Shown here: positions 1 to 64,000 of the stretch, one piece after another
Position numbering within the stretch: position 1 is the first letter of the stretch
Layout: each line of letters starts with the position of its first letter
NCBI RefSeq assembly: GCF_900172235.1
Contig: NZ_FWFQ01000008.1
Span: 62,001-126,000 of the forward strand
From: Pseudoruegeria aquimaris
GTDB lineage: Bacteria; Pseudomonadota; Alphaproteobacteria; Rhodobacterales; Rhodobacteraceae
Reading direction: 5' to 3'
Length of the DNA stretch: 64,000 nt
Notes under the pieces: model-generated
Told to the model about the DNA's origin: nothing
What the model saw: only the letters and a program-made list of their open reading frames with translations
The model's database searches: none
Position numbers and translations under genes: made by a program

Positions 1-182
1 TCAACATGTCCATGCGCAAGTTCCTCAAGCAGGTCGGCGTGACCTCGCAACAGGCCATCGAGAAGGCCATGCGCGAGGCCGGCAAACCCGGCGAAACCTA
101 TGAGGCGAAGGTGGTTCTCACCGTCGAGGGGCTGGAGCTCGAGCACGTGGTGACCGGCACGATCACCGGGGAAGGCGCATGA
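1..182 (+). CDS. DUF6494 family small protein (5' end outside window)
   Basis: This is the C-terminal 59 residues of a small protein whose start lies before the window. The visible part begins NMSMRKFLKQVGVTSQ and continues through a basic, helical stretch to LELEHVVTGTITGEGA, which I recognise as the alphaproteobacterial DUF6494 family. No catalytic residues or membrane segments are visible and the function is unknown. The TGA stop overlaps the ATG of the next gene (ATGA), so it is translationally coupled to the Fe-S carrier mrp. The frame is certain. The family name is from memory, and a role in metal-cofactor assembly is only inferred from the neighbour. Confidence 0.75.
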   Translation, partial: NMSMRKFLKQVGVTSQQAIEKAMREAGKPGETYEAKVVLTVEGLELEHVVTGTITGEGA

Positions 183-1243
183 GCCTGACGCGCGAAGATG
201 TTCTGGCGGTCCTGAAGGGAATCGAGGTGCCCGGCGGCGGCGATCTGGCCGGCTCCGGCATGGTGCGCGCCCTGACGGTGGAGGAGGGCGCTGTCCGTTT
301 CGTGATGGAGATCGACCCCTCGCGGGCGCCGGCGGCCGAGGCCGCGAAGGCGCAGGCCGAGGCCCGCCTGAAGGCGCTCGCCGGGGTGAAGAGCGTTTCG
401 GTGGTGATGACGGCCCACACCAGCCCCAAGGCACCGCCGGATCTGAAGGCCAGCCGCCCGGCGCAGCCGCAGGGGCCGCAGAAGATCCCCGGCGTGGCAC
501 ACATCGTCGCCGTCGCCTCCGGCAAGGGCGGTGTCGGCAAGAGCACGGTTTCGGCCAACCTCGCCGCCGCGCTGGCGGCGGAGGGGCGCAAGGTGGGCCT
601 GCTGGACGCCGATGTCTACGGCCCCTCCCAGCCGCGGATGCTGGGGGTATCGGGCCGCCCGGCGTCGCCCGACGGCAAGACGATCCTGCCATTGCGCAAC
701 CACGGCGTGACGATGATGTCCATCGGGCTGATGACCCCGGACGATCAGGCCGTCGTCTGGCGCGGGCCGATGCTGATGGGGGCGCTTCAGCAGATGATGA
801 ACCAGGTGCAGTGGGGTGCGCTCGACGTGCTCCTGGTGGATCTGCCGCCGGGCACCGGCGACGTGCAGATGACGCTCACCCAGAAGGCCGAGGTGGACGG
901 GGCGATCATCGTCTCCACCCCGCAGGATGTGGCGCTGCTGGATGCGCGCAAGGGGATCGACATGTTCAACAAGATGAACACGCCGATCCTCGGCATGATC
1001 GAGAACATGTCCACCCACATCTGCAGCAACTGCGGCCACGAGGAGCATGTCTTCGGCCACGGCGGCGTGAAGGCGGAGGCCGAGAAGCTGGGCGTGCCGC
1101 TTCTGGCGGAGATCCCGCTTCATCTCGACATCCGGCTGGCCGCCGACGGCGGCGCGCCGATCGTGGTGACGAAGCCGGGCAGCCCGCAGGCCGAGGCCTT
1201 CCGCAAGGTGGCACGCGATCTGGTGGCGCGGGGGCTGGCGTGA
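179..1243 (+). CDS. mrp: Mrp/NBP35 (ApbC) iron-sulfur cluster carrier ATPase
   Basis: A 354-residue cytosolic P-loop ATPase that binds and transfers Fe-S clusters to apoproteins. Residues 1-80 form the MIP18/DUF59-like N-terminal domain. A linker rich in Pro and Gln follows. The deviant Walker A, GKGGVGKST, is at residues 115-123, followed by the LLDADVYGPSQP and LLVDLPPGTGD motifs. The cluster-binding CxxC pair is C282 and C285 in the ICSNCG context. Length and motif order are typical of ApbC. The ATG overlaps the preceding stop by 4 bp, and its own TGA overlaps the GTG start of the next gene, so four consecutive genes share overlapping junctions and are almost certainly one operon. Confidence 0.95.
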   Translation: MSLTREDVLAVLKGIEVPGGGDLAGSGMVRALTVEEGAVRFVMEIDPSRAPAAEAAKAQAEARLKALAGVKSVSVVMTAHTSPKAPPDLKASRPAQPQGPQKIPGVAHIVAVASGKGGVGKSTVSANLAAALAAEGRKVGLLDADVYGPSQPRMLGVSGRPASPDGKTILPLRNHGVTMMSIGLMTPDDQAVVWRGPMLMGALQQMMNQVQWGALDVLLVDLPPGTGDVQMTLTQKAEVDGAIIVSTPQDVALLDARKGIDMFNKMNTPILGMIENMSTHICSNCGHEEHVFGHGGVKAEAEKLGVPLLAEIPLHLDIRLAADGGAPIVVTKPGSPQAEAFRKVARDLVARGLA

Positions 1244-1980
1244 GCCCGCGCGCCGATCTCAGCTTCCCGCCGCTGATGGCGGGGCTGCCGCTCTCCGGGG
1301 CGCAGGATCCGTTCGAGCGCGCCTGTGCGCAGGCCGCGCTGGGCTGCGACGCCGGGCTCGTGGCCTACAACCTGGGGGCCGACACCCTGCGCGCGGCCCT
1401 CGTGCTCGCGCCCGAGGTGCCGCTGCGGGCGGCCATGGCGATGCTGCCCACCTGCGGCGTGGGCTTCCAGAACGCGCTTGGCGCGCTGGCGCCGCCGGAA
1501 GTGGCGGTGCATCTCGAGTGGGGCGGGGCGATCCGGGTGAACGGGGCAAGCTGCGGGCGCCTGCGGGCGGCGGCCTCCTCCGCCGATCCGGAAGCGGTGC
1601 CCGACTGGCTGGTGATCGGGCTGGAGGTCTCATGGATGCCGCCCGACCCGGAAGCGCCGGGGGCCACGCCCGATGCCACCGGGCTGATCGCGGAAGGCTG
1701 CGCGGAGCTGGATCCGGGGCATCTGCTGGAAAGCTGGGCCCGGCACACGCTCGTCTGGATCAACCGCATCGAGGACGTGGACGCCAGCGGCCGCGCGGCG
1801 CTGCACACCGACTGGCGGGCACTGGCGCACGGGCTGGGCGAGGAGATCGTGCAGCCCTGGCGGGGCGAGGCGCTGTCTGGCACCTTCCTCGGGGTGGACG
1901 AGGATTTCGGCATGTTGCTGCGGCAGGGTACGGAGACCCGCCTGCTGCCGCTCACGGGCCTTCTGGAGGAGAACACATGA
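1240..1980 (+). CDS. Biotin/lipoate-protein ligase-like protein (DUF4444 type)
   Basis: A 246-residue soluble protein of the biotin/lipoate A/B ligase-like family found in Rhodobacteraceae, carrying a C-terminal DUF4444-like segment. The N-terminal half (FPPLMAGLPLSGAQDPFERA, VPLRAAMAMLP, FQNALGALAPPEVAVHLEW) looks like the ligase fold. The classical ligase lysine motif is not obvious, so transferase activity is uncertain. The start is a GTG that overlaps the mrp stop in a GTGA junction, in the same frame as the conserved ligase start. The C-terminus (LSGTFLGVDEDFGMLLRQG) resembles the BirA/LplA C-terminal beta domain. Position directly behind mrp suggests a role in cofactor handling, which is inference. 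Confidence 0.7.
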   Translation: MSPRADLSFPPLMAGLPLSGAQDPFERACAQAALGCDAGLVAYNLGADTLRAALVLAPEVPLRAAMAMLPTCGVGFQNALGALAPPEVAVHLEWGGAIRVNGASCGRLRAAASSADPEAVPDWLVIGLEVSWMPPDPEAPGATPDATGLIAEGCAELDPGHLLESWARHTLVWINRIEDVDASGRAALHTDWRALAHGLGEEIVQPWRGEALSGTFLGVDEDFGMLLRQGTETRLLPLTGLLEENT

Positions 1981-2456
1981 AACTCGCACGCGCGATCCAT
2001 TTCGATGAAAGCGACATGAACGTGTTCCAGAGCCCGGCGCGCACCGGCGAATGGGCGATCTCGGGCGGGTTCGAGTTCTCCAACTGGGGCGAGGCCGATC
2101 TTACCGGCAAGGCCCGGCAGGCCTTCGCCAACGGCTGGCTCGGGCTCGAAACCTTCGGTCGTGTCACCTTCGTGGCCGTGACCGCGATCGAGCCGGGCGA
2201 GATCGAGGCGTTGACGGAGGCGCTGGCGGCGCATTTCGTGGCTGTCTACGGCGCGCCGTCGGTGGAGGCCGCGCGCGGCGTGGCCGCCGAGGAGATCGCC
2301 CACATGCAGGCGCTCTGCGAAGATCACGCGCCGAACACGCTGCTGACCGTGCAGCGCTCCCTCGGGGAAACCGGCGTGCGCGAGCAGTTCCGCTACATCG
2401 AGCCAAGCGACGCCGGGCTCGAACAGTTCGCGATCCACGGCGAGCTCGACGGATAG
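1977..2456 (+). CDS. DUF6505 family protein
   Basis: A 159-residue soluble protein starting MKLARAIHFDESDMNVF and containing GEWAISGGFEFSNW and ALCEDHAPNTLLTVQRSL. I recognise it as the DUF6505 family, which accompanies mrp and the ligase-like gene in related bacteria. No signal peptide, membrane segment or metal-binding cluster is evident, and no reaction can be assigned. The start ATG overlaps the stop of the previous gene by 4 bp, so it is the last gene of the overlapping four-gene operon. A convergent gene (nadC) ends 75 bp downstream. The function is unknown. Confidence 0.7.
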   Translation: MKLARAIHFDESDMNVFQSPARTGEWAISGGFEFSNWGEADLTGKARQAFANGWLGLETFGRVTFVAVTAIEPGEIEALTEALAAHFVAVYGAPSVEAARGVAAEEIAHMQALCEDHAPNTLLTVQRSLGETGVREQFRYIEPSDAGLEQFAIHGELDG

Positions 2457-2531
2457 GGGCGCTGCCCCCGCTGGCCTTCCGGGCGGCTCACCCCGCGATG
2501 TCTTCCGCCAGTGGATGGCGCGGGGGCGGTG

Positions 2532-3389
2532 TCAGAAATCCAGCCCGAGATCGAGGGTTTTCACCGAATGGGTGAGCGCGCCCGAGGAGATGTAATCGAC
2601 CCCGGTGGCGGCGACTTCGGCGATGCGCGGCAGGGTCATGTTGCCCGAGGCTTCGGTGACGAGCCGGCCTGAGACCATGGCCACGGCCTCGGCGAGGGTG
2701 GGCGTGTCCATGTTGTCGAGCAGGACGACATCGGCCCCACCCACAGCGAGCACCTCTTCGAGCTGGGCCAGCGTGTCCACTTCGATCTCCACGCGGATCA
2801 TGTGCGAGGCATTGGCCTTGGCCGCCTCCAGCACCGCGCGGATGCCGCCGGCGGCTGCGATGTGGTTGTCCTTGATCAGGATGGCGTCCGAGAGGCCGAA
2901 GCGGTGGTTGAACCCGCCGCCGTGCAGCACGGCCTGTTTTTCGAACAGGCGCAGGCCGGGGGTTGTCTTGCGGGTGCATGTGATGCGGGTGCGGGTGCCG
3001 CGGGTTTCGGCGACGAAGCCGGCGGTGAGCGTGGCGATGCCGGCCATGCGCCCGGCGAAGTTCAGCGCCACGCGTTCGGCGGAGAGGATCGAGGCGGCGC
3101 TGCCTTCGATCGTCATCAGCGTGTCGCCCGGCGCGCAGGGGGTGCCGTCGGCCTTGAGGATGGCCACCTTCAGCGCCGGGTCGAAGACGCGGAAGGCCAG
3201 CGCGGCCACCTGCATGCCCGACACCACCCCGTCTTCGCGGCTGTTGAGCCGGGCGGTGTAGCGCAGGCCCGCGGGGATCACGCAGCGGGTGGTGATGTCG
3301 CCGTTGTGGCCGAGATCCTCGGCCAGCGCGGCGCGGATCATCGGTTCGAGGATCAGGTCGGGGAGGGGGCCGGTTTTCGGAAGGGTCAT
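2532..3389 (-). CDS. nadC: Nicotinate-nucleotide pyrophosphorylase (carboxylating)
   Basis: This 285-residue cytosolic enzyme converts quinolinate and PRPP to nicotinate mononucleotide, CO2 and PPi, the last step specific to de novo NAD synthesis. Visible family motifs are LNFAGRMAGIATLTAGFV, the TCTRKTTPGLR substrate-binding stretch, HGGGFNHRFGLSDAILIKDNH, and the barrel strands VEIEVDTLAQLEEVL, VVLLDNM and EASGNM. The length is that of QAPRTases. Its ATG lies inside the 3' end of nadB with a 4-bp overlap, so the two are co-transcribed and coupled. The order nadA-nadB-nadC on the minus strand matches the usual alphaproteobacterial operon. Confidence 0.96.
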   Translation of the reverse strand: MTLPKTGPLPDLILEPMIRAALAEDLGHNGDITTRCVIPAGLRYTARLNSREDGVVSGMQVAALAFRVFDPALKVAILKADGTPCAPGDTLMTIEGSAASILSAERVALNFAGRMAGIATLTAGFVAETRGTRTRITCTRKTTPGLRLFEKQAVLHGGGFNHRFGLSDAILIKDNHIAAAGGIRAVLEAAKANASHMIRVEIEVDTLAQLEEVLAVGGADVVLLDNMDTPTLAEAVAMVSGRLVTEASGNMTLPRIAEVAATGVDYISSGALTHSVKTLDLGLDF

Positions 3390-4948
3390 CGGGCAAGGGC
3401 CTCGGCTTGGAGGGTTTCGGCATCCGCGAGGGTCAGGCGGCTGCGCTGCGCCTGGGCCGGGTCGGCCTCGGGGAAATCGGAGCGGTAGTGCCCGCCCCGG
3501 CTTTCGCGGCGGCGCCAGGCGGCGGCGGCGATCAGCGTGGCGGTGGCGAGCATGTTCTTCAGGCTCTCGTCGCGCGCGCCGGCCTTCAGCTCCGCGAGGG
3601 TGGCGAGGGCCGTGCGCAGCCCGTCGGCGCTGCGCACCACGCCGACGTGTTCCGTCATGCAGCGGCGCAGGCGGGCGATCTCGGGCGCGGTGTCGGGGGC
3701 TTCGGCGGGTGGCAGATCGAGCACGACGGCGGGCGCGTGCCGCGGCGCGTCCGGAAGGGCCTCAGCGATCGACAGCGCAGCGGCGCGGGCGAAGACGAGC
3801 GCTTCCAAAAGCCCGTTGGAGGCGAGACGGTTGGCGCCGTGCAGCCCGGTCGAGGCGGCCTCGCCGCAGGCCCAGAGGCCGGGCAGGGAGCTTTGGCCGG
3901 AGAGATCGGTTTCGATGCCGCCCATGTGGTAATGCGCGGCCGCGGCCACCGGGATCGGCGCGGTGAGGGGATCGAGCCCGGCGCGGGCGCAGGCTTCGGC
4001 CACGGCCGGGAAGCGGGCAAGGCCCTCCCCGGCGAAGACCTCGCGGCAATCGAGCATCGGGCGCTTGCCGGCCTGCGTCTGCGCGAAGATGGCGCGGGCG
4101 ACGATGTCGCGCGGGCCCAGCTCGGCCTTGGGGTGTTCTGCCAGCATGAAGCGCTCGCCCGCCGCGTTCACCAGCGTGGCGCCTTCGCCGCGCAGCGCCT
4201 CCGTGGCGAGCGGGGCCGGGTCCTCGCCCATGTCGATGGCGGTGGGGTGGAACTGCACGAATTCGGCGTCCGCGATCACGGCGCCGGCGCGGGCCGCCAT
4301 GCCGATGACCTGCCCGCGGATGCGCGGCGGGTTGGTGGTGAGCGCGTAGAGCCCGGCGGAGCCACCGCCGGCGAGCAGGATGGCGGGGGCGGTGAGCAGG
4401 GCGGGGGCGGACGGATTGGCGGGATCGGTGCTTTGCAGCCAGACGCCTGTGGCACGGCCCCCATCGGTCTCGATCCCGGTGGCCAGCACCCCTTCGAGCA
4501 CCTGCACAGAGGGCGTTTCCCGCGCCACGGCGATCAGCGCTTCCATGATCTCGCGGCCCGCCTGATCGCCCTTCACCCGCACCACGCGCGCGTAGCTGTG
4601 GGCGGCTTCGAGCGAGAGCACGTATTGGCCGTTCTCGTCGCGGTCGAAGGGCGTGCCCAGCGTGGTCAGATCGAGGATATGGTCGCGCGCGGCCTGGGTC
4701 ACGAAACGGGCCACCTGCGGATCCACCGTGCCCGCGCCGGCGCCCAGCGTGTCTTTCGCGTGGCTCTCGGCGCTGTCGGCGGCGGCCATGGCGGCCGCCA
4801 CGCCGCCCTGCGCCCAGGCCGAGCTGGCGCCTTCGCCCAAAGGATCGGGCGAGATCACGAGGACGGGGCGCGGGGCCAGCTTGAGCGCCGCGTAGAGCGC
4901 GCCGATCCCGGCGCCGACGATCACGATGCGATCGGTGTGCGTGGCCAT
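3386..4948 (-). CDS. nadB: L-aspartate oxidase
   Basis: A 520-residue FAD-dependent oxidase that converts L-aspartate to iminoaspartate, the substrate of NadA. The N-terminus has the dinucleotide-binding fold (RIVIVGAGIGALYAALKLA), followed by GASSAWAQGGVAAA. The fumarate-reductase-family motifs VQFHPTA and HYHMGGIETDLSGQSS come next, then the FAD-binding GLWACGEAASTGLHGANRLASN in overlapping stretches. The C-terminal helical domain ends near residue 515. The gap to nadA upstream is 31 bp and the stop overlaps the nadC start, so this is the middle gene of the NAD operon. Confidence 0.96.
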   Translation of the reverse strand: MATHTDRIVIVGAGIGALYAALKLAPRPVLVISPDPLGEGASSAWAQGGVAAAMAAADSAESHAKDTLGAGAGTVDPQVARFVTQAARDHILDLTTLGTPFDRDENGQYVLSLEAAHSYARVVRVKGDQAGREIMEALIAVARETPSVQVLEGVLATGIETDGGRATGVWLQSTDPANPSAPALLTAPAILLAGGGSAGLYALTTNPPRIRGQVIGMAARAGAVIADAEFVQFHPTAIDMGEDPAPLATEALRGEGATLVNAAGERFMLAEHPKAELGPRDIVARAIFAQTQAGKRPMLDCREVFAGEGLARFPAVAEACARAGLDPLTAPIPVAAAAHYHMGGIETDLSGQSSLPGLWACGEAASTGLHGANRLASNGLLEALVFARAAALSIAEALPDAPRHAPAVVLDLPPAEAPDTAPEIARLRRCMTEHVGVVRSADGLRTALATLAELKAGARDESLKNMLATATLIAAAAWRRRESRGGHYRSDFPEADPAQAQRSRLTLADAETLQAEALAR

Positions 4949-4979
4949 CCCCCCTGATCCCCTCGCGATTGCGGCCGGC

Positions 4980-6029
4980 CTAGAGGCCGAGCTCGCGGCT
5001 CAGATCGATCATGCGCTCCACCGCCAGCCGGGCCTTCTCGGCCACTTCGGCCTCCACTTCCACGGCGCCTTCCATCGTGTGCAGTGCGTAGAGCACTTTC
5101 TCCAGCGTGATCTTCTTCATGTAGGGGCACATGTTGCAGGGCTTGGCGAAGTTCACGTCGGGCAGTTCGTCGGCGATGTTGGAGGCCATCGAGCACTCGG
5201 TGACGAGCATCACCTCCTGCGGGCGGTTGTCTTCCACCCATTTGATGATGCCCGAGGTGGAGCCGGTGAAATCGGCCTCGGCCACCACGGCGGGTGTGCA
5301 TTCGGGGTGGGCGATGATCTTGGTTTCAGGCTGAAGCTCGCGGTAGGCGCGCAGGTCCTCTGCGGTGTAGAGCTCGTGCACGATGCAGGAGCCGGGCCAG
5401 TAGACGACCTTTTTCTTCGAGAGGTTCGCCACGTTCTGCGCCAGATACTGATCGGGAGCCATGATGACGGTGTCGGCCTCCATCGCGTCCACGATCTGGA
5501 CCGCGTTGGCGGAGGTGCAGCAGATGTCGGAGGCGGCCTTCACCTCGGCGGTGGTGTTGACGTAGCTCACCACCGGCGCGCCCGGATATTTCGCGCGCAT
5601 CTCCGCCACACCTTCGGCCGTGATGCTTTCGGCCAGCGAACAGCCGGCGGCCATGTCGGGCATCAGCACCGTCTTGGAGGGATTCAGGATCTTGGAGGTC
5701 TCGGCCATGAAATGCACGCCGCATTGCACGATGACCTCTTCCTCGACCTCGGTCGCCTTGATGGCGAGCTGGAGCGAGTCCCCCACGAAATCGGCGATGC
5801 CGTGGTAGATCTCGGGCGTCATGTAGTTGTGCGCGAGGATCACCGCGTTGCGCTCTTTCTTGAGCCGGTTGATCTCGATCACGTAGGGGGCGTAGATCGC
5901 CCAGTCCGCGGGCGAGACCACCCGCTTCATCTTCTCGTAGATGTCCTGTGTCGCCTCTGCCTTCTCGATGGACGGGGCGAGGTCGTAATGCTTGGCCAGT
6001 TCGGCACCGGCTTGGCTCAGATCCAGCAC
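4980..6029 (-). CDS. nadA: Quinolinate synthase
   Basis: A 349-residue [4Fe-4S] enzyme that condenses iminoaspartate with dihydroxyacetone phosphate to quinolinate. Typical motifs are AVILAHNYMTPEIYHGIADFVG, CGVHFMAETSKILNP, MAAGCSLAES and the C-terminal CNMCPYMKKITLE. The likely cluster ligands are C103 (QCGVHF), C215 (PGSCIVH) and C301 (NMCPYM), each in its family context. It is the first gene of a minus-strand nadABC operon. The 196 bp between it and the upstream channel gene would hold the promoter, but I see no confident promoter or repressor site there. Assignment is certain. Confidence 0.97.
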   Translation of the reverse strand: MLDLSQAGAELAKHYDLAPSIEKAEATQDIYEKMKRVVSPADWAIYAPYVIEINRLKKERNAVILAHNYMTPEIYHGIADFVGDSLQLAIKATEVEEEVIVQCGVHFMAETSKILNPSKTVLMPDMAAGCSLAESITAEGVAEMRAKYPGAPVVSYVNTTAEVKAASDICCTSANAVQIVDAMEADTVIMAPDQYLAQNVANLSKKKVVYWPGSCIVHELYTAEDLRAYRELQPETKIIAHPECTPAVVAEADFTGSTSGIIKWVEDNRPQEVMLVTECSMASNIADELPDVNFAKPCNMCPYMKKITLEKVLYALHTMEGAVEVEAEVAEKARLAVERMIDLSRELGL

Positions 6030-6191
6030 GCGGGGGCCCTCCTATGCGCGTTCGGGGCTTTCGCTTATCCGCTTCGGGGCGGCGAGGCTACATCAAACTG
6101 CCGGATGGGCACGTTTCGTCGCGTTTTTCCCGCGAAAACTGACCTTTCGGACAAATTCCCGGGCCGTGCCGTGGCCATGTCCGAGGTGGCA

Positions 6192-6228
6192 GGGCGCGGT
6201 TCTGGGCGCGGTTCTGGGCGCGGTTTCA
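6192..6228. repeat. Short tandem repeat, 12-bp unit (GCGCGGTTCTGG)
   Basis: Three consecutive copies of a 12-base unit are visible; the first two are identical and the third diverges at its end (GCGCGGTTTCAG). The array runs into the last codons of the minus-strand channel gene. No function can be read from it. It may be a slippage-prone tract that varies between strains. Confidence 0.6.
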
Positions 6229-6702
6229 GAGCCCCGCGTCGGGGGCCTTCGCCCGCGGGTGGATGGGGCGGGCCTCCTCGCCGAAGGCATCGGGCAGCAC
6301 CCGGCTCATCAGGCTCACGAGGAAGGCGGTGGAGACGCCGAAGGTCAGCAGCCCGGTGACCGAAGCGAAGGCGCCGAAGATGCGGTGGCCGGGGTCGAGC
6401 ACGATGTCGCCGTAGCCCAGCGTCGTGTAGGTGACGAGCGAGAAGTAGACGGCGTCGGTCATCGTTTCGATCGCCCCCATGTGGCGCAGCGCGAAGGCCC
6501 AGAGCCAGACCTGCACCGTGTGGGCGAGCACGAGGAACAGGAAGGAACCGCCCACCAGAAGCGAGAGGCGCAGCATCGGTCGCAACCGCTGCACGCGGTG
6601 GCTGATGTGGATCGTCACCGGCACCGCCCAGACGATGAACGTCACGTGGATGACGGCGCAGGCGGCCAGAATGGCGGAGCCCCAGACCAGTTGGTTCAGC
6701 AT
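6226..6702 (-). CDS. Two-TM ion channel family protein (potassium channel-like)
   Basis: A 158-residue inner-membrane protein with three hydrophobic stretches (about residues 7-30, 47-70 and 106-130) and a pore loop between the second and third. The loop contains the potassium selectivity signature TLGYGD at residues 94-99, preceded by AVYFSLVTYT. This is the bacterial two-pore-domain/Ion_trans_2 type, and unlike Kch or TrkA systems there is no cytosolic RCK regulatory domain. The C-terminal tail is short and charged. It lies on the same strand as nadA but 196 bp away, so a shared transcript is doubtful. Ion specificity is inferred from the filter only. Confidence 0.85.
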   Translation of the reverse strand: MLNQLVWGSAILAACAVIHVTFIVWAVPVTIHISHRVQRLRPMLRLSLLVGGSFLFLVLAHTVQVWLWAFALRHMGAIETMTDAVYFSLVTYTTLGYGDIVLDPGHRIFGAFASVTGLLTFGVSTAFLVSLMSRVLPDAFGEEARPIHPRAKAPDAGL

Positions 6703-6828
6703 CGGTGCGCCCTTTCCCTCGGCGTGCGTGTCTGCAGGCTGCCACCCTATGGGGGCGCGGCGCCGGGCTCAAGCCGGCTGTTCCGGCGCCCGGGCGGGCG
6801 GAGGGAAATGGGCGGGTGACGGCGTTGA

Positions 6829-6842
6829 TGAAAACGATTACA
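6829..6842 (+). promoter_or_regulatory. Candidate LacI/GalR-family operator upstream of thuA-like gene
   Basis: TGAAAACGATTACA matches the general LacI/GalR operator TGNAANCGNTTNCA at every fixed position. It lies 34 bp before the ATG of the ThuA-like gene, where a bound repressor would block transcription. Its centre (CG) differs from the GCGC centre of the operators near 60.5-60.7 kb, so a different LacI-family protein, not in this window, is the likely ligand. The match is seen; the regulation is inferred. Confidence 0.6.
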
Positions 6843-6875
6843 TTGACGGGAAAACCACGACTGCGGGAGGAAGGC

Positions 6876-7592
6876 ATGGCACGCAAGGCACTGATCACCT
6901 GGGGGGGCTGGGAAGGCCACGAGCCGGAAAAGGTCGCGCAGCTGTTTCGCGGGATGCTGGAGGCGGAAGGCTTCGAGGTCGCCGTCCACGATACGCTGGC
7001 CTGCCTTGAGGACGCAGAGGCCCTGCGCGGGCTGGATCTGATCGTGCCGGTCTGGACGATGAGCGAGATCGCGAAGGAGTCGGTTCAGAACGTCTCGGAG
7101 GCGGTGGCGCGCGGCACCGGGCTGGCCGGGGTGCATGGCGGCATGTGCGATGCCTTCCGTGGCAATACGCTCTGGCAGTTCATGACGGGGGGCAACTGGG
7201 TGGCCCATCCGGGCGGCGACGGCGTGCGCTACCGGGTGAACATCGCCAACTCCACCTCGCCGCTGGTGGCGGGGATCGCCGATTTCGAGGTGGAGAGCGA
7301 ACAGTATTACCTGCATGTCGATCCGGCGGTCGAGGTGCTGGCGACCACGCGCTTCCCCGTGGTGACATGGTATCACAGCCCGAACGGCCCGGTGGACATG
7401 CCCGTCGCCTGGACGAAGCGGTGGGGGCTGGGGCGCGTCTACTACAACGCGCTGGGGCATCAGGCCAACGTGATCGATCACGGCCCCGCGCAGGAGATGA
7501 TCCGCCGCGGGCTGCTCTGGGCGGCCGACGGCAAACAGGCCGCGGCCGGCGCGGATGTCGCCCGGTTCCAGGCGCCCGGAAACCACACCTGA
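6876..7592 (+). CDS. ThuA-like domain protein (sugar utilisation)
   Basis: A 238-residue cytosolic protein of the ThuA family, which has a class I glutamine-amidotransferase-like fold and is associated with trehalose and other disaccharide use. Supporting stretches are KALITWGGWEGHEPEK at the N-terminus, GTGLAGVHGGMCDAFR, QYYLHVDP, TWYHSPNGPVDMPVAWTK and GRVYYNALGHQ. I chose the ATG at 6876 because GGAGGAAGG stands just upstream; the same frame stays open further upstream but lacks family similarity. It appears monocistronic. A perfect LacI-type operator 34 bp upstream suggests control by sugar availability. The exact substrate is unknown. Confidence 0.85.
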   Translation: MARKALITWGGWEGHEPEKVAQLFRGMLEAEGFEVAVHDTLACLEDAEALRGLDLIVPVWTMSEIAKESVQNVSEAVARGTGLAGVHGGMCDAFRGNTLWQFMTGGNWVAHPGGDGVRYRVNIANSTSPLVAGIADFEVESEQYYLHVDPAVEVLATTRFPVVTWYHSPNGPVDMPVAWTKRWGLGRVYYNALGHQANVIDHGPAQEMIRRGLLWAADGKQAAAGADVARFQAPGNHT

Positions 7593-7758
7593 AGGGGCGA
7601 GGCTTCGGCAGGAAGCCGCCACCTGTGGCGCGGCGCGCGCAGCGCCGCCCGAAACCCCGGCCCAACCCCGGCCCACCGCTTGACCTTTCCTCCGGCTTTC
7701 GCGCAGGGTGCCGCCGAACGCGCACCCCGACCTGCGCGCCCTGAGCAGGAGCACAGCC

Positions 7759-9045
7759 TTGGCCGGCACACCGCCCCCCTTCGCCCGTTTCGAATGGATG
7801 ATCGCCTGGCGCTACCTGCGGGCCAAGCGCGCCGAGGGCGGCGTCAGCGTCATGACGTGGATCTCGCTCGTGGGCATCACGCTTGCCGTCTTCGCGCTGA
7901 TCGCCACGCTGGCGGTGCGCTCGGGCTTCCGCACCGAGTTCGTGGACACCATCCTCGGCGCCAACGCCCATGTGACCGTCTACAACGCGATCGAGGTCAC
8001 CGAGAGCGGCGCAACCAGTCGGACGATGGCGGACTACGCCGAGAAGGCCGAAGCCGTGCGCGCCGTGCCCGGCGTCACCCGCGTCGCGCCGCTGGTGAAG
8101 GGCCAGGTCATGGCCAACCACCGCAACAGCAACACCGGCGTGATCGTGTTCGGCATCGCGGAAGAGGATCTCCTCGGCATCCCGCGCGTGGCCGACCCGG
8201 AGAACGGCGAAGGCGACATCGCCCGCTTCAACGAGGGCGTGGCCATCGGCTCCGGCGTGGCGCGCGAACTGGGGCTGATGCTCGGGGATTCCATCACCTT
8301 GATCTCGCCCAACGGGGTGCGGACGGCCTTCGGCACCAGCCCGCGCGTGAACGTCTACGAGGTTGTCTACGTCTTCACCGCCGGCCGCTACGACATTGAT
8401 TCCACACGCGTCTACATGCCGTTCGCCGAGGCGCAGAGCTATTTCAACCGCGAGGGCGTGGCCGATGAGCTGGAGGTCATGGTCGAGGATCCGGAAGCCA
8501 TCGAGAAGCTGCTGCCCGCGATCGTGGAGGCCGCCGGGGAGCGCGCCCTCGTCTGGACGTGGAAGGATGCCTCGGGCTCCTTCCTGCGCGCGCTCGACGT
8601 GGAAGACAACGTGATGTTCATCATCCTGTCGATCCTCGTGCTCATCGCCTCGATGAATATCATCTCGGGCCTCATCATGCTGGTGAAGAACAAGGGCCGC
8701 GACATCGGCATCCTGCGCACCATGGGGCTGACGGAAGGCTCCATCATGCGCGTCTTCTTCATCTGCGGCGCCTCCACCGGCTTGATCGGCACGCTTGCGG
8801 GGGTGATCCTCGGCTGCCTCTTCGCGATCTACATCGATCCGATCTTCTCGGCGGTGAACTACGTCGCCGGCGGCGGCGTCTGGGATCCCTCGATCCGCGG
8901 CATCTACCAGCTGCCGGCCGAATTGCGCCTCGGCGACGTGCTCTCGGCCATCGGCCTGTCGCTCTTCCTCTCCTTCTTCGTGACGCTCTTTCCCGCCCGC
9001 CGCGCGGCGCGGATGAACCCGGTGGAGGCGCTGCGCTATGAGTGA
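7759..9045 (+). CDS. lolC: Lipoprotein-releasing ABC transporter permease LolC/E
   Basis: A 428-residue inner-membrane permease of the LolCDE complex, which extracts mature lipoproteins from the inner membrane and hands them to LolA. Four membrane segments are visible: one near the N-terminus (WISLVGITLAVFALIATLAV) and three in the C-terminal third (FIILSILVLIASMNIISGL, TGLIGTLAGVILGCLFAIY, IGLSLFLSFFVTLF). A periplasmic MacB-like domain of about 230 residues separates them. I prefer the TTG start at 7759 because AGGAG lies 7 bp upstream and the protein then begins at the conserved PPFARFEWMIAWRYL. A GTG at 7708 would add 17 residues. It overlaps lolD by 8 bp. Confidence 0.93.
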   Translation: MAGTPPPFARFEWMIAWRYLRAKRAEGGVSVMTWISLVGITLAVFALIATLAVRSGFRTEFVDTILGANAHVTVYNAIEVTESGATSRTMADYAEKAEAVRAVPGVTRVAPLVKGQVMANHRNSNTGVIVFGIAEEDLLGIPRVADPENGEGDIARFNEGVAIGSGVARELGLMLGDSITLISPNGVRTAFGTSPRVNVYEVVYVFTAGRYDIDSTRVYMPFAEAQSYFNREGVADELEVMVEDPEAIEKLLPAIVEAAGERALVWTWKDASGSFLRALDVEDNVMFIILSILVLIASMNIISGLIMLVKNKGRDIGILRTMGLTEGSIMRVFFICGASTGLIGTLAGVILGCLFAIYIDPIFSAVNYVAGGGVWDPSIRGIYQLPAELRLGDVLSAIGLSLFLSFFVTLFPARRAARMNPVEALRYE

Positions 9046-9721
9046 GGCCATTCTGGAACTGTCGGGCGTGACGAAAGCCTACAAGCGCGGCGAGGCCGGT
9101 GAGGTGCAGGTGCTGCGCGGGGTCGATCTGGTGCTGAAGCCGGGCGAAGTGGTGGCGCTGGTGGCGCCCTCGGGGGCCGGAAAATCCACGCTGCTGCACA
9201 TCGCCGGGCTGCTCGACACGCCCGACGCCGGCGAGGTCCGCGTGGGCGGGCAGGCGATGCAGGGCCGCAGCGATCGCCGCCGCACGGCCGTGCGGCGCGC
9301 CGATCTGGGCTTCGTCTACCAGTTCCATCACCTTCTGCCGGAGTTCACCGCCGCCGAAAACATCATCCTGCCGCAGCTCGCCAACGGCGTTTCCCGGACC
9401 GAGGCCGAGGCCCGCGCCGAGAGCCTGCTGGCCCGCGTCGGGCTTTCCCAGCGCATGGAGCATCGGCCGGCGGCCCTGTCGGGGGGCGAGCAGCAGCGGG
9501 TGGCCTTCTGCCGCGCGCTGGCCAACAGCCCGCGCGTGCTGCTCGCCGACGAGCCCACCGGCAACCTCGATCCGGGCACTTCGGACCAGGTGTTTGCCGC
9601 GCTCATGGATCTGGCCGCGGGCACCGGCCTCGGGGCGCTGATCGCCACCCACAACCTCGATCTGGCAGCGCGCATGGACCGCGTGCTGCGGCTCGAGGGC
9701 GGGCGGCTCGTGCCGGCGTAA
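9038..9721 (+). CDS. lolD: Lipoprotein-releasing ABC transporter ATP-binding protein LolD
   Basis: The 227-residue ATPase partner of LolC. It has Walker A at residues 43-51 (APSGAGKST), the LSGGEQQRVAFCRAL signature, Walker B (RVLLADEPTGNLDP) and the switch histidine (IATHNLDLA). The family-typical VYQFHHLLPEFTAAEN sits in the Q-loop region that contacts the permease coupling helix. The ATG starts inside the last codons of lolC, so the two are translationally coupled. The gene ends 58 bp before an unrelated secreted-protein gene. Confidence 0.96.
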   Translation: MSEAILELSGVTKAYKRGEAGEVQVLRGVDLVLKPGEVVALVAPSGAGKSTLLHIAGLLDTPDAGEVRVGGQAMQGRSDRRRTAVRRADLGFVYQFHHLLPEFTAAENIILPQLANGVSRTEAEARAESLLARVGLSQRMEHRPAALSGGEQQRVAFCRALANSPRVLLADEPTGNLDPGTSDQVFAALMDLAAGTGLGALIATHNLDLAARMDRVLRLEGGRLVPA

Positions 9722-9779
9722 GCCTTTCTTAAAGGCCCTGCCGCAGACTGGCCCCCGATTCTAACGGAGGCTGATTGCC

Positions 9780-10601
9780 GTGAAACCTGTCCGTCTTGCC
9801 GCCAAGGCCGGTTTGATCGCCTGCGCCTTGGCCCTCTCAGGTCTGGCCCTGTCCGGCCTGGCGCCGCCCGGCGGGGCGCTGGCGCAGGGCACCACGCCGC
9901 AGGAGCGGTTCTGGATCCTCTGGGAACATATCGAGCAGGTGGGCACGGACTGTCCGGGCGGGAAGAACTGCGAAACAAGGCGCAGCTACACGAGCCGGCT
10001 GTTCGAGCCCGCCGACAGGGAAGGGGTCTACCGCCTTTTCGGGTTGCTGGATCTGCACGCCGCCAAGCGCGGGCAGGCCGCCGAGCACCCGGAGGCGCCG
10101 CGGATCTGCCAGCACAACGATCCCGAGGTGATGCTCGGCTTCGACCCGGAGCGGCTGCGCCTTTCGGAAAAGATCGATGCGCTCGCCGGCCTGCCTGGCG
10201 TCTACGTCAACCTGCGTGGGCTGAAGGCGCCCGAGGGATATGAGGGCGATTTCGGCGGCAAGCTGCAGGCCGCCTTCGAGAGCCGCTTCCGCAATGCCGG
10301 CATCCGGCTTCTGAGCAAGGAGGAGGTGGAGCGCACGCCGGGCCAGCCCAAGCTCAACGTCTACTTCAGCCGTACCAACCCCGACACGGGCTGCTGGTTC
10401 TCCGTCTTCGCCAGCCTCAGCCAGACCGTCCTGCTGACGCGGGACATCCGCACCAAACTCGTTGCCGGCACCTGGGCGATGTCCTCCGGGCGGTCCGCCA
10501 GCAACCCCGACATCGGCGAATACGATGCCATCCTGCGCGTGGCCGATGCCTTCGTGCGCGACTACCTCAAGGCCAATCCCGGCGCCGGAGGCGGCGGCTA
10601 G
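9780..10601 (+). CDS. Secreted protein of unknown function
   Basis: A 273-residue protein with a clear Sec signal peptide: positive residues at 2, 5 and 9, a hydrophobic core (ACALALSGLALSGLAP), and probable cleavage after ALA near residue 34. The mature part contains four cysteines in its first third (CPGGKNC, RICQHND) and one near the middle (DTGCWFSVF), so disulfide bonds in the periplasm are plausible. The segment LPGVYVNLRGLKAP...FESRFRNAGIRLLSKEEVERTPGQPKLNV resembles a small alpha/beta domain that I cannot name. The start is GTG with CGGAGG about 10 bp upstream. It follows lolD by 58 bp. No function can be assigned. Confidence 0.75.
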   Translation: MKPVRLAAKAGLIACALALSGLALSGLAPPGGALAQGTTPQERFWILWEHIEQVGTDCPGGKNCETRRSYTSRLFEPADREGVYRLFGLLDLHAAKRGQAAEHPEAPRICQHNDPEVMLGFDPERLRLSEKIDALAGLPGVYVNLRGLKAPEGYEGDFGGKLQAAFESRFRNAGIRLLSKEEVERTPGQPKLNVYFSRTNPDTGCWFSVFASLSQTVLLTRDIRTKLVAGTWAMSSGRSASNPDIGEYDAILRVADAFVRDYLKANPGAGGGG

Positions 10602-10717
10602 ACTGGGCGGGGCGCTGCCCGGGATGGGCGCATGCCCGTTGCGCCGCTTTCGTTGCCACGGGGGCTCTCTGCCGCTAGGCTGGTGAAATCACGGGATTTC
10701 ATCCTTGGGAGGGTGCA

Positions 10718-11212
10718 ATGGGAGTTCGCAGAACGATCGCGGCCGGTCTGGCGCTGGCCATGCTTGCCGGGTGCAACGTGGCCGTGGGCACGACGGGCAG
10801 CAACGGCACCGGCGTTGCGGTGAGCACGAATGTCGGCGCGCGCGGCGGCACCTATGTCACCCGCAACGGCTTCACGGCCATCCCCGATCCGCAGGTGCCG
10901 GGCCAGTTCGAGATCCTGGCCGCCGGGCGCTCCGGGGCGGCGGACTACTGGTGCGCGGCCGGCGACTACATCGCCATGGGGCTGGGGCGCGGCGGAAACA
11001 CGCGGATCTATCTCTCCCGCCCCGAGGGTGCCAGCCGCTTCGTGGCCGGGCGCAAGGCCGCGACCTTCACCTACGCGCCCAGTGCGGAGCTGGTGGCCAC
11101 CGGCGAAGCCCTGCCCGAAAGCTACAACTTCTCCGTCAAGCGGGTGGGCGAGAACCGTCACGCGGCGGCGAGCCAGACGGCCTGCCGCCCGATCAACCCC
11201 TTCTTCGACTGA
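10718..11212 (+). CDS. Putative lipoprotein with YWCAAGDY motif (paralogue A)
   Basis: A 164-residue protein with a lipoprotein signal peptide; the lipobox LAGC places the modified cysteine at residue 19. The mature part opens with a Gly/Thr/Ser-rich linker. A domain follows with DYWCAAGDYIAMGLG, RIYLSRPEGASRF, FTYAPSAELVATGE, and SVKRVGENRHAAASQTACRP at the end, in which two cysteines could form a disulfide. The same motifs recur in the lipoprotein at 12276-12719, so the two are paralogues about 1.1 kb apart that flank a GH16 gene on the other strand. GGGAGG precedes the ATG. The domain has no name that I know, and no function can be given. Confidence 0.78.
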   Translation: MGVRRTIAAGLALAMLAGCNVAVGTTGSNGTGVAVSTNVGARGGTYVTRNGFTAIPDPQVPGQFEILAAGRSGAADYWCAAGDYIAMGLGRGGNTRIYLSRPEGASRFVAGRKAATFTYAPSAELVATGEALPESYNFSVKRVGENRHAAASQTACRPINPFFD

Positions 11213-11221
11213 CGCTTCGGC

Positions 11222-12040
11222 TCAGCTCGTCCCGCCCGGCGCCGCGCAGGCCGGCGGCCGGCCGCGCAGGGCAGCCTTCAGGGGCGTATAGGCGACGCAG
11301 GCGAACTGCGCCTGCGCGCGCGTGGCCGGCGCGGTATGCCCGGCCCAGGACGCGATGCTCGGATCGGCGGCCCAGAGATTGGCGAAGAGGCGGCCCGGAA
11401 CGCGCGGCAGGGGCCTTCCCGGGCCTTCCTCGATCACCAGCAAGACGCGGCCCTCGGCCTCCCAGGTGATCCGGCCGGGCTCCCAGGTGAAGGCGAAATG
11501 GTGAAACCCCGCGGAGGCGTCGAAGCCGAGGGGGATGCGCCGGCTTTGCAGGTCGCCGTCCACGAACCAGGCCGCGTGCAGGTGATCGGGCGATTGCCCG
11601 AGGATCTCGATGTCGATCTCGTCGTGGCGGCTGCCGTAGGCGGGGCCGGTGTAGGTGAAGAAACCGGTGACGAGCCCCGTCCCGCCGGCCGCGCGCAGCA
11701 CGGCCTCGTAGCGGCCGTGCCCGGTGGGCGCATCGCGCCGGATCGAACCGCCGGAGAAGCGATTGCCCGGCCCTCCGCGGGGCAGGAGATCCAGCGTGAG
11801 CCCGCCGGCGATCCGGACGTTGGCCCGGCGCCAGTCGGTATCGAACGCGGGGTGGCTGAAATCATATTCCGCGATGTGCCAGCCCGGGGCGGAAGCGCGC
11901 TGGAAGCGTTCGGTGAATCCCGCGGCCGCCGCGATGCCCTGACGGCCGGCGGCTTCCAGGGCTGCCGGCCCTGCCGCGAGCGGCGCAGCCAACCCGGCCA
12001 CCAATGTGCCCGCTGCGCAGGCCAGGCGCCCCACCATCAT
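11222..12040 (-). CDS. Secreted family 16 glycoside hydrolase (ExoK-like beta-glucanase)
   Basis: A 272-residue protein with an N-terminal signal sequence (cleavage probably near residue 24) and a GH16 jelly-roll domain. The catalytic motif HDEIDIEILG puts the nucleophile at E141, the helper aspartate at D143 and the acid/base at E145. SGGSIRRDAPTGHGRYEAVLRAA and HHFAFTWEPGRITWEAEG are also typical. GH16 enzymes of this size cut beta-1,3/1,4-glucans or exopolysaccharide (the ExoK/licheninase group), in the periplasm or outside the cell. Capsule genes lie 3 kb away, so trimming of a cell-surface polysaccharide is a reasonable guess. Two paralogous lipoproteins flank it on the opposite strand. 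Confidence 0.88.
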   Translation of the reverse strand: MMVGRLACAAGTLVAGLAAPLAAGPAALEAAGRQGIAAAAGFTERFQRASAPGWHIAEYDFSHPAFDTDWRRANVRIAGGLTLDLLPRGGPGNRFSGGSIRRDAPTGHGRYEAVLRAAGGTGLVTGFFTYTGPAYGSRHDEIDIEILGQSPDHLHAAWFVDGDLQSRRIPLGFDASAGFHHFAFTWEPGRITWEAEGRVLLVIEEGPGRPLPRVPGRLFANLWAADPSIASWAGHTAPATRAQAQFACVAYTPLKAALRGRPPACAAPGGTS

Positions 12041-12122
12041 GTCCCTCCCGGCCGCTCCAGCCTTGGTTAATTTTCGTTAACCTTAACGATACGCGGGGTC
12101 CGGGCCGGGCGAAAGGGAATGG

Positions 12123-12138
12123 TTAATTTTTGGTTAAC
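12123..12138 (+). promoter_or_regulatory. Candidate CtrA-binding site (TTAA-N7-TTAAC)
   Basis: In an AT-rich gap between the divergent GH16 and lipoprotein genes, TTAATTTTTGGTTAAC is an exact match to the CtrA consensus TTAA-N7-TTAAC. A second, imperfect copy (TTAA-N6-TTAACC) lies at 12067-12082 and is itself an inverted repeat, GGTTAA...TTAACC. The sites could control either gene or both. The match is seen; CtrA control is inferred. Confidence 0.55.
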
Positions 12139-12275
12139 GATGATTTTGACCCCTGCCGGGCGGCGCGGCGCTTGCGGCGCAGGGTCGCGAAACTTTGCCG
12201 CCTTTGCCGTGGACGCCCGCCCGGCCGCGCCGTAGAGTTGTCGCAACGCCATTTCCAGCCCAAGGGAGCGCCCCG

Positions 12276-12719
12276 ATGAAAGCCCTTCTCACCGCCGCCG
12301 CCGTGTCCGTCCTCGCCCTTGCGGGCTGCAACACCTCGGGTTCGAATGGGAACGTCTTCCTGTCGCAGAACTCTCTGCAGGTGCTGCCCAACCCGGCACG
12401 CCCGGTGGATTTCGAAGTGCTGAAACAGGCGCCCAACGGGGCATCGGACTACTGGTGCGCCGCCGGGGATTACGTCATGCGCCGGCTTGGCGTGTCTCCC
12501 ACCGCCCGCGTCTACCTGCGCAAACCCTCCGGCCCGGCCGAGTTCCGCTCCGGCCGTCAAAGCGTCGGCTTCACCGTGGATCCCAGCCCCGAGCTGCGCC
12601 AGCGCGCCGATCTGCTGCCGGGGCGCCTCGCGATGTCGATGACGCGGGTTGGCGAGAACTGGGGCGCGGAACACGCGCGCTTCACCTGCCAGACCCGCAA
12701 TTCCATGCTGCAGTTCTGA
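12276..12719 (+). CDS. Putative lipoprotein with YWCAAGDY motif (paralogue B)
   Basis: A 147-residue paralogue of the lipoprotein at 10718-11212. The lipobox LAGC puts the acylated cysteine at residue 18. The mature part shares SDYWCAAGDYVMRRLG, RVYLRKPSGPAEFRSGRQ, VGFTVDPSPELRQ, and the C-terminal MTRVGENWGAEHARFTCQTRN with two conserved cysteines. It differs mainly by lacking most of the Gly/Ser linker of the first copy. The ATG at 12276 is preceded by AAGGGAG. The 3-bp gap to the next gene suggests co-transcription with yjbQ. A CtrA-type site stands about 140 bp upstream. The function is unknown. Confidence 0.78.
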   Translation: MKALLTAAAVSVLALAGCNTSGSNGNVFLSQNSLQVLPNPARPVDFEVLKQAPNGASDYWCAAGDYVMRRLGVSPTARVYLRKPSGPAEFRSGRQSVGFTVDPSPELRQRADLLPGRLAMSMTRVGENWGAEHARFTCQTRNSMLQF

Positions 12720-12722
12720 CGC

Positions 12723-13145
12723 GTGTGGCAGCGGGGCTTCGAGCTGCGCACCTCCGGTGCGGGGCTCTACGAATTCACCGATGACGTCCGGCACTTCGTG
12801 TCGGAGGCGGGGTGTGACGCCGGGCTGCTCACCCTGTTCGCGCGCCACACCTCCTGCTCGCTGCTGATCCAGGAGAACGCGGACCCGGAGGTGCAGGGCG
12901 ATCTGCAGGCCTTCTTCCACCGCCTCGTGCCGCCCACGAGCGATCCGTCCATGGCCTACCTGCGCCACACCTACGAGGGCCCCGACGACATGCCCGCCCA
13001 CATCAAGGCGGCGATGATGCCGGTCAGCCTGTCGATCCCGATCGCGGGCGGGCAGATGGTGCTGGGCACATGGCAGGGCATCTACCTCTTCGAACATCGC
13101 ACGGCCCCGCACCGCCGCCGGGTGTTCGGCCATATCTGCCCCTGA
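12723..13145 (+). CDS. YjbQ/UPF0047 family protein
   Basis: A 140-residue soluble protein of the YjbQ family, often annotated as secondary thiamine-phosphate synthase because a homologue has weak activity of that kind. Its true role is unsettled. Family motifs are FARHTSCSLLIQENADPEV, YLRHTYEGPDDMPAHIKA and GTWQGIYLFEHR; the histidines are the presumed metal or substrate ligands. The start is a GTG only 3 bp after the upstream lipoprotein stop. The first half of the protein (VWQRGFELRTSGAGLYEFT) aligns with the family from the first residues, which supports this start. Confidence 0.88.
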   Translation: MWQRGFELRTSGAGLYEFTDDVRHFVSEAGCDAGLLTLFARHTSCSLLIQENADPEVQGDLQAFFHRLVPPTSDPSMAYLRHTYEGPDDMPAHIKAAMMPVSLSIPIAGGQMVLGTWQGIYLFEHRTAPHRRRVFGHICP

Positions 13146-13246
13146 GCGCCGCTGCATCTGGGGGTGGCATTTGCCCTCTACCCAAACTGTTGGGTAGCGC
13201 CTATAGTGCCTGTGGATAACTTAGAAATCACTTCAAGGGAGAGGCC

Positions 13247-13714
13247 ATGCGCTGCCCGTTTTGCGGTAATATTGACACCCAGGTGAAGGATTCCCGCCCG
13301 GCGGAGGATCATGTGGCGATCCGGCGGCGGCGCTTCTGCCCGGCCTGTGGCGGGCGCTTCACCACCTACGAACGGGTGCAGCTGCGGGATCTCGTGGTGA
13401 TCAAGTCGAACGGGCGGCGCGAGGATTTCGACCGCGACAAGCTGGAGCGCTCGATCCGCATCGCGCTGCAGAAACGCCCGGTCGAACCGGAGCGGATGGA
13501 CCAGATGATTTCCGGCATCGTGCGGCGTCTGGAGAGCATGGGCGAAACCGATATTCCGTCCAACACGATCGGCGAGATCGTGATGGAGGCCCTGGCCCGG
13601 ATCGATACCGTGGCCTACGTGCGGTTTGCCAGCGTCTACAAGAATTTCCAGGCCGCGGACGATTTCGAGGATTTCGTCCACGAGCTGCGCCCGCCGACAC
13701 AGACGGAAGAATAA
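13247..13714 (+). CDS. nrdR: Transcriptional repressor NrdR
   Basis: A 155-residue repressor of ribonucleotide reductase genes. The N-terminal zinc ribbon is formed by C3, C6, C31 and C34 (MRCPFCG and [13 protein letters not shown]), with the basic RRRRF stretch before the second pair. An ATP-cone domain that senses ATP/dATP follows from about residue 49 ([21 protein letters not shown]). Length and motifs are standard. It is followed 4 bp later by ribD, the usual alphaproteobacterial arrangement. I could not see a convincing NrdR box in the 100 bp upstream. Confidence 0.97.
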
Positions 13715-13718
13715 CCCG

Positions 13719-14819
13719 ATGGACAACCGGTTCATGCGGCTCGCGCTTACTCTGGCGGCGCGGGGCCTGGGGCGGTGTTGGCCCAACCCCGCCGTCGGCT
13801 GCGTGATCGTGAAGGACGGCCGCGTCGTCGGGCGCGGCTTCACCCAGCCGGGCGGGCGGCCCCATGCCGAACGCGTGGCGCTGGCGCAGGCCGGCGCGGC
13901 GGCGCGCGGCGCCACCGCCTACGTGACGCTGGAGCCTTGCGCCCACCACGGCAAGACGCCGCCCTGCGCCGAAGGGCTGATCGAGGCCGGTGTGGCCCGC
14001 GTGGTGAGCGCGCTGCAAGACAGCGATCCCCGCGTGGCCGGCAAGGGCCATGCGATGCTGCGGGCCGCCGGGATCACCGTGGAGACGGGCGTGATGGCGG
14101 AAGAGGCGCGCGCCGCGAACCTCGGCTTCTTCCTCAAGGTCGAGCGGCAGCGCCCGATGGTGACGCTCAAGCTGGCCAATTCCTTTGACGGCCGCATCGC
14201 CACCGCCACCGGGGAGAGCCAGTGGATCACCGGCCCGGCGGCGCGGCGCCTCGTCCACGCCGAACGCGCCTGCCATGACGCGGTTCTGGTGGGCGGCGGC
14301 ACGGCGCGGGCGGATGACCCTTCGCTCACGGTGCGCGGGCTGGGCATCGCGCATCAGCCGGTGCGCGTGGTGGCCTCGCGGCGGCTGGATCTGCCGAGAA
14401 CCGGTCAGTTGGCGCGCACGGCGCGCGACGTGCCGGTGTGGCTGCTGCACGGCCGGGATGCAAGCCCCGAGGATGTATCGGCGTGGCAGGCCCTTGGTGC
14501 GGAAACGATCGAGGTGCCGGTGGCGGCCAACCGCGAGCTTTCGGTTGCGGAGGCGCTGGCGGCGCTGGCGGGCCGCGGCCTGACCCGCGTGTTCTGCGAG
14601 GGCGGAGGCGCTTTCGCCGCCTCCCTGCTCAATGCCGATCTCGTGGACAGGCTCGTTGGGTTCACCGCGGGTGTCGCCCTCGGGGCGGAGGGCCGGCCCT
14701 CGCTCGGGGCGATGGGCGTCGAGCGCCTCGCCGAGGCGCCGCGGTTCGCCCTGAAGGAGGTGCGCGCGGTCGGTGGCGACGTGATGCACGTCTGGGAGCG
14801 CGCGGCGCCGGCCACCTGA
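13719..14819 (+). CDS. ribD: Riboflavin biosynthesis deaminase/reductase RibD
   Basis: A 366-residue bifunctional enzyme. The N-terminal deaminase (residues 1-145) has the zinc motifs HAE (GGRPHAERVALAQ) and PCAHHGKTPPCAEGLI. The C-terminal reductase (from about residue 148) starts PMVTLKLANSFDGRIA and includes GESQWITG, DAVLVGGGTARADDPSLTVR and the FCEGGGAFAASLL NADPH-binding stretch. It carries out the second and third steps from GTP to the ribityl pyrimidine. The ATG at 13719 lies 4 bp after nrdR. The rest of the rib genes (ribE-ribBX-ribH) begin only at 19687, separated by three capsule genes on the opposite strand. Confidence 0.96.
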   Translation: MDNRFMRLALTLAARGLGRCWPNPAVGCVIVKDGRVVGRGFTQPGGRPHAERVALAQAGAAARGATAYVTLEPCAHHGKTPPCAEGLIEAGVARVVSALQDSDPRVAGKGHAMLRAAGITVETGVMAEEARAANLGFFLKVERQRPMVTLKLANSFDGRIATATGESQWITGPAARRLVHAERACHDAVLVGGGTARADDPSLTVRGLGIAHQPVRVVASRRLDLPRTGQLARTARDVPVWLLHGRDASPEDVSAWQALGAETIEVPVAANRELSVAEALAALAGRGLTRVFCEGGGAFAASLLNADLVDRLVGFTAGVALGAEGRPSLGAMGVERLAEAPRFALKEVRAVGGDVMHVWERAAPAT

Positions 14820-14853
14820 GCCTGCCGGGCCGGAGGGGCGGGGCGCGCCCTGC

Positions 14854-16917
14854 CTAGCGCCAGAGGTGGGCCTTGCCGGCAAGGAGCCCCTGCAGTTTCG
14901 AAAGGCTTCGGTTGAAGGGCCCCGGCCGGGGCACCGCGCCGCTTTTCAGTCGCTCCACGATCACTTCGGGCGGGCAGGGCAGGCCGGTGACCGGATCGCG
15001 GTAGCGCGGATAGTCGATCAGAGTGGCATGGACGAGCCCGGCAAGGGAGGGGCGGGCACTGCGGCGGGCGGGCACTTCGCCCAGGTCGCGGGTCAGGCCC
15101 CAGCCGGCGTAGAAGGGCGTGCCGAGGCAGGTGACGGGCACGTCGCGGAGCAGCGCCTCGAAACCCAGAAGCGATGTCATCGTCCAGACTTCCTGCACCT
15201 CTCCCAGCAGGGCAACCGGATCGGCCCCCCGCAGCACGGCATCGGCCAGCCCGGCCAGGTCCGCTTCGGGCACGGCGCCGGGGCGCAGCCCGGCCTCCAC
15301 GTCGGGGTGGGGCTTGTAGAGGATCACCGCGCCGGGATTTTCGGCGCGCACGGCCTGCAGCAAGGCGAGGTTCGTTCCGACGGCCTGCGTGCCGGTGCGG
15401 ATCGAGGCGTCGTCTTCCACCTGTCCGGGGACGAGGATCCGGTGCCCCTCGGGCAGCGGCGGCAGGGAGGCGCCTTCGAGATTGTATTTGCTCAGGCCCG
15501 CGGCGAGGATCGCGCCCCGTAGCGCCTCGGCCCGCGCCAGCGCGGCCGGGGGCAGGGCATCGGCATCCGCGATCAGCCGCTCAAGCCGGCTTTCGCGGCG
15601 CGGGTCGTAGTAGATGCCCAAGTCGTCCAGCACCAGCGAAAGCGGGGGCACGAGTTCCGCGCCCAGCCCGCGCGAGCGCAGGAAGCCATCCTCTACGCGC
15701 CACAGAGGCACGCCTTCGATGTTGGCCTGCGTTTCAAGCTCCGCCGTCGCCTTGCCGGCCCAGTACATCAGCCGCCCGCCCCGGCGACGGGCCTGGGCCA
15801 GCGCCTCCTGCGGAGCATCGCGGAATCGGACGGGCGCGTAGGTGCCGAAGATCTGCTGGAAGGGGCGGCGCTTCCAGAGGCGGATGCCGGTGCCGATCCA
15901 GCCGGCACGATCCTCGCGCCACTGCCGCGCGAGGGCGGGCAGGGTGGCAAGCACCTCCTCCAGCGCGCAGAGCCTGTCGCCGTAGGGATCATACCAGCGC
16001 GGATAGAGCAGCATCGCGCCCGCGTAGAGCTGGGCGCGGGTCAGCTGGCGGCTGCGGCGGGGCACGGGCATCCTGTCGTCGGTCAGGCCCCAGCCCGCGT
16101 AGAAGGGCTGCCCGAAGACGACCGGGCGATGGCCGGCGTAGATCGCTTCGAAGCCCAGCAGGGAGGAGACCGTGTAGACGGCGACGGCGCCCTGCATCAG
16201 CGCCCAGGGCGATACCGGTTCCGTCAGCAGGCGGACGCGGTGGGAGGCGTCGCGTTCATCGAAATGCCCGGCGCGGTGGCCGGCGGCCGTTTCCGGGTGG
16301 GTCTTGACGTAGACCGGCAGGCCCGGGTGCTCGAGCTGCGCGGTGACGAGCATGTCGCGGAAGGTGGCGACATCGGCGCCGCAGGCGGTGAGGGAGGCAT
16401 CGCCGCGGGTCTGGTCCAGCACCAGCACGTAGGGAGAGTCCGGCACGCCTGCCGCCGGATCGAAGGCATTGTACTTGGACAGATGCGCCTGCATCTGCAG
16501 CGCGATGCAGGCGCGTGCGCGATCGAGCAGGGCGGTGTCGTCCAGCGGATGGGTGGCGAGTAGGGTTTCCAGATCGCTCGGGGTGCGGCCGTCGAAGTGG
16601 ACGCCGGTTTCATCGAGCACCAGCCCCAGTGGCGGCTCCCCGGAGCGCCCCGGCAGCACCGAGCGCAGGAAGGCATCTTCCACGCGCAGGATCGGGTTGC
16701 CGGTGCGGGTCGCGACGCCCTCGCCCCGCGGGGCGGTGGGGCTCTGGCCCCAGACGCCGACCCAATCCTGCGGCCCCGGCTTGCCGAGGCGGACCCGGTA
16801 GCCCGAGAGCGCCAGGATGCGTTTCACGCGGGCATTGGTGAGAAAGCCGCCGTTGTAAACGAAAAGCCGCCGGGGAGTCGCGTCCCCGGCGGCGTCTGGA
16901 TCACGGATGGGCGTCAA
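14854..16917 (-). CDS. kpsC: Capsule beta-Kdo transferase KpsC
   Basis: A 687-residue cytoplasmic protein made of two tandem capsule-synthesis transferase domains, each with the same signature order: VEDAFLRS/VEDGFLRSRG, LSKYNAFD/LSKYNLEG, KTHPE/KPHPD, and SLLGFEA..GQPFYAGWGLT/CLGTPFYAGWGLT. The repeats start near residues 17 and 340. KpsC-type enzymes add the poly-Kdo linker on lyso-phosphatidylglycerol for ABC-dependent (group 2-type) capsules. The length equals that of classical KpsC. It lies 4 bp after an OPX lipoprotein gene and ends 34 bp from the convergent ribD. No capsule transporter genes (kpsM/T/E) are in the window. Confidence 0.93.
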   Translation of the reverse strand: MTPIRDPDAAGDATPRRLFVYNGGFLTNARVKRILALSGYRVRLGKPGPQDWVGVWGQSPTAPRGEGVATRTGNPILRVEDAFLRSVLPGRSGEPPLGLVLDETGVHFDGRTPSDLETLLATHPLDDTALLDRARACIALQMQAHLSKYNAFDPAAGVPDSPYVLVLDQTRGDASLTACGADVATFRDMLVTAQLEHPGLPVYVKTHPETAAGHRAGHFDERDASHRVRLLTEPVSPWALMQGAVAVYTVSSLLGFEAIYAGHRPVVFGQPFYAGWGLTDDRMPVPRRSRQLTRAQLYAGAMLLYPRWYDPYGDRLCALEEVLATLPALARQWREDRAGWIGTGIRLWKRRPFQQIFGTYAPVRFRDAPQEALAQARRRGGRLMYWAGKATAELETQANIEGVPLWRVEDGFLRSRGLGAELVPPLSLVLDDLGIYYDPRRESRLERLIADADALPPAALARAEALRGAILAAGLSKYNLEGASLPPLPEGHRILVPGQVEDDASIRTGTQAVGTNLALLQAVRAENPGAVILYKPHPDVEAGLRPGAVPEADLAGLADAVLRGADPVALLGEVQEVWTMTSLLGFEALLRDVPVTCLGTPFYAGWGLTRDLGEVPARRSARPSLAGLVHATLIDYPRYRDPVTGLPCPPEVIVERLKSGAVPRPGPFNRSLSKLQGLLAGKAHLWR

Positions 16918-16921
16918 GGCC

Positions 16922-18052
16922 TCAGTTGGCCAGCGTCGAGAGCGAGGCCGTCGTGTTGATCGGCCCGACGATGGCGTTGAGCGATTTCTGCCAGCGCACG
17001 TAGGGGGCTTCGGTCACGTAGAGGGTATCGTCCTCGCGGATCACGAAATCCCGCGCCATGAACATGCCGTTGGGCTCGGTCAGGTTGAGCACGTAGACCA
17101 TGCGTTGCGCCCCTTGCAGATCATTGCGGCCCAGCACCGTGTTGGCGATTTCGGCCGGCTCGTTGCGCATGATGAACACGCCGGTGGGATCGGCGAGGTT
17201 GGAGTTCAGCCCGCCCACGAGCGCCAGCGCCTCGATGGCCGAGATCGTCTGGGATTCGAAAGGCACGCGGCTCTGCGCGCCGGTGGCTCCGAGCACGGTG
17301 AAATCACGCTGGTCTTCCTGCACTACGATCCTGTCGCCGTTGCGCAGGGCGATGTCCATATGGGGGTTCTTGTAGAGATCGGTGAGCCAGATGCGCTCGG
17401 TCTTGCCGCCGCGGATCACGTTGATCTGCGTGATCTCCAGCTCCGAGGTGATCCCGCCGGCCTGCGCCAGCATCCCCGACAGCGTGCGCGAGGGGCGCTC
17501 GATCGGGTATACGCCCTGCGCCGCCACGTCCCCGACCACGGAGACGGTGGAGCCATCCCCGGCGGCGCGCACGATCAGCACCTGCGGATCGGGGGTCTGC
17601 GTGTCGAGCTTCTCGGTGATGATCTTGCGCAGCGCTTCAGGCGTGTTGCCGGCGGCGCGCACGCGGCCCGCGTAGGGCACGAAGATGTGGCCGGAGCCAT
17701 CCACCTGCACTTCCGACAGGAACGTGGAGTTCACGCCTTCCTGGCCGAGCAGCGGAACGTCGCTGTTTTCCCAGATGGTCAGGGCCAGCGTATCGCCGGG
17801 GCTGATCGTATCGGAGCCCAGAACGCCTGCGTTCTGGAAGGCCTCGGAGAAGCCGAGCGCCGGCACGAGCGAGGTGGCCCGCGTGACGCGATCGTTGACC
17901 GTCACGATGAAGGCGTCCCCCTGCCGCTGGACGGAGCCTTCGTAGATCTCTTCCTTGCTGGGGCCGGAACGTGGGAGCGAACACCCCACGAGGCTTGCAA
18001 ATAGCAAGCAGAATGCCGCTGCGCGAGCGACGCTGGACGCCACACTTTTCAC
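16922..18052 (-). CDS. Outer-membrane polysaccharide export lipoprotein (Wza/KpsD-type OPX)
   Basis: A 376-residue OPX-family lipoprotein (lipobox SLVGC, acylated C24) that would form the periplasm-spanning export channel for capsule or exopolysaccharide. It has the Poly_export domain (ISPGDTLALTIWENSD...LSEVQVDGSGHIFVPYAGRVRAAGNT, residues about 80-160). Two SLBB domains follow, with VSVVGDVAAQGVYPIE and FTVLGATGAQSRVPF. The C-terminus is short, unlike the full-length KpsD of E. coli. It sits between kpsS and kpsC on the same strand, 4 bp from kpsC, which ties it to a lyso-PG/Kdo-anchored capsule. The partner inner-membrane exporter is elsewhere. Confidence 0.9.
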   Translation of the reverse strand: MKSVASSVARAAAFCLLFASLVGCSLPRSGPSKEEIYEGSVQRQGDAFIVTVNDRVTRATSLVPALGFSEAFQNAGVLGSDTISPGDTLALTIWENSDVPLLGQEGVNSTFLSEVQVDGSGHIFVPYAGRVRAAGNTPEALRKIITEKLDTQTPDPQVLIVRAAGDGSTVSVVGDVAAQGVYPIERPSRTLSGMLAQAGGITSELEITQINVIRGGKTERIWLTDLYKNPHMDIALRNGDRIVVQEDQRDFTVLGATGAQSRVPFESQTISAIEALALVGGLNSNLADPTGVFIMRNEPAEIANTVLGRNDLQGAQRMVYVLNLTEPNGMFMARDFVIREDDTLYVTEAPYVRWQKSLNAIVGPINTTASLSTLAN

Positions 18053-18143
18053 GGTTGGGCTCCTCGATTATGAACACTGCCTCAAGTTTTTTTTGTAAAC
18101 TACGAGAATCCCGTTCAAAAATCCAGCGCCGAGATTGCGGCGC

Positions 18144-19436
18144 TCAGGTGACGATCCGCAACTGTTGCCGGGGAGCCGCTTTGCCGGATTTCAGCGCATC
18201 ATAGGGATCCTGCGGGGCGAGCATCAGATCGACGATCTGGCGCAGCAGCTGGCGCCGCCCCCGGCTGGAGTAGAACCCGCCCGCAACCTGCGAGGTTTCC
18301 AGCAGGTAGTCGCGGTAGTCGCGGTAGGCGCGCGTGTCGGGCCGGGCCGGTGCGGCGAAGAATTCCGCCAGCGGCTGGGTCGAGACGAACTCGGGCTTGG
18401 CATAGACGGCATCGCCGAAGACCTTCAGCGGTAGGCCCCGCCACAGCACCTGCTGGGCCGCGGTGGAATTGACCGTCACCGCGCTGCGGGCGTGATCGAG
18501 CAGCTGCGCCAGCTTGCCGCCACGCACGTAGTGCACCCGCCCGGTGACGTCATGGGCGCGGGCGAGCTCCTTGATCTGGCGCCGAATCGGAACCTGCCCG
18601 TTTTCCAGCGGGTGGGCCTTGAACACCAGGTGGTGGTGCCCGGGCGCGCCCTCCGCGAACCCCTCGATCACCAGTTCGAGGAACTCGCTCATCGAGGAAA
18701 ACGGGCTGTGCATCTGGAAGCTGGAATCGTGTTCGAGCTGTAGCAATGCAAGGTGGTAGGGGAAGCCCCCCGTCTTGATCCGCGTGGTGGAGATCACCCG
18801 ATCCGCCCAGAGCGCCGGCATCAGCAGCAGCCGGCGGAAATAGAGCTGGAATTCCCGCGTGACCGGCAGGGCGCGGTGGGGGCGGAAATTGCGATACTCG
18901 CCGTTCCGCAGCATCACGAAGTAATGGTAGAGCGCCCCGTAGAACACGTGCTGGCGCATGTCCCCCCAATGGGCAGGCGCCTCTGGCACGTCCACGTCGG
19001 AGTGCGCGAGCGCCTCCTGCATGGAGGCCACCGTCATCTCCATCAGGCGCGAATTGCCGTTGCTGCCACCGCGTTCGTAGGTGATCCAGTAAGGCCGCAG
19101 GTAGCCTTCCTCGAAGACATGGACGGTGACGCCGCGGGCCTTTGCGATCTTGATGGCCTGCGCGTGGATGGGGCGGGTGTCGCCGTAGAGCGCGATGTCG
19201 GTGATCTGCTTCTGGGCCAGAAGCGCGGTGAAGCGCGCCGGCCACTGGTCCTGGGAGTCGCGGAAGGGAATGTAGCTGTCCGCGTCGAACCAGAAGGCGC
19301 GGTCGCCCTGGTTGAACCCCACGCGCCAGACCTCGGCCCCAGCAAGCCGCAGCATCCGGCCCAACTGGTGGAAGAACGGCCCGTGCGGCCCCTGCAGGAA
19401 TAGAAACCTGCGATCGGAAACGAGGTTGCGTCCCAT
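18144..19436 (-). CDS. kpsS: Capsule Kdo transferase KpsS
   Basis: A 430-residue protein of the KpsS/LipB family, which adds the first beta-Kdo to lyso-phosphatidylglycerol at the start of group 2-type capsule linkers. It begins RRFLFLQGPHGPFFHQLGRML and has GVTVHVFEEGYLRPYWITYE, HHLVFKAHPLENGQ and VHYVRGGKLAQLLDHARSAVTVNSTAAQQVLWRGLPL, all typical. It is the first gene of the minus-strand capsule run; the next gene starts 92 bp after its stop. The 250 bp between its start and ribE on the other strand must carry both promoters, but I see no clear elements there. Confidence 0.92.
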   Translation of the reverse strand: MGRNLVSDRRFLFLQGPHGPFFHQLGRMLRLAGAEVWRVGFNQGDRAFWFDADSYIPFRDSQDQWPARFTALLAQKQITDIALYGDTRPIHAQAIKIAKARGVTVHVFEEGYLRPYWITYERGGSNGNSRLMEMTVASMQEALAHSDVDVPEAPAHWGDMRQHVFYGALYHYFVMLRNGEYRNFRPHRALPVTREFQLYFRRLLLMPALWADRVISTTRIKTGGFPYHLALLQLEHDSSFQMHSPFSSMSEFLELVIEGFAEGAPGHHHLVFKAHPLENGQVPIRRQIKELARAHDVTGRVHYVRGGKLAQLLDHARSAVTVNSTAAQQVLWRGLPLKVFGDAVYAKPEFVSTQPLAEFFAAPARPDTRAYRDYRDYLLETSQVAGGFYSSRGRRQLLRQIVDLMLAPQDPYDALKSGKAAPRQQLRIVT

Positions 19437-19686
19437 GGTCCCTCACACGGCGCGCGGCTGCACCCGCATTGCGCCCTCACAAAAACACTTACCCAACCGG
19501 GATCATCCCGACCAGAATGAACGATCAAGCGGGCGGAAATAAGGCGGTGATCGTGCATCAATCCTGCATCAATCAGGTGTATTGTTCCGAAATTCCGTCG
19601 CGTTGGCGGTCCGGCGCCCCCTTGCGTCAACTGGGGGGAGCCGCTACGTCAGGCCCAGATTTCTGCCCCCGGGAAAAGGAGCGCCC

Positions 19687-20301
19687 ATGTTCACGGGTAT
19701 CATCACCGATGTCGGCACCATTCTGGAGCTTGAGCAACGCGGCGACCTGCGCGCGCGCATCGGCACGGCCTATGCCGCCAGCGGCATCGATCTCGGCGCC
19801 TCCATCGCCTGCAACGGCGTCTGCCTCACGGTGATCGCCAAGGGCGACAGCCCGCAGAACTGGTTCGACGTGGAGATCAGCGCCGAAAGCGTGGCGAAAA
19901 CCAACATCGGCACGCCGGGCTCCGGCTGGGCCCTCGGCGGGCGGCTCAATCTCGAACGCGCCCTCAAGGTGGGCGACGAACTGGGCGGCCATATCGTGTC
20001 GGGCCACGTGGACGGCGTGGCCGAGATCATCGAAACCCGCGACGAGGGTGACAGCACCCGCTTCACCTTCCGCGCCCCGGACGAGCTGGCGAGGTTCATC
20101 GCGCCGAAGGGCTCCGTGGCGCTGAACGGCACCTCGCTCACCGTGAACGAGGTCGAGGGCAGCACCTTCGGCGTCAACATCATCCCGCACACCAAGCAGG
20201 TCACCACCTGGGGCACGGCCAAGGCCGGCGACGTGGTGAACCTCGAAATCGACACCATGGCCCGCTACGTGGCGCGCCTTCGCGAATGGGGCAGCAAATG
20301 A
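19687..20301 (+). CDS. ribE: Riboflavin synthase alpha chain
   Basis: A 204-residue enzyme that dismutates two lumazines to riboflavin. Two similar lumazine-binding repeats are visible: MFTGIITDVG...SIACNGVCLTV and GGHIVSGHVDG...SVALNGTSLTVNEVEG. The ATG at 19687 follows AAAAGGAGC; the longer open frame upstream has no family similarity. The stop lies just inside the ribBX start (ATGA overlap). No FMN riboswitch is recognisable in the leader between kpsS and ribE. It heads the ribE-ribBX-ribH-nusB operon. Confidence 0.96.
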   Translation: MFTGIITDVGTILELEQRGDLRARIGTAYAASGIDLGASIACNGVCLTVIAKGDSPQNWFDVEISAESVAKTNIGTPGSGWALGGRLNLERALKVGDELGGHIVSGHVDGVAEIIETRDEGDSTRFTFRAPDELARFIAPKGSVALNGTSLTVNEVEGSTFGVNIIPHTKQVTTWGTAKAGDVVNLEIDTMARYVARLREWGSK

Positions 20302-21401
20302 GCGCCGAATACCATGATGCGATCTCCCCGATCGAGGAGATCATCGAGGACGCCCGCAACGGGCGCATGTTCGTTCTCGTCGATGCCGAGGACCGCGAAA
20401 ACGAGGGCGACCTGGTGATCCCCGCGCAGATGGCGACGCCGGAAGCGATCAACTTCATGGCCACCCACGGCCGCGGCCTGATCTGCCTGACGCTCACCGA
20501 GGAGCGGATCGACGCGCTGGGCCTGCCCCTGATGGCCAACTACAACTCCTCGCGCCACGAAACCGCCTTCACGATCTCGATCGAGGCCCGCGAAGGCGTC
20601 ACCACCGGCATCTCCGCGCACGACCGTGCCCGCACCGTGGCCGTGGCCATCGACGCCAGCAAGACGGCGGCCGACATCGCCACGCCCGGCCATGTCTTCC
20701 CGCTGCGCGCGCGCGACGGCGGCGTTCTGGTGCGTGCCGGCCACACCGAGGCCGCGGTGGACATCAGCCGGCTCGCCGGGCTCAACCCCTCGGGCGTGAT
20801 CTGCGAGATCATGAACGAGGACGGAACCATGGCGCGCCTGCCCGATCTCGTGGCCTTCGCACAGCGCCACGGGCTGAAGATCGGCACCATCGAGGACCTG
20901 ATCGCCTACCGCCGCCGCCACGACAACCTCGTGGAGATCTCCGCCGATCACCCGATCACCTCCGAGTTCGGCGGCGAATGGCAGATGAAGATCTTCACCG
21001 ACAAGACGATGGGCGCCGAGCACATCGCGCTGATCAAGGGCGACATCACCGCCCCCGGCCCCGTCCTGACCCGCATGCACACGCTCGACCCGCTGCTCGA
21101 CATCGTCGGCACCGGGCCCAAGGGGCGTGCCGGCGAGTTCGGCGACGCCATGCGCGAAGTGGCCCGCGAGGGGCGCGGCGTGGTCGTGCTGCTGCGCGAT
21201 CTGCACATGAAACTCGAAAAGGACGACGTGGTCTCCTCCAACACGCTCAAGCAATACGGGCTGGGGGCGCAGATCCTCTCCAACCTCGGGCTCTCCGAGA
21301 TCGTCCTGCTCACCAATTCGCCCAAACCCAAGGTGGTCGGGCTCGAAGCCTACGGGCTGTCGATCACCGGCACCCGCAAGATCCCGATGGAGCGTGACTG
21401 A
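20298..21401 (+). CDS. ribB: 3,4-dihydroxy-2-butanone 4-phosphate synthase with degenerate GTP cyclohydrolase II domain (RibBX)
   Basis: A 367-residue protein with an intact DHBP synthase domain at residues 1-205: DAEDRENEGDLVIPA, RGLICL, SSRHETAFTISIE, TGISAHDRARTVAVAI and GHTEAAVDISRLAG. It makes the four-carbon precursor of riboflavin from ribulose 5-phosphate. The C-terminal half has the GTP cyclohydrolase II fold (LKQYGLGAQILSNLG, VLLTNSPKPKVVGLEAYGL). It lacks the three zinc-binding cysteines of the ECLTG...RCDCG motif (MHTLDPLLDIVGTGPKG stands there) and the RQEGRG catalytic motif. That half is therefore almost surely inactive, and a separate RibA must exist elsewhere. The start overlaps ribE, and the stop shares one base with the ribH ATG. 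Confidence 0.94.
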   Translation: MSAEYHDAISPIEEIIEDARNGRMFVLVDAEDRENEGDLVIPAQMATPEAINFMATHGRGLICLTLTEERIDALGLPLMANYNSSRHETAFTISIEAREGVTTGISAHDRARTVAVAIDASKTAADIATPGHVFPLRARDGGVLVRAGHTEAAVDISRLAGLNPSGVICEIMNEDGTMARLPDLVAFAQRHGLKIGTIEDLIAYRRRHDNLVEISADHPITSEFGGEWQMKIFTDKTMGAEHIALIKGDITAPGPVLTRMHTLDPLLDIVGTGPKGRAGEFGDAMREVAREGRGVVVLLRDLHMKLEKDDVVSSNTLKQYGLGAQILSNLGLSEIVLLTNSPKPKVVGLEAYGLSITGTRKIPMERD

Positions 21402-21949
21402 TGGCCGGAATTTCCCACTACGTGCTCGCCCGCCCGAGCTTCGACAAGCCGGTGAAACTGCTGATCGTGGTGTCGCCCTACTACAAGGAGATCGCCGATG
21501 ATCTCGTGGCCGGCGCAACGGCCGAGATCGAGGCCGCCGGCGGCAACTGGGAGCTCGTCGAAGTGCCCGGCGCGCTGGAGATCCCCACCGCCATCGGCAT
21601 CGCCGACCGGCAGGCCAACTTCGACGGCTACGTGGCGCTGGGCTGCGTGATCCGCGGCGAAACCACCCATTACGAGACGGTCTGCAACGACTCCTCCCGC
21701 GCGATCCAGCTGCTCGGCCTGCAGGGCCTCTGCATCGGCAACGGCATCCTGACGGTGGAGAACGAGGCCCAGGCCATCGTGCGGGCCGCCCCCGATCAGC
21801 AGAACAAGGGCGGCGGCGCGGCGGCTGCGGCCTTGCATTTGATCGCGCTTTCGCGCAAATGGGGCGCCCAGACCAAAGGCATCGGATTCCGCCCGCAGGG
21901 CGAAGAGATCCGCATCGCCGAGAAAAGCAGCGGATCCACGACAGCATGA
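21401..21949 (+). CDS. ribH: 6,7-dimethyl-8-ribityllumazine synthase
   Basis: A 182-residue enzyme that joins the products of RibD and RibB into the lumazine used by riboflavin synthase. Motifs: the N-terminal strand KLLIVVSPYYKEIADDLVAGA, VPGALEIPTAIG, the substrate-binding ALGCVIRGETTHYETVCND, and GILTVENEAQAI. It normally forms pentamers or icosahedra. The C-terminus (ALSRKWGAQTKGIGFRPQG) is about 20 residues longer than in the shortest homologues. The ATG overlaps the ribBX stop by one base and the TGA overlaps the nusB start by four, so translation is coupled through the cluster. Confidence 0.96.
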   Translation: MAGISHYVLARPSFDKPVKLLIVVSPYYKEIADDLVAGATAEIEAAGGNWELVEVPGALEIPTAIGIADRQANFDGYVALGCVIRGETTHYETVCNDSSRAIQLLGLQGLCIGNGILTVENEAQAIVRAAPDQQNKGGGAAAAALHLIALSRKWGAQTKGIGFRPQGEEIRIAEKSSGSTTA

Positions 21950-22413
21950 GCGCCAAAGCCGATCAGAAACGCCAGATGAAATCCGCCGCGCGGCTCTATG
22001 CCGTGCAGGCGCTGTTCCAGATGGAAAGCTCGGGTCAGACCGCCGAGAAGGTGATGCGCGAGTTCGAGGATCACCGCTTCGGCGCGCAATACGAAGAAGG
22101 CGAGATGATCGAGGGCGATGTCTCCCACTTCCGCTTCCTGACGGACACCGCCGTCAACTACCAGGCCCGCATCGACCAGATGACGGACCGCGCCCTCGTC
22201 GCGAAATGGCCGATCGACCGGATCGATCCCACCCTGCGCGCCCTGTTCCGCGCCGCCGGCGCCGAACTGATCCAGGGCGACACCCCCCCGCGCGTGACGA
22301 TCACCGAGTTCGTGGACGTGGCCAAGGCCTTCTACCCGGAAGGCCGCGAGCCGAAGTTCGTCAACGCCGTGCTCGATCACATGGCCCGCGAAGCCAGGCC
22401 CGAAGCCTTCTGA
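21946..22413 (+). CDS. nusB: Transcription antitermination factor NusB
   Basis: A 155-residue all-helical protein that works with NusE on boxA RNA in rRNA antitermination. The family start KSAARLYAVQALFQMESSGQ, RIDQMTDRALVAKWPIDRIDPTLRALFRAA and the C-terminal EFVDVAKAFYPEGREPKFVNAVLDHMAR are characteristic. The ATG at 21946 overlaps the ribH stop. It is the last gene of the rib operon; a GC hairpin (22420-22433) follows within 10 bp and may be the terminator. Confidence 0.96.
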   Translation: MSAKADQKRQMKSAARLYAVQALFQMESSGQTAEKVMREFEDHRFGAQYEEGEMIEGDVSHFRFLTDTAVNYQARIDQMTDRALVAKWPIDRIDPTLRALFRAAGAELIQGDTPPRVTITEFVDVAKAFYPEGREPKFVNAVLDHMAREARPEAF

Positions 22414-22419
22414 AAGGTG

Positions 22420-22433
22420 CCCCGCGCGGGGCC
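22420..22433 (+). terminator. GC hairpin after nusB, possible terminator
   Basis: GCCCCGCGCGGGGC is a perfect palindrome 7 bp after the nusB stop, followed by a weakly T-rich CCAACTTTGTT. It could end the rib operon, but the T-tract is poor. The next 25 bases (CTGAAAATATCCCCGCCGG and flanks) resemble the repeat leader between the ABC permease genes near 29075. Confidence 0.4.
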
Positions 22434-22559
22434 CAACTTTGTTCCTGAAAATATCCCCGCCGGAGGCAGGAAACCGGCGCCGCCTGCGGCGCCGTGCACC
22501 CTTGGCAGACGGGCCCGGCGGCCTATCCTTCTGCGTGTTGATCATTGCCGGAGGGTCCC

Positions 22560-22871
22560 ATGCCTGCGCTCGTTCGCCTCTATATCACCCACAGCCTGAT
22601 CGGTTTTGGCATCTCCGCCGTCTTCGTGGCCATCCTTCTATGGTTCAACGTCGCCAACCTCTGGCACCTCGTGACCCATTCCAACATCGGCTGGATGGCC
22701 GTGGCGCTCTTGGTGCTGTTCAACGGGATCGTCTTTTCCGGCGTCCAGTTCGGGATCGCCATCATGCGCATGGCCGAGGAGGACGATGACGCGGGCGGCA
22801 AGCGCGATGCCGTGCCTCTGCGTGCACCTCTGGCAGTGCCCGTCCCGGTGGAGAGCCACCGGAAGGGCTGA
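22560..22871 (+). CDS. Small two-TM membrane protein
   Basis: A 103-residue protein with two hydrophobic helices (about residues 5-30, HSLIGFGISAVFVAILLWFNV, and 43-66, IGWMAVALLVLFNGIVFSGVQFGIAI). An acidic/basic cytoplasmic tail, RMAEEDDDAGGKRDA, ends in a Pro/Val-rich stretch. The ATG at 22560 is preceded by CCGGAGGG. It resembles short conserved membrane proteins of Rhodobacteraceae, but I cannot name the family. It stands alone between nusB and the candidate RNA. Confidence 0.7.
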   Translation: MPALVRLYITHSLIGFGISAVFVAILLWFNVANLWHLVTHSNIGWMAVALLVLFNGIVFSGVQFGIAIMRMAEEDDDAGGKRDAVPLRAPLAVPVPVESHRKG

Positions 22872-22895
22872 AGTGGCGGGCCCGCAAACGCAGCC

Positions 22896-23049
22896 GTAGA
22901 GGTTGACGAATTCCCGAGGACCTGTGTGAACAGGTGGGCGCCAGGTAACGCGGCCAGGACCGTGACAGAGCCAGCTCCCTCGGATTTGCTTAAGGCCACC
23001 GGAATTGAACCGTAGTATACGAGAAGGGCAGCACCCGCCGGGGCTCTAC
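22896..23049 (+). ncRNA. Candidate structured RNA between convergent genes
   Basis: This stretch between two convergent genes has no coding potential and folds by eye into one elongated structure. The outer helix is GTAGAG (22896-22901) with CTCTAC (23044-23049). Inside it GGTT/AACC (22901-22904 with 23008-23011) and AATTCC/GGAATT (22909-22914 with 23001-23006) are nested. Further in are CGAGG/CCTCG (22915-22919 with 22978-22982), and a perfect hairpin ACCTGT-GTGA-ACAGGT at 22920-22935. The loop region holds GCCAGGTAACGC, which is also present in RNase P RNA, but the remaining RNase P core motifs are absent. It does not match my memory of tmRNA, 6S or SRP RNA. Strand and ends are uncertain. 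Confidence 0.45.
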
Positions 23050-23086
23050 ATAGGGTGCGCGCGCGGCTTTGCCAAGCGCCCGCACA

Positions 23087-23962
23087 TCACGAAAGCGGCG
23101 CAACATCCGCGAAAGCGCCGCGCAGGGTCCGGTAGACGTCGAGGTTGAAGCGCACGAGGGTGGTGTCCTCACCCGCCCAGGCCGAGGACAGCAGGCATTT
23201 CACCATCGCCCAGCCCGCGATCCGCCCGCGCTCCAGCCCGGTGGCCTGCGCGAACAGCGCCAGCCGCCCGGTCTGGCAGGCCGGATCGAGCCGGCCCACG
23301 AATCCCTTCGGGTTGCGGAAGGCATTGGCCAGTTCGAAAGCCGGATCGCCCCGGATCCCCTTGGGATCGATCGCGACGCACCCCCAACCCGTCCGGATCA
23401 CGTTGTCGTGGTGGAGATCGCCGTGCAGCAGGCAGGGGGTGGGGGCCGTGTCCAGCAGGCGACGCGCGATCTTCCGTGCCGCATGCAGGGCGGCCACATC
23501 CTCCGGCTGCCACCAGTCCGCCGGCTTGAACGCCCACAGGCCTTCCGTCCAGGCGGCGAGATCCGGGAAATCGGTCTGGGCCGTCGTCTTGCGGGAGAGC
23601 AGGCGGCCGGCCAGGTCGGCCAGTTCCATATCCGCCAGCCGGTCCGCCCCCTGCCGGGTGATGTCGCCGAGCGCGGGGCCGTCCAGCCATTGCAGCAACA
23701 CCCGCCCCGGTTCATGCGCGAAGCACCGCACCACGCCGGGGCCCGCCATCTCCGCCAGCCACGCCGGCGCGCGGGCCTCGTTTCTCGCGTTGCCCTCCCG
23801 GAACAGCTTCAGCGCGGCCGGCCCCCAGCGGCTGGTCACGCGGTAGACATCGGCGATGTCGGTCCGTGCCACATGTCGCGGGTCGCCGATGCGCCACGCG
23901 GGCGGCAGATCGCCTGGCAGTTTCGGGGGCGGGGCTGTGAGGGGAAATCCGGGCGGCGACAT
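23087..23962 (-). CDS. APH(6)/hydroxyurea-kinase-like phosphotransferase
   Basis: A 291-residue kinase-fold protein of the APH_6_hur type, the family of streptomycin 6-phosphotransferases. The catalytic loop is LLHGDLHHDNVIRT and the metal-binding segment is CVAIDPKGIRGDPAFELANAFRNP, the family hallmark (IDPKG in place of DxG). KLFREGNARNEARAPAWL holds the ATP-binding lysine region. I prefer the ATG at 23962; a GTG at 24007 would add 15 residues. Chromosomal members of this family in environmental bacteria usually have an unknown metabolic substrate, so antibiotic resistance should not be assumed. It is divergent from mmcB. Confidence 0.85.
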   Translation of the reverse strand: MSPPGFPLTAPPPKLPGDLPPAWRIGDPRHVARTDIADVYRVTSRWGPAALKLFREGNARNEARAPAWLAEMAGPGVVRCFAHEPGRVLLQWLDGPALGDITRQGADRLADMELADLAGRLLSRKTTAQTDFPDLAAWTEGLWAFKPADWWQPEDVAALHAARKIARRLLDTAPTPCLLHGDLHHDNVIRTGWGCVAIDPKGIRGDPAFELANAFRNPKGFVGRLDPACQTGRLALFAQATGLERGRIAGWAMVKCLLSSAWAGEDTTLVRFNLDVYRTLRGAFADVAPLS

Positions 23963-24035
23963 GGCCGCCTGATCGGACCACGCGGGCAGGGCCCTGTCAA
24001 TTCGCACCCGCTTTCGCGCGAATCTCTTGCGTTTT

Positions 24036-24050
24036 GTTCACCTAATGTTC
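24036..24050 (+). promoter_or_regulatory. LexA (SOS) box of mmcB
   Basis: GTTCACCTAATGTTC is an exact GTTC-N7-GTTC, the alphaproteobacterial LexA operator. It ends 13 bp before the mmcB ATG, so bound LexA would block mmcB expression. MmcB is a known member of the Caulobacter SOS regulon, which fits. Confidence 0.85.
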
Positions 24051-24063
24051 ATGCTCATGCCCC

Positions 24064-24519
24064 ATGATGGACATGCCCGAGCTACAGCCCGGCCAATTGC
24101 TGGCCCGCGGTGTCTGCCGCCACCTGCGCCACCATGATTTCGTGGCGGTGGAGGAGTTCGTGCCCGATCGGGGCCTGCGGGTGGACGTGATGGCACTCGG
24201 GCCGAAAGGGGAGATCTGGGTGGTGGAGTGCAAATCCAGCCGCGCCGATTTCCAGAGCGATTCCAAGTGGCAGGGCTACCTGGAGTGGTGCGATCGCTAC
24301 TTCTGGGCGGTGGATGCCGATTTCCCGACGGAGCTGCTGCCGCAGGAAACCGGCCTGATCATCGCGGATGCCTATGATGCGGAAATCCTCCGCCTCGGCC
24401 CGGAGAGCAAGCTGGCGGCGGCCCGGCGCAAGCTGCTGACGCAGAAGTTCGCCCGCCACGCCGCCCGCCGGCTGCAAGCCTACAGGGATCCGGGCGTCAG
24501 CGCCCTTTTCGGGCCTTGA
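24064..24519 (+). CDS. mmcB: MmcB family DNA repair protein (SOS-regulated)
   Basis: A 151-residue protein of the MmcB (DUF1052) family, with a PD-(D/E)xK nuclease-like core: RGLRVDVMALGPKGEIWVVECKSSRADF (split here at RVDVM and VVECKSS) and KWQGYLEWCDRYFWAVDADFP. In Caulobacter the homologue is induced by mitomycin C and contributes to DNA damage tolerance. A perfect LexA box is placed 13 bp before the ATG. A second in-frame ATG stands at 24067. The 3' end overlaps the convergent DUF6324 gene by 23 bp. The nuclease activity is inferred from fold only. Confidence 0.9.
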   Translation: MMDMPELQPGQLLARGVCRHLRHHDFVAVEEFVPDRGLRVDVMALGPKGEIWVVECKSSRADFQSDSKWQGYLEWCDRYFWAVDADFPTELLPQETGLIIADAYDAEILRLGPESKLAAARRKLLTQKFARHAARRLQAYRDPGVSALFGP

Positions 24520-24688
24520 CGGCCTCGGCTGCGGCGCGGATCTCCTCGGCAATCTCGATGGCCTCCTCCGGTTCGAAATCCATCGGGATCTCGATGCCGT
24601 CCGCCTCGATGTAGATCCGGACCATGCCCAGCGAGGTGGGGCCGATCTGGAGGTTCGCAGAGATGTCGCTTTCCGTGTTGATGCCCAT
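24497..24688 (-). CDS. DUF6324 family small protein
   Basis: A 63-residue acidic protein, MGINTESDISANLQIGPTS at the start and VRIYIEADGIEIPMDFEPEEAIEIAEEIRAA in the middle, ending in a short basic tail. I recognise it as the DUF6324 family of Rhodobacteraceae. It has no signal peptide or membrane segment and looks like a small beta-beta-alpha domain. The ATG at 24688 is preceded on the minus strand by AAGGAGCCTGCCCG. Its 3' end overlaps mmcB by 23 bp in convergent orientation. The function is unknown. Confidence 0.8.
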   Translation of the reverse strand: MGINTESDISANLQIGPTSLGMVRIYIEADGIEIPMDFEPEEAIEIAEEIRAAAEAVKARKGR

Positions 24689-24880
24689 CGGGCAGGCTCC
24701 TTGGTTGTGGCGTGCGTTCGAGGTAATGGTTTCAGGGCGTTGGCGCAAGTGGCCGGCGGGCGGCGCCCCCGTGCTTGGGCCGCGGCAGAGCCGCCCTGCG
24801 CCCTTTTCTTGAACCGGCCTTCAAAAACCCGTAGACTCGCCCTTGCATTCGCCGAACCACGGCGATAAATGAGCCCCCGT

Positions 24881-24957
24881 GCCGCCTTAGCTCAGTTGGT
24901 TAGAGCGCCTGATTGTGGATCAGGAGGTCCCCCGTTCGAGCCGGGGAGGTGGTACCA
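24881..24957 (+). tRNA. tRNA-His (GTG)
   Basis: A 77-nt cloverleaf with encoded CCA: D-arm AGCTCAGTTGGTTAGAGC, anticodon arm CCTGATTGTGGATCAGG with anticodon GTG, and T-arm CCCCGTTCGAGCCGGGG. The acceptor stem GCCGCCT pairs with AGGTGGT, with G-U at positions 1-72 and 4-69. The discriminator is A73 and the base before G1 is T, so the otherwise universal G-1:C73 pair of tRNA-His is absent, as known for a group of Alphaproteobacteria. Confidence 0.97.
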
Positions 24958-25457
24958 CCCCCCCCATCTGATGATTGTAATCGCAAGTGCAGGCGCCTTC
25001 TGGTTCCTATGCGCATCGGCTGATGGGCGCGGTCTTGCGGATCGGCGTCCCTCGGTGCCGTAAGCTCCGCAATCGCACTTCGCCTTTGGATTGATCTCCG
25101 CCCCTGAGTCTCTCGCTTTTTTGGAAAGGCGACTCGGGGTTCCGCAGGGCCGCGGCAGAGCTGCGCCTGCCCAAGGGGCAACCGCCGTGCGCAAGGTGTG
25201 AACCGCCAATCGGCGGCGGCGTGCGGCGCCCGGGGATGGTGAAACCTGCCAGAACTCGGCAAATTCCTGTGATTTTCGCGAATTTCACGGCTTCGGCGGC
25301 CCGGCCAGATCCGGTGCCGGCCCTGCCGCTTCTTCCGCCGGGGCGCAGAGATTTTGACGCGCGTCATCGAATGAGTTGCAAAGTCTTTGGGCAGTTGTTT
25401 TAGTCAGGGCTGAAAAGAGAGCGCCGCCCAAGCGCCATGCAAGACAGGGAGCCCAAC
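24958..25457. other. 500-bp gene-free region between tRNA-His and the ABC operon
   Basis: No open frame here resembles a protein. An imperfect hairpin is visible at 25101-25139, where CCCC(T)GAGTC pairs with GACTCGGGG around a T-rich loop. Its loop contains TTTTTT, so it is not a classical terminator. The last 100 bp become AT-richer and must hold the promoter of the ABC operon, but I see no clear -35/-10 pair. Confidence 0.6.
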
Positions 25458-26552
25458 GTGGCAACATCCGATACGGATAGCGCGTTCGTCGTCTTCGACC
25501 GCGTTCAGAAAAGTTATGACGGGGAGACCCTCGTCGTCAAAGATCTCAATCTCTCCATCGGCAAGGGCGAATTCCTGACGATGCTCGGCCCCTCCGGCTC
25601 CGGCAAGACGACCTGCCTGATGATGCTGGCCGGCTTCGAAACCGCGACCCACGGCGAGATTCTTCTCGACGGCCGCCCGATCAACAACATCCCCCCGCAC
25701 AAGCGCGGCATCGGCATGGTGTTCCAGAACTATGCCCTGTTCCCGCACATGACGGTGAACGAGAATCTCGCCTTCCCGCTGGAAGTGCGCGGCATGGGCA
25801 AGGACGAACGCGAGGCCAAGGTCAAGCGGGCGCTGGAGATGGTCCAGATGGGCGAATTCGGCAATCGCCGCCCGGCGCAGCTTTCCGGTGGCCAGCAGCA
25901 GCGGATCGCTCTGGCGCGCGCGCTGGTCTTCGATCCCGCGCTGGTGCTGATGGACGAACCCCTCGGCGCGCTCGACAAGCAGCTGCGCGAGCACATGCAG
26001 TACGAGATCAAGCACCTGCACGAAAACCTCGGGATCACCGTCGTCTACGTGACGCACGATCAATCCGAGGCGCTCACCATGTCGGACCGCGTGGCGGTGT
26101 TCGACGACGGCATCATCCAGCAGCTCGCCCCGCCGGCCGAGCTCTACGAGCAGCCGCAGAACAGCTTCGTGGCGCAGTTCATCGGCGAGAACAACAAGCT
26201 CTCCGGCAAAGTGATCGCGCTCGACGGCGATATCGCCACCGTCCAGCTCGACGATGGCGAGACCTGCACCGCGCTGGCGGTGAACTGCGGCGGCGTCGGC
26301 AGCGACACGCTGATCTCCGTGCGCCCCGAGCGGGTGAGCGTGGCGGCGCAGGGCGGGCCCAACAGCACCAGCGCCACGGTGCAGGAGCTGATCTACCTGG
26401 GCGATCACATCCGCTGCCGCCTTACCGTTCACGGCAACGACGAATTCGTGGTCAAGGTGCCCAACTCCGCCGGGCACAGCCACCTGAGCGTTGGCGAAAC
26501 CACGCAGGTCAGCTGGCTTGCGCAGGACGCCCGCGCGCTCGACGCAGGCTGA
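25458..26552 (+). CDS. Polyamine-type ABC transporter ATP-binding protein
   Basis: A 364-residue ATPase of the PotA/PotG type. It has Walker A GPSGSGKTT, Q-loop GMVFQNYALFPHMTV, signature [16 protein letters not shown], Walker B ALVLMDEPLGALD, the switch histidine in VYVTHDQSEAL, and a C-terminal TOBE domain (residues about 280-355) with SVRPERV. GTG at 25458 has GGGAG 6 bp upstream and is preferred; an in-frame ATG at 25437 would add 7 residues. It is the first gene of a four-gene importer (ATPase, binding protein, two permeases). The substrate class, spermidine/putrescine or a related amine, is inferred from family. Confidence 0.9.
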   Translation: MATSDTDSAFVVFDRVQKSYDGETLVVKDLNLSIGKGEFLTMLGPSGSGKTTCLMMLAGFETATHGEILLDGRPINNIPPHKRGIGMVFQNYALFPHMTVNENLAFPLEVRGMGKDEREAKVKRALEMVQMGEFGNRRPAQLSGGQQQRIALARALVFDPALVLMDEPLGALDKQLREHMQYEIKHLHENLGITVVYVTHDQSEALTMSDRVAVFDDGIIQQLAPPAELYEQPQNSFVAQFIGENNKLSGKVIALDGDIATVQLDDGETCTALAVNCGGVGSDTLISVRPERVSVAAQGGPNSTSATVQELIYLGDHIRCRLTVHGNDEFVVKVPNSAGHSHLSVGETTQVSWLAQDARALDAG

Positions 26553-26643
26553 CGCATTGCAGCCTTTGGCCGGCGGCCGCTCAGCGCAAGCGGTGGCCGC
26601 GGGCAAAACCAACAAGACCAAACAGCAACATGGGAGAAACGAC

Positions 26644-27714
26644 ATGAAGAAAACACTGGTTCTGACCACGGCCCTGACCGGCCTCGCCTTCGCCGCGAGC
26701 GCGCAGGAAGTGACCGTGATGTCCTGGGGGGGCGCCTACACGAAGTCCCAGGTCGAAGCCTACCACAAGCCCTTCACCGCCGAATTCGGCATCAGCGTGA
26801 ACTCGGTTGACGCCGACAACCCCGCCACGCCGATCAAGGCGCAGGTGGAAGCCGGCAACGTCACCGTCGACGTGGCCGACGTGGAATTCTCCGATGCCGT
26901 GCGTCTCTGTGACGAGGGCCTGCTGGAAGAGATCGACCACTCCATCCTGCCGCCGGCGCCCGATGGCACCCCGGCCACCGAGGATTTCATCGAGGGCGCG
27001 CTGCAGGATTGCGCCGTGGCCAACATCGTCTGGTCCACCGTCTACGCCTACAACACCAACAGTGTCGAAGGCACCCCGATGACGATGGCGGATTTCTTCG
27101 ACACCGAGAAGTTCCCGGGCAAGCGCGGCCTGCGCAAATCCGCGAAGGCGACGCTCGAAATGGCCCTGATGGGCGACGGCGTGCCCGCCAGCGAAGTCTA
27201 TGACCTGCTGGAAACCGACGAGGGCGTGGACCGTGCCTTCGCCAAGCTCGACACCATCAAGGACGATATCGTCTGGTGGGAAGCCGGCGCCCAGCCGCCG
27301 CAGCTTCTGGCGGACGGCGAGGTGGCCATGTCCACCGCCTACAACGGCCGGATCTTCAACGCCGCCGTGGGCGAGGGCCAGCCCTTCGAGATCGTCTGGG
27401 ACGGCCAGATCCTCGACTTCGATCTCTTCGTGATCCCCAAAGGGGCGCCGCACAAGGAAGAAGCGCTGAAGTTCATCGCCTTCGCGACCGATACCCAGCG
27501 CCTCGCCGATCAGGCTTCCTGGATCTCCTACGGCCCGGCCCGCAAATCCTCCGGTGCGCTCGTCGGCCTCTACTCCGACGGCAAGACGGAAATGGCGCCG
27601 CACATGCCGACGGCGGCCGAAAACCTCACCAACGCGCTCGTGAACAACTTCGAGTTCTGGGTCGATCGTGACGCCGAACTGAACGAGCGTTTCAACGCCT
27701 GGCTCGCCAACTGA
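26644..27714 (+). CDS. Periplasmic substrate-binding protein, PotD/PotF-like
   Basis: A 356-residue secreted binding protein with a Sec signal peptide, MKKTLVLTTALTGLAFAASA, cleaved before QEVTVMSWGG. The PotD-type start (VTVMSWGGAYTKSQVEAYHKPF split by the signal), VADVEFSDAVRLCDEGLLEEID, YAYNTNSVEGTPMTMADFFD, KFPGKRGLRKS and LWLAN-like C-terminus fit family 1 solute-binding proteins for polyamines. W and D residues that line the PotF amine pocket may be present, but I cannot confirm substrate. The ATG at 26644 is preceded by GGGAGAAAC. A strong GC hairpin (27723-27746) follows the gene before the first permease. Confidence 0.9.
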   Translation: MKKTLVLTTALTGLAFAASAQEVTVMSWGGAYTKSQVEAYHKPFTAEFGISVNSVDADNPATPIKAQVEAGNVTVDVADVEFSDAVRLCDEGLLEEIDHSILPPAPDGTPATEDFIEGALQDCAVANIVWSTVYAYNTNSVEGTPMTMADFFDTEKFPGKRGLRKSAKATLEMALMGDGVPASEVYDLLETDEGVDRAFAKLDTIKDDIVWWEAGAQPPQLLADGEVAMSTAYNGRIFNAAVGEGQPFEIVWDGQILDFDLFVIPKGAPHKEEALKFIAFATDTQRLADQASWISYGPARKSSGALVGLYSDGKTEMAPHMPTAAENLTNALVNNFEFWVDRDAELNERFNAWLAN

Positions 27715-27722
27715 TCAAGACA

Positions 27723-27746
27723 GGGCGGCCCCTCGCCGGGCCGCCC
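27723..27746 (+). terminator. Intercistronic GC hairpin after the binding-protein gene
   Basis: GGGCGGCCC-CTCGCC-GGGCCGCCC is a perfect 9-bp stem 8 bp after the binding-protein stop, with no T-tract. It probably stabilises the upstream mRNA against 3' decay or partly attenuates, giving more binding protein than permease. Confidence 0.7.
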
Positions 27747-27767
27747 ACCGCCACGGGAAGACAGGTC

Positions 27768-29051
27768 ATGGCCGATATCTCCGCCCCCCTCACCACGGCT
27801 GACGGCAAACCGTTGAAAGCCGCGCTCGCCTCGGCGCAGGCCCGCGCCCGCCGCCGCGCGTTTTTCCTCGTTCTGCCACTTCTGGCATTCGTCCTGCTGA
27901 CCTTCGTGGCCCCGATCGCGCAGATGCTGCACCGGTCGGTCCACAACCCCGGGTTCACCACCCACACCGACATCGGATCGGGAGAAAAGACGCCGATCAT
28001 GGTCAACCTGCGCGCCTGGTTCAAGGAGAACCCGCCGGGCACCGAACCCGACGAGGCCGCCTACGAGGCGCTGGTGAAGGATCTCGTCGTGCTGCGCGAG
28101 CTTAAGGCGCCGGGGTCGGTGGGCACACGGATCAACTACGAACGCGCCGGCTCGCGTTCCATGTTCACCAAGGCCGCGCGCCGCGCCGAGAAGCTGGAAC
28201 CGCCCTACAAGGAGGCGATGCTCGACCTCGACGAGGACTGGGCCGATCCCGAGCTCTGGCAGGTGATGCGCGGCGCCTCTTCCGCCTACACCTTCAACTT
28301 CTACCTCGCCGCGCTCGATCTGGCACGCGACGCCGACGGCAGCATCGTCTCGGTGGACGAGAACCGGCAGGTCTACGTGAAGCTCTTCACGCGCACGCTG
28401 CTGCTGTCGCTGCTGATCACCTTCCTCTGCTTCCTGCTGGCCTATCCGATCGCCCATCTTCTGGCGACGCTGCCGCTGCGCCATTCCAACCTGCTGATGA
28501 TCTTCGTGCTGCTGCCCTTCTGGACATCCCTCCTGGTGCGCACCACGAGCTGGATCGTGCTTCTGCAAAGCCAGGGCGTGGTCAACGATACGCTCGTGGC
28601 CACCGGCATCCTCGACGACGACAGCCGCATCCAGATGATCTACAACCAGACGGGCACGATCATCGCCATGACGCATATCTTGCTGCCCTTCATGGTGCTG
28701 CCGCTCTACTCGGTGATGCGGCCGATCAACCCCTCCTACGTGCGCGCCGCGCGCAGCCTCGGCGCCACCAGCTGGACGGCCTTCCGCCGGATCTACTTCC
28801 CGCAAACGGTGCCCGGCATCGGCGCCGGCGCGCTGCTCGTCTTCATCCTCGCGGTCGGCTACTACATCACCCCAGCCCTCGTCGGCGGCGCCAACGGGCA
28901 GCTGATCTCCAACCTGATCGCCTTCCACATGACAAAATCGCTCAACTGGTCGCTCGCCGCGGCGCTGGCGGCGATCCTTCTGGGCGGCATCCTGGTGCTC
29001 TACTGGCTCTATGACCGGCTCGTGGGCATCGACAACCTGAAGCTCGGGTAA
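27768..29051 (+). CDS. ABC transporter permease, PotB-like, with large periplasmic insertion
   Basis: A 427-residue inner-membrane permease. The first helix (about residues 30-55, FFLVLPLLAFVLLTFVAPIAQML) is followed by an unusually long soluble stretch of about 150 residues, rich in charged residues (WFKENPPGTEPDEAAYEALVKDLV, KAARRAEKLEPPYKEAML in part). The normal five helices and the EAA loop (RAARSLGATSWTAFRRIYFPQTVPGI in part) come after it. Standard PotB proteins are about 280 residues, so the extra loop would sit in the periplasm, perhaps contacting the binding protein. ATG at 27768; SD AAGACAGG. It pairs with the permease at 29176. Confidence 0.9.
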   Translation: MADISAPLTTADGKPLKAALASAQARARRRAFFLVLPLLAFVLLTFVAPIAQMLHRSVHNPGFTTHTDIGSGEKTPIMVNLRAWFKENPPGTEPDEAAYEALVKDLVVLRELKAPGSVGTRINYERAGSRSMFTKAARRAEKLEPPYKEAMLDLDEDWADPELWQVMRGASSAYTFNFYLAALDLARDADGSIVSVDENRQVYVKLFTRTLLLSLLITFLCFLLAYPIAHLLATLPLRHSNLLMIFVLLPFWTSLLVRTTSWIVLLQSQGVVNDTLVATGILDDDSRIQMIYNQTGTIIAMTHILLPFMVLPLYSVMRPINPSYVRAARSLGATSWTAFRRIYFPQTVPGIGAGALLVFILAVGYYITPALVGGANGQLISNLIAFHMTKSLNWSLAAALAAILLGGILVLYWLYDRLVGIDNLKLG

Positions 29052-29076
29052 GGCGGATGACGATGCATCTTCCTCT

Positions 29077-29154
29077 CGCCGGAAATACCTCGGGGGTGCG
29101 GGGGCAGAGCCCCCGCGTCGAAACTGGGGTGCGGGGGCAGAGCCCGCGCCCCGC
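29077..29154. repeat. REP-like palindromic repeat pair between the two permease genes
   Basis: Two copies of GTGCGGGGGCAGAGCCC are found 33 bp apart. The first extends to the perfect hairpin GCGGGGGC-AGA-GCCCCCGC (29098-29116); the second (29131-29154) has diverged. The leader CGCCGGAAATACCTCGGGGG resembles the sequence at 22445-22465 after nusB. Such intergenic elements are common in Rhodobacteraceae genomes; here one splits an otherwise tight operon. Confidence 0.65.
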
Positions 29155-29175
29155 ACAGAACAGAAAGCGCAGCTG

Positions 29176-30087
29176 ATGGCCCTTCCCAACCACGCCTCCA
29201 CGCTCGAACGGATCTGGCACTACACCTATCTCGTGATCTGCGGCCTGATCTTCCTGTTCCTGATCGCGCCGATCCTCGTGGTGATCCCGCTCTCCTTCAA
29301 CGCGGAGCCCTATTTCACCTTCACCGAGAAGATGCTGGCACTGGATCCCACCGGCTACTCCACCCGCTGGTACGATCTGCTCCTGACCTTCGGCATGGAC
29401 AACCCCGACGCCCCGCGCGACGGCAGTTGGTGGGCGGATGCCTGGGCGAACGCGGCCTGGATCAACGCCGCCAAGAACTCGGTGATCATCGGGTTCTTCT
29501 CCACCATCCTGGCCACCTTCCTCGGCACGCTGGCCGCGCTCGGCCTCAGCCGGCCGGAGATGCCCTTCCGCCGTGCCATCATGGCCATCCTGATCTCGCC
29601 GATGATCGTGCCGATCATCATCACCGCCACGGGCCTGTTCTTCTTCTACTCGATGACGGGGCTGGCGAACTCCTACGTCGGGATCATCATGGCGCACGCC
29701 ACGCTCGGGATTCCCTTCGTCATCATCACGGTGACGGCGACGCTCGTGGGCTTCGACCATTCTCTGACGCGCGCCGCCGCGAGCCTCGGGGCCAACCCGA
29801 CGACGACCTTCTTCAAGATCACCATGCCGCTGATCCTGCCCGGCGTGATTTCCGGCGCGCTCTTCGCCTTCGTCACTTCCTTTGACGAGGTGGTCGTCGT
29901 GCTCTTCGTGGCCGCCCACGATCAGCAGACCATCCCGCGCCAGATGTGGAACGGCATCCGCGAGCAGATCAGCCCGGCCATCCTCTCGGTGGCCACGATC
30001 CTCGTGCTGATCTCCATCGCCCTGCTGACCACCGTCGAACTGCTGCGCCGCCGCTCCGAGCGGTTGCGCGGGGTGTCGCCGCAGTAG
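29176..30087 (+). CDS. ABC transporter permease, PotC-like
   Basis: A 303-residue inner-membrane permease with six predicted helices, starting with TYLVICGLIFLFLIAPILVVIPL. It carries the EAA-type cytoplasmic loop RAAASLGANPTTTFFKITMPLILPG that docks the ATPase. A moderately long first periplasmic loop (about residues 45-100) is present. Together with the PotB-like permease it forms the channel of the importer. The gap to the upstream gene is 124 bp because REP-like repeats are inserted, unusual within an ABC operon. ATG at 29176, with AGCGCAGCTG before it and only a weak ribosome-binding site. Confidence 0.92.
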   Translation: MALPNHASTLERIWHYTYLVICGLIFLFLIAPILVVIPLSFNAEPYFTFTEKMLALDPTGYSTRWYDLLLTFGMDNPDAPRDGSWWADAWANAAWINAAKNSVIIGFFSTILATFLGTLAALGLSRPEMPFRRAIMAILISPMIVPIIITATGLFFFYSMTGLANSYVGIIMAHATLGIPFVIITVTATLVGFDHSLTRAAASLGANPTTTFFKITMPLILPGVISGALFAFVTSFDEVVVVLFVAAHDQQTIPRQMWNGIREQISPAILSVATILVLISIALLTTVELLRRRSERLRGVSPQ

Positions 30088-30283
30088 GGGCGAAGTGGCG
30101 TTGCGGCGGATTCAACGCGTGGCGTGATCCAAGGTCTCGCCCGGCACTGCGCCGGGCCTCCCCCGGCCGCCCGCTCGCGCCAGAGGTGCAGGGGCTGTAG
30201 CCCCAGCTGCAGCCGGGAATGCCGGCGGTTCTGACCACACGGGGGTGGTCAACGCCGTGGCGTGAATTTTCGCGGCGCGCGCC

Positions 30284-31216
30284 CTACGTCCCCAGCAGCG
30301 CCAGCCAGACCCAGGCCGTGACGATCGTGCCCGCCGTGCCCAGCAGAACCGCGCTTGCGGCCACGCGCTTGCCCACCCCGTAGAGATTGGCGAAAACATA
30401 GGCATTCACCCCCGGCGCCATCGCCGAAGTCAGGATGGCGGAGCGGAAGGCTGCCTCGTTCAGCCCGCTAGCGGTGCCGAAGATCCAGACCAGCGAAGGA
30501 TGCAGAACCAGCGAGACGGCGACGACGAAGAAGATGGTGCGCAGATCGCCCTCGGGCCGGTAGCGGTAGAGCACGCCGCCCAGTGAAAACAGCGCCGCCG
30601 GCAGGGCCGCGCGCACCATCAGGTCCAGCGCATCCGTAAAGACGCCGGGCAGCGGCACATGGGCGAGGTTCACGGCGAAGCCGAGCAGGATGGCGATCAC
30701 CAGCGCATTGGAGAACATCGCCTTCGCCACCCGAAAGGGCAGTTTCGCCAGCGAGCCGCCGCGGTTGCGGGCCAGTTCCATCACGGTGATGCCCAGCCCG
30801 TAGCAGAAGGGCGAATGCAGCGCGATGATCGCGTAGTTTGCCGCCAGCGCGTCCGGCCCGAAGGCACGTTCCGTCAGGGGCAGGCCCAGCAGCACGGAGT
30901 TGGAGAAGAGGCAGCAGAAGCCGATGGCGACGCTGTCTTCCCACGGGCGGTTGAACAGCAGGCGCGCCCCGGCGATGCCCACGGCGAAACAGAGCGCGGC
31001 GGCGGTGTAGAAGCTGCCCAGCAGGGCGAGATCGAACCCCTGCGCCAGATCGAGCGTCGAGATGGCGCGGAACAGCAGGCAGGGGATGGCGAAATTCTGG
31101 GTGAACCTCACGATGCCGTCGATGGCCTCGTCCGAGAGCTTGCGGCGCCACACGGCGAGGTATCCGAAGCCGATCACGAAGAAGACCGGCAGGATGACCT
31201 CGATCAACGCCTGCAT
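30284..31216 (-). CDS. AEC (auxin efflux carrier) family transporter
   Basis: A 310-residue inner-membrane protein with about ten hydrophobic helices in a 5+5 arrangement. It begins MQALIEVILPVFFVIGFGYLA, has FTQNFAIPCLLFRAIS after the first pair, and contains the conserved NSVLLGLPL and PALFSLGG segments. Family members export or import small organic acids, and a specific substrate cannot be read. It is the last gene of the minus-strand run that starts at the SPOR lipoprotein, 3 bp after the MBL gene, so it is co-transcribed with DNA metabolism genes to which it has no evident link. Confidence 0.92.
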   Translation of the reverse strand: MQALIEVILPVFFVIGFGYLAVWRRKLSDEAIDGIVRFTQNFAIPCLLFRAISTLDLAQGFDLALLGSFYTAAALCFAVGIAGARLLFNRPWEDSVAIGFCCLFSNSVLLGLPLTERAFGPDALAANYAIIALHSPFCYGLGITVMELARNRGGSLAKLPFRVAKAMFSNALVIAILLGFAVNLAHVPLPGVFTDALDLMVRAALPAALFSLGGVLYRYRPEGDLRTIFFVVAVSLVLHPSLVWIFGTASGLNEAAFRSAILTSAMAPGVNAYVFANLYGVGKRVAASAVLLGTAGTIVTAWVWLALLGT

Positions 31217-31219
31217 CGA

Positions 31220-32017
31220 TCAGGCCTGAAACCGCAGCGTGAGCCCGTCGTAGGCGGGCTGGATGTGATCGGCCGTCTCCGCCTGAACGGTGTCGTAGTC
31301 CATGTCGATGTGCATGTTCGTCAGCACCCCCTGTTTCGCCCCCGTGCGCGCGATCCAGTCGAGCGCCGTGTCGAGGTGGATGTGGGTGGGGTGCGGCGTG
31401 CGGCGCAGGGCGTCGAGGATGAAGCACTCCAGCCCGTCGAGCACGGCCCAGCTTTCCTCGTACATCTCGCTCACGTCGGGCAGGTAAGCCACGTCGCCGA
31501 TGCGAAAGCCGAGCGCATCGATGCTGCCGTGGCGCACGCGGAAGGGGGTGAGGGTGATCGCCCCGCCGTCGCCTTCGATCACCACGTCGCCGTCGATGGC
31601 GTGCAGATCCAGAATGGGCGGGTAGGGGGAGCCCGCGGGCTGCACGAAGGCGTAGCCGAAGCGTGAGATCAGATCGTTCTGGGTATCGCCGTCGGCCCAG
31701 ACGGGCAGGCGCTTGCGCGTGTTGTAGACGATCTGGCGCAGGTCATCGAGCCCGTGGACGTGATCGGCATGGGAGTGGGTGAAGACCACGGCGTCCAGCG
31801 TGCCGGCCCCGGCGTCGATGAGCTGCTGGCGCATGTCGGGCGAGGTGTCGATCAGCACCCGCGTCAGGCCGCCGGCCTCCTCGCGTTCGATCAGCAGTGA
31901 GCAGCGGCTGCGGCGGTTCTTCGGGTTTTCCGGGTCGCAATCGCCCCAGTTGCCGCCGATGCGCGGCACGCCGCCGGAGGAGCCGCAGCCCAGGATGCGA
32001 AAACGGATTTCAGCCAT
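31220..32017 (-). CDS. MBL-fold metallo-hydrolase (PhnP-like)
   Basis: A 265-residue metallo-beta-lactamase-fold protein. The metal motif HSHADHVHG and downstream ligands (D in YLPDVSE, H in LTNMHIDMDYD) are visible. The N-terminus has ILGCGSSGGVPRIGGNWG plus three cysteines (CGSS, DCDPENPKNRRSRCS) in the pattern of PhnP-type phosphodiesterases. Its role in this group of bacteria is not defined. Its start overlaps the tatD stop by one base, so it is coupled to tatD, an arrangement common in Alphaproteobacteria. Confidence 0.92.
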   Translation of the reverse strand: MAEIRFRILGCGSSGGVPRIGGNWGDCDPENPKNRRSRCSLLIEREEAGGLTRVLIDTSPDMRQQLIDAGAGTLDAVVFTHSHADHVHGLDDLRQIVYNTRKRLPVWADGDTQNDLISRFGYAFVQPAGSPYPPILDLHAIDGDVVIEGDGGAITLTPFRVRHGSIDALGFRIGDVAYLPDVSEMYEESWAVLDGLECFILDALRRTPHPTHIHLDTALDWIARTGAKQGVLTNMHIDMDYDTVQAETADHIQPAYDGLTLRFQA

Positions 32018-32823
32018 CAGGCGGCATCTTTCGCACGGGCGGCCTTGGTGAAGAGGCGGTCGAAGTTGGCCGTGGTCTGCGCCGCGAAGGCCTCGTAGCT
32101 CATGCCGAACACCTCGGCGCCGACCTTGGCGGTATGCACCGTATAGCCGGGTTCGTTGCGCTTGCCGCGGAACGGCGGCGGGGCGAGGTAGGGCGCGTCG
32201 GTCTCAACGAGAATGCGCTCCACCGGCGCGGCGGCGAAGATGTCGCGGATTTCCTGGCTCTTCTTGAAGGTGGCGATGCCCGACATCGACAGGTAGAAGC
32301 CCAGATCCAGCGCCGCTTCGGCGAGCGCGGGCGAGGAGGAGAAGCAGTGCATCACGCAGGCATAGGCCCCGGCGGCGTGTTCCTCGGCGAGGATGCGCGC
32401 CATGTCCGCGTCGGCCGCGCGGGCGTGGATGATCAGGGGCAGGCCCGTCTGCCGCGCGGCCTCGATATGGATGCGCAGGCTCTCCTGCTGCACGGCCTTG
32501 CTTTCGGCGGTGTAGTGGTAGTCGAGCCCGGTCTCGCCGATGCCGACGAACTTCGGGTGCCGCGCCAGGGCCACCAGTTCGTCCACCGTGGCCATCGGCT
32601 CCTCGGCGGCGCTCATGGGGTGGGTGCCGGCGGCGTAGAAGACAGGGGCGAAGCGTTCGGCGATGGCGCGCACCTGCGGCTCGTTCCGCAGCCGGGTGCA
32701 GATCGTGACCATCCGGCTCACGCCGGCTTCCACGGCCCGCTCGACCACCTGCGGAAGCTCCTCGGCGAAATCGGGGAAATCGAGGTGGCAGTGACTGTCG
32801 ACGATCTGGGGAACTGCTGTCAT
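32017..32823 (-). CDS. TatD family metal-dependent hydrolase (DNase)
   Basis: A 268-residue TIM-barrel metal hydrolase. Metal ligands are seen in VDSHCHLDFPDF, GIGETGLDYHY, LPLIIHARAADAD, CVMHCFSSS and ILVETDAPYLAPPPFRGKRNEP in family order. TatD/YcfH proteins are 3'-5' exonucleases with roles in DNA repair and turnover; they are not part of Tat export. It lies 11 bp after holB and overlaps the next gene by one base. Confidence 0.94.
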   Translation of the reverse strand: MTAVPQIVDSHCHLDFPDFAEELPQVVERAVEAGVSRMVTICTRLRNEPQVRAIAERFAPVFYAAGTHPMSAAEEPMATVDELVALARHPKFVGIGETGLDYHYTAESKAVQQESLRIHIEAARQTGLPLIIHARAADADMARILAEEHAAGAYACVMHCFSSSPALAEAALDLGFYLSMSGIATFKKSQEIRDIFAAAPVERILVETDAPYLAPPPFRGKRNEPGYTVHTAKVGAEVFGMSYEAFAAQTTANFDRLFTKAARAKDAA

Positions 32824-32834
32824 GGCGGCCTTCG

Positions 32835-33965
32835 TCAGGCGGCCGTGCGGGCCGCCGTTTCGTTGATCTTGAAAACCATATCAAGCAGAAGCGCGGCAGG
32901 GTCAAGGTTGACGGCCCGCCCGTGGCGCATGCGCGCCCCGAGGCTCTGCTGAAGCTCCGCCCAGCGGTGGCCGGCGCGCACGTCCGGCGCTATCCGGGCC
33001 AGCAGCGCGGCTTCGCCGGGGGCCGCTTCCACGGCGGGCGGGCCCATGACGGCCGCCCGCGCGGCGCGCGCCAGGAAAAGATCCATCATCGAGAAGAGCA
33101 GATCCTGCCGGGCCTCCTTGCCCTTTCCGGCCGCGCTCTCGGCCAGAGCGATGGCGAGCGGGCGGTCGACGCGGGGCAGGCCGGAGAACAGCTTGATGAT
33201 CGCGCGGTAGAGGGCGAGCCCGTCGTTGTGGATCAGCCGAAGCGCCTCGCCGACGGACCCGGCCGAAAGCTCGGCCAGCGCCTCGGGCGAGGCGATTTCG
33301 GTTTCGCCGGCCTGCGCCAGCGCCGCGCGCATCGCGTCGGGTGCAAGGCTGCGGCAGCGCAATTCCCGGCAGCGGGAGCGGATCGTGGGCAGCAGCCGCG
33401 AAGGCTGGTGGCTGATGAGCAGCAGCACCGCGCCTTCGGGCGGCTCTTCGAGCTGCTTGAGCAGGGCGTTGGCGGCGTTGCCGTTCATCTCGTCGGCGGA
33501 ATCCACGATCACCACGCGATGGCCGCCATCGGTGGACGAAAGCGCGAAGAAGGAGCGCATCCGGCGCACCTCGTCCACGGTGATCTCCTGGCGCAGCGTG
33601 CCCGTCTTCTCGTTGACCGGGCGCTTGAGGGAGAACAGCCCTGGCTCGGCCCCCGCCAGCAGCCTGCGGGCCACGGGGTGCTCGGGATCCACGTCGAGGC
33701 GATCGGGGGCGGGGGGCGCATCGCCGAACAGGCCGCCGCCGTCCTGCGGCGGGTTGGCCAGCAGAAAACGCGCGATCTTCCACGCCAGCGTGGCCTTGCC
33801 CACCCCGCGCGGGCCGGTGATGAGCCAGGCGTGGTGCAGGCGGCCGGTGGTGTAGGCGTCGAGGAAGGCGGCCTCGGCCTCTTCCTGCCCGATCAGGCAC
33901 TCGGTTTCGCGCGGATGCGGCGCGCCGTCGATGCGGTCTGGCTCGGGCGGTGGCGTCTCGTTCAT
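32835..33965 (-). CDS. holB: DNA polymerase III subunit delta'
   Basis: A 376-residue clamp-loader subunit with the AAA+ core: HAWLITGPRGVGKATLAWKIARFLL (P-loop GPRGVGKAT), VVIVDSADEMNGNAANALLKQLEEPPEGAVLLLISHQP and the sensor-1 region RLLPTIRSRCRELRC. The delta' zinc-finger cysteines are not present in the usual position, as in many alphaproteobacterial versions. The C-terminal collar domain follows from about residue 230. Its start overlaps tmk by 4 bp, the classic tmk-holB arrangement. Confidence 0.95.
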   Translation of the reverse strand: MNETPPPEPDRIDGAPHPRETECLIGQEEAEAAFLDAYTTGRLHHAWLITGPRGVGKATLAWKIARFLLANPPQDGGGLFGDAPPAPDRLDVDPEHPVARRLLAGAEPGLFSLKRPVNEKTGTLRQEITVDEVRRMRSFFALSSTDGGHRVVIVDSADEMNGNAANALLKQLEEPPEGAVLLLISHQPSRLLPTIRSRCRELRCRSLAPDAMRAALAQAGETEIASPEALAELSAGSVGEALRLIHNDGLALYRAIIKLFSGLPRVDRPLAIALAESAAGKGKEARQDLLFSMMDLFLARAARAAVMGPPAVEAAPGEAALLARIAPDVRAGHRWAELQQSLGARMRHGRAVNLDPAALLLDMVFKINETAARTAA

Positions 33966-34573
33966 GGCAGGCGCGCCTCCACAGCGGCAAACACCGCTTC
34001 GGCCACCACTTCGGGCGCGGCATCGCCGTCAATCACCGCGAAGCGGGGGGCGAACTCCTCGGCGAGGGCGAGGAAGCCCGCCCGCATCCGGCGCTGCAGC
34101 TCAAGCCCGAAATCCTCGAACCGTTCTTCAGCGGTTTGCCGCGCCTTGGCACGGGACAGCCCTTTTTCCGGGTCCATGTCGATCAGCACCGTCAGGTCCG
34201 GGTCGCGCCCGATCATCAGCTCGTGCAGCGCATCGACGGTGCCGCGCAGATCTCCGCGCGAGATGCCCTGATACATGCGGGTGGAATCGGCAAAGCGGTC
34301 GCAGATGACGATCTGCCCCGCCTCGAGCGCAGGCTGGATCGTGCGTTCCAGGTGATCGCGGCGGGCGGCGGTGAACAGCAGGATCTCCGTCTCCGCGGAC
34401 CAGCGGTCGGGATCGCCTTCCAGCACCAGCTTGCGGATCTCCTCGGCGCCGGGCGAGCCGCCGGGTTCCCGCGTGAGGACCACACCGTGCCCCATGCCGC
34501 GCAGGCGATCGGCCAGGCGCCGGGCCTGCGTGGATTTGCCGGATCCGTCGATCCCCTCGAAGGAAATGAACAT
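33962..34573 (-). CDS. tmk: Thymidylate kinase
   Basis: A 203-residue kinase that phosphorylates dTMP to dTDP. Features are the P-loop FEGIDGSGKSTQARRL, the DRx motif (VICDRFADSTRMYQG) and the lid region LSRAKARQTAEERFEDFG with basic residues typical of type II enzymes. The length is normal. It lies 10 bp after dacC and overlaps holB by 4 bp. Confidence 0.96.
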   Translation of the reverse strand: MFISFEGIDGSGKSTQARRLADRLRGMGHGVVLTREPGGSPGAEEIRKLVLEGDPDRWSAETEILLFTAARRDHLERTIQPALEAGQIVICDRFADSTRMYQGISRGDLRGTVDALHELMIGRDPDLTVLIDMDPEKGLSRAKARQTAEERFEDFGLELQRRMRAGFLALAEEFAPRFAVIDGDAAPEVVAEAVFAAVEARLP

Positions 34574-34583
34574 AGTGATCCGA

Positions 34584-35744
34584 TCAGAGGCCGGCGGCCT
34601 GGGCCTCGCCCATGACCTGCCGGAAGAGAACCTGCGCCGCCGCCTTCAGCCGCGGCAGGAAGCCGCCGCGGGCCACGTCTCGATCGGCCACCAGCGGGAT
34701 GCGGGCGTCGGGCATGCCTTCGAGCGGCACCACCAGCGTGCCGATCTCCTGCCCCTTCGCGATGGGGGCCTCGATCGGGGTCTTGTGTTCGACGGTGGCG
34801 TTCAGATCGCCCTGCGAGAGCGCGGGGACCAGCAGGCGGGCGTCCTCGGCGGGCACGAGGCCGACGGTTTCGGAATCGCCCATCCAGACCTTGGCCGTGG
34901 CCACCTGCGTGCCGGCCTTGGCGACGGTCTTCTCCACGAACTGGCGGAAGGCCCAGCTCACCACGCGCTCGGCCTCTTCGGCGCGGGCGCGTTCGGACGG
35001 AAGGCCGGAGATCACGAAGGTCACCCGGCGGTTGCCCTGTTTGGCCGAGCCGACGAGCCCGTAGCCGGCTTCCTGCGTGTGGCCCGTCTTCAGGCCGTCC
35101 GCGCCGATGCCCAGCTTCAGAAGCGGGTTGCGGTTGAAGCGGTTGTCCGGCGAGCGGCCGTCGAAGGGAAATTCCGTCTGCGCGAAGTAGTGGTAATACT
35201 CGGGGAATTCGGTGATCAGCCGCTCGGCGAGGATACCGAGATCGCGCATCGACATGCGCTGCGCCGGATGCGGCCAGCCCGATGCGTTGGCGAAGGTGGA
35301 GTTGGTCATGCCGAGCGCCTTGGCGCGCGTGTTCATCTGCGCGGCGAAGGTAGCCTCCGAGCCGGCGAGCCCCTCGGCGACCACCACGCAGGCATCATTG
35401 CCCGACTGCACGATGATGCCCTGGATCAGTTCTTCCACCGTCGGGCGGTCGCGCTCGTTGAGGAACATGGTCGAGCCGCCCATGTTCTTGGCGCGCGAGG
35501 ATACGGGAAAGCGCGTTTCCATCGTCACCCGGCCGTCCTTCAGGGCCTCGAAGAGCATGTTGAGCGTCATCAGCTTGGACATCGACGCCGGCGGCAGCGG
35601 CACGTCCGCCTGTTTCTCCAGCAGCACGGTGCCCGTCGTCTGGTCCACGACGTAGGCCGAGGTCGCCAGGGTTTCGAAGGAGAGGGCGGGCAGCGGCAGC
35701 AGGGCGGCGAGGGCGAGTGCGGCGGCTTTCAGCATCTGGCGCAT
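34584..35744 (-). CDS. dacC: D-alanyl-D-alanine carboxypeptidase (PBP5/6 type)
   Basis: A 386-residue serine peptidase that removes the terminal D-Ala of peptidoglycan pentapeptides. A signal peptide (AAALALAALLPLPALS) is followed by the three active-site motifs SMSK (the S of PPASMSKLMT), SGN (VQSGNDAC) and KTG (DGLKTGHT). The C-terminal beta domain (IEAPIAKGQEIGTLVVPLEG) and a final amphipathic helix (FLPRLKAAAQVLFRQVMGEA) that anchors PBP5 to the membrane are both present. It follows the SPOR lipoprotein by 18 bp, an arrangement that fits joint action in cell-wall remodelling. Confidence 0.93.
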   Translation of the reverse strand: MRQMLKAAALALAALLPLPALSFETLATSAYVVDQTTGTVLLEKQADVPLPPASMSKLMTLNMLFEALKDGRVTMETRFPVSSRAKNMGGSTMFLNERDRPTVEELIQGIIVQSGNDACVVVAEGLAGSEATFAAQMNTRAKALGMTNSTFANASGWPHPAQRMSMRDLGILAERLITEFPEYYHYFAQTEFPFDGRSPDNRFNRNPLLKLGIGADGLKTGHTQEAGYGLVGSAKQGNRRVTFVISGLPSERARAEEAERVVSWAFRQFVEKTVAKAGTQVATAKVWMGDSETVGLVPAEDARLLVPALSQGDLNATVEHKTPIEAPIAKGQEIGTLVVPLEGMPDARIPLVADRDVARGGFLPRLKAAAQVLFRQVMGEAQAAGL

Positions 35745-35762
35745 GGAGATCTCCGGTTCGCG

Positions 35763-36647
35763 TTAGCTGGAAACGAAATAGGCATCCTCGAATCCGAGCC
35801 CCTGCACCTTCTTCAGCAGTGCGTTGCGATCGGATTTCGAGCTGGCCGGGCCGACGATGACCCGCCAGAAGGTTTTGCCCTTCGTCGTCTGTTTCTTGAT
35901 GGTCGGGATCACCCCGTGCTGGCGCATGGCTTCCGCGGTGCGGTTGGCGTTCTCTTCCACCGAGAAGATGCCGATCTGCACGTAGGGCTTGTCGAGCTTG
36001 GGGGTGGTCTTGGGTTTGGGCGCGGGCGCGGGCGCCGCCTGCGGCGCGGCGGCGGTGGCTGCCGCAGCGCTGCCGGTGGTTTGGGCCTCCTCGACCTCGG
36101 CGATGGCCGCCCCGGCGGCTGCGATCGGATCGTCCAGCGTTTCCGCGGCGATCTGCTCGGGCGCGTCTAGCTCGGCCGTGGCCGTGGCTTCGGGCTCCAC
36201 GGGCACTTCTTCCTTGCGCAGCGCGGTGACGTTGAGCGTGGCCGGTTGCCCGGCGAGCATTCCCAGCGCTTCGGCGGCGTCGGAGGAGACCTGGAACACC
36301 GGGCCGGGGGTTTCGCGTTCGCGGCGGAACAGGGCGCCGATGACGAATTTGCCGTTGTCCTCGTTGCGGATGATCACCCGCTCGGGATCCTTGGAATCCG
36401 GGTGCGCGACCCAGACGCCACCCAGCGAGGGGCGCCCGTCCCACAGGCCTTTCTCGGTCTCCTGGAAGACCTGCGGCGCCTCGACGTCGCGCTCGACGAT
36501 CTTGACGGAGGTCGCCGTGGAGGTGGTGGATGCCTCGGGGCCGTCACCGCCACCGAACAGGTTTCCGCTGGTGGTTTCATTGCAGCCGGCGACGGCCAAT
36601 GCGCACAGAACGGCGGCAATGGCCGTGCTCCGCTTTCCTGCTGTCAT
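35763..36647 (-). CDS. SPOR-domain lipoprotein
   Basis: A 294-residue lipoprotein: signal peptide with lipobox AVAGC (acylated cysteine near residue 22). A domain of unknown type with HPDSKDPERVIIRNEDNGKFVIGALFRRE follows at residues about 60-150. A long Ala/Pro/Glu-rich linker leads to a C-terminal SPOR domain (YVQIGIFSVEENANRTAEAMRQ to GFEDAYFVSS), which binds denuded septal peptidoglycan. ATG at 36647 is chosen because the signal peptide starts there; the frame is open 45 codons upstream. It begins a six- or seven-gene run that includes dacC and tmk. It resembles RlpA only in the SPOR part. Confidence 0.88.
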   Translation of the reverse strand: MTAGKRSTAIAAVLCALAVAGCNETTSGNLFGGGDGPEASTTSTATSVKIVERDVEAPQVFQETEKGLWDGRPSLGGVWVAHPDSKDPERVIIRNEDNGKFVIGALFRRERETPGPVFQVSSDAAEALGMLAGQPATLNVTALRKEEVPVEPEATATAELDAPEQIAAETLDDPIAAAGAAIAEVEEAQTTGSAAAATAAAPQAAPAPAPKPKTTPKLDKPYVQIGIFSVEENANRTAEAMRQHGVIPTIKKQTTKGKTFWRVIVGPASSKSDRNALLKKVQGLGFEDAYFVSS

Positions 36648-36853
36648 GTTGTTGCCCTTTTCCTCTCGCCTCGCTCCGGGTGGGCCCCTCGTTTCGCGGG
36701 GGCGTGCCTCGGTGCTGGATTTCCCGTCTTTGCGGCGAAGTGTAGCGCCTGAGCGGGGGCAAGGGAAGTGGATCGGCGGCAACTGGCCGATAAGCCGTGC
36801 GGAAAGATTGCGGTTCCAGAATCACAAGCCGCCCGCTAGGAGTTTCCGGCACC

Positions 36854-36943
36854 GGAGAGGTGGCAGAGTGGTCGAATGCGGCGGTCTTGAAAACCGTTGA
36901 GCGTGTGAGCGTTCCCTGGGTTCGAATCCCAGTCTCTCCGCCA
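36854..36943 (+). tRNA. tRNA-Ser (TGA)
   Basis: A 90-nt class II tRNA with encoded CCA. The acceptor stem GGAGAGG pairs with TCTCTCC, and the anticodon arm GCGGTCTTGAAAACCGT has the anticodon TGA. The long variable arm (GAGCGTGTGAGCGTTC region) and T-arm CTGGGTTCGAATCCCAG are complete; the discriminator is G73. It lies between the SPOR lipoprotein gene and the hdhA-like gene, with no integrase or direct repeat of its 3' end visible nearby. Confidence 0.97.
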
Positions 36944-37182
36944 TACACTCATGCAGCTTTGGCAACAGCAATAAACGCCGTGGATGGAAGCATATCCGGT
37001 ACGCGAGCAGGTATTGCGGGCAGGGCGTCGGCAGCGGGCGATGGCCTCTTTCATTCGCCTTCAATATCAAGAAAAGCGCAACTCGCCGGGGGTGTTGGCG
37101 CGCATTGGGATGTGGGCGCGACGAGCAGGCGTTGGAAATATCCCAACCAATCAAGCGCGCCCCTTGCCGTTGATTTCCATGC

Positions 37183-37950
37183 TCAATCGAGTTCCTGAAC
37201 GCCCCCGCCGGAGACGGTCAGCACCTGGCCGCTGATCCAGGCTGAGGCCGGCGCGCAAAGGAAGAGCGCCGCGTAGGCGATGTCTTCCGGTTCACCGAGC
37301 CGTCCCAAGGGCGTGTGCCTGAGCATGGCCGTCTCGACGTCGTCGTTCAGAACCGAGGCCAGAGCTTCGGTCTTGATCGCTCCGGGAGCTATGGCGTTCA
37401 CGCGCACGCCCATCGGCCCGAGATCGAAAGCCGCGTTGCGGGTCAGGTGGTTCACGGCGGCCTTGGAGGATCCGTAGGACGCCATCCTCTGGTTCCTGTT
37501 TTCCGCCGCCATCGAGGAGATGTTGAGCACCGCACCGCCGCCGGCCTTCCGCATGTGATGCGCGGCGAGCTGCGTCAGGCGGAACAGCGAAAAGACGTTC
37601 AACTCGTATGCCCAGCGGAAATCATCCATCGGCATGTCGAAGGGCTTCGGGCCGCCCCCGCCCGCGTTGTTGACGAGAATGGAGAGGCCGCCGAAGCGCG
37701 TGATGGCGAGATCCACCGCCGCCTCGAGGTCTGCTTCCACGGTTACGTTGCAGGCCAGCGCCGCCGCCTTGCCGCCATTGGCGATGATCTCCTCTGCGAC
37801 CGCCTTCGCGGTTTCGGCCTTGAGATCGCTGACGACGACCGATGCGCCGGCCCCGGCAAAGAGCCGGGCCACGCTGCGGCCGATCCCAGCGCCGGCCCCG
37901 GTCACGAGCGCGATCTGCCCGTCCAATCTGAAACGGTCCGGTTCAAACAT
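37183..37950 (-). CDS. hdhA: 7-alpha-hydroxysteroid dehydrogenase-like SDR
   Basis: A 255-residue NAD(P)-dependent short-chain dehydrogenase. It has the cofactor motif VTGAGAGIG, NNAGGGGPKPFDMPM, and the catalytic S (ISSMAAEN) and YGSSK pair. It ends GQVLTVSGGGVQEL. Long stretches (GGGGPKPFDMPM, YELNVFS, SMAAEN, FLCAP, SGGGVQEL) are nearly identical to E. coli HdhA, and the length is the same, so oxidation of the 7-alpha hydroxyl of bile acids or a related steroid is plausible. ATG at 37950 has GGAGGGAAAG upstream. It stands alone after tRNA-Ser and is flanked by lower-GC, gene-poor DNA. Confidence 0.85.
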   Translation of the reverse strand: MFEPDRFRLDGQIALVTGAGAGIGRSVARLFAGAGASVVVSDLKAETAKAVAEEIIANGGKAAALACNVTVEADLEAAVDLAITRFGGLSILVNNAGGGGPKPFDMPMDDFRWAYELNVFSLFRLTQLAAHHMRKAGGGAVLNISSMAAENRNQRMASYGSSKAAVNHLTRNAAFDLGPMGVRVNAIAPGAIKTEALASVLNDDVETAMLRHTPLGRLGEPEDIAYAALFLCAPASAWISGQVLTVSGGGVQELD

Positions 37951-38128
37951 CTTTCCCTCCTTGAAATACCTTGGTTGCAAAGAGGGATACGGGGTGGCTG
38001 GAGGATTTGGATCACGGGCTTCCACGAAGCGCGTTCCGCGCGGGCCGAGTGGCTGCGTTGCGGGCGGCGGCGCGGAAGCCGCCTCCCGAGAGGTGCGAGG
38101 GTCGCACGGCGCGTTCAGCCGGCCGGGA

Positions 38129-40510
38129 TCAGGCGGCCATCGCGGGCGGGGTTTCGTCCCGCCAGCCGCCGCCGGGGCGGTAGCGCGCGGCGATGCGTCC
38201 GCCTTCCAGCTTCATCAGGTGGAGCCAGCCGTTGTCGAACAGCGCCGCAACCTGCGGATGGCGGGCGAGGATCTGCGAGATCGCCTCGCACGGGGCCTCG
38301 ATGAGCACGGTCAGCCGCTGCGGCGCATGGGCCGGGCGCTCGCCGTCGTGCACCGCCTGCCAGGGCAGGCCCGCGCGCAAGCGTCCGCCATTGCCTTCGA
38401 TCACCCCGATGCCGCCGAGCACGTTGTGAATGAGCTTGTTGCCGGCGCCGAAGGCGGTGGGGGCGAGGGAGGAGCCGTAGTATTGCAGGCTGATCCAGCT
38501 GGCCACCACGACGGGGGCGGTCAGGATCAGTTCGAGCGTGGCGAAGCCCTCGTCGGCCGTCCAGTCGTAGCTGTGCAGGAAGGCCCGCCCGCCCAGATCC
38601 TTGCCCGTGGTCACCTCGCGCGGCGCCGCGATGAAGGCGGCGCAGCCGGCGAGCCCCCATTCGGGGCGGATCTCGGCCCAGTCCCGCGCGCGCGCGGCCA
38701 CGGAGGCCGGCGTGGCGCCGGGCAGCCGCAGGGCGCGCTCGGCGCGCACCTGCTGCCCCGCCGCGCGCAGCCAGCCTTGCACCTGCGCCAGGTCGGTGGC
38801 CTGCGCGGGGGCGGCATCGGTGTCGAACAGCGTCACCTCGTCGGTGGTGGTGTCATGCAGCGCGGCCACGAAACGGGTGTCCTCGGGCAGCGAGATGCCG
38901 GCCTCGGGCAGATGTGCGCGGGTCGCCGGATCGTTCAGCAGGCTGGCCAGCAGGCGGGCCGAAACCGCGCCCGTGTGCCCGCCGCAGGCGCCGCAGTGGT
39001 AGGCACTTTCGTGGGGGTTGTTGGTGACGTGGGCGCCGTGCCCGACGAGCAGCACCAGAGGGGCGAATCGCTCGCGCAGCCCCATCGCCCGCAGCACGCC
39101 GGCCGCGATCTCGGCCCGGCGCGCCGGGGGCAGTTCTTCGGAAAACCGCGGGGCGGGGGCCGGCGCGGCGGGTTTGCCGGCCTTGCCGAAGGCGCCTTTC
39201 AGCAGCTTGCCGCCATAGGCGAGCCCGGCGGCCTCGACGAATGCGAAGGAGGAGACCGCCGCCTGCCGGAACCGCCCCCAAGCCCGGATCGCCCGTGCGC
39301 CGATCCGCGCGGCCTGTTCGGCGTCATCGGGTTGCTGGCTGGTGCTGCGCAGGCTGGGCGCCAGCAGCGCCGGCAGATGGTCCTCCACGACGTCGGAGCC
39401 GTGCGGGGCATGGGCCACCGCCAGGCCGAAGAACCCGGCGAAGCCGATCGTCTCGATGCCCGGAGCCTGCGCTTCGAGCGCGCGGCGGAAGGGCTCGGAG
39501 CGCACGTCGATGCAGAAGGCCGCCTGCAGGGCCGGGCGGGCCGCAGGGCGGGAGGCGGGGCCGTCGAGCCGGGCGGCGAGCCGGCGCTGCCAGGCCCGTT
39601 CGGCCGCGTCCTGCAGAATGGCGTCGATCACCGTATCCTGCGTGGGGGCGAGGGGGGCGGCATGGGCCGCGACGATCTCGGCCCACCGGGCGGAGAGTTC
39701 GGGGTGCTGGTCCAGGAGCGCGGCCTCCCAGGAGAGGCGGATGGCCAGCAGCGCCGCGAGGGTTGGGTCGGTCCGGCCGGACTGTTCGGCCTGCCACAGC
39801 AGCCAGCGCGCGTGCTGGGCCCAGCCGCCGAGATCCATCAGCAGGCGGTGAAAGGCCGTCTCTGCGGCCTCCGCCGTGATCCCGAGTGCCCGGGCCGCGC
39901 GGGCGATGGCCCGCTCCGGCGTGTCGGGCAGGGCGGCGACATGCGCGCAGAAGCCCTTCAGGCCGGCGATTTCGGGGGTCAGGTCACGCGATGCCCAGGC
40001 CCGCCACGCGGCCCAGGGATCGGCGCCCGGCGCAGGCATCCACAGCGCCTGGCCGCGGTCGAAGTGGCCGCCCGCCCAGAGGCCGATGCAGCGCTCGATC
40101 ACGGCGGGCCAGTCCGTCCGGCCCGCCTCGGCGGCAAGGTCGGCCACGGTGGGCAGGGCGCGGGGCGCCGGCGCCGGGGCGTGCATCCGCGCCTTCAGCA
40201 GCGCAAGATCCACCGGTTTCAGCGGTGAGGGGCATTCGATGAGCGCCGCGGCGAGATCGTCGTCGGTGATCCGGCCTTCCGCCACCTGTGCGGCAAGCTC
40301 CGCGCGGGAGCGAAAGACGGAGACGCCCGCCACGCGGGCCAGCCGCGCCGCCGCCGTGGTGGCCTCCTCGCCGGCCTGCCCGAGGAAGGGGTTCACCGCC
40401 ACCGTGGCGTCGAGCGGGAACGCCGGGGGAATGGCCCGCGCGGCGGCCTCGGCCGCCGTGAGGATCGCCGAAAGCCGGGCGGGTGCGATATCGATTTCTT
40501 GCATGAACAT
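38129..40510 (-). CDS. dabA: DabA, carbonic-anhydrase-like subunit of DAB inorganic-carbon pump
   Basis: A 793-residue protein of the DUF2309/DabA family, the cytoplasmic partner of a membrane proton-conducting subunit that powers uptake of dissolved inorganic carbon. The beta-carbonic-anhydrase-like zinc site is visible: C and D in FCIDVRSEP, and H and C in VGHGAHVTNNPHESAYHCGACGG (H of GHG, C of YHCGACG). Other family stretches are VAVNPFLGQ near the N-terminus and QPAVLF-like loops at the C-terminus (HNVLGGIGVIEGNGGRLRAGLPWQ). ATG at 40510 or 40504. It follows dabB by 12 bp. The known family function is firm; activity here is inferred. Confidence 0.92.
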   Translation of the reverse strand: MFMQEIDIAPARLSAILTAAEAAARAIPPAFPLDATVAVNPFLGQAGEEATTAAARLARVAGVSVFRSRAELAAQVAEGRITDDDLAAALIECPSPLKPVDLALLKARMHAPAPAPRALPTVADLAAEAGRTDWPAVIERCIGLWAGGHFDRGQALWMPAPGADPWAAWRAWASRDLTPEIAGLKGFCAHVAALPDTPERAIARAARALGITAEAAETAFHRLLMDLGGWAQHARWLLWQAEQSGRTDPTLAALLAIRLSWEAALLDQHPELSARWAEIVAAHAAPLAPTQDTVIDAILQDAAERAWQRRLAARLDGPASRPAARPALQAAFCIDVRSEPFRRALEAQAPGIETIGFAGFFGLAVAHAPHGSDVVEDHLPALLAPSLRSTSQQPDDAEQAARIGARAIRAWGRFRQAAVSSFAFVEAAGLAYGGKLLKGAFGKAGKPAAPAPAPRFSEELPPARRAEIAAGVLRAMGLRERFAPLVLLVGHGAHVTNNPHESAYHCGACGGHTGAVSARLLASLLNDPATRAHLPEAGISLPEDTRFVAALHDTTTDEVTLFDTDAAPAQATDLAQVQGWLRAAGQQVRAERALRLPGATPASVAARARDWAEIRPEWGLAGCAAFIAAPREVTTGKDLGGRAFLHSYDWTADEGFATLELILTAPVVVASWISLQYYGSSLAPTAFGAGNKLIHNVLGGIGVIEGNGGRLRAGLPWQAVHDGERPAHAPQRLTVLIEAPCEAISQILARHPQVAALFDNGWLHLMKLEGGRIAARYRPGGGWRDETPPAMAA

Positions 40511-40522
40511 GGTCTCGGATCC

Positions 40523-42085
40523 TTACTTGGCGGTCACGGTGCGGAAGCCGCCGATGAAGCGGTCAAACAGCGCGTTGAGGTAGAGCCCGTTGGCGACATG
40601 CACCCGCAGGCCGGCGGCGGCAGGGTGATGCGCCCAGAGCGGAAACAGCGCCTGTGCCAGCGCCACCATCCCGAAGGAGGCCACCGCCAGCACGATCAGG
40701 GCCCATTCCAGCGGGCCGGGGGCGGGCGGCGCGGGCAGATGCGCGCCCCAGAGCGCCTGTGCGCCGAGCTGGAAGCCGAAATAGGCGATGGTGGCGGCGA
40801 GGGCGGCGATCGCGGTGCGGCGCGTCAGGGCCCGAGGTGCCGCATCCGCCAGCCCCTGCGCCACGAGGTAGGCCACGCCGAAGACGAGCATGGCCCCGAG
40901 CGCGAGCGCCTGCGGCGATTTCGGCCCGTCGATGGCCATGAAGGCCCCGGCCATGGCCGCGTAGAGCGCCAGCGCCAGGGCGAAGGCCTGAAGCACGTTC
41001 CCCCAGCCTGGGATCGCCACCGGACCCGGCCGGCGCGCGGCGTTGACCTCGGCCAGGGCCATGCCCGCCGTCAGGAAGGCGTGGCTCTTGTAGAGCCCGT
41101 GGGCCACGACATGCAGCAGCGCCAGCGGCCAGAGCCCCAGCCCGCATTGCATCAGCATGAAGCCCATCTGCCCGACCGTGGACCAGGCGAGGGCCGTCTT
41201 GACGGCGCTCTGGGTGAGCATCACCACCGCGCCGAAGAGGGCCGTCAGCCCGCCCATGAAGACCAGAGCGGCCATCGCCGCGGAACTGGCCTGCACCAGG
41301 TCCGCCAGCCGGATCAGCAGCAGCCCGCCGGCGTTGATGATCCCTGCGTGCAGCAGCGCCGAAACCGGGGTGGGGGCCTCCATTACTTCGGTCAGCCAGC
41401 CATGCAGCGGGAAGGCAGCCGTCTTGAGCAGCGCCGCCAGCACGACCAGCGCCGCGGCGCACTGCCCGGCCGCGCCCAGCCCAAGTTCGGGGGCCGCGGC
41501 GCGCAGCGCGCCCAGGTCGCCCGTGCCGAACCGCATCCAGAGCAGGCCGGCCGCCATGATGAGGGCCAGATCGCCCGCGTGCCAGACCAGCGAGAACTTG
41601 GACGCCGCGCGCCGGGCGGCGGGGCGCTCCGGGTAGAACAGAAGCAGCCGGCGCAGGATCAGACCCGTGGCGATGAAGGCACCGGCCAGCACGGCGACGT
41701 GGGCCGCCTGAACCAGCAGGAGGACGAAGGCCAGCGTCGCCAGCATCAGGGTGTGGAACCGCCCCTCCCGCGCCTCGCCGTCCATGTAGCGCCGCGAATA
41801 GCGCGTGACGATCCAGCCGATGAAGGCGACGAGCAGGAACATCGTCGTGCCGATCACGTCGAGCCGGAGCAGTGCCCCGAACCCGGAGCCGCCGGCTGCC
41901 GGCGGGCGCCCCGTCGCCAGTTGCAGGGCCGCGGTGATGGCCAGCAGCAGCACGAGCACACCGGCCGCTTCCGGCAGCCAGCGTGCGAGGGCAGGGCGGC
42001 GGCCCGGTTGCGCGGCCATTGCCGCTGCGCCGATCAGCAGGACGAGAAGAGCCAGCAGGCCCGGTGAGGTGAGAAAGGGTGTCAT
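40523..42085 (-). CDS. dabB: DabB, NuoL-like proton-conducting membrane subunit
   Basis: A membrane protein of about 520 residues, with 12-14 helices, of the NuoL/MrpA antiporter-like family. Characteristic residues include the EVMEAPTPVSALLHAGIINAGG segment (conserved E and H for proton translocation) and AWSTVGQMGFMLMQCGLG with the conserved lysine upstream (SAVKTALAW). A standalone NuoL-like gene directly upstream of dabA is the defining DAB arrangement. ATG at 42085 (MTPFLTSPG) is chosen; an ATG at 42109 would add 8 residues. It is divergent from a LysR gene across an AT-rich 80-100 bp gap. Confidence 0.92.
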   Translation of the reverse strand: MTPFLTSPGLLALLVLLIGAAAMAAQPGRRPALARWLPEAAGVLVLLLAITAALQLATGRPPAAGGSGFGALLRLDVIGTTMFLLVAFIGWIVTRYSRRYMDGEAREGRFHTLMLATLAFVLLLVQAAHVAVLAGAFIATGLILRRLLLFYPERPAARRAASKFSLVWHAGDLALIMAAGLLWMRFGTGDLGALRAAAPELGLGAAGQCAAALVVLAALLKTAAFPLHGWLTEVMEAPTPVSALLHAGIINAGGLLLIRLADLVQASSAAMAALVFMGGLTALFGAVVMLTQSAVKTALAWSTVGQMGFMLMQCGLGLWPLALLHVVAHGLYKSHAFLTAGMALAEVNAARRPGPVAIPGWGNVLQAFALALALYAAMAGAFMAIDGPKSPQALALGAMLVFGVAYLVAQGLADAAPRALTRRTAIAALAATIAYFGFQLGAQALWGAHLPAPPAPGPLEWALIVLAVASFGMVALAQALFPLWAHHPAAAGLRVHVANGLYLNALFDRFIGGFRTVTAK

Positions 42086-42109
42086 TGGTGGGTTCCGCGT
42101 TCCAGTCAT

Positions 42110-42188
42110 TCCTGCGGCCCGACTTATCCCCTTGGCTATATCCAGAAAATTACATATTTTCGCTCATATCATTCTAAATAATAGAACA
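42110..42188. promoter_or_regulatory. AT-rich divergent promoter region of dabBA and the LysR gene
   Basis: This gap is strongly AT-rich compared with its surroundings (GGCTATATCC, AAAATTACATATTTTCG, CATTCTAAATAATAG). It contains several T-N11-A-like arrangements, such as those in LysR-type binding sites, but I cannot single out one. It must hold both promoters. Confidence 0.5.
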
Positions 42189-43082
42189 ATGCACACGTTG
42201 AATCTGCACCACCTCCGCCTGTTCCGGGCCGTCGCGCGCGACGGGACGCTCACCGGCGCCGCCCGGCGGCTGAACCTCTCGCAATCGGCCCTGTCCACCC
42301 AGATCAAGACGCTCGAGTCCACCTTGGGGCATGCGCTTTTCGAGCGCCGCGGGCGCGGATTGGTGCTGACGGAGGCGGGCCGGATCGCGCTCGATCACGC
42401 CGAGGCGATCTTCCGCACCGCCGACGATCTGGCAGCGACGCTGCGCGAACGCCGCACCGTCCGCAAGAGCCTGCACGTCGGCGCCCTGTCCACCTTGTCG
42501 CGCAACTTCCAGATCGGGTTCATCGCGCCTTTCCTGGAGCGCAAGGACGTGGAGGTGGTTCTGCGTTCGGGCACCCAGGCGCAGCTTCTGGATGGTCTCG
42601 AAGCCCTCGCGCTCGACGTGGTTCTCACCAACCACCCGCCGGAGCAGGGCGCCGGCAGCCGCCACCTGATCCATGCGATCGCGCAGCAGCCGTTCAGCCT
42701 CATCGGCCCGCCCGAACTGGCGGGGCAGCCGCTGCGCGGGTTGCTGCAGACCCGGCCCCTGATCCTGCCCGGCAGGGAAAGCGCGCCGCGCGCCGCCATC
42801 GATGCGCTGCTGGATGGCCTCGCCATCGCGCCCCACGTCGTCGCCGAGGCCGACGACATGGCCATGCTGCGGCTGCTGGCGCGCTCTGGTGCGGGGCTGG
42901 CGGTGATTCCCCCCATCGTCGTGCAGGATGAACTGGCCTCGGGCCGGCTGGCAGAGCTGGCCAAGCTCGACGGTCTTTCGGAGACGTTCTACGCCGTGAC
43001 CCTGCGGCGCCGATTCCCGAACCCGCTCGTGGGCGCCGCGCTGGAGGCCGCCGGGGCGACAAAGGACCGTTCCGAAAGCTGA
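42189..43082 (+). CDS. LysR-family regulator divergent from dabBA
   Basis: A 297-residue LysR-type regulator. The N-terminal winged HTH (LHHLRLFRAVARDGTLTGAARRLNLSQSALSTQIKTLE in pieces) is standard, with a linker helix and an effector domain from about residue 90 (SLHVGALSTLSRNFQIGFIAPFL). The divergent position next to dabBA strongly suggests it controls them, perhaps in response to CO2/bicarbonate, as in other carbon-concentrating systems. It is not a clear CbbR by sequence: the effector domain is closer to NhaR-like proteins. The shared promoter region is markedly AT-rich. Confidence 0.88.
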   Translation: MHTLNLHHLRLFRAVARDGTLTGAARRLNLSQSALSTQIKTLESTLGHALFERRGRGLVLTEAGRIALDHAEAIFRTADDLAATLRERRTVRKSLHVGALSTLSRNFQIGFIAPFLERKDVEVVLRSGTQAQLLDGLEALALDVVLTNHPPEQGAGSRHLIHAIAQQPFSLIGPPELAGQPLRGLLQTRPLILPGRESAPRAAIDALLDGLAIAPHVVAEADDMAMLRLLARSGAGLAVIPPIVVQDELASGRLAELAKLDGLSETFYAVTLRRRFPNPLVGAALEAAGATKDRSES

Positions 43083-43199
43083 AGTCGGCTCATGCCGGGC
43101 GCGCGCGCCGCTCTTCGTTCCGCACCGCTTGCCGGACGGCAGACAGGCCGCGCCAGCCGGAATCGGCCCTGAGGGAGCGGAAGCCGGGCGGGAAAACGG

Positions 43200-43218
43200 T
43201 TGTCATAAAACTGTAACA
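43200..43218 (+). promoter_or_regulatory. Pho box of the pst operon
   Basis: TTGTCATAAAACTGTAACA differs from the PhoB consensus CTGTCATAAAACTGTCACA at only two positions. It has the two direct 7-bp half-sites in correct spacing. It lies 87 bp before the pstS ATG, so PhoB activation under phosphate limitation is expected. A further CTGTAGCA half-site follows at 43222. Confidence 0.88.
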
Positions 43219-43305
43219 CGGCTGTAGCATATGCTTCACGCAACGGTTCTAGACGGCTCCCCAAGGCCGGGCACTTCGGCCTGAGACAAACATCCAGGAG
43301 AGACC

Positions 43306-44346
43306 ATGTCGTACTCTAAGTTTTCCGCCTCGGTTCTGGCCATCCTCGCCGTTTCGGCGACCGCCGCTGCCGCGCGCGACGAAATCCGCATCGTCGGTTC
43401 GTCCACCGTGTTCCCCTACACCCAGGCCGTTGCAGAGCAGTTCGCCAACAACACCGGTGCGCCTTCGCCGATCGTCGAATCGACGGGCACGGGCGGCGGC
43501 ATGCAGATCTTCTGCGGCGGCATCGGCGAGCAGCACCCCGACATCACCGGTGCCTCCCGCGCGATGAAGAAATCCGAATTCGATCTCTGCGTGTCCAACG
43601 GCGTGACCGAGGTCACCGAGGCCCTGATCGGCTTCGACGGCCTGTCCATGGCGGTTGCCCGCTCCAACGATTTCGACTGGGATCTGACCCTCGGCGAGAT
43701 CTACCTGGCCCTCGGCGCCCAGGTGCCGGTCAACGGTGAGTGGGTGGACAACCCCTACACCAAGTGGTCCGAGATCAACCCCGATCTTCCCGACACCGAC
43801 ATCCTCGCCTACGGCCCCCCGCCGACCTCCGGCACCCGCGACGCCTGGGTTGAACTGGCGATGCACGCCGGCTGCGAAGAGCTGGACTTCGTGAAAGAGG
43901 GCGGCTTCGACGGCGACTGGGTTGAAGAGAACTGCTCGCGCATGCGCACCGACGGCCCCTTCGTGGAAGCCGGTGAGAACGACAACCTGATCGTTCAGCG
44001 CCTGGAGGCCGATCCGAACGCCGTGGGCATCTTCGGCTACTCCTTCCTCTACGAGAACCTCGACAAGCTGAAAGGCGTGAAGATCGAAGGCGTGGAGCCC
44101 AGCACCGACACCATCGCCGACAAATCCTACCCGGTGTCGCGCCCGCTCTACTTCTACGTGAAGAACGCGCACCGCGGCGTGATCCCGAACCTCGAAGAGT
44201 TCATCGAGGAATACATGTCCGACGATGCGCTCGAGGCCGGCGGCTACCTGTCGGAGCGTGGCCTGGTCGCGCTCTCCGAGGATCGCCTGCGCGAACTGCA
44301 AGATGCCGTTCTGGACGGCAAGCCGATGGCTTCGCCCGAAAAGTAA
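43306..44346 (+). CDS. pstS: Phosphate ABC transporter substrate-binding protein PstS
   Basis: A 346-residue secreted phosphate-binding protein. The signal peptide ends near AAAAR (residue 23) and is followed by the typical start IRIVGSSTVFPYTQAVAEQF. Phosphate-binding loops are visible as STVFP, ESTGTGGG and TSGTRDAW. The version with paired cysteines (FCGG, DLCVSNG, AGCEELD, ENCSRM) is common in Alphaproteobacteria. ATG at 43306 has AGGAGAGACC before it. A Pho box lies 87 bp upstream, and a strong hairpin plus T-run follows, before pstC. Confidence 0.95.
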   Translation: MSYSKFSASVLAILAVSATAAAARDEIRIVGSSTVFPYTQAVAEQFANNTGAPSPIVESTGTGGGMQIFCGGIGEQHPDITGASRAMKKSEFDLCVSNGVTEVTEALIGFDGLSMAVARSNDFDWDLTLGEIYLALGAQVPVNGEWVDNPYTKWSEINPDLPDTDILAYGPPPTSGTRDAWVELAMHAGCEELDFVKEGGFDGDWVEENCSRMRTDGPFVEAGENDNLIVQRLEADPNAVGIFGYSFLYENLDKLKGVKIEGVEPSTDTIADKSYPVSRPLYFYVKNAHRGVIPNLEEFIEEYMSDDALEAGGYLSERGLVALSEDRLRELQDAVLDGKPMASPEK

Positions 44347-44370
44347 GCCCCCGGCAAAACCGAAACCATC

Positions 44371-44400
44371 GCCCGGGCCGAAGTGGCCCGGGCTTTTCTT
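44371..44400 (+). terminator. Hairpin with T-run between pstS and pstC
   Basis: GCCCGGGCC-GAAGT-GGCCCGGGC followed by TTTTCTT is an intrinsic-terminator-like structure located 25 bp after the pstS stop and 16 bp before the pstC ATG. As pstC has no visible promoter of its own, partial termination would lower expression of the permease genes relative to pstS. Confidence 0.85.
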
Positions 44401-44415
44401 GACTGGACACCCACC

Positions 44416-45792
44416 ATGACTTCCCTGGCATTCTTCGTCCTGCTGCTGGCCTGTGTCGTTGGCTACTGGATCAATCGTCGCGGCGCCCAGGCGATCCGTG
44501 CCGACGGGCAGAGGCTGCACTCGCTGGCCAGCTACCATGGCCTGTTTTCCGCGCTCATGATCCTGGTTCCGGTGCTGACGCTCATCCTGCTCTGGCTCGT
44601 GCTGCAGGGGCCCGTCATCGACCGGCTGACGATGGCCGCGCTGCCCGAGGGCGCCCTTGACGGCCTCGACAGCGGTGGGCTCCAGCTCGTTCTGGCGGAG
44701 ATCAAATCCATCTCGCGCGGCCAGATCTTCGGCACGCCCGAGGATTGGAAGATCGCCGCCGCCGAACATCACGTCGCCCTCAAGGCGCGCTCCTCCGCCC
44801 TGATGCTCGGCGCCGTCATCGCGCTGGCCGCGGCGATCATGCTCTTCGCGCGGTCGCGCGTGGGCGCGGAGTTTCGCGCCCGGCAGGGGGTCGAACGCAT
44901 CGTGTCCGGCCTGATGATCTTCTGTTCCACCGTCGCGATCTTCACCACCGTGGGCATCGTGGCGGCGCTCGTCTTCGAGACCGGCAAGTTCCTGTCCCTC
45001 GTGCCGCTGCGGGAATTCCTCTTCGGCCTGAACTGGGAGCCGCAGATCCCGATCCGGGAAGACCAGATCGCCGCCTCCGGTGCCTTCGGCTGGGTGCCCG
45101 TCATGCTCGGCACGCTGGTGATCACGGTCGTGGCGCTCACCTTCGCCGTTCCGGTGGGCCTTCTGTCCGCGATCTACCTCAACGAATTCGCGCCGCAGCG
45201 CCTGCGCTCTGTGGCCAAGCCGATCCTCGAAATCCTCGCCGGCGTGCCCACGGTCGTCTACGGCTTCTTCGCCATCCTCGTGGTGGCCCCGGCGATCCGA
45301 AGCCTCGGCACCTCCCTCGGGATCGACGTTTCGCCCAACACCGCGCTGGCGGCGGGCAGCGTCATGGGCGTGATGCTCATCCCGTTCATCTCCTCCTTCG
45401 CCGACGACGCCCTGTCGGCCGTTCCCCGCGCCCTGCGCGACGGCGCGCTCGCGCTCGGCGCGACGCGGGCGGAGACCATGCTGAACGTGCTGTTCCCGGC
45501 GGCCCTGCCGGGCATCGTGGGCGGCATCCTGCTCGCGGTGAGCCGCGCGATCGGCGAGACCATGATCGTGGTGATGGCGGCCGGTCTGATCGCCAAGCTG
45601 ACGGTCAACCCGCTGGACAGCGTGACGACCGTCACGGTCCAGATCGTCACGCTGCTGATCGGCGATACCTCCTTTGACAACCCGAAGACGCTGGCGGCCT
45701 TCGCGCTCGGCATGATGCTCTTCCTCGTGACACTCGTGATCAACATCTTCGCGCTCCGGATCGTCCGGAAATACCGCGAAGCCTATGACTAA
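44416..45792 (+). CDS. pstC: Phosphate ABC transporter permease PstC
   Basis: A 458-residue membrane permease, the long alphaproteobacterial PstC form. It starts with two extra N-terminal helices (LAFFVLLLACVVGYWINRRG and LFSALMILVPVLTLILLWLV). Two more helices come before the core permease domain at about residue 230 (LGTLVITVVALTFAVPVGLLSAIYL). The EAA loop is ALRDGALALGATRAETMLNVLFPAALPGI in part. ATG at 44416; the first 11 codons of a longer open frame overlap the terminator hairpin and are rejected. Its 3' end is near or overlaps pstA. Confidence 0.94.
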   Translation: MTSLAFFVLLLACVVGYWINRRGAQAIRADGQRLHSLASYHGLFSALMILVPVLTLILLWLVLQGPVIDRLTMAALPEGALDGLDSGGLQLVLAEIKSISRGQIFGTPEDWKIAAAEHHVALKARSSALMLGAVIALAAAIMLFARSRVGAEFRARQGVERIVSGLMIFCSTVAIFTTVGIVAALVFETGKFLSLVPLREFLFGLNWEPQIPIREDQIAASGAFGWVPVMLGTLVITVVALTFAVPVGLLSAIYLNEFAPQRLRSVAKPILEILAGVPTVVYGFFAILVVAPAIRSLGTSLGIDVSPNTALAAGSVMGVMLIPFISSFADDALSAVPRALRDGALALGATRAETMLNVLFPAALPGIVGGILLAVSRAIGETMIVVMAAGLIAKLTVNPLDSVTTVTVQIVTLLIGDTSFDNPKTLAAFALGMMLFLVTLVINIFALRIVRKYREAYD

Positions 45793-45802
45793 GGTCCAGA
45801 CA

Positions 45803-47104
45803 ATGACGGATACCTCCTCGGCACCGAACACGCCCCCGCGCCACGGAACCGGCGCCGCCGTCCAGGCCTCGCTCGCCCGCCGGCGGCGCAAGCAGATCGC
45901 CCTGCAGGCCTGCGGGATCGGCGCGATCTCCATCGCGTTCCTGATGCTCTTCATCCTGGTCGCTTCGCTGGTGTCCTCCGGCTACCAGGCCTTCACGCAG
46001 ACCCATGTCACGCTGGATGTCTTCGTGGATCCGGAAGAGGTGCGCGAGGAGCGCCTGCCGCGCGGCGGCTTCGACGACGTGCTCGCCGCCTCGCTGGCGC
46101 GGATGCTGCCGGATGTCGATACGTCCGACCGCGCCACCCTGCGCCAGGTGGAGCGCATCCTCTCCAACGGGGCCCAGTTCGCCCTGCGCGACATGGTCGT
46201 GGCCGATCCCTCCCTGATCGGGCAGACGATCGAGATCACGGTCCCGGTTTCGGACCCCTACGACCAGCTGAACAAGGGGCTGATCGATCGCGAAACGCCG
46301 GAAGAGAACCGCCGGCTGAAGGATGAGGAAATCGCCTACTTCGACGCGCTGAAGGAAAGCGGCGCGATTTCCAAGCCGTTCAACTTCGGGCTCTTCACCA
46401 ACGCCGACAGCCGTTTCCCGGAACTGGCGGGGCTGAAGGGCGCGCTCGTGGGCTCCTTCTGGGCGCTGCTGACCTGTTTCGTGATCTCCTTCCCGCTTGG
46501 CATCGGCGCGGCGATCTACCTAGAGGAATTCGCCCCCAAGAACCGGGTGAGCGATTTCATCGAGGTCAACATCAACAACCTGGCCGCGGTGCCGTCGGTC
46601 GTCTTCGGCCTGCTGGCGCTTTCGGTGTTCATCGGCTGGTTCGGGCTGCCGCGCTCGGCGCCCTTCGTGGGCGGGCTGACGCTGGCGCTGATGACGATGC
46701 CGACGATCATCATCGCCACCCGTGCGGCGCTCAAGTCCGTTCCGCCCTCGATCCGCGAAGCCGCCCTCGGCCTCGGCGCCTCCCGCCAGCAGGTCGTCTT
46801 CCAGCATGTGCTGCCGCTGGCGATGCCCGGCATTCTCACCGGGACGATCATCGGGCTGGCGCAGGCGCTGGGAGAAACCGCGCCGCTGCTGCTGATCGGC
46901 ATGAACGCCTTCATCACCTCCGCCGCTTCGAGCCCCTTCGACAGCGCAACCGCGCTCCCGACCCAGATCTTCATCTGGGCCGACAGCCCGGAACGCGGCT
47001 TCGTCTCGCGCACCTCGGCGGCCATCCTCGTTCTGCTCGGCTTCCTTGTCACGATGAACGCCATCGCGATCTTCCTGCGGCAGCGGTTCGAGCGGAAATG
47101 GTGA
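45803..47104 (+). CDS. pstA: Phosphate ABC transporter permease PstA
   Basis: A 433-residue permease, the long form with a DUF3333-like N-terminal extension. The first helix (ALQACGIGAISIAFLMLFILVAS) is followed by a periplasmic insertion of about 150 residues (VTLDVFVDPEEVREERL to RFPELAGLKG). The six-helix permease core comes after it, with the EAA loop IREAALGLGASRQQVVFQHVLPLAMPG in part. I chose ATG 45803 (MTDTSS), with AAGG 7 bp upstream. An earlier ATG at 45785 would overlap the pstC stop. The PstC/PstA pair forms the phosphate channel. Confidence 0.93.
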   Translation: MTDTSSAPNTPPRHGTGAAVQASLARRRRKQIALQACGIGAISIAFLMLFILVASLVSSGYQAFTQTHVTLDVFVDPEEVREERLPRGGFDDVLAASLARMLPDVDTSDRATLRQVERILSNGAQFALRDMVVADPSLIGQTIEITVPVSDPYDQLNKGLIDRETPEENRRLKDEEIAYFDALKESGAISKPFNFGLFTNADSRFPELAGLKGALVGSFWALLTCFVISFPLGIGAAIYLEEFAPKNRVSDFIEVNINNLAAVPSVVFGLLALSVFIGWFGLPRSAPFVGGLTLALMTMPTIIIATRAALKSVPPSIREAALGLGASRQQVVFQHVLPLAMPGILTGTIIGLAQALGETAPLLLIGMNAFITSAASSPFDSATALPTQIFIWADSPERGFVSRTSAAILVLLGFLVTMNAIAIFLRQRFERKW

Positions 47105-47125
47105 TTGCGATCCGGAGGCGATGAC

Positions 47126-47923
47126 ATGAACGACATGACGAAGTTCGACCGGTTTGTCGGGCTGAACGAGACCAAGATTTCGGCGCAGGGGGTGAACGTC
47201 TTCTACGGCGATACCCACGCCGTCAAGGACGTGAGCGTCGAGATCGCCGAGCGGGCGGTGACGGCCTTCATCGGGCCGTCCGGTTGCGGGAAATCCACCT
47301 TCCTGCGCTGCCTCAACCGCATGAACGACACGATCGATGGCGCGCGCGTGGAGGGCCAGATCCACCTGGATGGCGAAGACATCTACGATCCGAAGGTGGA
47401 CCCGGTGCAGCTGCGCGCCAAGGTGGGCATGGTGTTCCAGAAGCCGAACCCGTTTCCGAAGTCGATCTACGACAACGTCGCCTACGGGCCGCGCATCCAC
47501 GGGCTTGCGAGAAACAAGGCCGATCTCGATGAAATCGTTGAGAAATCCCTGCGCCGCGCCGCGATCTGGGACGAGGTGAAGGATCGGCTCGACGCGCCGG
47601 GCACCGGGCTTTCCGGCGGCCAGCAGCAGCGGCTCTGCATCGCCCGCGCTGTGGCCACGGAGCCGGAAGTGCTGCTGATGGACGAACCCTGTTCGGCGCT
47701 CGATCCCATCGCGACGGCGCAGGTCGAGGAGCTGATCGACGAGCTGAAGCGGAACGTCTCGGTGGTGATCGTGACCCACTCCATGCAGCAGGCGGCGCGC
47801 GTCAGTCAGAAAACGGCGTTCTTCCACCTCGGCACGCTCGTCGAATACGGCGACACCGGGCAGATCTTCACCAACCCGAAAGACCCCCGCACCGAAGCCT
47901 ACATCACGGGCCGGATCGGCTGA
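47126..47923 (+). CDS. pstB: Phosphate ABC transporter ATP-binding protein PstB
   Basis: A 265-residue ATPase with Walker [43 protein letters not shown], signature [14 protein letters not shown], Walker [14 protein letters not shown] and the C-terminal [18 protein letters not shown], all PstB-specific. ATG at 47126 follows GGAGGCG. The operon stops here: no phoU, phoB or phoR follows, and the next gene is convergent, 52 bp away. Those regulators must lie elsewhere. Confidence 0.97.
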
Positions 47924-47974
47924 CGGGCAATTCCCGGTCATCCACCGCGAAAAGATCGGGAAGGCCGTGCTGGC

Positions 47975-48652
47975 TCATCTCCCGGCGTCGGTACGAGGCT
48001 GGTCGCCTGTCAGCAGAACAAGTCCGATGGCGATGAACCAGGCGATTGCGCCGAGGCCGAAGAGGGCACCGGCGGCGTCGCCGATGGCTGGCCAAAGAGT
48101 GGCGAGACCGGACGCGCCCGTCACGAGGCCGGCGCCGCACAGGCCGAGGGGAAGCGCGCGGGCACGGCGGCCGGCGACAGCCACACATGCGATCCACACG
48201 CCTCCGGCGATCTCGTTGCCGCCGCCAAGCCCGAGTTCAACCTGGTGCAGAACGTCCCACAAAGCTGCGGCGGCCAGCGGGTCGGAGCCTTGGATCGCGG
48301 CGACCCGTTCCACGGTAACATTGGCGATCATGCCGGCCGCCAGCACGAGCGCAGCCCAAATCAGCCCGAAGCCGTGGGTAACGCTTGCCCACCCGGGAGC
48401 TCTTGGGGAGAGGCGGCTTGCCAGCGAAACCACGAGCACCGCGAGCGAAAGCGCGTTGGCGAGATAGATGATCGCGTTCCATGTAATGAGAAGGCCGCCG
48501 TTGGTGGCGATGAAGGCAACGATTTTCTCCGCCTCAACCCGCGCCGAGCCGTAATCCAGTGGAGCGAGAAGCGTCGTCAGGAGGGCGAAGCCCACGATGT
48601 ATGTTGCCGCGCAGATCAGGGCGCAGGCCCCTCCGGCTGTCTGAAGTGTCAT
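47975..48652 (-). CDS. Multi-pass membrane protein (DUF4386-like)
   Basis: A 225-residue protein with about six hydrophobic helices: GGACALICAATYIVGFALLTT, LITWNAIIYLANALSLAVLVV, WASVTHGFGLIWAALVLAAGM, EIAGGVWIACVAVAG, LPLGLCGAGLVTGASGLATL and LGAIAWFIAIGLVLL. The general pattern matches DUF4386-type membrane proteins, but I am not certain of the family. ATG at 48652 is supported by AGGACC 8 bp upstream. It is convergent with pstB and 21 bp after the epimerase-like gene on the same strand, so those two may be co-transcribed. Confidence 0.7.
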   Translation of the reverse strand: MTLQTAGGACALICAATYIVGFALLTTLLAPLDYGSARVEAEKIVAFIATNGGLLITWNAIIYLANALSLAVLVVSLASRLSPRAPGWASVTHGFGLIWAALVLAAGMIANVTVERVAAIQGSDPLAAAALWDVLHQVELGLGGGNEIAGGVWIACVAVAGRRARALPLGLCGAGLVTGASGLATLWPAIGDAAGALFGLGAIAWFIAIGLVLLTGDQPRTDAGR

Positions 48653-48673
48653 CGGTCGGGTCCTAATGGTCAA

Positions 48674-49528
48674 TCAGCGGGAGCGTCGGCCGGCGAGCAT
48701 GGCAAAATGGGTTTTCAGGCGGTGTACGCCGCTTGGTTCCCCGATCATGTCCAGGCCGAGTGCGGTCAGGAAAAACAGGGCCGGCCCGCGTAATCGGTGT
48801 GGCGCCACATGGGGCAGTAGAGCTATGGCCGCGCGCCGCAGCCAGTCGGGCAGGAAGTGGATGTGTGCCCGCAGGCCGAGCGCGGAAAATGCCGCTTGTG
48901 CCAACTCCTTCTGGCTGAAGATGTCAGGCCCGCCGATGTCGAGCCAGGCGCGCCCCTCGGCCACGGCATCGGCCGTCGCCGCGGCAAGATCGGCGCCATG
49001 GATCGGGTTCAGCCGCAACGCCCCGTTGCCGAACAGCCAGACGTGCCCGGACCGGGCCATGGCGAGTATCTCCCCCATGTCCGAGAAATAACCGGAAGGT
49101 GCGATCACGGTGGATTGGATGTCGGCTTCGCGCAGCCGTGTCACGAACGCGGATTTCGCCGCGACGAGGGGCACATGCGCCATCTTGTCGGCATTCAGAA
49201 CGTGGATGTAGGCAAAATGCGGAACGCCCGCGCGGCTTGCTTCACGCAGCAGGTTCAGGTTTGCCTGATAGTCGACCTCCCAATACCCCAGCCCGTCCGC
49301 CTGCCGGGTGATACCGAGCGCGGATACAACGAGGTCGCAGCCGTCCATCAACCCGATGAGCGTTTGCGGTTGCGTGGCCTCGGCTTCGAAGAGCCCGTCG
49401 GCCTCGATGCCTTGGGCTTTGCGGGTGTTTCGGACGAGCGCGCGCACATTCCAGCCGCGGCGGTGATATTCGCGGCAGAGATGACGGCCGAGGTAGCCGG
49501 ATGCCCCGGCGATGAAAACGGTTGGCAT
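48674..49528 (-). CDS. NAD(P)-binding SDR/NmrA-like protein
   Basis: A 284-residue atypical SDR: the nucleotide-binding start TVFIAGASGYLGRHLCREYHRRGWNVRALVRN has GxxGxxG and a following arginine that favours NADP. LIGLMDGCDLVVSALGI and YIHVLNADKMAHVPLVAAKSAFVTRL are typical of NmrA-like/complex I NDUFA9-like proteins. No catalytic YxxxK is evident. The C-terminal region is hydrophobic (GPALFFLTALGLDMIG). ATG at 49528 has GGAGGCCAG upstream. It is preceded by a small membrane protein gene 23 bp away on the same strand. Confidence 0.8.
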   Translation of the reverse strand: MPTVFIAGASGYLGRHLCREYHRRGWNVRALVRNTRKAQGIEADGLFEAEATQPQTLIGLMDGCDLVVSALGITRQADGLGYWEVDYQANLNLLREASRAGVPHFAYIHVLNADKMAHVPLVAAKSAFVTRLREADIQSTVIAPSGYFSDMGEILAMARSGHVWLFGNGALRLNPIHGADLAAATADAVAEGRAWLDIGGPDIFSQKELAQAAFSALGLRAHIHFLPDWLRRAAIALLPHVAPHRLRGPALFFLTALGLDMIGEPSGVHRLKTHFAMLAGRRSR

Positions 49529-49551
49529 GAGTCTGGCCTCCGGTTCGGGGT

Positions 49552-49926
49552 TCAGGGATGGGCGGTGACGATCGCACAGAGGAGCATGCCAAGGGTGACG
49601 GGCCCCCAAAGCAGGCGTTCGGGGCGTGATGGGCTGGCCGCATTCGCAAGGAAAGTGAGAGCGGAGAGCGCCAACGAGGCCCAGAACGTCCACGCGGGCC
49701 AGCCGAGAGCCAAGGCGCCGCCACGTTGGAGAATGACGCTGGCCATCATGGCCAGCACCACCGCCTGAACAACGGCCAGCACGCGCCAGGCAGGTGGCAG
49801 GCGGTTTGCGAAGCGCCCACCGACGGTGAAACGGCCCAGCGGCGCGCCCGCAGCAAGTGCCAAGTGCATCGCGGCGGGCAGGGCTGCCAGTGCCGCATAG
49901 AGCATGGAGAAGGCGTATGCTGTCAT
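49552..49926 (-). CDS. Small four-TM membrane protein
   Basis: A 124-residue integral membrane protein with four hydrophobic helices: SMLYAALAALPAAMHLALAA, VLAVVQAVVLAMMASVIL, WTFWASLALSALTFLANAA and LLWGPVTLGMLLCAIVTA. A short basic loop contains FANRLPPAWR. I do not recognise a named family. ATG at 49926 has GGGAGGCATCC before it. It appears to be the first of three minus-strand genes (this, the NAD(P)-binding protein, the DUF4386-like protein). Confidence 0.72.
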   Translation of the reverse strand: MTAYAFSMLYAALAALPAAMHLALAAGAPLGRFTVGGRFANRLPPAWRVLAVVQAVVLAMMASVILQRGGALALGWPAWTFWASLALSALTFLANAASPSRPERLLWGPVTLGMLLCAIVTAHP

Positions 49927-50113
49927 GGATGCCTCCCGATGCGGAAGGCAGGGCAGGGTGGGCGCGGGTACATGTGCGGACGTGGGGAGGCGCGGCTGCG
50001 CCGCCAGCCCTCCGGCAAGGCCAGCCTCAGAAGGAAGATGACGCCCGACAGGCGCAGGGTCCGGCGGAAAGGCGATGCTACCATGACGGGTTCCTTGAAG
50101 AAGGTTGCGATGC

Positions 50114-50476
50114 TCAACCGACCACCCTGTGGCCACGGCCACGCAGGCATTCGATCAAGATCTCTTCGCGGCGGTTGCTGGCATTGACCGTGCCCGCGGC
50201 TCCCCCGGCAAGCGCGCCCGCGATCGCTCCGCCGATGGCGTCCCCGTCATCGTCCGCTGCCCCCAGCAGGGCGCCCGCACCGGCGCCGAGCACCGTGGCG
50301 CCGGCGGTTTCCCGGTCCAATTGGCCTTGTTCCTTCGCGAGGCGGCGGCAGGCCGCCAGATCGGCGCGGTAGGTCGCGTTGGGCGGGCCGTCGAGGACGG
50401 GTGTATGGTTTGCACCGCTGTCGGCACAGGCACCGAGGCCGAGGGGCAGCAGGAGGAGCAGAAGAAACGGTTTCAT
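50114..50476 (-). CDS. Glycine-zipper lipoprotein
   Basis: A 120-residue lipoprotein with lipobox LGLGAC (acylated cysteine near residue 16). A Gly/Ala zipper of membrane-inserting type follows in the C-terminal half (AGATVLGAGAGALLG and AIGGAIAGALAGGAAG). Before the zipper, DLAACRRLAKEQGQLD and at the end RREEILIECLRGRGHRVV carry the conserved cysteine pair of this family. Such proteins resemble SlyB/OmpA-associated outer-membrane lipoproteins; the function is not known. ATG at 50476 is chosen because the signal peptide begins there. Confidence 0.78.
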   Translation of the reverse strand: MKPFLLLLLLPLGLGACADSGANHTPVLDGPPNATYRADLAACRRLAKEQGQLDRETAGATVLGAGAGALLGAADDDGDAIGGAIAGALAGGAAGTVNASNRREEILIECLRGRGHRVVG

Positions 50477-50565
50477 GGGGTGTGTCCTGAAAAAAGGGCA
50501 AAGGGGTATTGCGCGCAGCGGCGAATGCGGCAGCACGGGAAGGTCTGGCCGGAGCTGGGGTCAGG

Positions 50566-51606
50566 TCAGGCGGGGCTTGCCCGTATCGGGGCGTCTCCCG
50601 TCGAGCCACGAAAGCGATCGCGGTATTCCGTGGCAGAGATACCCATGTGGCGCTGGAACGCGCGGCGCATCCTTTCGCCGCTCTGGAAACCGGTTTTCCG
50701 GGCGATCTGCTCGATTCCCGTGCCGGTGGTTTCAAGGGCGACCCGTGCGGCCTGCAGCCGGGCGGCTTCGACGTAGGCGGCGGGCGTCATTCCGGTTTCT
50801 TCCCGGAAGCGCCGCGCGAACGTCCGTTCCGACAGGCAGGCCCGTGCGGCCAGTGCGGTGACGGTGAGCGCTGCGCCGGGATCTGAAAGGATATGACGGA
50901 GCGTTGCGTTGATCGCCGGATCTTCCGCTCGGTCGGCCACGAGGTGAGCGCTGAACTGGGATTGCCCGCCCGGGCGCATCATGTACATCACGTTGTAGCG
51001 CGCGACCTGCAGCGCGATGTCGTGGCCGAAATCGCTCTCGACGAGGGCCAGCGCGAGATCCATGCCAGCGGTCACGCCAGCGGAAGTCCAGATGTTGCCG
51101 TCCTGCACGAAGATCGCGTCGCGCTCCACGAGGACGCTGGGGTATCGTGTTTCGAGGATGGGGCACCACCACCAGTGCGTGGTGGCGCGACGACCGTTCA
51201 GAAGCCCGATTTCGGCCAGGATCATTGCCCCGGTGCAGATCGAAACGATGCGCCGGGCCCGGGTGGCGGCCTGCCGAACGAAATCCAGCAGGGCGGGGTC
51301 CTCGATCGCGGCCATCGTACCATGGCCGCCGCTGATGATCAGCGTATCGATCGGCGTTTCCGCGCGGCTGGCTTCATCGAAGGAAGCCTGGGCTGTGACC
51401 GCGATGCCCGAGGTCGTGGAAACCGGGCCTGGCTCTGCGGCAACGACGGTGATTTCGTAGGGCTCCGGCCCTCGGGGGAGGAAAAACTTCGCACCCGTAA
51501 GAACCTCGAGCGGGCCGACCACGTCCAGGATGTGGGCATCCGGGTAGGTGACCATCACCACGTGGCGGCCTCGCTGGCTTGGCGGATATGTCCGGTTTCG
51601 TGTCAT
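50566..51606 (-). CDS. GlxA-family AraC-type transcriptional regulator
   Basis: A 346-residue regulator with an N-terminal DJ-1/PfpI domain (VVMVTYPDAHILDVVGPLEVL, IDTLIISGGHG, RRIVSICTGAMILAEIGLL with the cysteine in the nucleophile-elbow position). The C-terminal part is an AraC HTH pair (LTVTALAARACLSERTFARRFREETGMTPAAYVEAARL in pieces, GIEQIARKTGFQSGERMRRAF). GlxA-like regulators control choline, carnitine or arginine catabolism genes, but no such genes are adjacent. The next genes downstream are a lipoprotein and membrane proteins, so its target cannot be inferred. Confidence 0.9.
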   Translation of the reverse strand: MTRNRTYPPSQRGRHVVMVTYPDAHILDVVGPLEVLTGAKFFLPRGPEPYEITVVAAEPGPVSTTSGIAVTAQASFDEASRAETPIDTLIISGGHGTMAAIEDPALLDFVRQAATRARRIVSICTGAMILAEIGLLNGRRATTHWWWCPILETRYPSVLVERDAIFVQDGNIWTSAGVTAGMDLALALVESDFGHDIALQVARYNVMYMMRPGGQSQFSAHLVADRAEDPAINATLRHILSDPGAALTVTALAARACLSERTFARRFREETGMTPAAYVEAARLQAARVALETTGTGIEQIARKTGFQSGERMRRAFQRHMGISATEYRDRFRGSTGDAPIRASPA

Positions 51607-51751
51607 GGTCAGACATTAAGGCATTCCTGCTGCTGACCGTTAGGACAAAGACCCCTCGAATCCTGCCAATTCGGTTTTGTCGGATTACCGCGAATACGGC
51701 GCTCCTCAGGTGGATCGCTGGGGGCGGGGCCGGCCCGAGCCGTGGTGCTTT

Positions 51752-52026
51752 TCAGGGTGCGTCGAGCCCCAGCTGGGCTTTCAGGCCGCCGATGAAGGTG
51801 GCGTCGTCGAGCGCCTTGCGGTTGTCGAGCAGTTCCTCCGCATCGGCGCCGGCGCGGCAGCGCAGCTGGCTGCTGCCGTCGGTGACGGCCTCCCAGATCA
51901 CCTCGGCCGCGACGGCTGCCTCGATGGAAGGTTCATCGGTCACGTCCAGCCGCGCTCCTGGAACAGCCTGGCGGTCGCCTTGCCGATCCCGGAGGAGGCG
52001 CCGGTGATGAGAATGGTCCGTGCCAT
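51752..52026 (-). pseudogene. Remnant of a short-chain dehydrogenase gene
   Basis: Reading the minus strand from ATG 52026 gives MARTILITGASSGIGKATAR and LFQERGW, the start of an SDR. It then stops in frame. Shifting frame, the sequence continues ARLDVTDEPSIEAAVAA and immediately EVIWEAVTDGSSQLRCRAGADAEELL, ending GGLKAQLGLDAP, which is the usual SDR C-terminus. The region between, including the NNAG and YxxxK catalytic motifs, is missing. About 275 bp remain of a gene normally near 750 bp. At least two deletions are needed to explain it, so the product is not functional. Confidence 0.88.
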
Positions 52027-52142
52027 GGAAAACCCCTTTTCTGAAACGCTTGCCTCGCAGACCTACGCGCGCGGCCGCGCCCCGGCGATTTCCGGGCGCG
52101 CCAAGCTTGTGGCCCATCGCGCCAATCGCGCCCCCGGCGGGA

Positions 52143-52983
52143 TCAGTGCACCTGCATCCCGGCCTCGGGGGCCTTGGCGGCGCGGTAGTCGCCAGGGGTG
52201 AGCCCCGTCCAGCCCTGGAAGGCGCGGAGGAAGGAAGAAGCGTCCCGGAAGCCCAGAAGGAAGGAGATCTCCGGCACGCTGAGCGCGCTGTCCTTCAGAT
52301 AGCGTTCCGACAGCTCGAAGCGCGTTTCGCCGAGCAGCGCTTGGAAGCTGGTGCCTTCCTCGGTCAGCCGCCTCTGCAGGCTGCGCTTGGAGATGTTGAG
52401 GCGGCGGGCCATCGCGTCGTTCGTGGTGGCGCCGCCGGGCAGGGCCTCCGACAGGGCCTGCTTGAGCCGGCCGGCCATCGTGTCGGTTCCGAGCCGTTCG
52501 GCAAGCTGTTCGGAAAAGCCGGGCTCCAGCGTTTCCCAGAGCGAGGCGTTTCGGGTGATGAGCGGCAGATCGGCATCTTCGGCGCGGAAGGTCAGGCTCA
52601 CCACGCCGCCGGGTTTCGGAGCCCCGCCGAGAAAGGCCGCCGTCTTGGCGTCGATCGGCAGCGCGCCGGGCAGGGTGGTTTCGGCGGGCACCAGATCGAG
52701 GCCGGTGAAGCAGCGGGCGCATTCGGTGATGTAGAGGATTTCGAAGAGCCCCATGCGCGGCGTCATCGGCACGCGGGCCTCGGAGGAGTGCATCTCGACC
52801 TTCAGCGCCTGCTCCGGGCGCGTGACCGGGATGCGGAACGGGCCGACAAGCGGCTTGAAATCGGTCAGCCGGGTGAGGCCGAGGGCCAGCGTGTCGGCGC
52901 AGGACGCGCTTGGGATCGACGCCGAGCAGCGTCTTCATCTGTTGGAAATACTGCCCCACCGGGTAGCGGATCGCCATGGCCAT
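52143..52983 (-). pseudogene. Decayed AraC-family regulator gene
   Basis: The N-terminus (MAMAIRYPVGQYFQQM, LLGVDPKRVLRR) is in one frame. The rest (ADTLALGLTRLTDFKPLVG, EMHSSEARVPMTPRMGLFEI, then the AraC HTH domain RRLNISKRSLQRRLTEEG and FLLGFRDASSFLRAFQGWTG) is in another, joined near 52900. Homologues with this arabinose-binding-like domain have about 60 more residues between the two parts, so a deletion with frameshift is likely. Translation could restart at ATG 52793, giving a 216-residue truncated regulator that retains the DNA-binding half. Its neighbour, an SDR, has decayed as well. Confidence 0.78.
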
Positions 52984-53142
52984 GCTCCGTCTGCTGCGCC
53001 TGATTTATAGGCGCAAGATGCATGGGGTAACCATGGGGCAGGGGCCCGCTGGCGCCAGTGGCCAGAGAATTGGAGCGTTTCGCCAGTTTCGCGCGCGGGT
53101 TTTGGCGGGTAGAACGGAGGCAGGCCAACAGGGAGGCGACCC

Positions 53143-53604
53143 ATGCGATTGACGGTGAACGGAACGGAGCACGAGGTGGAGGTGGAGCCCGAGATGCCCC
53201 TGCTGTGGGTGCTGAGGGACGAGTTGAACATCACCGGGCCAAAGTATGGCTGCGGCATCGCGCAATGCGGGGCCTGCACTGTGCACGTCGATGGCGTGGC
53301 GGTGCGCTCCTGCCAGCTTGCGATCGGAGATCTCGCGGGCGGAGAGGTGACGACGATCGAAGGGCTGGGCCAGCCCGAAAGCCTGCACGCCGTTCAGCAG
53401 GCCTGGGTGGAGCACCAGGTGGCGCAATGCGGCTACTGCCAGTCAGGGCAGATCATGCAGGCCGCCTCGCTGCTCGATTTCAACCCCGCGCCGACCGACG
53501 CGGACATCGACGCCGCCATGTCCGGCAATCTCTGCCGCTGCGGCACCTATCCGCGCATCCGGGCCGCCGTGAAAGCGGCCGCGCAGAAACTTCAGGGGGC
53601 CTGA
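53143..53604 (+). CDS. iorA: Isoquinoline 1-oxidoreductase-type (2Fe-2S) subunit
   Basis: A 153-residue electron-transfer subunit of a molybdenum hydroxylase. The plant-type [2Fe-2S] cluster motif is [15 protein letters not shown]...RSC, and the second cluster in the helical domain uses CGYCQSGQ and CRCGTYPRI. Length and motif spacing are those of IorA/QorA small subunits. ATG at 53143 has GGGAGGCGACCC before it. It is followed 2 bp later by the catalytic subunit and then by a diheme cytochrome. There is no FAD subunit, as is typical of the Ior type. Confidence 0.92.
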
Positions 53605-53606
53605 TC

Positions 53607-55850
53607 ATGAGCCGCGTTGGAAAGATCGCCCGCCGCACCTTCCTGATCGGCTCCGCCGCCATTGCCGGCGGCGTGGCGTTCGGGGTCTACGCCGCCCGTC
53701 AGCCCTTCGACAATCCCAACCTCGACGATCTTCCCGAAGGTGCGGCCAGCTTCAACCCCTGGGTGATCGTGGACAGCGAGAAGGTCACCCTGATCGCGCC
53801 CCACGCCGACAAGGGGCAGGGCATCTTCTCGGCCCAGGCCGCCTTGATCGCGGAGGAACTCGACATCGAGCTGGATCAGGTCGAGGTGAGCTTCGGCATG
53901 CCCGACAAGGCCTACTACAACCGCGCCCTGACCGAAGCCATGGCCGGCTTCCCGCTGCACGACACCAGCCCCACCGCCGAACGCGTGCGCGGCTTCGTGG
54001 GTGGCGTCGTCAAGCTGGCGATGCCGATGATGACGACCGGCGGATCGACGGGCGTGCCCGACAGCTACGACAAGCTGCGCCAGGCCGGCGCGACCGCGCG
54101 CGAGACGCTCAAGCTGGCGGCCTCGCGCCAAAGCGGGGTGCCGGTGGCGGAGCTGCGAACCGAGGCCGGCGCCGTGATCCTGCCCGACGGCACCGCGCTG
54201 CCCTACACGGCGCTCGCGGGCCTTGCGGCCACGCTGCCGCCCGTCACCGACGTGCCGCTGCGCGATCCGAAGGAGTGGCGCCTCGTGGGCAAGCCGATGA
54301 ACCGGCTGGACATGGTGGCCAAGTCCACCGGCACGCTCACCTACGGCATCGATCACCGCGCCGAGGGGATGCTCCACGCCGCCATCAAGGTAAACCCGCG
54401 CCAGGGCGGGGCACTGAAGGGCTATGACGCTTCCGCCGCGCAGGCGATGCCGGGGGTGAAGAAGATCGTGGAGATCACCGGCGGCGTGGCCGTGGTGGCC
54501 GACAACACCTGGCGTGCCTTCCAGGCGGCCGAGGCCATCGCCTTCGATTGGGGCGAGGCGCCCTATCCGGCCGAGCAGGCCGAGCACTGGGCGCATCTCT
54601 CCGGCATCTTCGACGACGATCACCTGAACGCCGAGGCGCGCGTGGAAGGTGACGTGGAGGCCGCCGAGGGCGAGGAAGTGCGCGGCGAATACCGCTCGCC
54701 CTACCTGGCCCACGCCCCGCTCGAGCCGCTCAACGCGACGGTCCTCGTGACCGACGATCGCGTGGACATCTGGGCGGGCCACCAGATCCAGATGTTCGCC
54801 GAGCAGGTCGTGTCCGAGATCACCGGCGTGGATCAGGAGAACGTGCACCTGCACAACATGTTCATCGGCGGCAGCTTCGGGCACCGTCTGGAATTCGATT
54901 TCATCCGGCAGGCGGCCGAGATCGCCAACCAGATGCGCGGAACGCCCGTTCAGCTGACCTATTCGCGGGAGGAGGATTTCGCCCATGACTTCCCCCGCCA
55001 CATCACCATGGGCCGGGGCGTGGCCAAGGTGAAGGGCGGCAGGGTCACCGCGCTGGACGTGCAGATCGCCGGCCAGTCGGTGATGCGCTCGCAGATGGGG
55101 CGGATGGGGCTCAGCCTGCCCGGGCCCGATACGCAGCTGCACGAAGGCGCCTGGGATGCGCCCTATTTCAACCTGCCCAACCTGCGGGTGCGCTCCTACC
55201 GGACGGAAGCGCTGGCGCCGGTTTCCTCCTGGCGGGCCGTCGGGGCGGGGCCGAACGTCTTCATCTACGAAACGCTTCTGGACGAAGCCATCCACGCCGC
55301 CGGGGCCGATCCGCTGGAAGAACGCATCCGCCTGATGGGGCATGACGTTTCGGTCAAGGTGCTGGAGGCGGTGGGCGAGCTTGCCTCGTGGAACGGGCCG
55401 TCCGCCGGCCCGGGCCGTGGGCGCGGCGTGGCCTATGGCTTTTCCTTCGGGGTGCCGGTGGCCACGATCGTGGAGGTGGCCGCCACCGATGCGGGCATCC
55501 GGATCGAGAAGGCCTGGGTTGTGGCGGATGTCGGCAAGGTCATCGATCCGGTGAACTTGGAGAACCTCGCGCAGGGCGGGACGGTCTTCGGCCTCGGCCA
55601 CGCGATCAACTGCGAGATCACCTATGCCGATGGCATGGCCGAGCAGACGAACTACCACGCCCACGAGGGGATGCGGATGTATCAGTGCCCCGAGATCCGG
55701 TTCAAGGCGCTGGAGAACGGCGCGAAGATCCGCGGCTTCGGCGAGCCCCCGGTGCCGCCCTCGGCCCCGGCGCTGGGCAACGCGATCTTCGCCGCCACCG
55801 GCCAGCGGATCCGCGAAATGCCCTTCAACAAGTTCATCGATTTCCTGTGA
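53607..55850 (+). CDS. iorB: Isoquinoline 1-oxidoreductase-type molybdopterin subunit
   Basis: A 747-residue catalytic subunit of the xanthine-dehydrogenase superfamily (IorB type), which binds Mo-molybdopterin cytosine dinucleotide. The N-terminus carries a Tat-like signal (ARRTFLIGSAAIAGG), so the enzyme is probably periplasmic. Characteristic segments are DKGQGIFSAQAALIAEEL, WRLVGKPMNRLDMVAKSTG, YLAHAPLEPLNA, GGSFGHRLEFDF, SSWRAVGAGPNVF and GFGEPPVPPSAPALGNAI with the catalytic glutamate. The natural substrate is an N-heterocycle or aldehyde; isoquinoline itself is only a family name. It is co-transcribed with iorA and a cytochrome c gene. Confidence 0.92.
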   Translation: MSRVGKIARRTFLIGSAAIAGGVAFGVYAARQPFDNPNLDDLPEGAASFNPWVIVDSEKVTLIAPHADKGQGIFSAQAALIAEELDIELDQVEVSFGMPDKAYYNRALTEAMAGFPLHDTSPTAERVRGFVGGVVKLAMPMMTTGGSTGVPDSYDKLRQAGATARETLKLAASRQSGVPVAELRTEAGAVILPDGTALPYTALAGLAATLPPVTDVPLRDPKEWRLVGKPMNRLDMVAKSTGTLTYGIDHRAEGMLHAAIKVNPRQGGALKGYDASAAQAMPGVKKIVEITGGVAVVADNTWRAFQAAEAIAFDWGEAPYPAEQAEHWAHLSGIFDDDHLNAEARVEGDVEAAEGEEVRGEYRSPYLAHAPLEPLNATVLVTDDRVDIWAGHQIQMFAEQVVSEITGVDQENVHLHNMFIGGSFGHRLEFDFIRQAAEIANQMRGTPVQLTYSREEDFAHDFPRHITMGRGVAKVKGGRVTALDVQIAGQSVMRSQMGRMGLSLPGPDTQLHEGAWDAPYFNLPNLRVRSYRTEALAPVSSWRAVGAGPNVFIYETLLDEAIHAAGADPLEERIRLMGHDVSVKVLEAVGELASWNGPSAGPGRGRGVAYGFSFGVPVATIVEVAATDAGIRIEKAWVVADVGKVIDPVNLENLAQGGTVFGLGHAINCEITYADGMAEQTNYHAHEGMRMYQCPEIRFKALENGAKIRGFGEPPVPPSAPALGNAIFAATGQRIREMPFNKFIDFL

Positions 55851-55858
55851 GGCCCGCC

Positions 55859-56485
55859 ATGATGAAACGCACACTCTGGGCGCCCCTTGCCCTGCTTGCG
55901 GCCACCGGCGTCTGGGCCGCGGGTGAAACGATCGAGATCAACCCGCCCGCCGAGGGCAGCGTCAGCACGGAAGAGGGGCTCGCCGCGTGGGGCCGGATCT
56001 ACGAGGTGGCCAGCCACCCGCGCTGCGCCAACTGCCACACGGGCGAAAGCGACAGGCCGATGTGGTCCGGCCCTTCCTACGGCAAGGCCCGCCCGCACGG
56101 GATGAACATCCGCGCCGGCGAAAGCCGCATCGGGGCGGAGCATATCCTCTGCTCGACCTGCCACACCACGAAGGACGAGGACTGGAGCAACGCCAACGCC
56201 GTGCCCCACGCCGCTCCGCGCGTGGCGGCGGAGTGGCAGCTGGCGCCGGTGGAGGCCGATTGGTTCGGGCGCAGCAGCGTCGAGATCTGCAGGCAACTGC
56301 GCGATCCCGAGCGCAACGGCGATCGGGACATGCTGGAGCTGGCCGCCCACCTCGACCACGATCTGATCCTGCACTGGGCCTGGGCACCGGGCGGCGGGCG
56401 CGAGCCTGCGCCTTACAGCCTGCAGGAGCACGTCAATGACATCCTGACATGGGGCGTGGCCGGCATGCCGTGCCCAGAAAACTGA
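55859..56485 (+). CDS. Periplasmic diheme c-type cytochrome-like protein
   Basis: A 208-residue secreted protein: signal peptide with cleavage near residue 21 (GVWAAG) and two CXXCH heme c motifs, CANCH (about residue 58) and CSTCH (about residue 98). The C-terminal half (NGDRDMLELAAHLDHDLILHWAWAPG) is rich in His and Asp and does not look like a standard cytochrome c. It starts 8 bp after the iorB stop and most likely accepts electrons from the hydroxylase for the respiratory chain. Two in-frame ATG codons are adjacent (55859, 55862). Confidence 0.85.
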   Translation: MMKRTLWAPLALLAATGVWAAGETIEINPPAEGSVSTEEGLAAWGRIYEVASHPRCANCHTGESDRPMWSGPSYGKARPHGMNIRAGESRIGAEHILCSTCHTTKDEDWSNANAVPHAAPRVAAEWQLAPVEADWFGRSSVEICRQLRDPERNGDRDMLELAAHLDHDLILHWAWAPGGGREPAPYSLQEHVNDILTWGVAGMPCPEN

Positions 56486-56523
56486 TGCCCGAAAACTGAA
56501 ACCTGCGAACGGAGGAGCGCGCC

Positions 56524-56841
56524 ATGGGTGCAGGAATAGCTGCTGGCCTGCTGGTGTTCACCGGCGTCTGGCACGCCACGGAATGGATGATGGACGGCCG
56601 CCGCCGGGACACGTGGATGCTCGTGCCCTTCGGGTTGCTCTACCTTGCGTTGGGCGGCCTCATCGCGGCCGGAACGGGCGGCGCGATCACCCAGGCCGTG
56701 GCACTGGCCGCCGTGCTCGGCGGCGGCAGTCTCGCGCTGCTGATGCGCGGGCGGGTCGATCTGCGCCGCTGGGTGCTTCGGGCCTTCATCGGCCTCGACG
56801 CGGTGATCGCTCTGGGCCTGATTTCCGCGCTGCTGGGCTGA
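56524..56841 (+). CDS. Small four-helix membrane protein
   Basis: A 105-residue hydrophobic protein with about four helices: GIAAGLLVFTGVWHATEWMM, LVPFGLLYLALGGLIAAGTG, ITQAVALAAVLGGGSLALLM and VLRAFIGLDAVIALGLISALL. No named family is recognised. The ATG at 56524 has GGAGGAGCG before it. It lies 38 bp after the cytochrome gene on the same strand and may be the last gene of the hydroxylase operon. The histidine in the first helix could bind heme, but that is speculation. Confidence 0.72.
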   Translation: MGAGIAAGLLVFTGVWHATEWMMDGRRRDTWMLVPFGLLYLALGGLIAAGTGGAITQAVALAAVLGGGSLALLMRGRVDLRRWVLRAFIGLDAVIALGLISALLG

Positions 56842-56856
56842 GGCGCATCCCCGGCG

Positions 56857-58290
56857 TCACCCCGCCGGCGCCTTGCCTGTCCAGGCGGTGCGGTCGATGT
56901 CGAGATCGGGGAAATCCGCCGGGTCCAGCACCGGGCGATCGACCCCCGCCGCAAGCTGCGCGCGGAAATCCGTCAGCAGCCGCAGGCAGGTGGGCAGCAG
57001 CATCATGATCACCACGAGGTTCACCACCGCCAGCACGCCCATGAGCGGATCGGAGAAGAAGAACACCGCCGTCGCGCCGGGGGCCGTGGCGCCGAGGAAG
57101 ACGATGCCGATGATCACGAGGCGCAGCACATTGCGCGCCGCGTGGCTGTGGGTGATCACGGTGAGCGCGTTTTCCCCGAGGTAGTAGTTGTAGATGATCG
57201 AGGAGAAGGCGAAGAGCAGGATCATCGCCGAGAGCGCGTATTGCGCCCATGGGCCGAGGTGGAACACCAGCGACTGCTGGGTCAGCGCGATGCCGTCGAT
57301 GGCCTCCGCGCCGGGCTGGTAGATCCCGCCCAGAAGCACGATCATCGCCGTGCAGGTGCAGATGAAGATCGTATCGATGAAGACCGAAAGGCTCTGGGTG
57401 ATGCCCTGGCTGATTGGGTGGCGCACGTCGGCGGTGGCGGCCACGTTGGGGGCTGAGCCAAGCCCGGCCTCGTTGGAAAAGAGCCCCCGTTGCAGGCCCT
57501 GCGTCAGCGCCGCGCCCATGCCGCCGGCGACGGCCTCGCGGAAGCCGAAGGCATTGGCCACGATGTCCACCAGCACGCCGGGCACCGCGGTGATGTTCAG
57601 AAGAACGATCAGCAGCGCCATGGCGATGTAGCCAAGCGCCATCACCGGCACCACCACGTCGGCCACCTTGGCGATCCGGTGGATGCCGCCGAAGACGATG
57701 AAGCCGGCGATCACGGCGAGCAGGGCGCCGGTGACGGTGCGGTTCACGCCGAGGCTGTCCTGCATGGCGCCGGCGACGGTATTGCCCTGGAAGGCGTTGA
57801 AGCCGAGACCGAAGGCGGCGATGAGGCAGACGGCGTAGACGATGGCCAGCCAGCGATACTGCGCGCCCAGCCCGTGCAGGATAGAGCGCGCCGGGCCGCC
57901 GCGGTAATCCCCGGTCGGCTGGCGCCGCTTGTAGAGCTGGGCGAGGGAGCATTCCACGAGGCTGGTGGCCATGCCCACGAGCGCGATGGCCCACATCCAG
58001 AACACCGCGCCGGGGCCGCCCAGCGTGATGGCGACGGCCACGCCGGCGATATTGCCGCCGCCCACGCGCCCGCCGACGCTCACCAGAAGCGCCGCCCGCG
58101 CCGAGATCGCGTCCGGGTCGCTCGTCTGGTTCCGGCCGGAGAGCACGCGGAACATCCGCTTGAAGAACCGGATCTGCACGAAGCCCGTGAGCAGGGTGAT
58201 GAAACCGCCCAGGACGACGAGAAGCGGGATCAACGCCCAGCCCCATGTCAGATCGCCGATGACGCCGAAGATCGTTTGCAGCAGGTCCAT
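56857..58290 (-). CDS. Alanine or glycine:cation symporter (AGCS family)
   Basis: A 477-residue membrane protein with about ten helices. It carries the AGCS signature GLFSNEAGLGSAPNVAA in the C-terminal half and the family starts GFVQIRFFKRMFRVLSG and SVGGRVGGGNIAGVAVAITLGGPGAVFWMW in part. It imports alanine or glycine with Na+ or H+. The C-terminal soluble tail (AGVDRPVLDPADFPDLDID) is unusual but short. It is convergent with the small membrane protein gene and shares a strand with malK upstream, 96 bp away, so it probably has its own promoter there. Confidence 0.94.
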   Translation of the reverse strand: MDLLQTIFGVIGDLTWGWALIPLLVVLGGFITLLTGFVQIRFFKRMFRVLSGRNQTSDPDAISARAALLVSVGGRVGGGNIAGVAVAITLGGPGAVFWMWAIALVGMATSLVECSLAQLYKRRQPTGDYRGGPARSILHGLGAQYRWLAIVYAVCLIAAFGLGFNAFQGNTVAGAMQDSLGVNRTVTGALLAVIAGFIVFGGIHRIAKVADVVVPVMALGYIAMALLIVLLNITAVPGVLVDIVANAFGFREAVAGGMGAALTQGLQRGLFSNEAGLGSAPNVAATADVRHPISQGITQSLSVFIDTIFICTCTAMIVLLGGIYQPGAEAIDGIALTQQSLVFHLGPWAQYALSAMILLFAFSSIIYNYYLGENALTVITHSHAARNVLRLVIIGIVFLGATAPGATAVFFFSDPLMGVLAVVNLVVIMMLLPTCLRLLTDFRAQLAAGVDRPVLDPADFPDLDIDRTAWTGKAPAG

Positions 58291-58385
58291 CGCTTGCCTT
58301 CCCTTTCCTTGCGCGGCCGGGCGCGCGCGCCTTCCGGCCCACTGTGCCGTAAGGTCAAGCGATGGAACAAGGATTTTCGCGAATG

Positions 58386-59477
58386 CTAGGCGCCGGCCTC
58401 GATCCGCCGGCCGGTGGCGGCGTCGAAGAAATGCAGCGCATGCGCGGGCAGCGAGACGCTCAGCGCATCCCCCGCCGCAACCCGTGCGCGGGCAGGCAGG
58501 CGGATGGTGACGGTCGTCTCCCCCAGCTTCGCCTCGGCGAAGGTATCGCCGCCGGTGCGCTCTATGCGCTCGACGGTAAAGGGCGCCGAGAAGCTGCCTG
58601 CCCCCTGCGACACCTCCGCATCCTCCGGCCTGAAGCCGAATTCGACGGCCCCCTCGGGCAGGGCGGCGGCCACGCGGATCTCCTGATCGCCGAAGGACAG
58701 CACGCTGCCAGCGCCCTCGCGGCGGCAGGTGGCGGCGGCGATGTTCATCGGCGGGTTGCCCATGAAGCGCGCCACGAAGGTGTTGGCCGGGGTGAAGTAG
58801 ATCTCGTCCGGCGTGCCGAACTGCTGCACGTAGCCTTCGTTCATCACGCAGATCCTGGTGGCCAGCGTCATCGCTTCGATCTGGTCGTGGGTGACGTAGA
58901 CGACGGAGGCGTTCACCGTTTCATGCAGGCGGCGGATCTCGGCGCGCATCTCCACGCGCAGCTTGGCGTCGAGGTTTGAGAGCGGCTCGTCGAAGAGGAA
59001 GAGCTTGGGGTCGCGCACCAGCGCCCGGCCCATCGCCACCCGCTGGCGCTGCCCGCCGGAAAGCTCGCTGGGCTTGCGCGCCAGCAGCGGCTCGATCTGC
59101 AGCACGGCGGCGACGCGGGCCAGCGCTTCGGCCTGCTCGGCCTTGGAGATGCCGCGCACCTTCATGCCGAAGGTGATGTTCTCGGCCACCGTCATCGTCG
59201 GGTAGAGCGCATAGGACTGGAAGACCATGGCGATGTCGCGGTCGCGCGGGGGCACGTCCGTCATGTCGGCCTCGCCGATGCGCAGGCTGCCGGAGGTGAT
59301 CTCCTCCAGCCCCGCGATGCAGTTCAGCAGCGTGGACTTGCCGCAGCCCGAAGGCCCCAGCAGCACGAGGAAATCGCCGGGCAGCATGGAGAGGGAGATG
59401 TCGTGCAGCACCTCCACGTCGCCGTAGCTTTTCTTGAGGTTTTCCAGGCTGAGAACGGGGCTGGTGGTGGCTTTCAT
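58386..59477 (-). CDS. malK: Maltose/alpha-glucoside ABC transporter ATP-binding protein (MalK/UgpC type)
   Basis: A 363-residue ATPase with Walker [10 protein letters not shown], the Q-loop AMVFQSYALYPTMTV, signature LSGGQRQRVAMGRALV, Walker B KLFLFDEPLSNLDA and a C-terminal MalK-type TOBE/OB regulatory domain (from about residue 240, with FGFRPEDAEV). It would power the maltose importer whose malE and malF lie on the other strand, across the LacI regulator gene. It starts 4 bp after the regulator stop, so the two are co-transcribed. UgpC-type ATPases serve several sugar importers, so malK is inferred from context. Confidence 0.88.
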   Translation of the reverse strand: MKATTSPVLSLENLKKSYGDVEVLHDISLSMLPGDFLVLLGPSGCGKSTLLNCIAGLEEITSGSLRIGEADMTDVPPRDRDIAMVFQSYALYPTMTVAENITFGMKVRGISKAEQAEALARVAAVLQIEPLLARKPSELSGGQRQRVAMGRALVRDPKLFLFDEPLSNLDAKLRVEMRAEIRRLHETVNASVVYVTHDQIEAMTLATRICVMNEGYVQQFGTPDEIYFTPANTFVARFMGNPPMNIAAATCRREGAGSVLSFGDQEIRVAAALPEGAVEFGFRPEDAEVSQGAGSFSAPFTVERIERTGGDTFAEAKLGETTVTIRLPARARVAAGDALSVSLPAHALHFFDAATGRRIEAGA

Positions 59478-59481
59478 CGGA

Positions 59482-60510
59482 TCACTCCTGCGGGGCGGCC
59501 GAGGTGGAGGCGCGAACGATCAGCTCCACGGGGGCGGTTTTCTGTTGGGTTTCGACGCTGGCGCCGTTGCCGAGCGCCACGAGCATGCGGGCGATCTCCT
59601 GTCCGGCTTCGCGGATCGGCGCGCGGGTGACGGTGAGCGGCACGGAGAAATTCTCCGTCTTCATCGAGGAGAGCCCGTCATCGTGGGAGATGACGGAGAC
59701 GTCGCGCCCCATCTCCAGCCCCTCTTCGCGCAGGCGCCGGGTGAGGCCGAGCGTCTGCAGCGTGGAGGAGCAGAGGATCGCGGTAGGCGCCTCGCTGCCG
59801 GCAAAGAGCTGGCGGGTGAGCGCGTAGCCCTCATCCTCGCTCATGGTGGCGTGGTGGATCAGGCGTGGATCCGGGGGCAGGCCCTTCTCGGCCAACGCCT
59901 TGTGAAAGCCGTCCAGCCGCTGGCGGGCGAACATCGTGTCCGCCGGGCCGTTGATCAGGGCGATGCGCCGGTGGCCGAGGTTCAGGAGCAGGCGCGTGGC
60001 GTCGAGGAAGGCGCGTTCGTTGGCGATGTCGTAGAAGGCGTAGGGCGCATCGGCTTCGGTCTGGCCGTGCACCACGAAGGGAAAGGCCATCTCGGTGAGA
60101 GCGGCGACGCGGGCGTCCTTCACCTTCGGCGCCGAGATCACGAAGCCGTCCACCTTGCTGGTGCTGGCGTAGCGGCGGTAGGTGGCGAGCCCCTCGGCGG
60201 AAGTCAGCACCACGTCCAGATCCTGCGCGGCGAGTTCCTGGGTGAAGCCCGAGAGGAAATCCACGAAGTGCGGATCGTTGAGCAGGTTGTCGGACTGTTC
60301 GAGGACGAGGCCGAAGGCCCCGGCGCGCCCCGTGGCGAGGCGGCGGGCGGAGGTGTTGGGGCGGTAGTTCAGCAACCGCGCGGCCTCCTGCACCTTGCGG
60401 CGGGTCTCTGCGTTGACGGTGGAATAGCCGTTGAGCGCACGGCTCACCGTGGCCTGAGACAGGCCCAGATGCTCGGCAAGATCCTTCAGGTTGGCCACGG
60501 CGCTCCTCAT
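59482..60510 (-). CDS. LacI-family repressor of the alpha-glucoside regulon
   Basis: A 342-residue LacI/GalR regulator. The N-terminal HTH with hinge is NLKDLAEHLGLSQATVSRALNGYSTVNAETRRKVQEAARLL in pieces, followed by the periplasmic-binding-protein-like effector domain (FGLVLEQSDNLLNDPHFVDFLSG and AILCSSTLQTLGLTRRL). It resembles AglR-type regulators of alpha-glucoside use. ATG at 60510 (MRSAVANLKDLAEHL); the longer frame upstream lacks similarity and crosses the operator. Two palindromic operators stand between it and the GH13 gene, one over its own leader and one at the divergent promoter, so it probably represses both sides. Confidence 0.9.
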   Translation of the reverse strand: MRSAVANLKDLAEHLGLSQATVSRALNGYSTVNAETRRKVQEAARLLNYRPNTSARRLATGRAGAFGLVLEQSDNLLNDPHFVDFLSGFTQELAAQDLDVVLTSAEGLATYRRYASTSKVDGFVISAPKVKDARVAALTEMAFPFVVHGQTEADAPYAFYDIANERAFLDATRLLLNLGHRRIALINGPADTMFARQRLDGFHKALAEKGLPPDPRLIHHATMSEDEGYALTRQLFAGSEAPTAILCSSTLQTLGLTRRLREEGLEMGRDVSVISHDDGLSSMKTENFSVPLTVTRAPIREAGQEIARMLVALGNGASVETQQKTAPVELIVRASTSAAPQE

Positions 60511-60540
60511 CGCTGGCAGGGGGGCGCGATCACTTGGGTG

Positions 60541-60555
60541 TTGAAAGCGCTTTAA
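60541..60555 (-). promoter_or_regulatory. LacI-type operator and promoter for the regulator/malK unit
   Basis: TTGAAAGCGCTTTAA shares the GAAAGCGCTTT core with the operator at 60687. On the minus strand TTGATC (60585-60590) and TACAAG (60561-60566), 18 bp apart, could be the -35 and -10 of the regulator gene. The operator would then lie just downstream of the start point, giving autorepression. Confidence 0.75.
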
Positions 60556-60657
60556 AACACCTTGTAGCGCAGGAGCCGCCGCCGGATCAACCAAAACCGC
60601 CGCGGTTTTCATTTCTCTCAATAAATATTGGATATTTACGCGCCGCCATATCCGGGC

Positions 60658-60688
60658 TTGACAGAATCGTCGGTCCTGAAATTATAGA
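60658..60688 (+). promoter_or_regulatory. Promoter of the alpha-glucosidase/maltose transport operon
   Basis: TTGACA at 60658-60663 is a perfect -35 hexamer. TTATAG/TATAGA at 60682-60688 is a fair -10 with an 18-19 bp spacer. The start point would be near 60695, inside the palindromic operator, so the repressor would exclude RNA polymerase. Confidence 0.7.
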
Positions 60689-60698
60689 AAGCGCTTTC
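60687..60698 (+). promoter_or_regulatory. Palindromic LacI-type operator over the maltose operon start point
   Basis: GAAAGCGCTTTC is a perfect 12-bp palindrome (with flanks TA...AATA) that overlaps the -10 and start point of the operon promoter. The near-identical copy at 60541-60555 is 146 bp away, so DNA looping by a repressor tetramer is possible. The adjacent LacI-family gene is the obvious ligand. Confidence 0.85.
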
Positions 60699-60726
60699 AA
60701 TAACCCGCCGCACCACGGAGACTCGC

Positions 60727-62379
60727 ATGTCCACGCCCCAATCCCTCCCCGCAAACGGACAGCTGGCCGGCGATGCCGACTGGTGGCGCGGCGCGGTGAT
60801 CTACCAGATCTATCCGCGCTCATTCCAGGACGACAACGGCGATGGCATCGGCGATCTGGCGGGCATCACCCGCCGGCTCGATCACATCGCAAGCCTGGGC
60901 GCGGACGCGATCTGGCTCTCGCCTTTCTTCACCTCGCCGATGAAGGACATGGGCTATGACGTGTCCGACTACTGCGACGTCGATCCCTCCTTCGGCACGC
61001 TCGCCGATTTCGATGCGCTCGTGGCCAAGGCCCACGGGCTGGGCCTGCGCGTGATGATCGACCAGGTGCTGTCGCATACCTCCGACCAGCACCCGTGGTT
61101 CGAGGAGAGCCGGCAATCCCGCGAGGGCGAAAAGGCGGATTGGTATGTCTGGGCCGATCCCAACCCGGACGGCACGCCGCCCACCAACTGGCAGTCCGTC
61201 TTCGGCGGGGCCGCCTGGACGTGGGACGCGCGCCGCAAGCAATACTACCTGCACAACTTCCTGTCCTCGCAGCCGGATCTGAATTTCCACTGCCCCGCGG
61301 TGCAGGATGCGCTGCTGGAAACGGTGCGCTTCTGGCTGGAGCGCGGGGTGGACGGCTTCCGGCTCGACACCGTTAACTTCTATTTCCACGATCAGGATCT
61401 GCGCAACAACCCGCCCGCCGGCGGCGCGGGCAACGACGTGCCCGACATCAACCCCTACGGCTACCAGGATCACCTCTACGACAAGACGCGCCCCGAAAAC
61501 ATCGGCTTCCTGAAGCGCTTCCGGGCGCTGCTCGATGAATTCCCCGGAACCGCGGCCGTGGGAGAGGTGGGCGACGGGGAGCGCAGCCTCCAGACGATGG
61601 CGGAATACACCGCCGACGGCGACCGGCTGCACATGTGCTACTCCTTCGACATGCTGGGCCCGGATTTCTCCCCGGCGCATTTCCGCGGCTGCATCGAGAA
61701 GTTCGAGGCCGCCAGCGAGGAATTCAGCCAGGGCAACTCCTGGCCGTGCTGGGCCTTCTCCAACCACGACGTGAACCGCCACATGAGCCGCTGGGCGCAT
61801 CACGCCGAAGACCAGGTGGCGCTGGCCAAGCTCGCGGGCAGCCTCTTGATGAGCCTGAAGGGCTCGGTCTGCCTCTACCAGGGCGAGGAACTGGGTCTGA
61901 CCGAGGCCGAGCTGCAGTTCGAGGATCTCACCGATCCCTACGGCATCACCTTCTGGCCCGAGTTCAAGGGCCGCGACGGCTGCCGCACGCCCATGGTCTG
62001 GGAGGCCGCGGCCCCCAACGCCGGCTTCAGCACCGCCAACAAGACGTGGCTGCCGGTGACCCCGCCCCATGCCGCCATGGCGGTGGACACGCAGGCCGGG
62101 CAGGCCGGCTCGGTGCTCGAACACTACCGCGCCTTCCTCGCGCTGCGCAAAACCCGCCCCTCGCTCATCAAGGGCGACATCGCGTTCATCGACTGGGACG
62201 GCGGCCTCGCCTTCCTGCGGCGCTTCGAGGGGGAATGCACGCTCTGCGTCTTCAATCTCGCCCAGACGCCGGCCCGCTTCAGCCTGCCCGAAGGCAAGGT
62301 GACCCCGCTGATGGGCATCGTTTCGGGCACGGCCGCAGAACTCGAAGGCTTCGGCCTTCTGATCGCAGATCTTTCGTAA
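60727..62379 (+). CDS. aglA: GH13 alpha-glucosidase
   Basis: A 550-residue cytoplasmic GH13 enzyme (oligo-1,6-glucosidase/alpha-glucosidase subfamily) that hydrolyses maltose and related alpha-glucosides brought in by the adjacent importer. It begins [23 protein letters not shown]. The catalytic residues are the nucleophile D214 (FRLDTVNF), acid/base E280 (VGEVGD) and D348 (SNHDVNR). The [12 protein letters not shown] segment is typical of the family. The enzyme has no signal peptide. It is the first gene after the LacI-controlled promoter and is followed 29 bp later by malE. Confidence 0.93.
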
Positions 62380-62408
62380 CACCAAGCAAAACCCCCGGGA
62401 GGAGACAC

Positions 62409-63578
62409 ATGGTGAAGAATTTCAAAGGCACGCTGTCGCTGATCGCGCTTCTGGCCGCCACGCCGGCCGCCGCGCTGGAAGAAGGCAAGCTGATCGTCTG
62501 GATCAACGGCGACAAGGGCTACAACGGCCTTCAGGAAGTCGGTGACAAGTTCGCCGAGGAACTGGGTGTCGAGGTCGTCGTCGAGCACCCCGAGAGCGTG
62601 ACCGACAAGTTCCAGCAGGCCGCCGCCAACGGGCAGGGCCCTGACATCTTCATCTGGGCGCACGACCGTTTCGGCGAATGGGCCGCGGGCGGGCTGATCT
62701 CCCCGGTGGAGCCGTCCGAGGCGGTGAAGGCCAACACCTTCGATTTCACCTGGGACGCGGTGAGCTTCGACGGCAAGATCTGGGGCTACCCGATCGCCGT
62801 TGAGGCCGTGGGCCTGATCTACAACAAGGATCTGATCGAAACGCCCCCCGCCACCATGGAAGAGATTGCCGACCTCAAGATCGAAGGCGTGAGCGCCCCG
62901 ATCATGTGGGACTACAACAACACCTACTTCTCCTTCCCGCTGCTGATGGCCGGCGGTGGCTTCGCCTTCCAGAAGGTGGATGGCAACTACGATCCCACCA
63001 CCACCGGCGTGGCCAACGAGGGCGCCGTGGCCGGTGCCTCCGTGATCAAGTCGCTCATCGACGCCGGCGTGATGCCGAAGGGCGTGGACTACGGCGTGAT
63101 GGATGCCGCGATCAACAAGGGCGAAACCGCCATGGTGATCAACGGCCCCTGGGCTTGGTCCAACCTCAAGCAATCCGGCGTGAACTTCGGCGTGGCGCCG
63201 ATCCCCTCGGTGGGCGGCAAGCCGTCCAAGGCTTTCGTGGGCGTCCTGGCCGCGACGGTGAACGCGGCGAGCCCGAACAAGGACATCGCGGTGGAGTTCA
63301 TCGAGAACTACCTGCTGACCGACGAAGGGCTCGAGACCGTCAACAACGACGTGCCGCTGGGCGCGGTGGCCTCCGTCTCCTTCGCCGAGAAGGTGGGGGA
63401 CGATCCGCTGATCGCCGCGACGCTGGAGAACGCGCGCACTGGCGTGCCGATGCCCTCCATCCCGGCGATGGGCAAGTTCTGGTCCGCGATGGAGCCGGCC
63501 CTGAAAGCCATCACCGGCGGCCAGTCTTCCGTGGAAGAGGCGCTGAAGGCCGCAGAGGCCCGCATCCTCGCCGACTGA
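62409..63578 (+). CDS. malE: Maltose-binding protein MalE
   Basis: A 389-residue periplasmic binding protein with signal peptide ([14 protein letters not shown]). It is strikingly close to E. coli MalE, for example [72 protein letters not shown] and [10 protein letters not shown] in the same order. D and W residues of the maltose pocket (WINGD, GPWAWS) are kept. It is preceded by GGAGACAC and followed by a strong GC hairpin before malF. Specificity for maltose or maltodextrin is well supported by these motifs. Confidence 0.95.
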
Positions 63579-63588
63579 ACCAATTGAA

Positions 63589-63617
63589 GCGGGCGGCGCG
63601 CATGTGCCGCCCGCTTT
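63589..63617 (+). terminator. Intercistronic hairpin after malE
   Basis: GCGGGCGGC-GCGCATGT-GCCGCCCGC followed by TTTCGC forms a 9-bp GC stem 10 bp after the malE stop. It resembles the hairpins after pstS and after the polyamine-type binding protein gene. It probably stabilises malE mRNA or partly terminates before malF. Confidence 0.75.
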
Positions 63618-63650
63618 CGCATTCGCAGACCGCCGAGGGAGGAGCCCCAA

Positions 63651-64000
63651 ATGGCCATGAGCGACACCGTTTCCGCCGCCCCGTTCCCGGGTGCGCGTTT
63701 TGGCAATCTGCTCCGCTTCGCCGGACTGGGCGCTGTGGCGCTGGCCTTTCTCTACGTGATCTGGGGTCTCTACATGGCCGCGCAGCCCGTCTACGCGGTG
63801 CTGACCTTCGCGCTGGGCGCGGCCATCGTGATCCTCTACGGCTGGTCGCGCTTCTACACCTGGCGCTTCGTTTTTCCCGGCGTCGCCGCCGTGGCCGTCT
63901 TCATCGTGTTGCCGGTGATCTACACCTCCGCCATCGGCTTCACCAATTTCTCCGCCACCAACCTGCTGACGCTCGATCGCGTGCAGGCCTACCATCTGCA
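63651..64000 (+). CDS. malF: Maltose transport permease MalF (3' end outside window)
   Basis: The first 116 residues of a MalF-type permease. Three hydrophobic helices are visible: FAGLGAVALAFLYVIWGLYM, YAVLTFALGAAIVILYG and FVFPGVAAVAVFIVLPVIYT. The segment GFTNFSATNLLTLDRVQ matches the E. coli MalF stretch after its third helix. ATG at 63651 has GGGAGGAG 6-7 bp upstream; an in-frame ATG at 63657 is possible. The gene runs off the window end, and malG presumably follows. Confidence 0.92.
   Translation, partial: MAMSDTVSAAPFPGARFGNLLRFAGLGAVALAFLYVIWGLYMAAQPVYAVLTFALGAAIVILYGWSRFYTWRFVFPGVAAVAVFIVLPVIYTSAIGFTNFSATNLLTLDRVQAYHL

Follow-up and report, generated by a model that had tools for sequence, protein, structure and literature searches.

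What RNA, if any, lies in the non-coding stretch between two convergent genes of Pseudoruegeria aquimaris, and on which strand is it encoded? A preliminary description of this locus, which lies in a window of 64,000 nucleotides (the whole stretch of DNA that was analysed), proposed an undescribed structured RNA read on the plus strand at 22896-23049. The placement between convergent genes was correct, as an open reading frame on the plus strand ends at 22871 and a kinase reading frame on the minus strand has its stop at 23087. Our results indicate that the minus-strand interval 22875..23039 almost certainly is ssrS, the 6S RNA gene of P. aquimaris, an RNA of ~165 nt predicted to run leftward from ~23039 to 22875. 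Its ends were inferred from the sequence, the start being the GGCGGG that opens the closing stem and the end its partner CCCGCC. The interval first proposed overlaps this RNA, but it omits the 3' arm of the closing stem (22875-22895), while its positions 23040-23049 lie upstream of the inferred start and belong to the promoter region. The locus holds a real, conserved structured RNA, yet a long-known one that the preliminary description had not recognised as 6S; being 6S RNA, on the strand opposite to the one first read, it is therefore an ordinary finding and not an undescribed RNA.

When the whole window was scanned at Rfam gathering thresholds, two tRNAs were the only matches. A permissive scan of 22801-23200 gave three matches up to E 10, and the highest by bits was 6S RNA (RF00013) at 22919-22997 on the minus strand (18.9 bits, E 0.084). 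That comparison pointed to the correct family and strand, but at a score far below the gathering score of 46.4 bits, which is a detection cut-off and not a biological property. The remaining two matches, to an IRES family (13.1 bits, E 2.6) and to Vax2os1_2 (10.1 bits, with an E of 0.061 that is slightly lower than that of 6S), belong to eukaryotic families, as judged from their names, and were taken as chance. That 6S match alone is no more than a lead, and RF00013 searched against the organism's own genome gave no match at E 0.001.

The low score was found to be common in the family Rhodobacteraceae. RF00013 matched 111 of 120 family genomes (own genome included) at E up to 1, with filters stricter than those of the own-genome search, and only 22 of these matches were over the cut-off. 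Apart from the own genome, 31 of 60 relatives carried a DNA homologue of the minus-strand region 22880-23060; 30 of the 31 belong to the same family, and 28 were among the 120 genomes searched with RF00013 (G001, G002, and G047 were outside). Of the 28 relatives covered by both searches, 27 had a 6S match that coincided with the DNA homologue, and five of the coinciding matches (G004, G012, G013, G025, and G032) were over the Rfam cut-off. The exception, G018, was one of the nine family genomes in which RF00013 found nothing at E up to 1. Likewise, cmscan with all Rfam families on 20 of the 29 fetched homologous loci placed 6S over the cut-off in three (L006, L015, and L021), at the homologous place. 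One of these loci also contained a cobalamin riboswitch (L015:684-876, minus strand, 136.4 bits), which is unrelated to the 6S finding. In another relative, G010, RF00013 matched on two separate contigs (46.3 bits, L054, and 42.2 bits, G010:C266:2950-3108), which points either to an additional copy of 6S or to a mixed assembly, the genome being 82% complete and in 330 contigs.

We then compared the window with a covariance model, R1, of 156 positions and 40 pairs. This model was built from an alignment (A1) of 30 RF00013 matches (L031-L060), one genome per genus with the window's genus excluded, comprising 22 sequences over the Rfam cut-off and eight just below it (44.8-46.3 bits). R1 matched the window over its full length at 22875-23037 on the minus strand with 145 bits and an E-value of 3.7e-31; the tool itself describes E-values from this model as rough, which leaves the bit scores unaffected. 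Two congeners scored 144 and 147.5 bits. A second R1 match in the window (33037-33107, minus strand, 15.5 bits, E 0.1) was taken as chance. The window, the two congeners, and 11 loci picked by hand from the 30 RF00013 loci fetched also fell into one common alignment.

The preliminary description had argued that the complementary segments it saw were unlikely to arise by chance. Folding of the single sequence does not bear this out, since neither strand of 22880-23060 folded better than its dinucleotide shuffles (minus strand, -55.9 kcal/mol, z = +2.05; plus strand, -62.9 kcal/mol, z = +0.07), and the energies by themselves favour plus, the wrong strand. Because single-sequence folding gives no support, the case rests on comparison with relatives, and it was this comparison that upheld the structured RNA first proposed while moving it to the minus strand. 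In the A1 consensus, 97.2% of 1200 cells were paired, as compared with 35.0-55.3% in slid versions of the alignment, and 13 of the 40 pairs were changed on both sides. The covariation score was 0.239, as compared with a mean of 0.127 in shuffles; none of 500 shuffled alignments reached the observed value on any of five measures. The controls comprised the shuffled and slid alignments plus an independent fold of the other strand. The covariation figures support the 6S structure without proving it alone, since the consensus was itself obtained from A1 and shuffles can be outscored by sequences that are merely related. According to one published account (PMC8414754), 6S RNA has a closing stem, a large central bulge, an apical stem, and a small hairpin opposite the 5' central bulge. 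The first three were present here, and every one of the six consensus helices had at least one pair changed on both sides. The small hairpin was present as helix 6 at 22920-22935 (ACCUGU-UCAC-ACAGGU, minus strand, on the 3' side of the central open region), with 100% of cells paired and one pair changed on both sides; this hairpin, of six perfect base pairs and a GTGA loop, had been noticed on the plus strand, where it reads ACCTGT-GTGA-ACAGGT.

Could the same region instead encode, on its plus strand, an undescribed small RNA specific to the family? Apart from its slightly lower single-strand energy, such an RNA could draw on the 10 of 26 consensus pairs that were changed on both sides when the reverse complement of A1 was folded independently, although most of those helices appear to mirror 6S helices. 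The two independent folds differed markedly. The minus reading gave -41.07 kcal/mol and 40 pairs, with 979 Watson-Crick, 187 G-U, four A-C, and 30 other cells, whereas the plus reading reached only -24.25 kcal/mol and 26 pairs, with 725 Watson-Crick, 12 G-U, 21 A-C, and 22 other cells. Since A-C cells outnumber G-U cells on the plus strand even when it is given its own structure, the RNA is placed on the minus strand, where the 6S matches and the promoter-like pattern described below are also found. We therefore consider a plus-strand small RNA extremely unlikely. The preliminary description had left the choice between a family-specific small RNA and a fragment of a known class that it did not recognise, and only the part about an unrecognised known class stood.

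A degenerate 6S pseudogene would explain the low Rfam score, 18.9 bits where 46.4 are required, and the window does carry small insertions relative to R1. However, the R1 match is full-length at 145 bits with only two positions marked for non-standard pairing. The R1 search of the own genome, for which completeness is given as 99.98%, scored 150 of 1340 first-look candidates and gave no other match at E 0.001. At the DNA level the locus is 95% and 94% identical to those of the two congeners, promoter-like elements are present, and 98 of the 120 family genomes are likewise without a match over the Rfam cut-off; a pseudogene is accordingly very unlikely. As for other known RNAs, the word GCCAGGTAACGC, which the preliminary description linked to RNase P RNA, is indeed present, starting at 22940. 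Nevertheless, RNase P RNA, tmRNA, and SRP RNA were absent both from the three matches up to E 10 in 22801-23200 and from the window's gathering-level matches, and ARAGORN found two tRNAs and no tmRNA in the window. We regard the resemblance to RNase P as a short shared word, and the chance that the stretch is an RNase P RNA fragment, or that it is tmRNA, SRP RNA, or some other known RNA besides 6S, as negligible. An intact 6S RNA gene on the minus strand remains our reading of the locus.

Upstream of the start of the closing stem, many relatives shared the motifs CTTG and CTANNT. A promoter-like pattern written after the sequences had been viewed (TTG, 17-20 nt, TANNT, 4-12 nt, closing-stem start) fitted 43 of 54 distinct loci, the other 11 being without it, as compared with 18 of 5400 mononucleotide-shuffled stretches. 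In the window, the pattern is represented on the minus strand by a -35-like element, TTGGCA (23075-23070), also seen upstream in relatives, followed after 17 nt by a -10-like element, TATGTA (23052-23047), which contains the shared TANNT and ends 7 nt before the inferred RNA start near 23039. Within 22500-23500, a simple sigma-70 scan gave no promoter for the 6S RNA and did not pick up the TATGTA element, and a terminator scan of the same interval found none. As a member of its family, the 6S RNA would be transcribed as an abundant RNA of its own; what was seen here is the conserved promoter-like pattern.

On the 3' side, a small membrane protein gene (22560..22871, plus strand) is convergent with the 6S gene and ends 3 nt from the 6S 3' end. 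Its probable ATG is at 22560, within an open reading frame listed from 22545; its membrane character was judged by eye from the sequence, and neither Pfam nor NCBIfam gave a match to the protein at E 0.001. When ~3 kb loci were searched with tblastn, a homologue of this protein was found in 32 of 60 (29 of 54 without duplicates), in every case on the opposite strand and on the 3' side of 6S, several hundred bases away in some. Homologues of nusB and mmcB were also common neighbours of 6S in these loci. In the window, the kinase reading frame (23087-24007, minus strand), of the APH(6)/hydroxyurea family, sits between the 6S gene and mmcB. It matched PF04655 at 105.4 bits, where Pfam requires 27, and the NCBIfam APH(6) model at 109 bits against a cut-off of 325; among the 60 loci, its tblastn homologues at E 0.001 were confined to the window's genus (L001-L003).

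Taken together, these results very probably describe an annotation gap and not a novel type of RNA. In this genome the curated Rfam model misses the 6S RNA, which a family-level model finds at high score, and the convergent small membrane protein gene next to it may be co-regulated with it, as is reported for Rhodobacter sphaeroides. No match exceeds the Rfam 6S cut-off in 98 of the 120 family genomes, so annotation relying on that cut-off would omit the gene there; the practical use of a family-level model such as R1 is that it recovers the gene in this genome at high score.

In stationary phase, 6S RNA reduces transcription from housekeeping promoters. Two publications describe the family as binding the RNA polymerase-sigma70 holoenzyme and being released by the synthesis of pRNA (PMC8998176; PMC10406553). 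Homology and covariation identify the RNA here; by analogy with the family, the 6S RNA of P. aquimaris would bind the same holoenzyme, would dampen housekeeping promoters once cells are in stationary phase, and would be released once the polymerase makes short pRNAs from it. Compared with RF00013 (6S / SsrS), the P. aquimaris gene is alike in its minus-strand match, its closing stem, its open central region with a small hairpin on the 3' side, its apical stem, which begins GGGAGC, and its occurrence as one match in the genome. It is unlike RF00013 in falling below the Rfam cut-off, a trait shared with most of the family genomes searched. A further comparison is with R. sphaeroides, whose reported gene arrangement, as given in excerpts, agrees with that of the window (PMC8414754; Elkina et al., 2017, RNA Biol 14:1627, via PMC8414754 and PMC8998176). 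In the excerpted account of that bacterium, cells without 6S RNA grew more slowly under high salt (PMC8998176). A salt stress-induced protein gene lies by its 6S gene, and the small membrane protein of P. aquimaris may be the orthologue of that protein.
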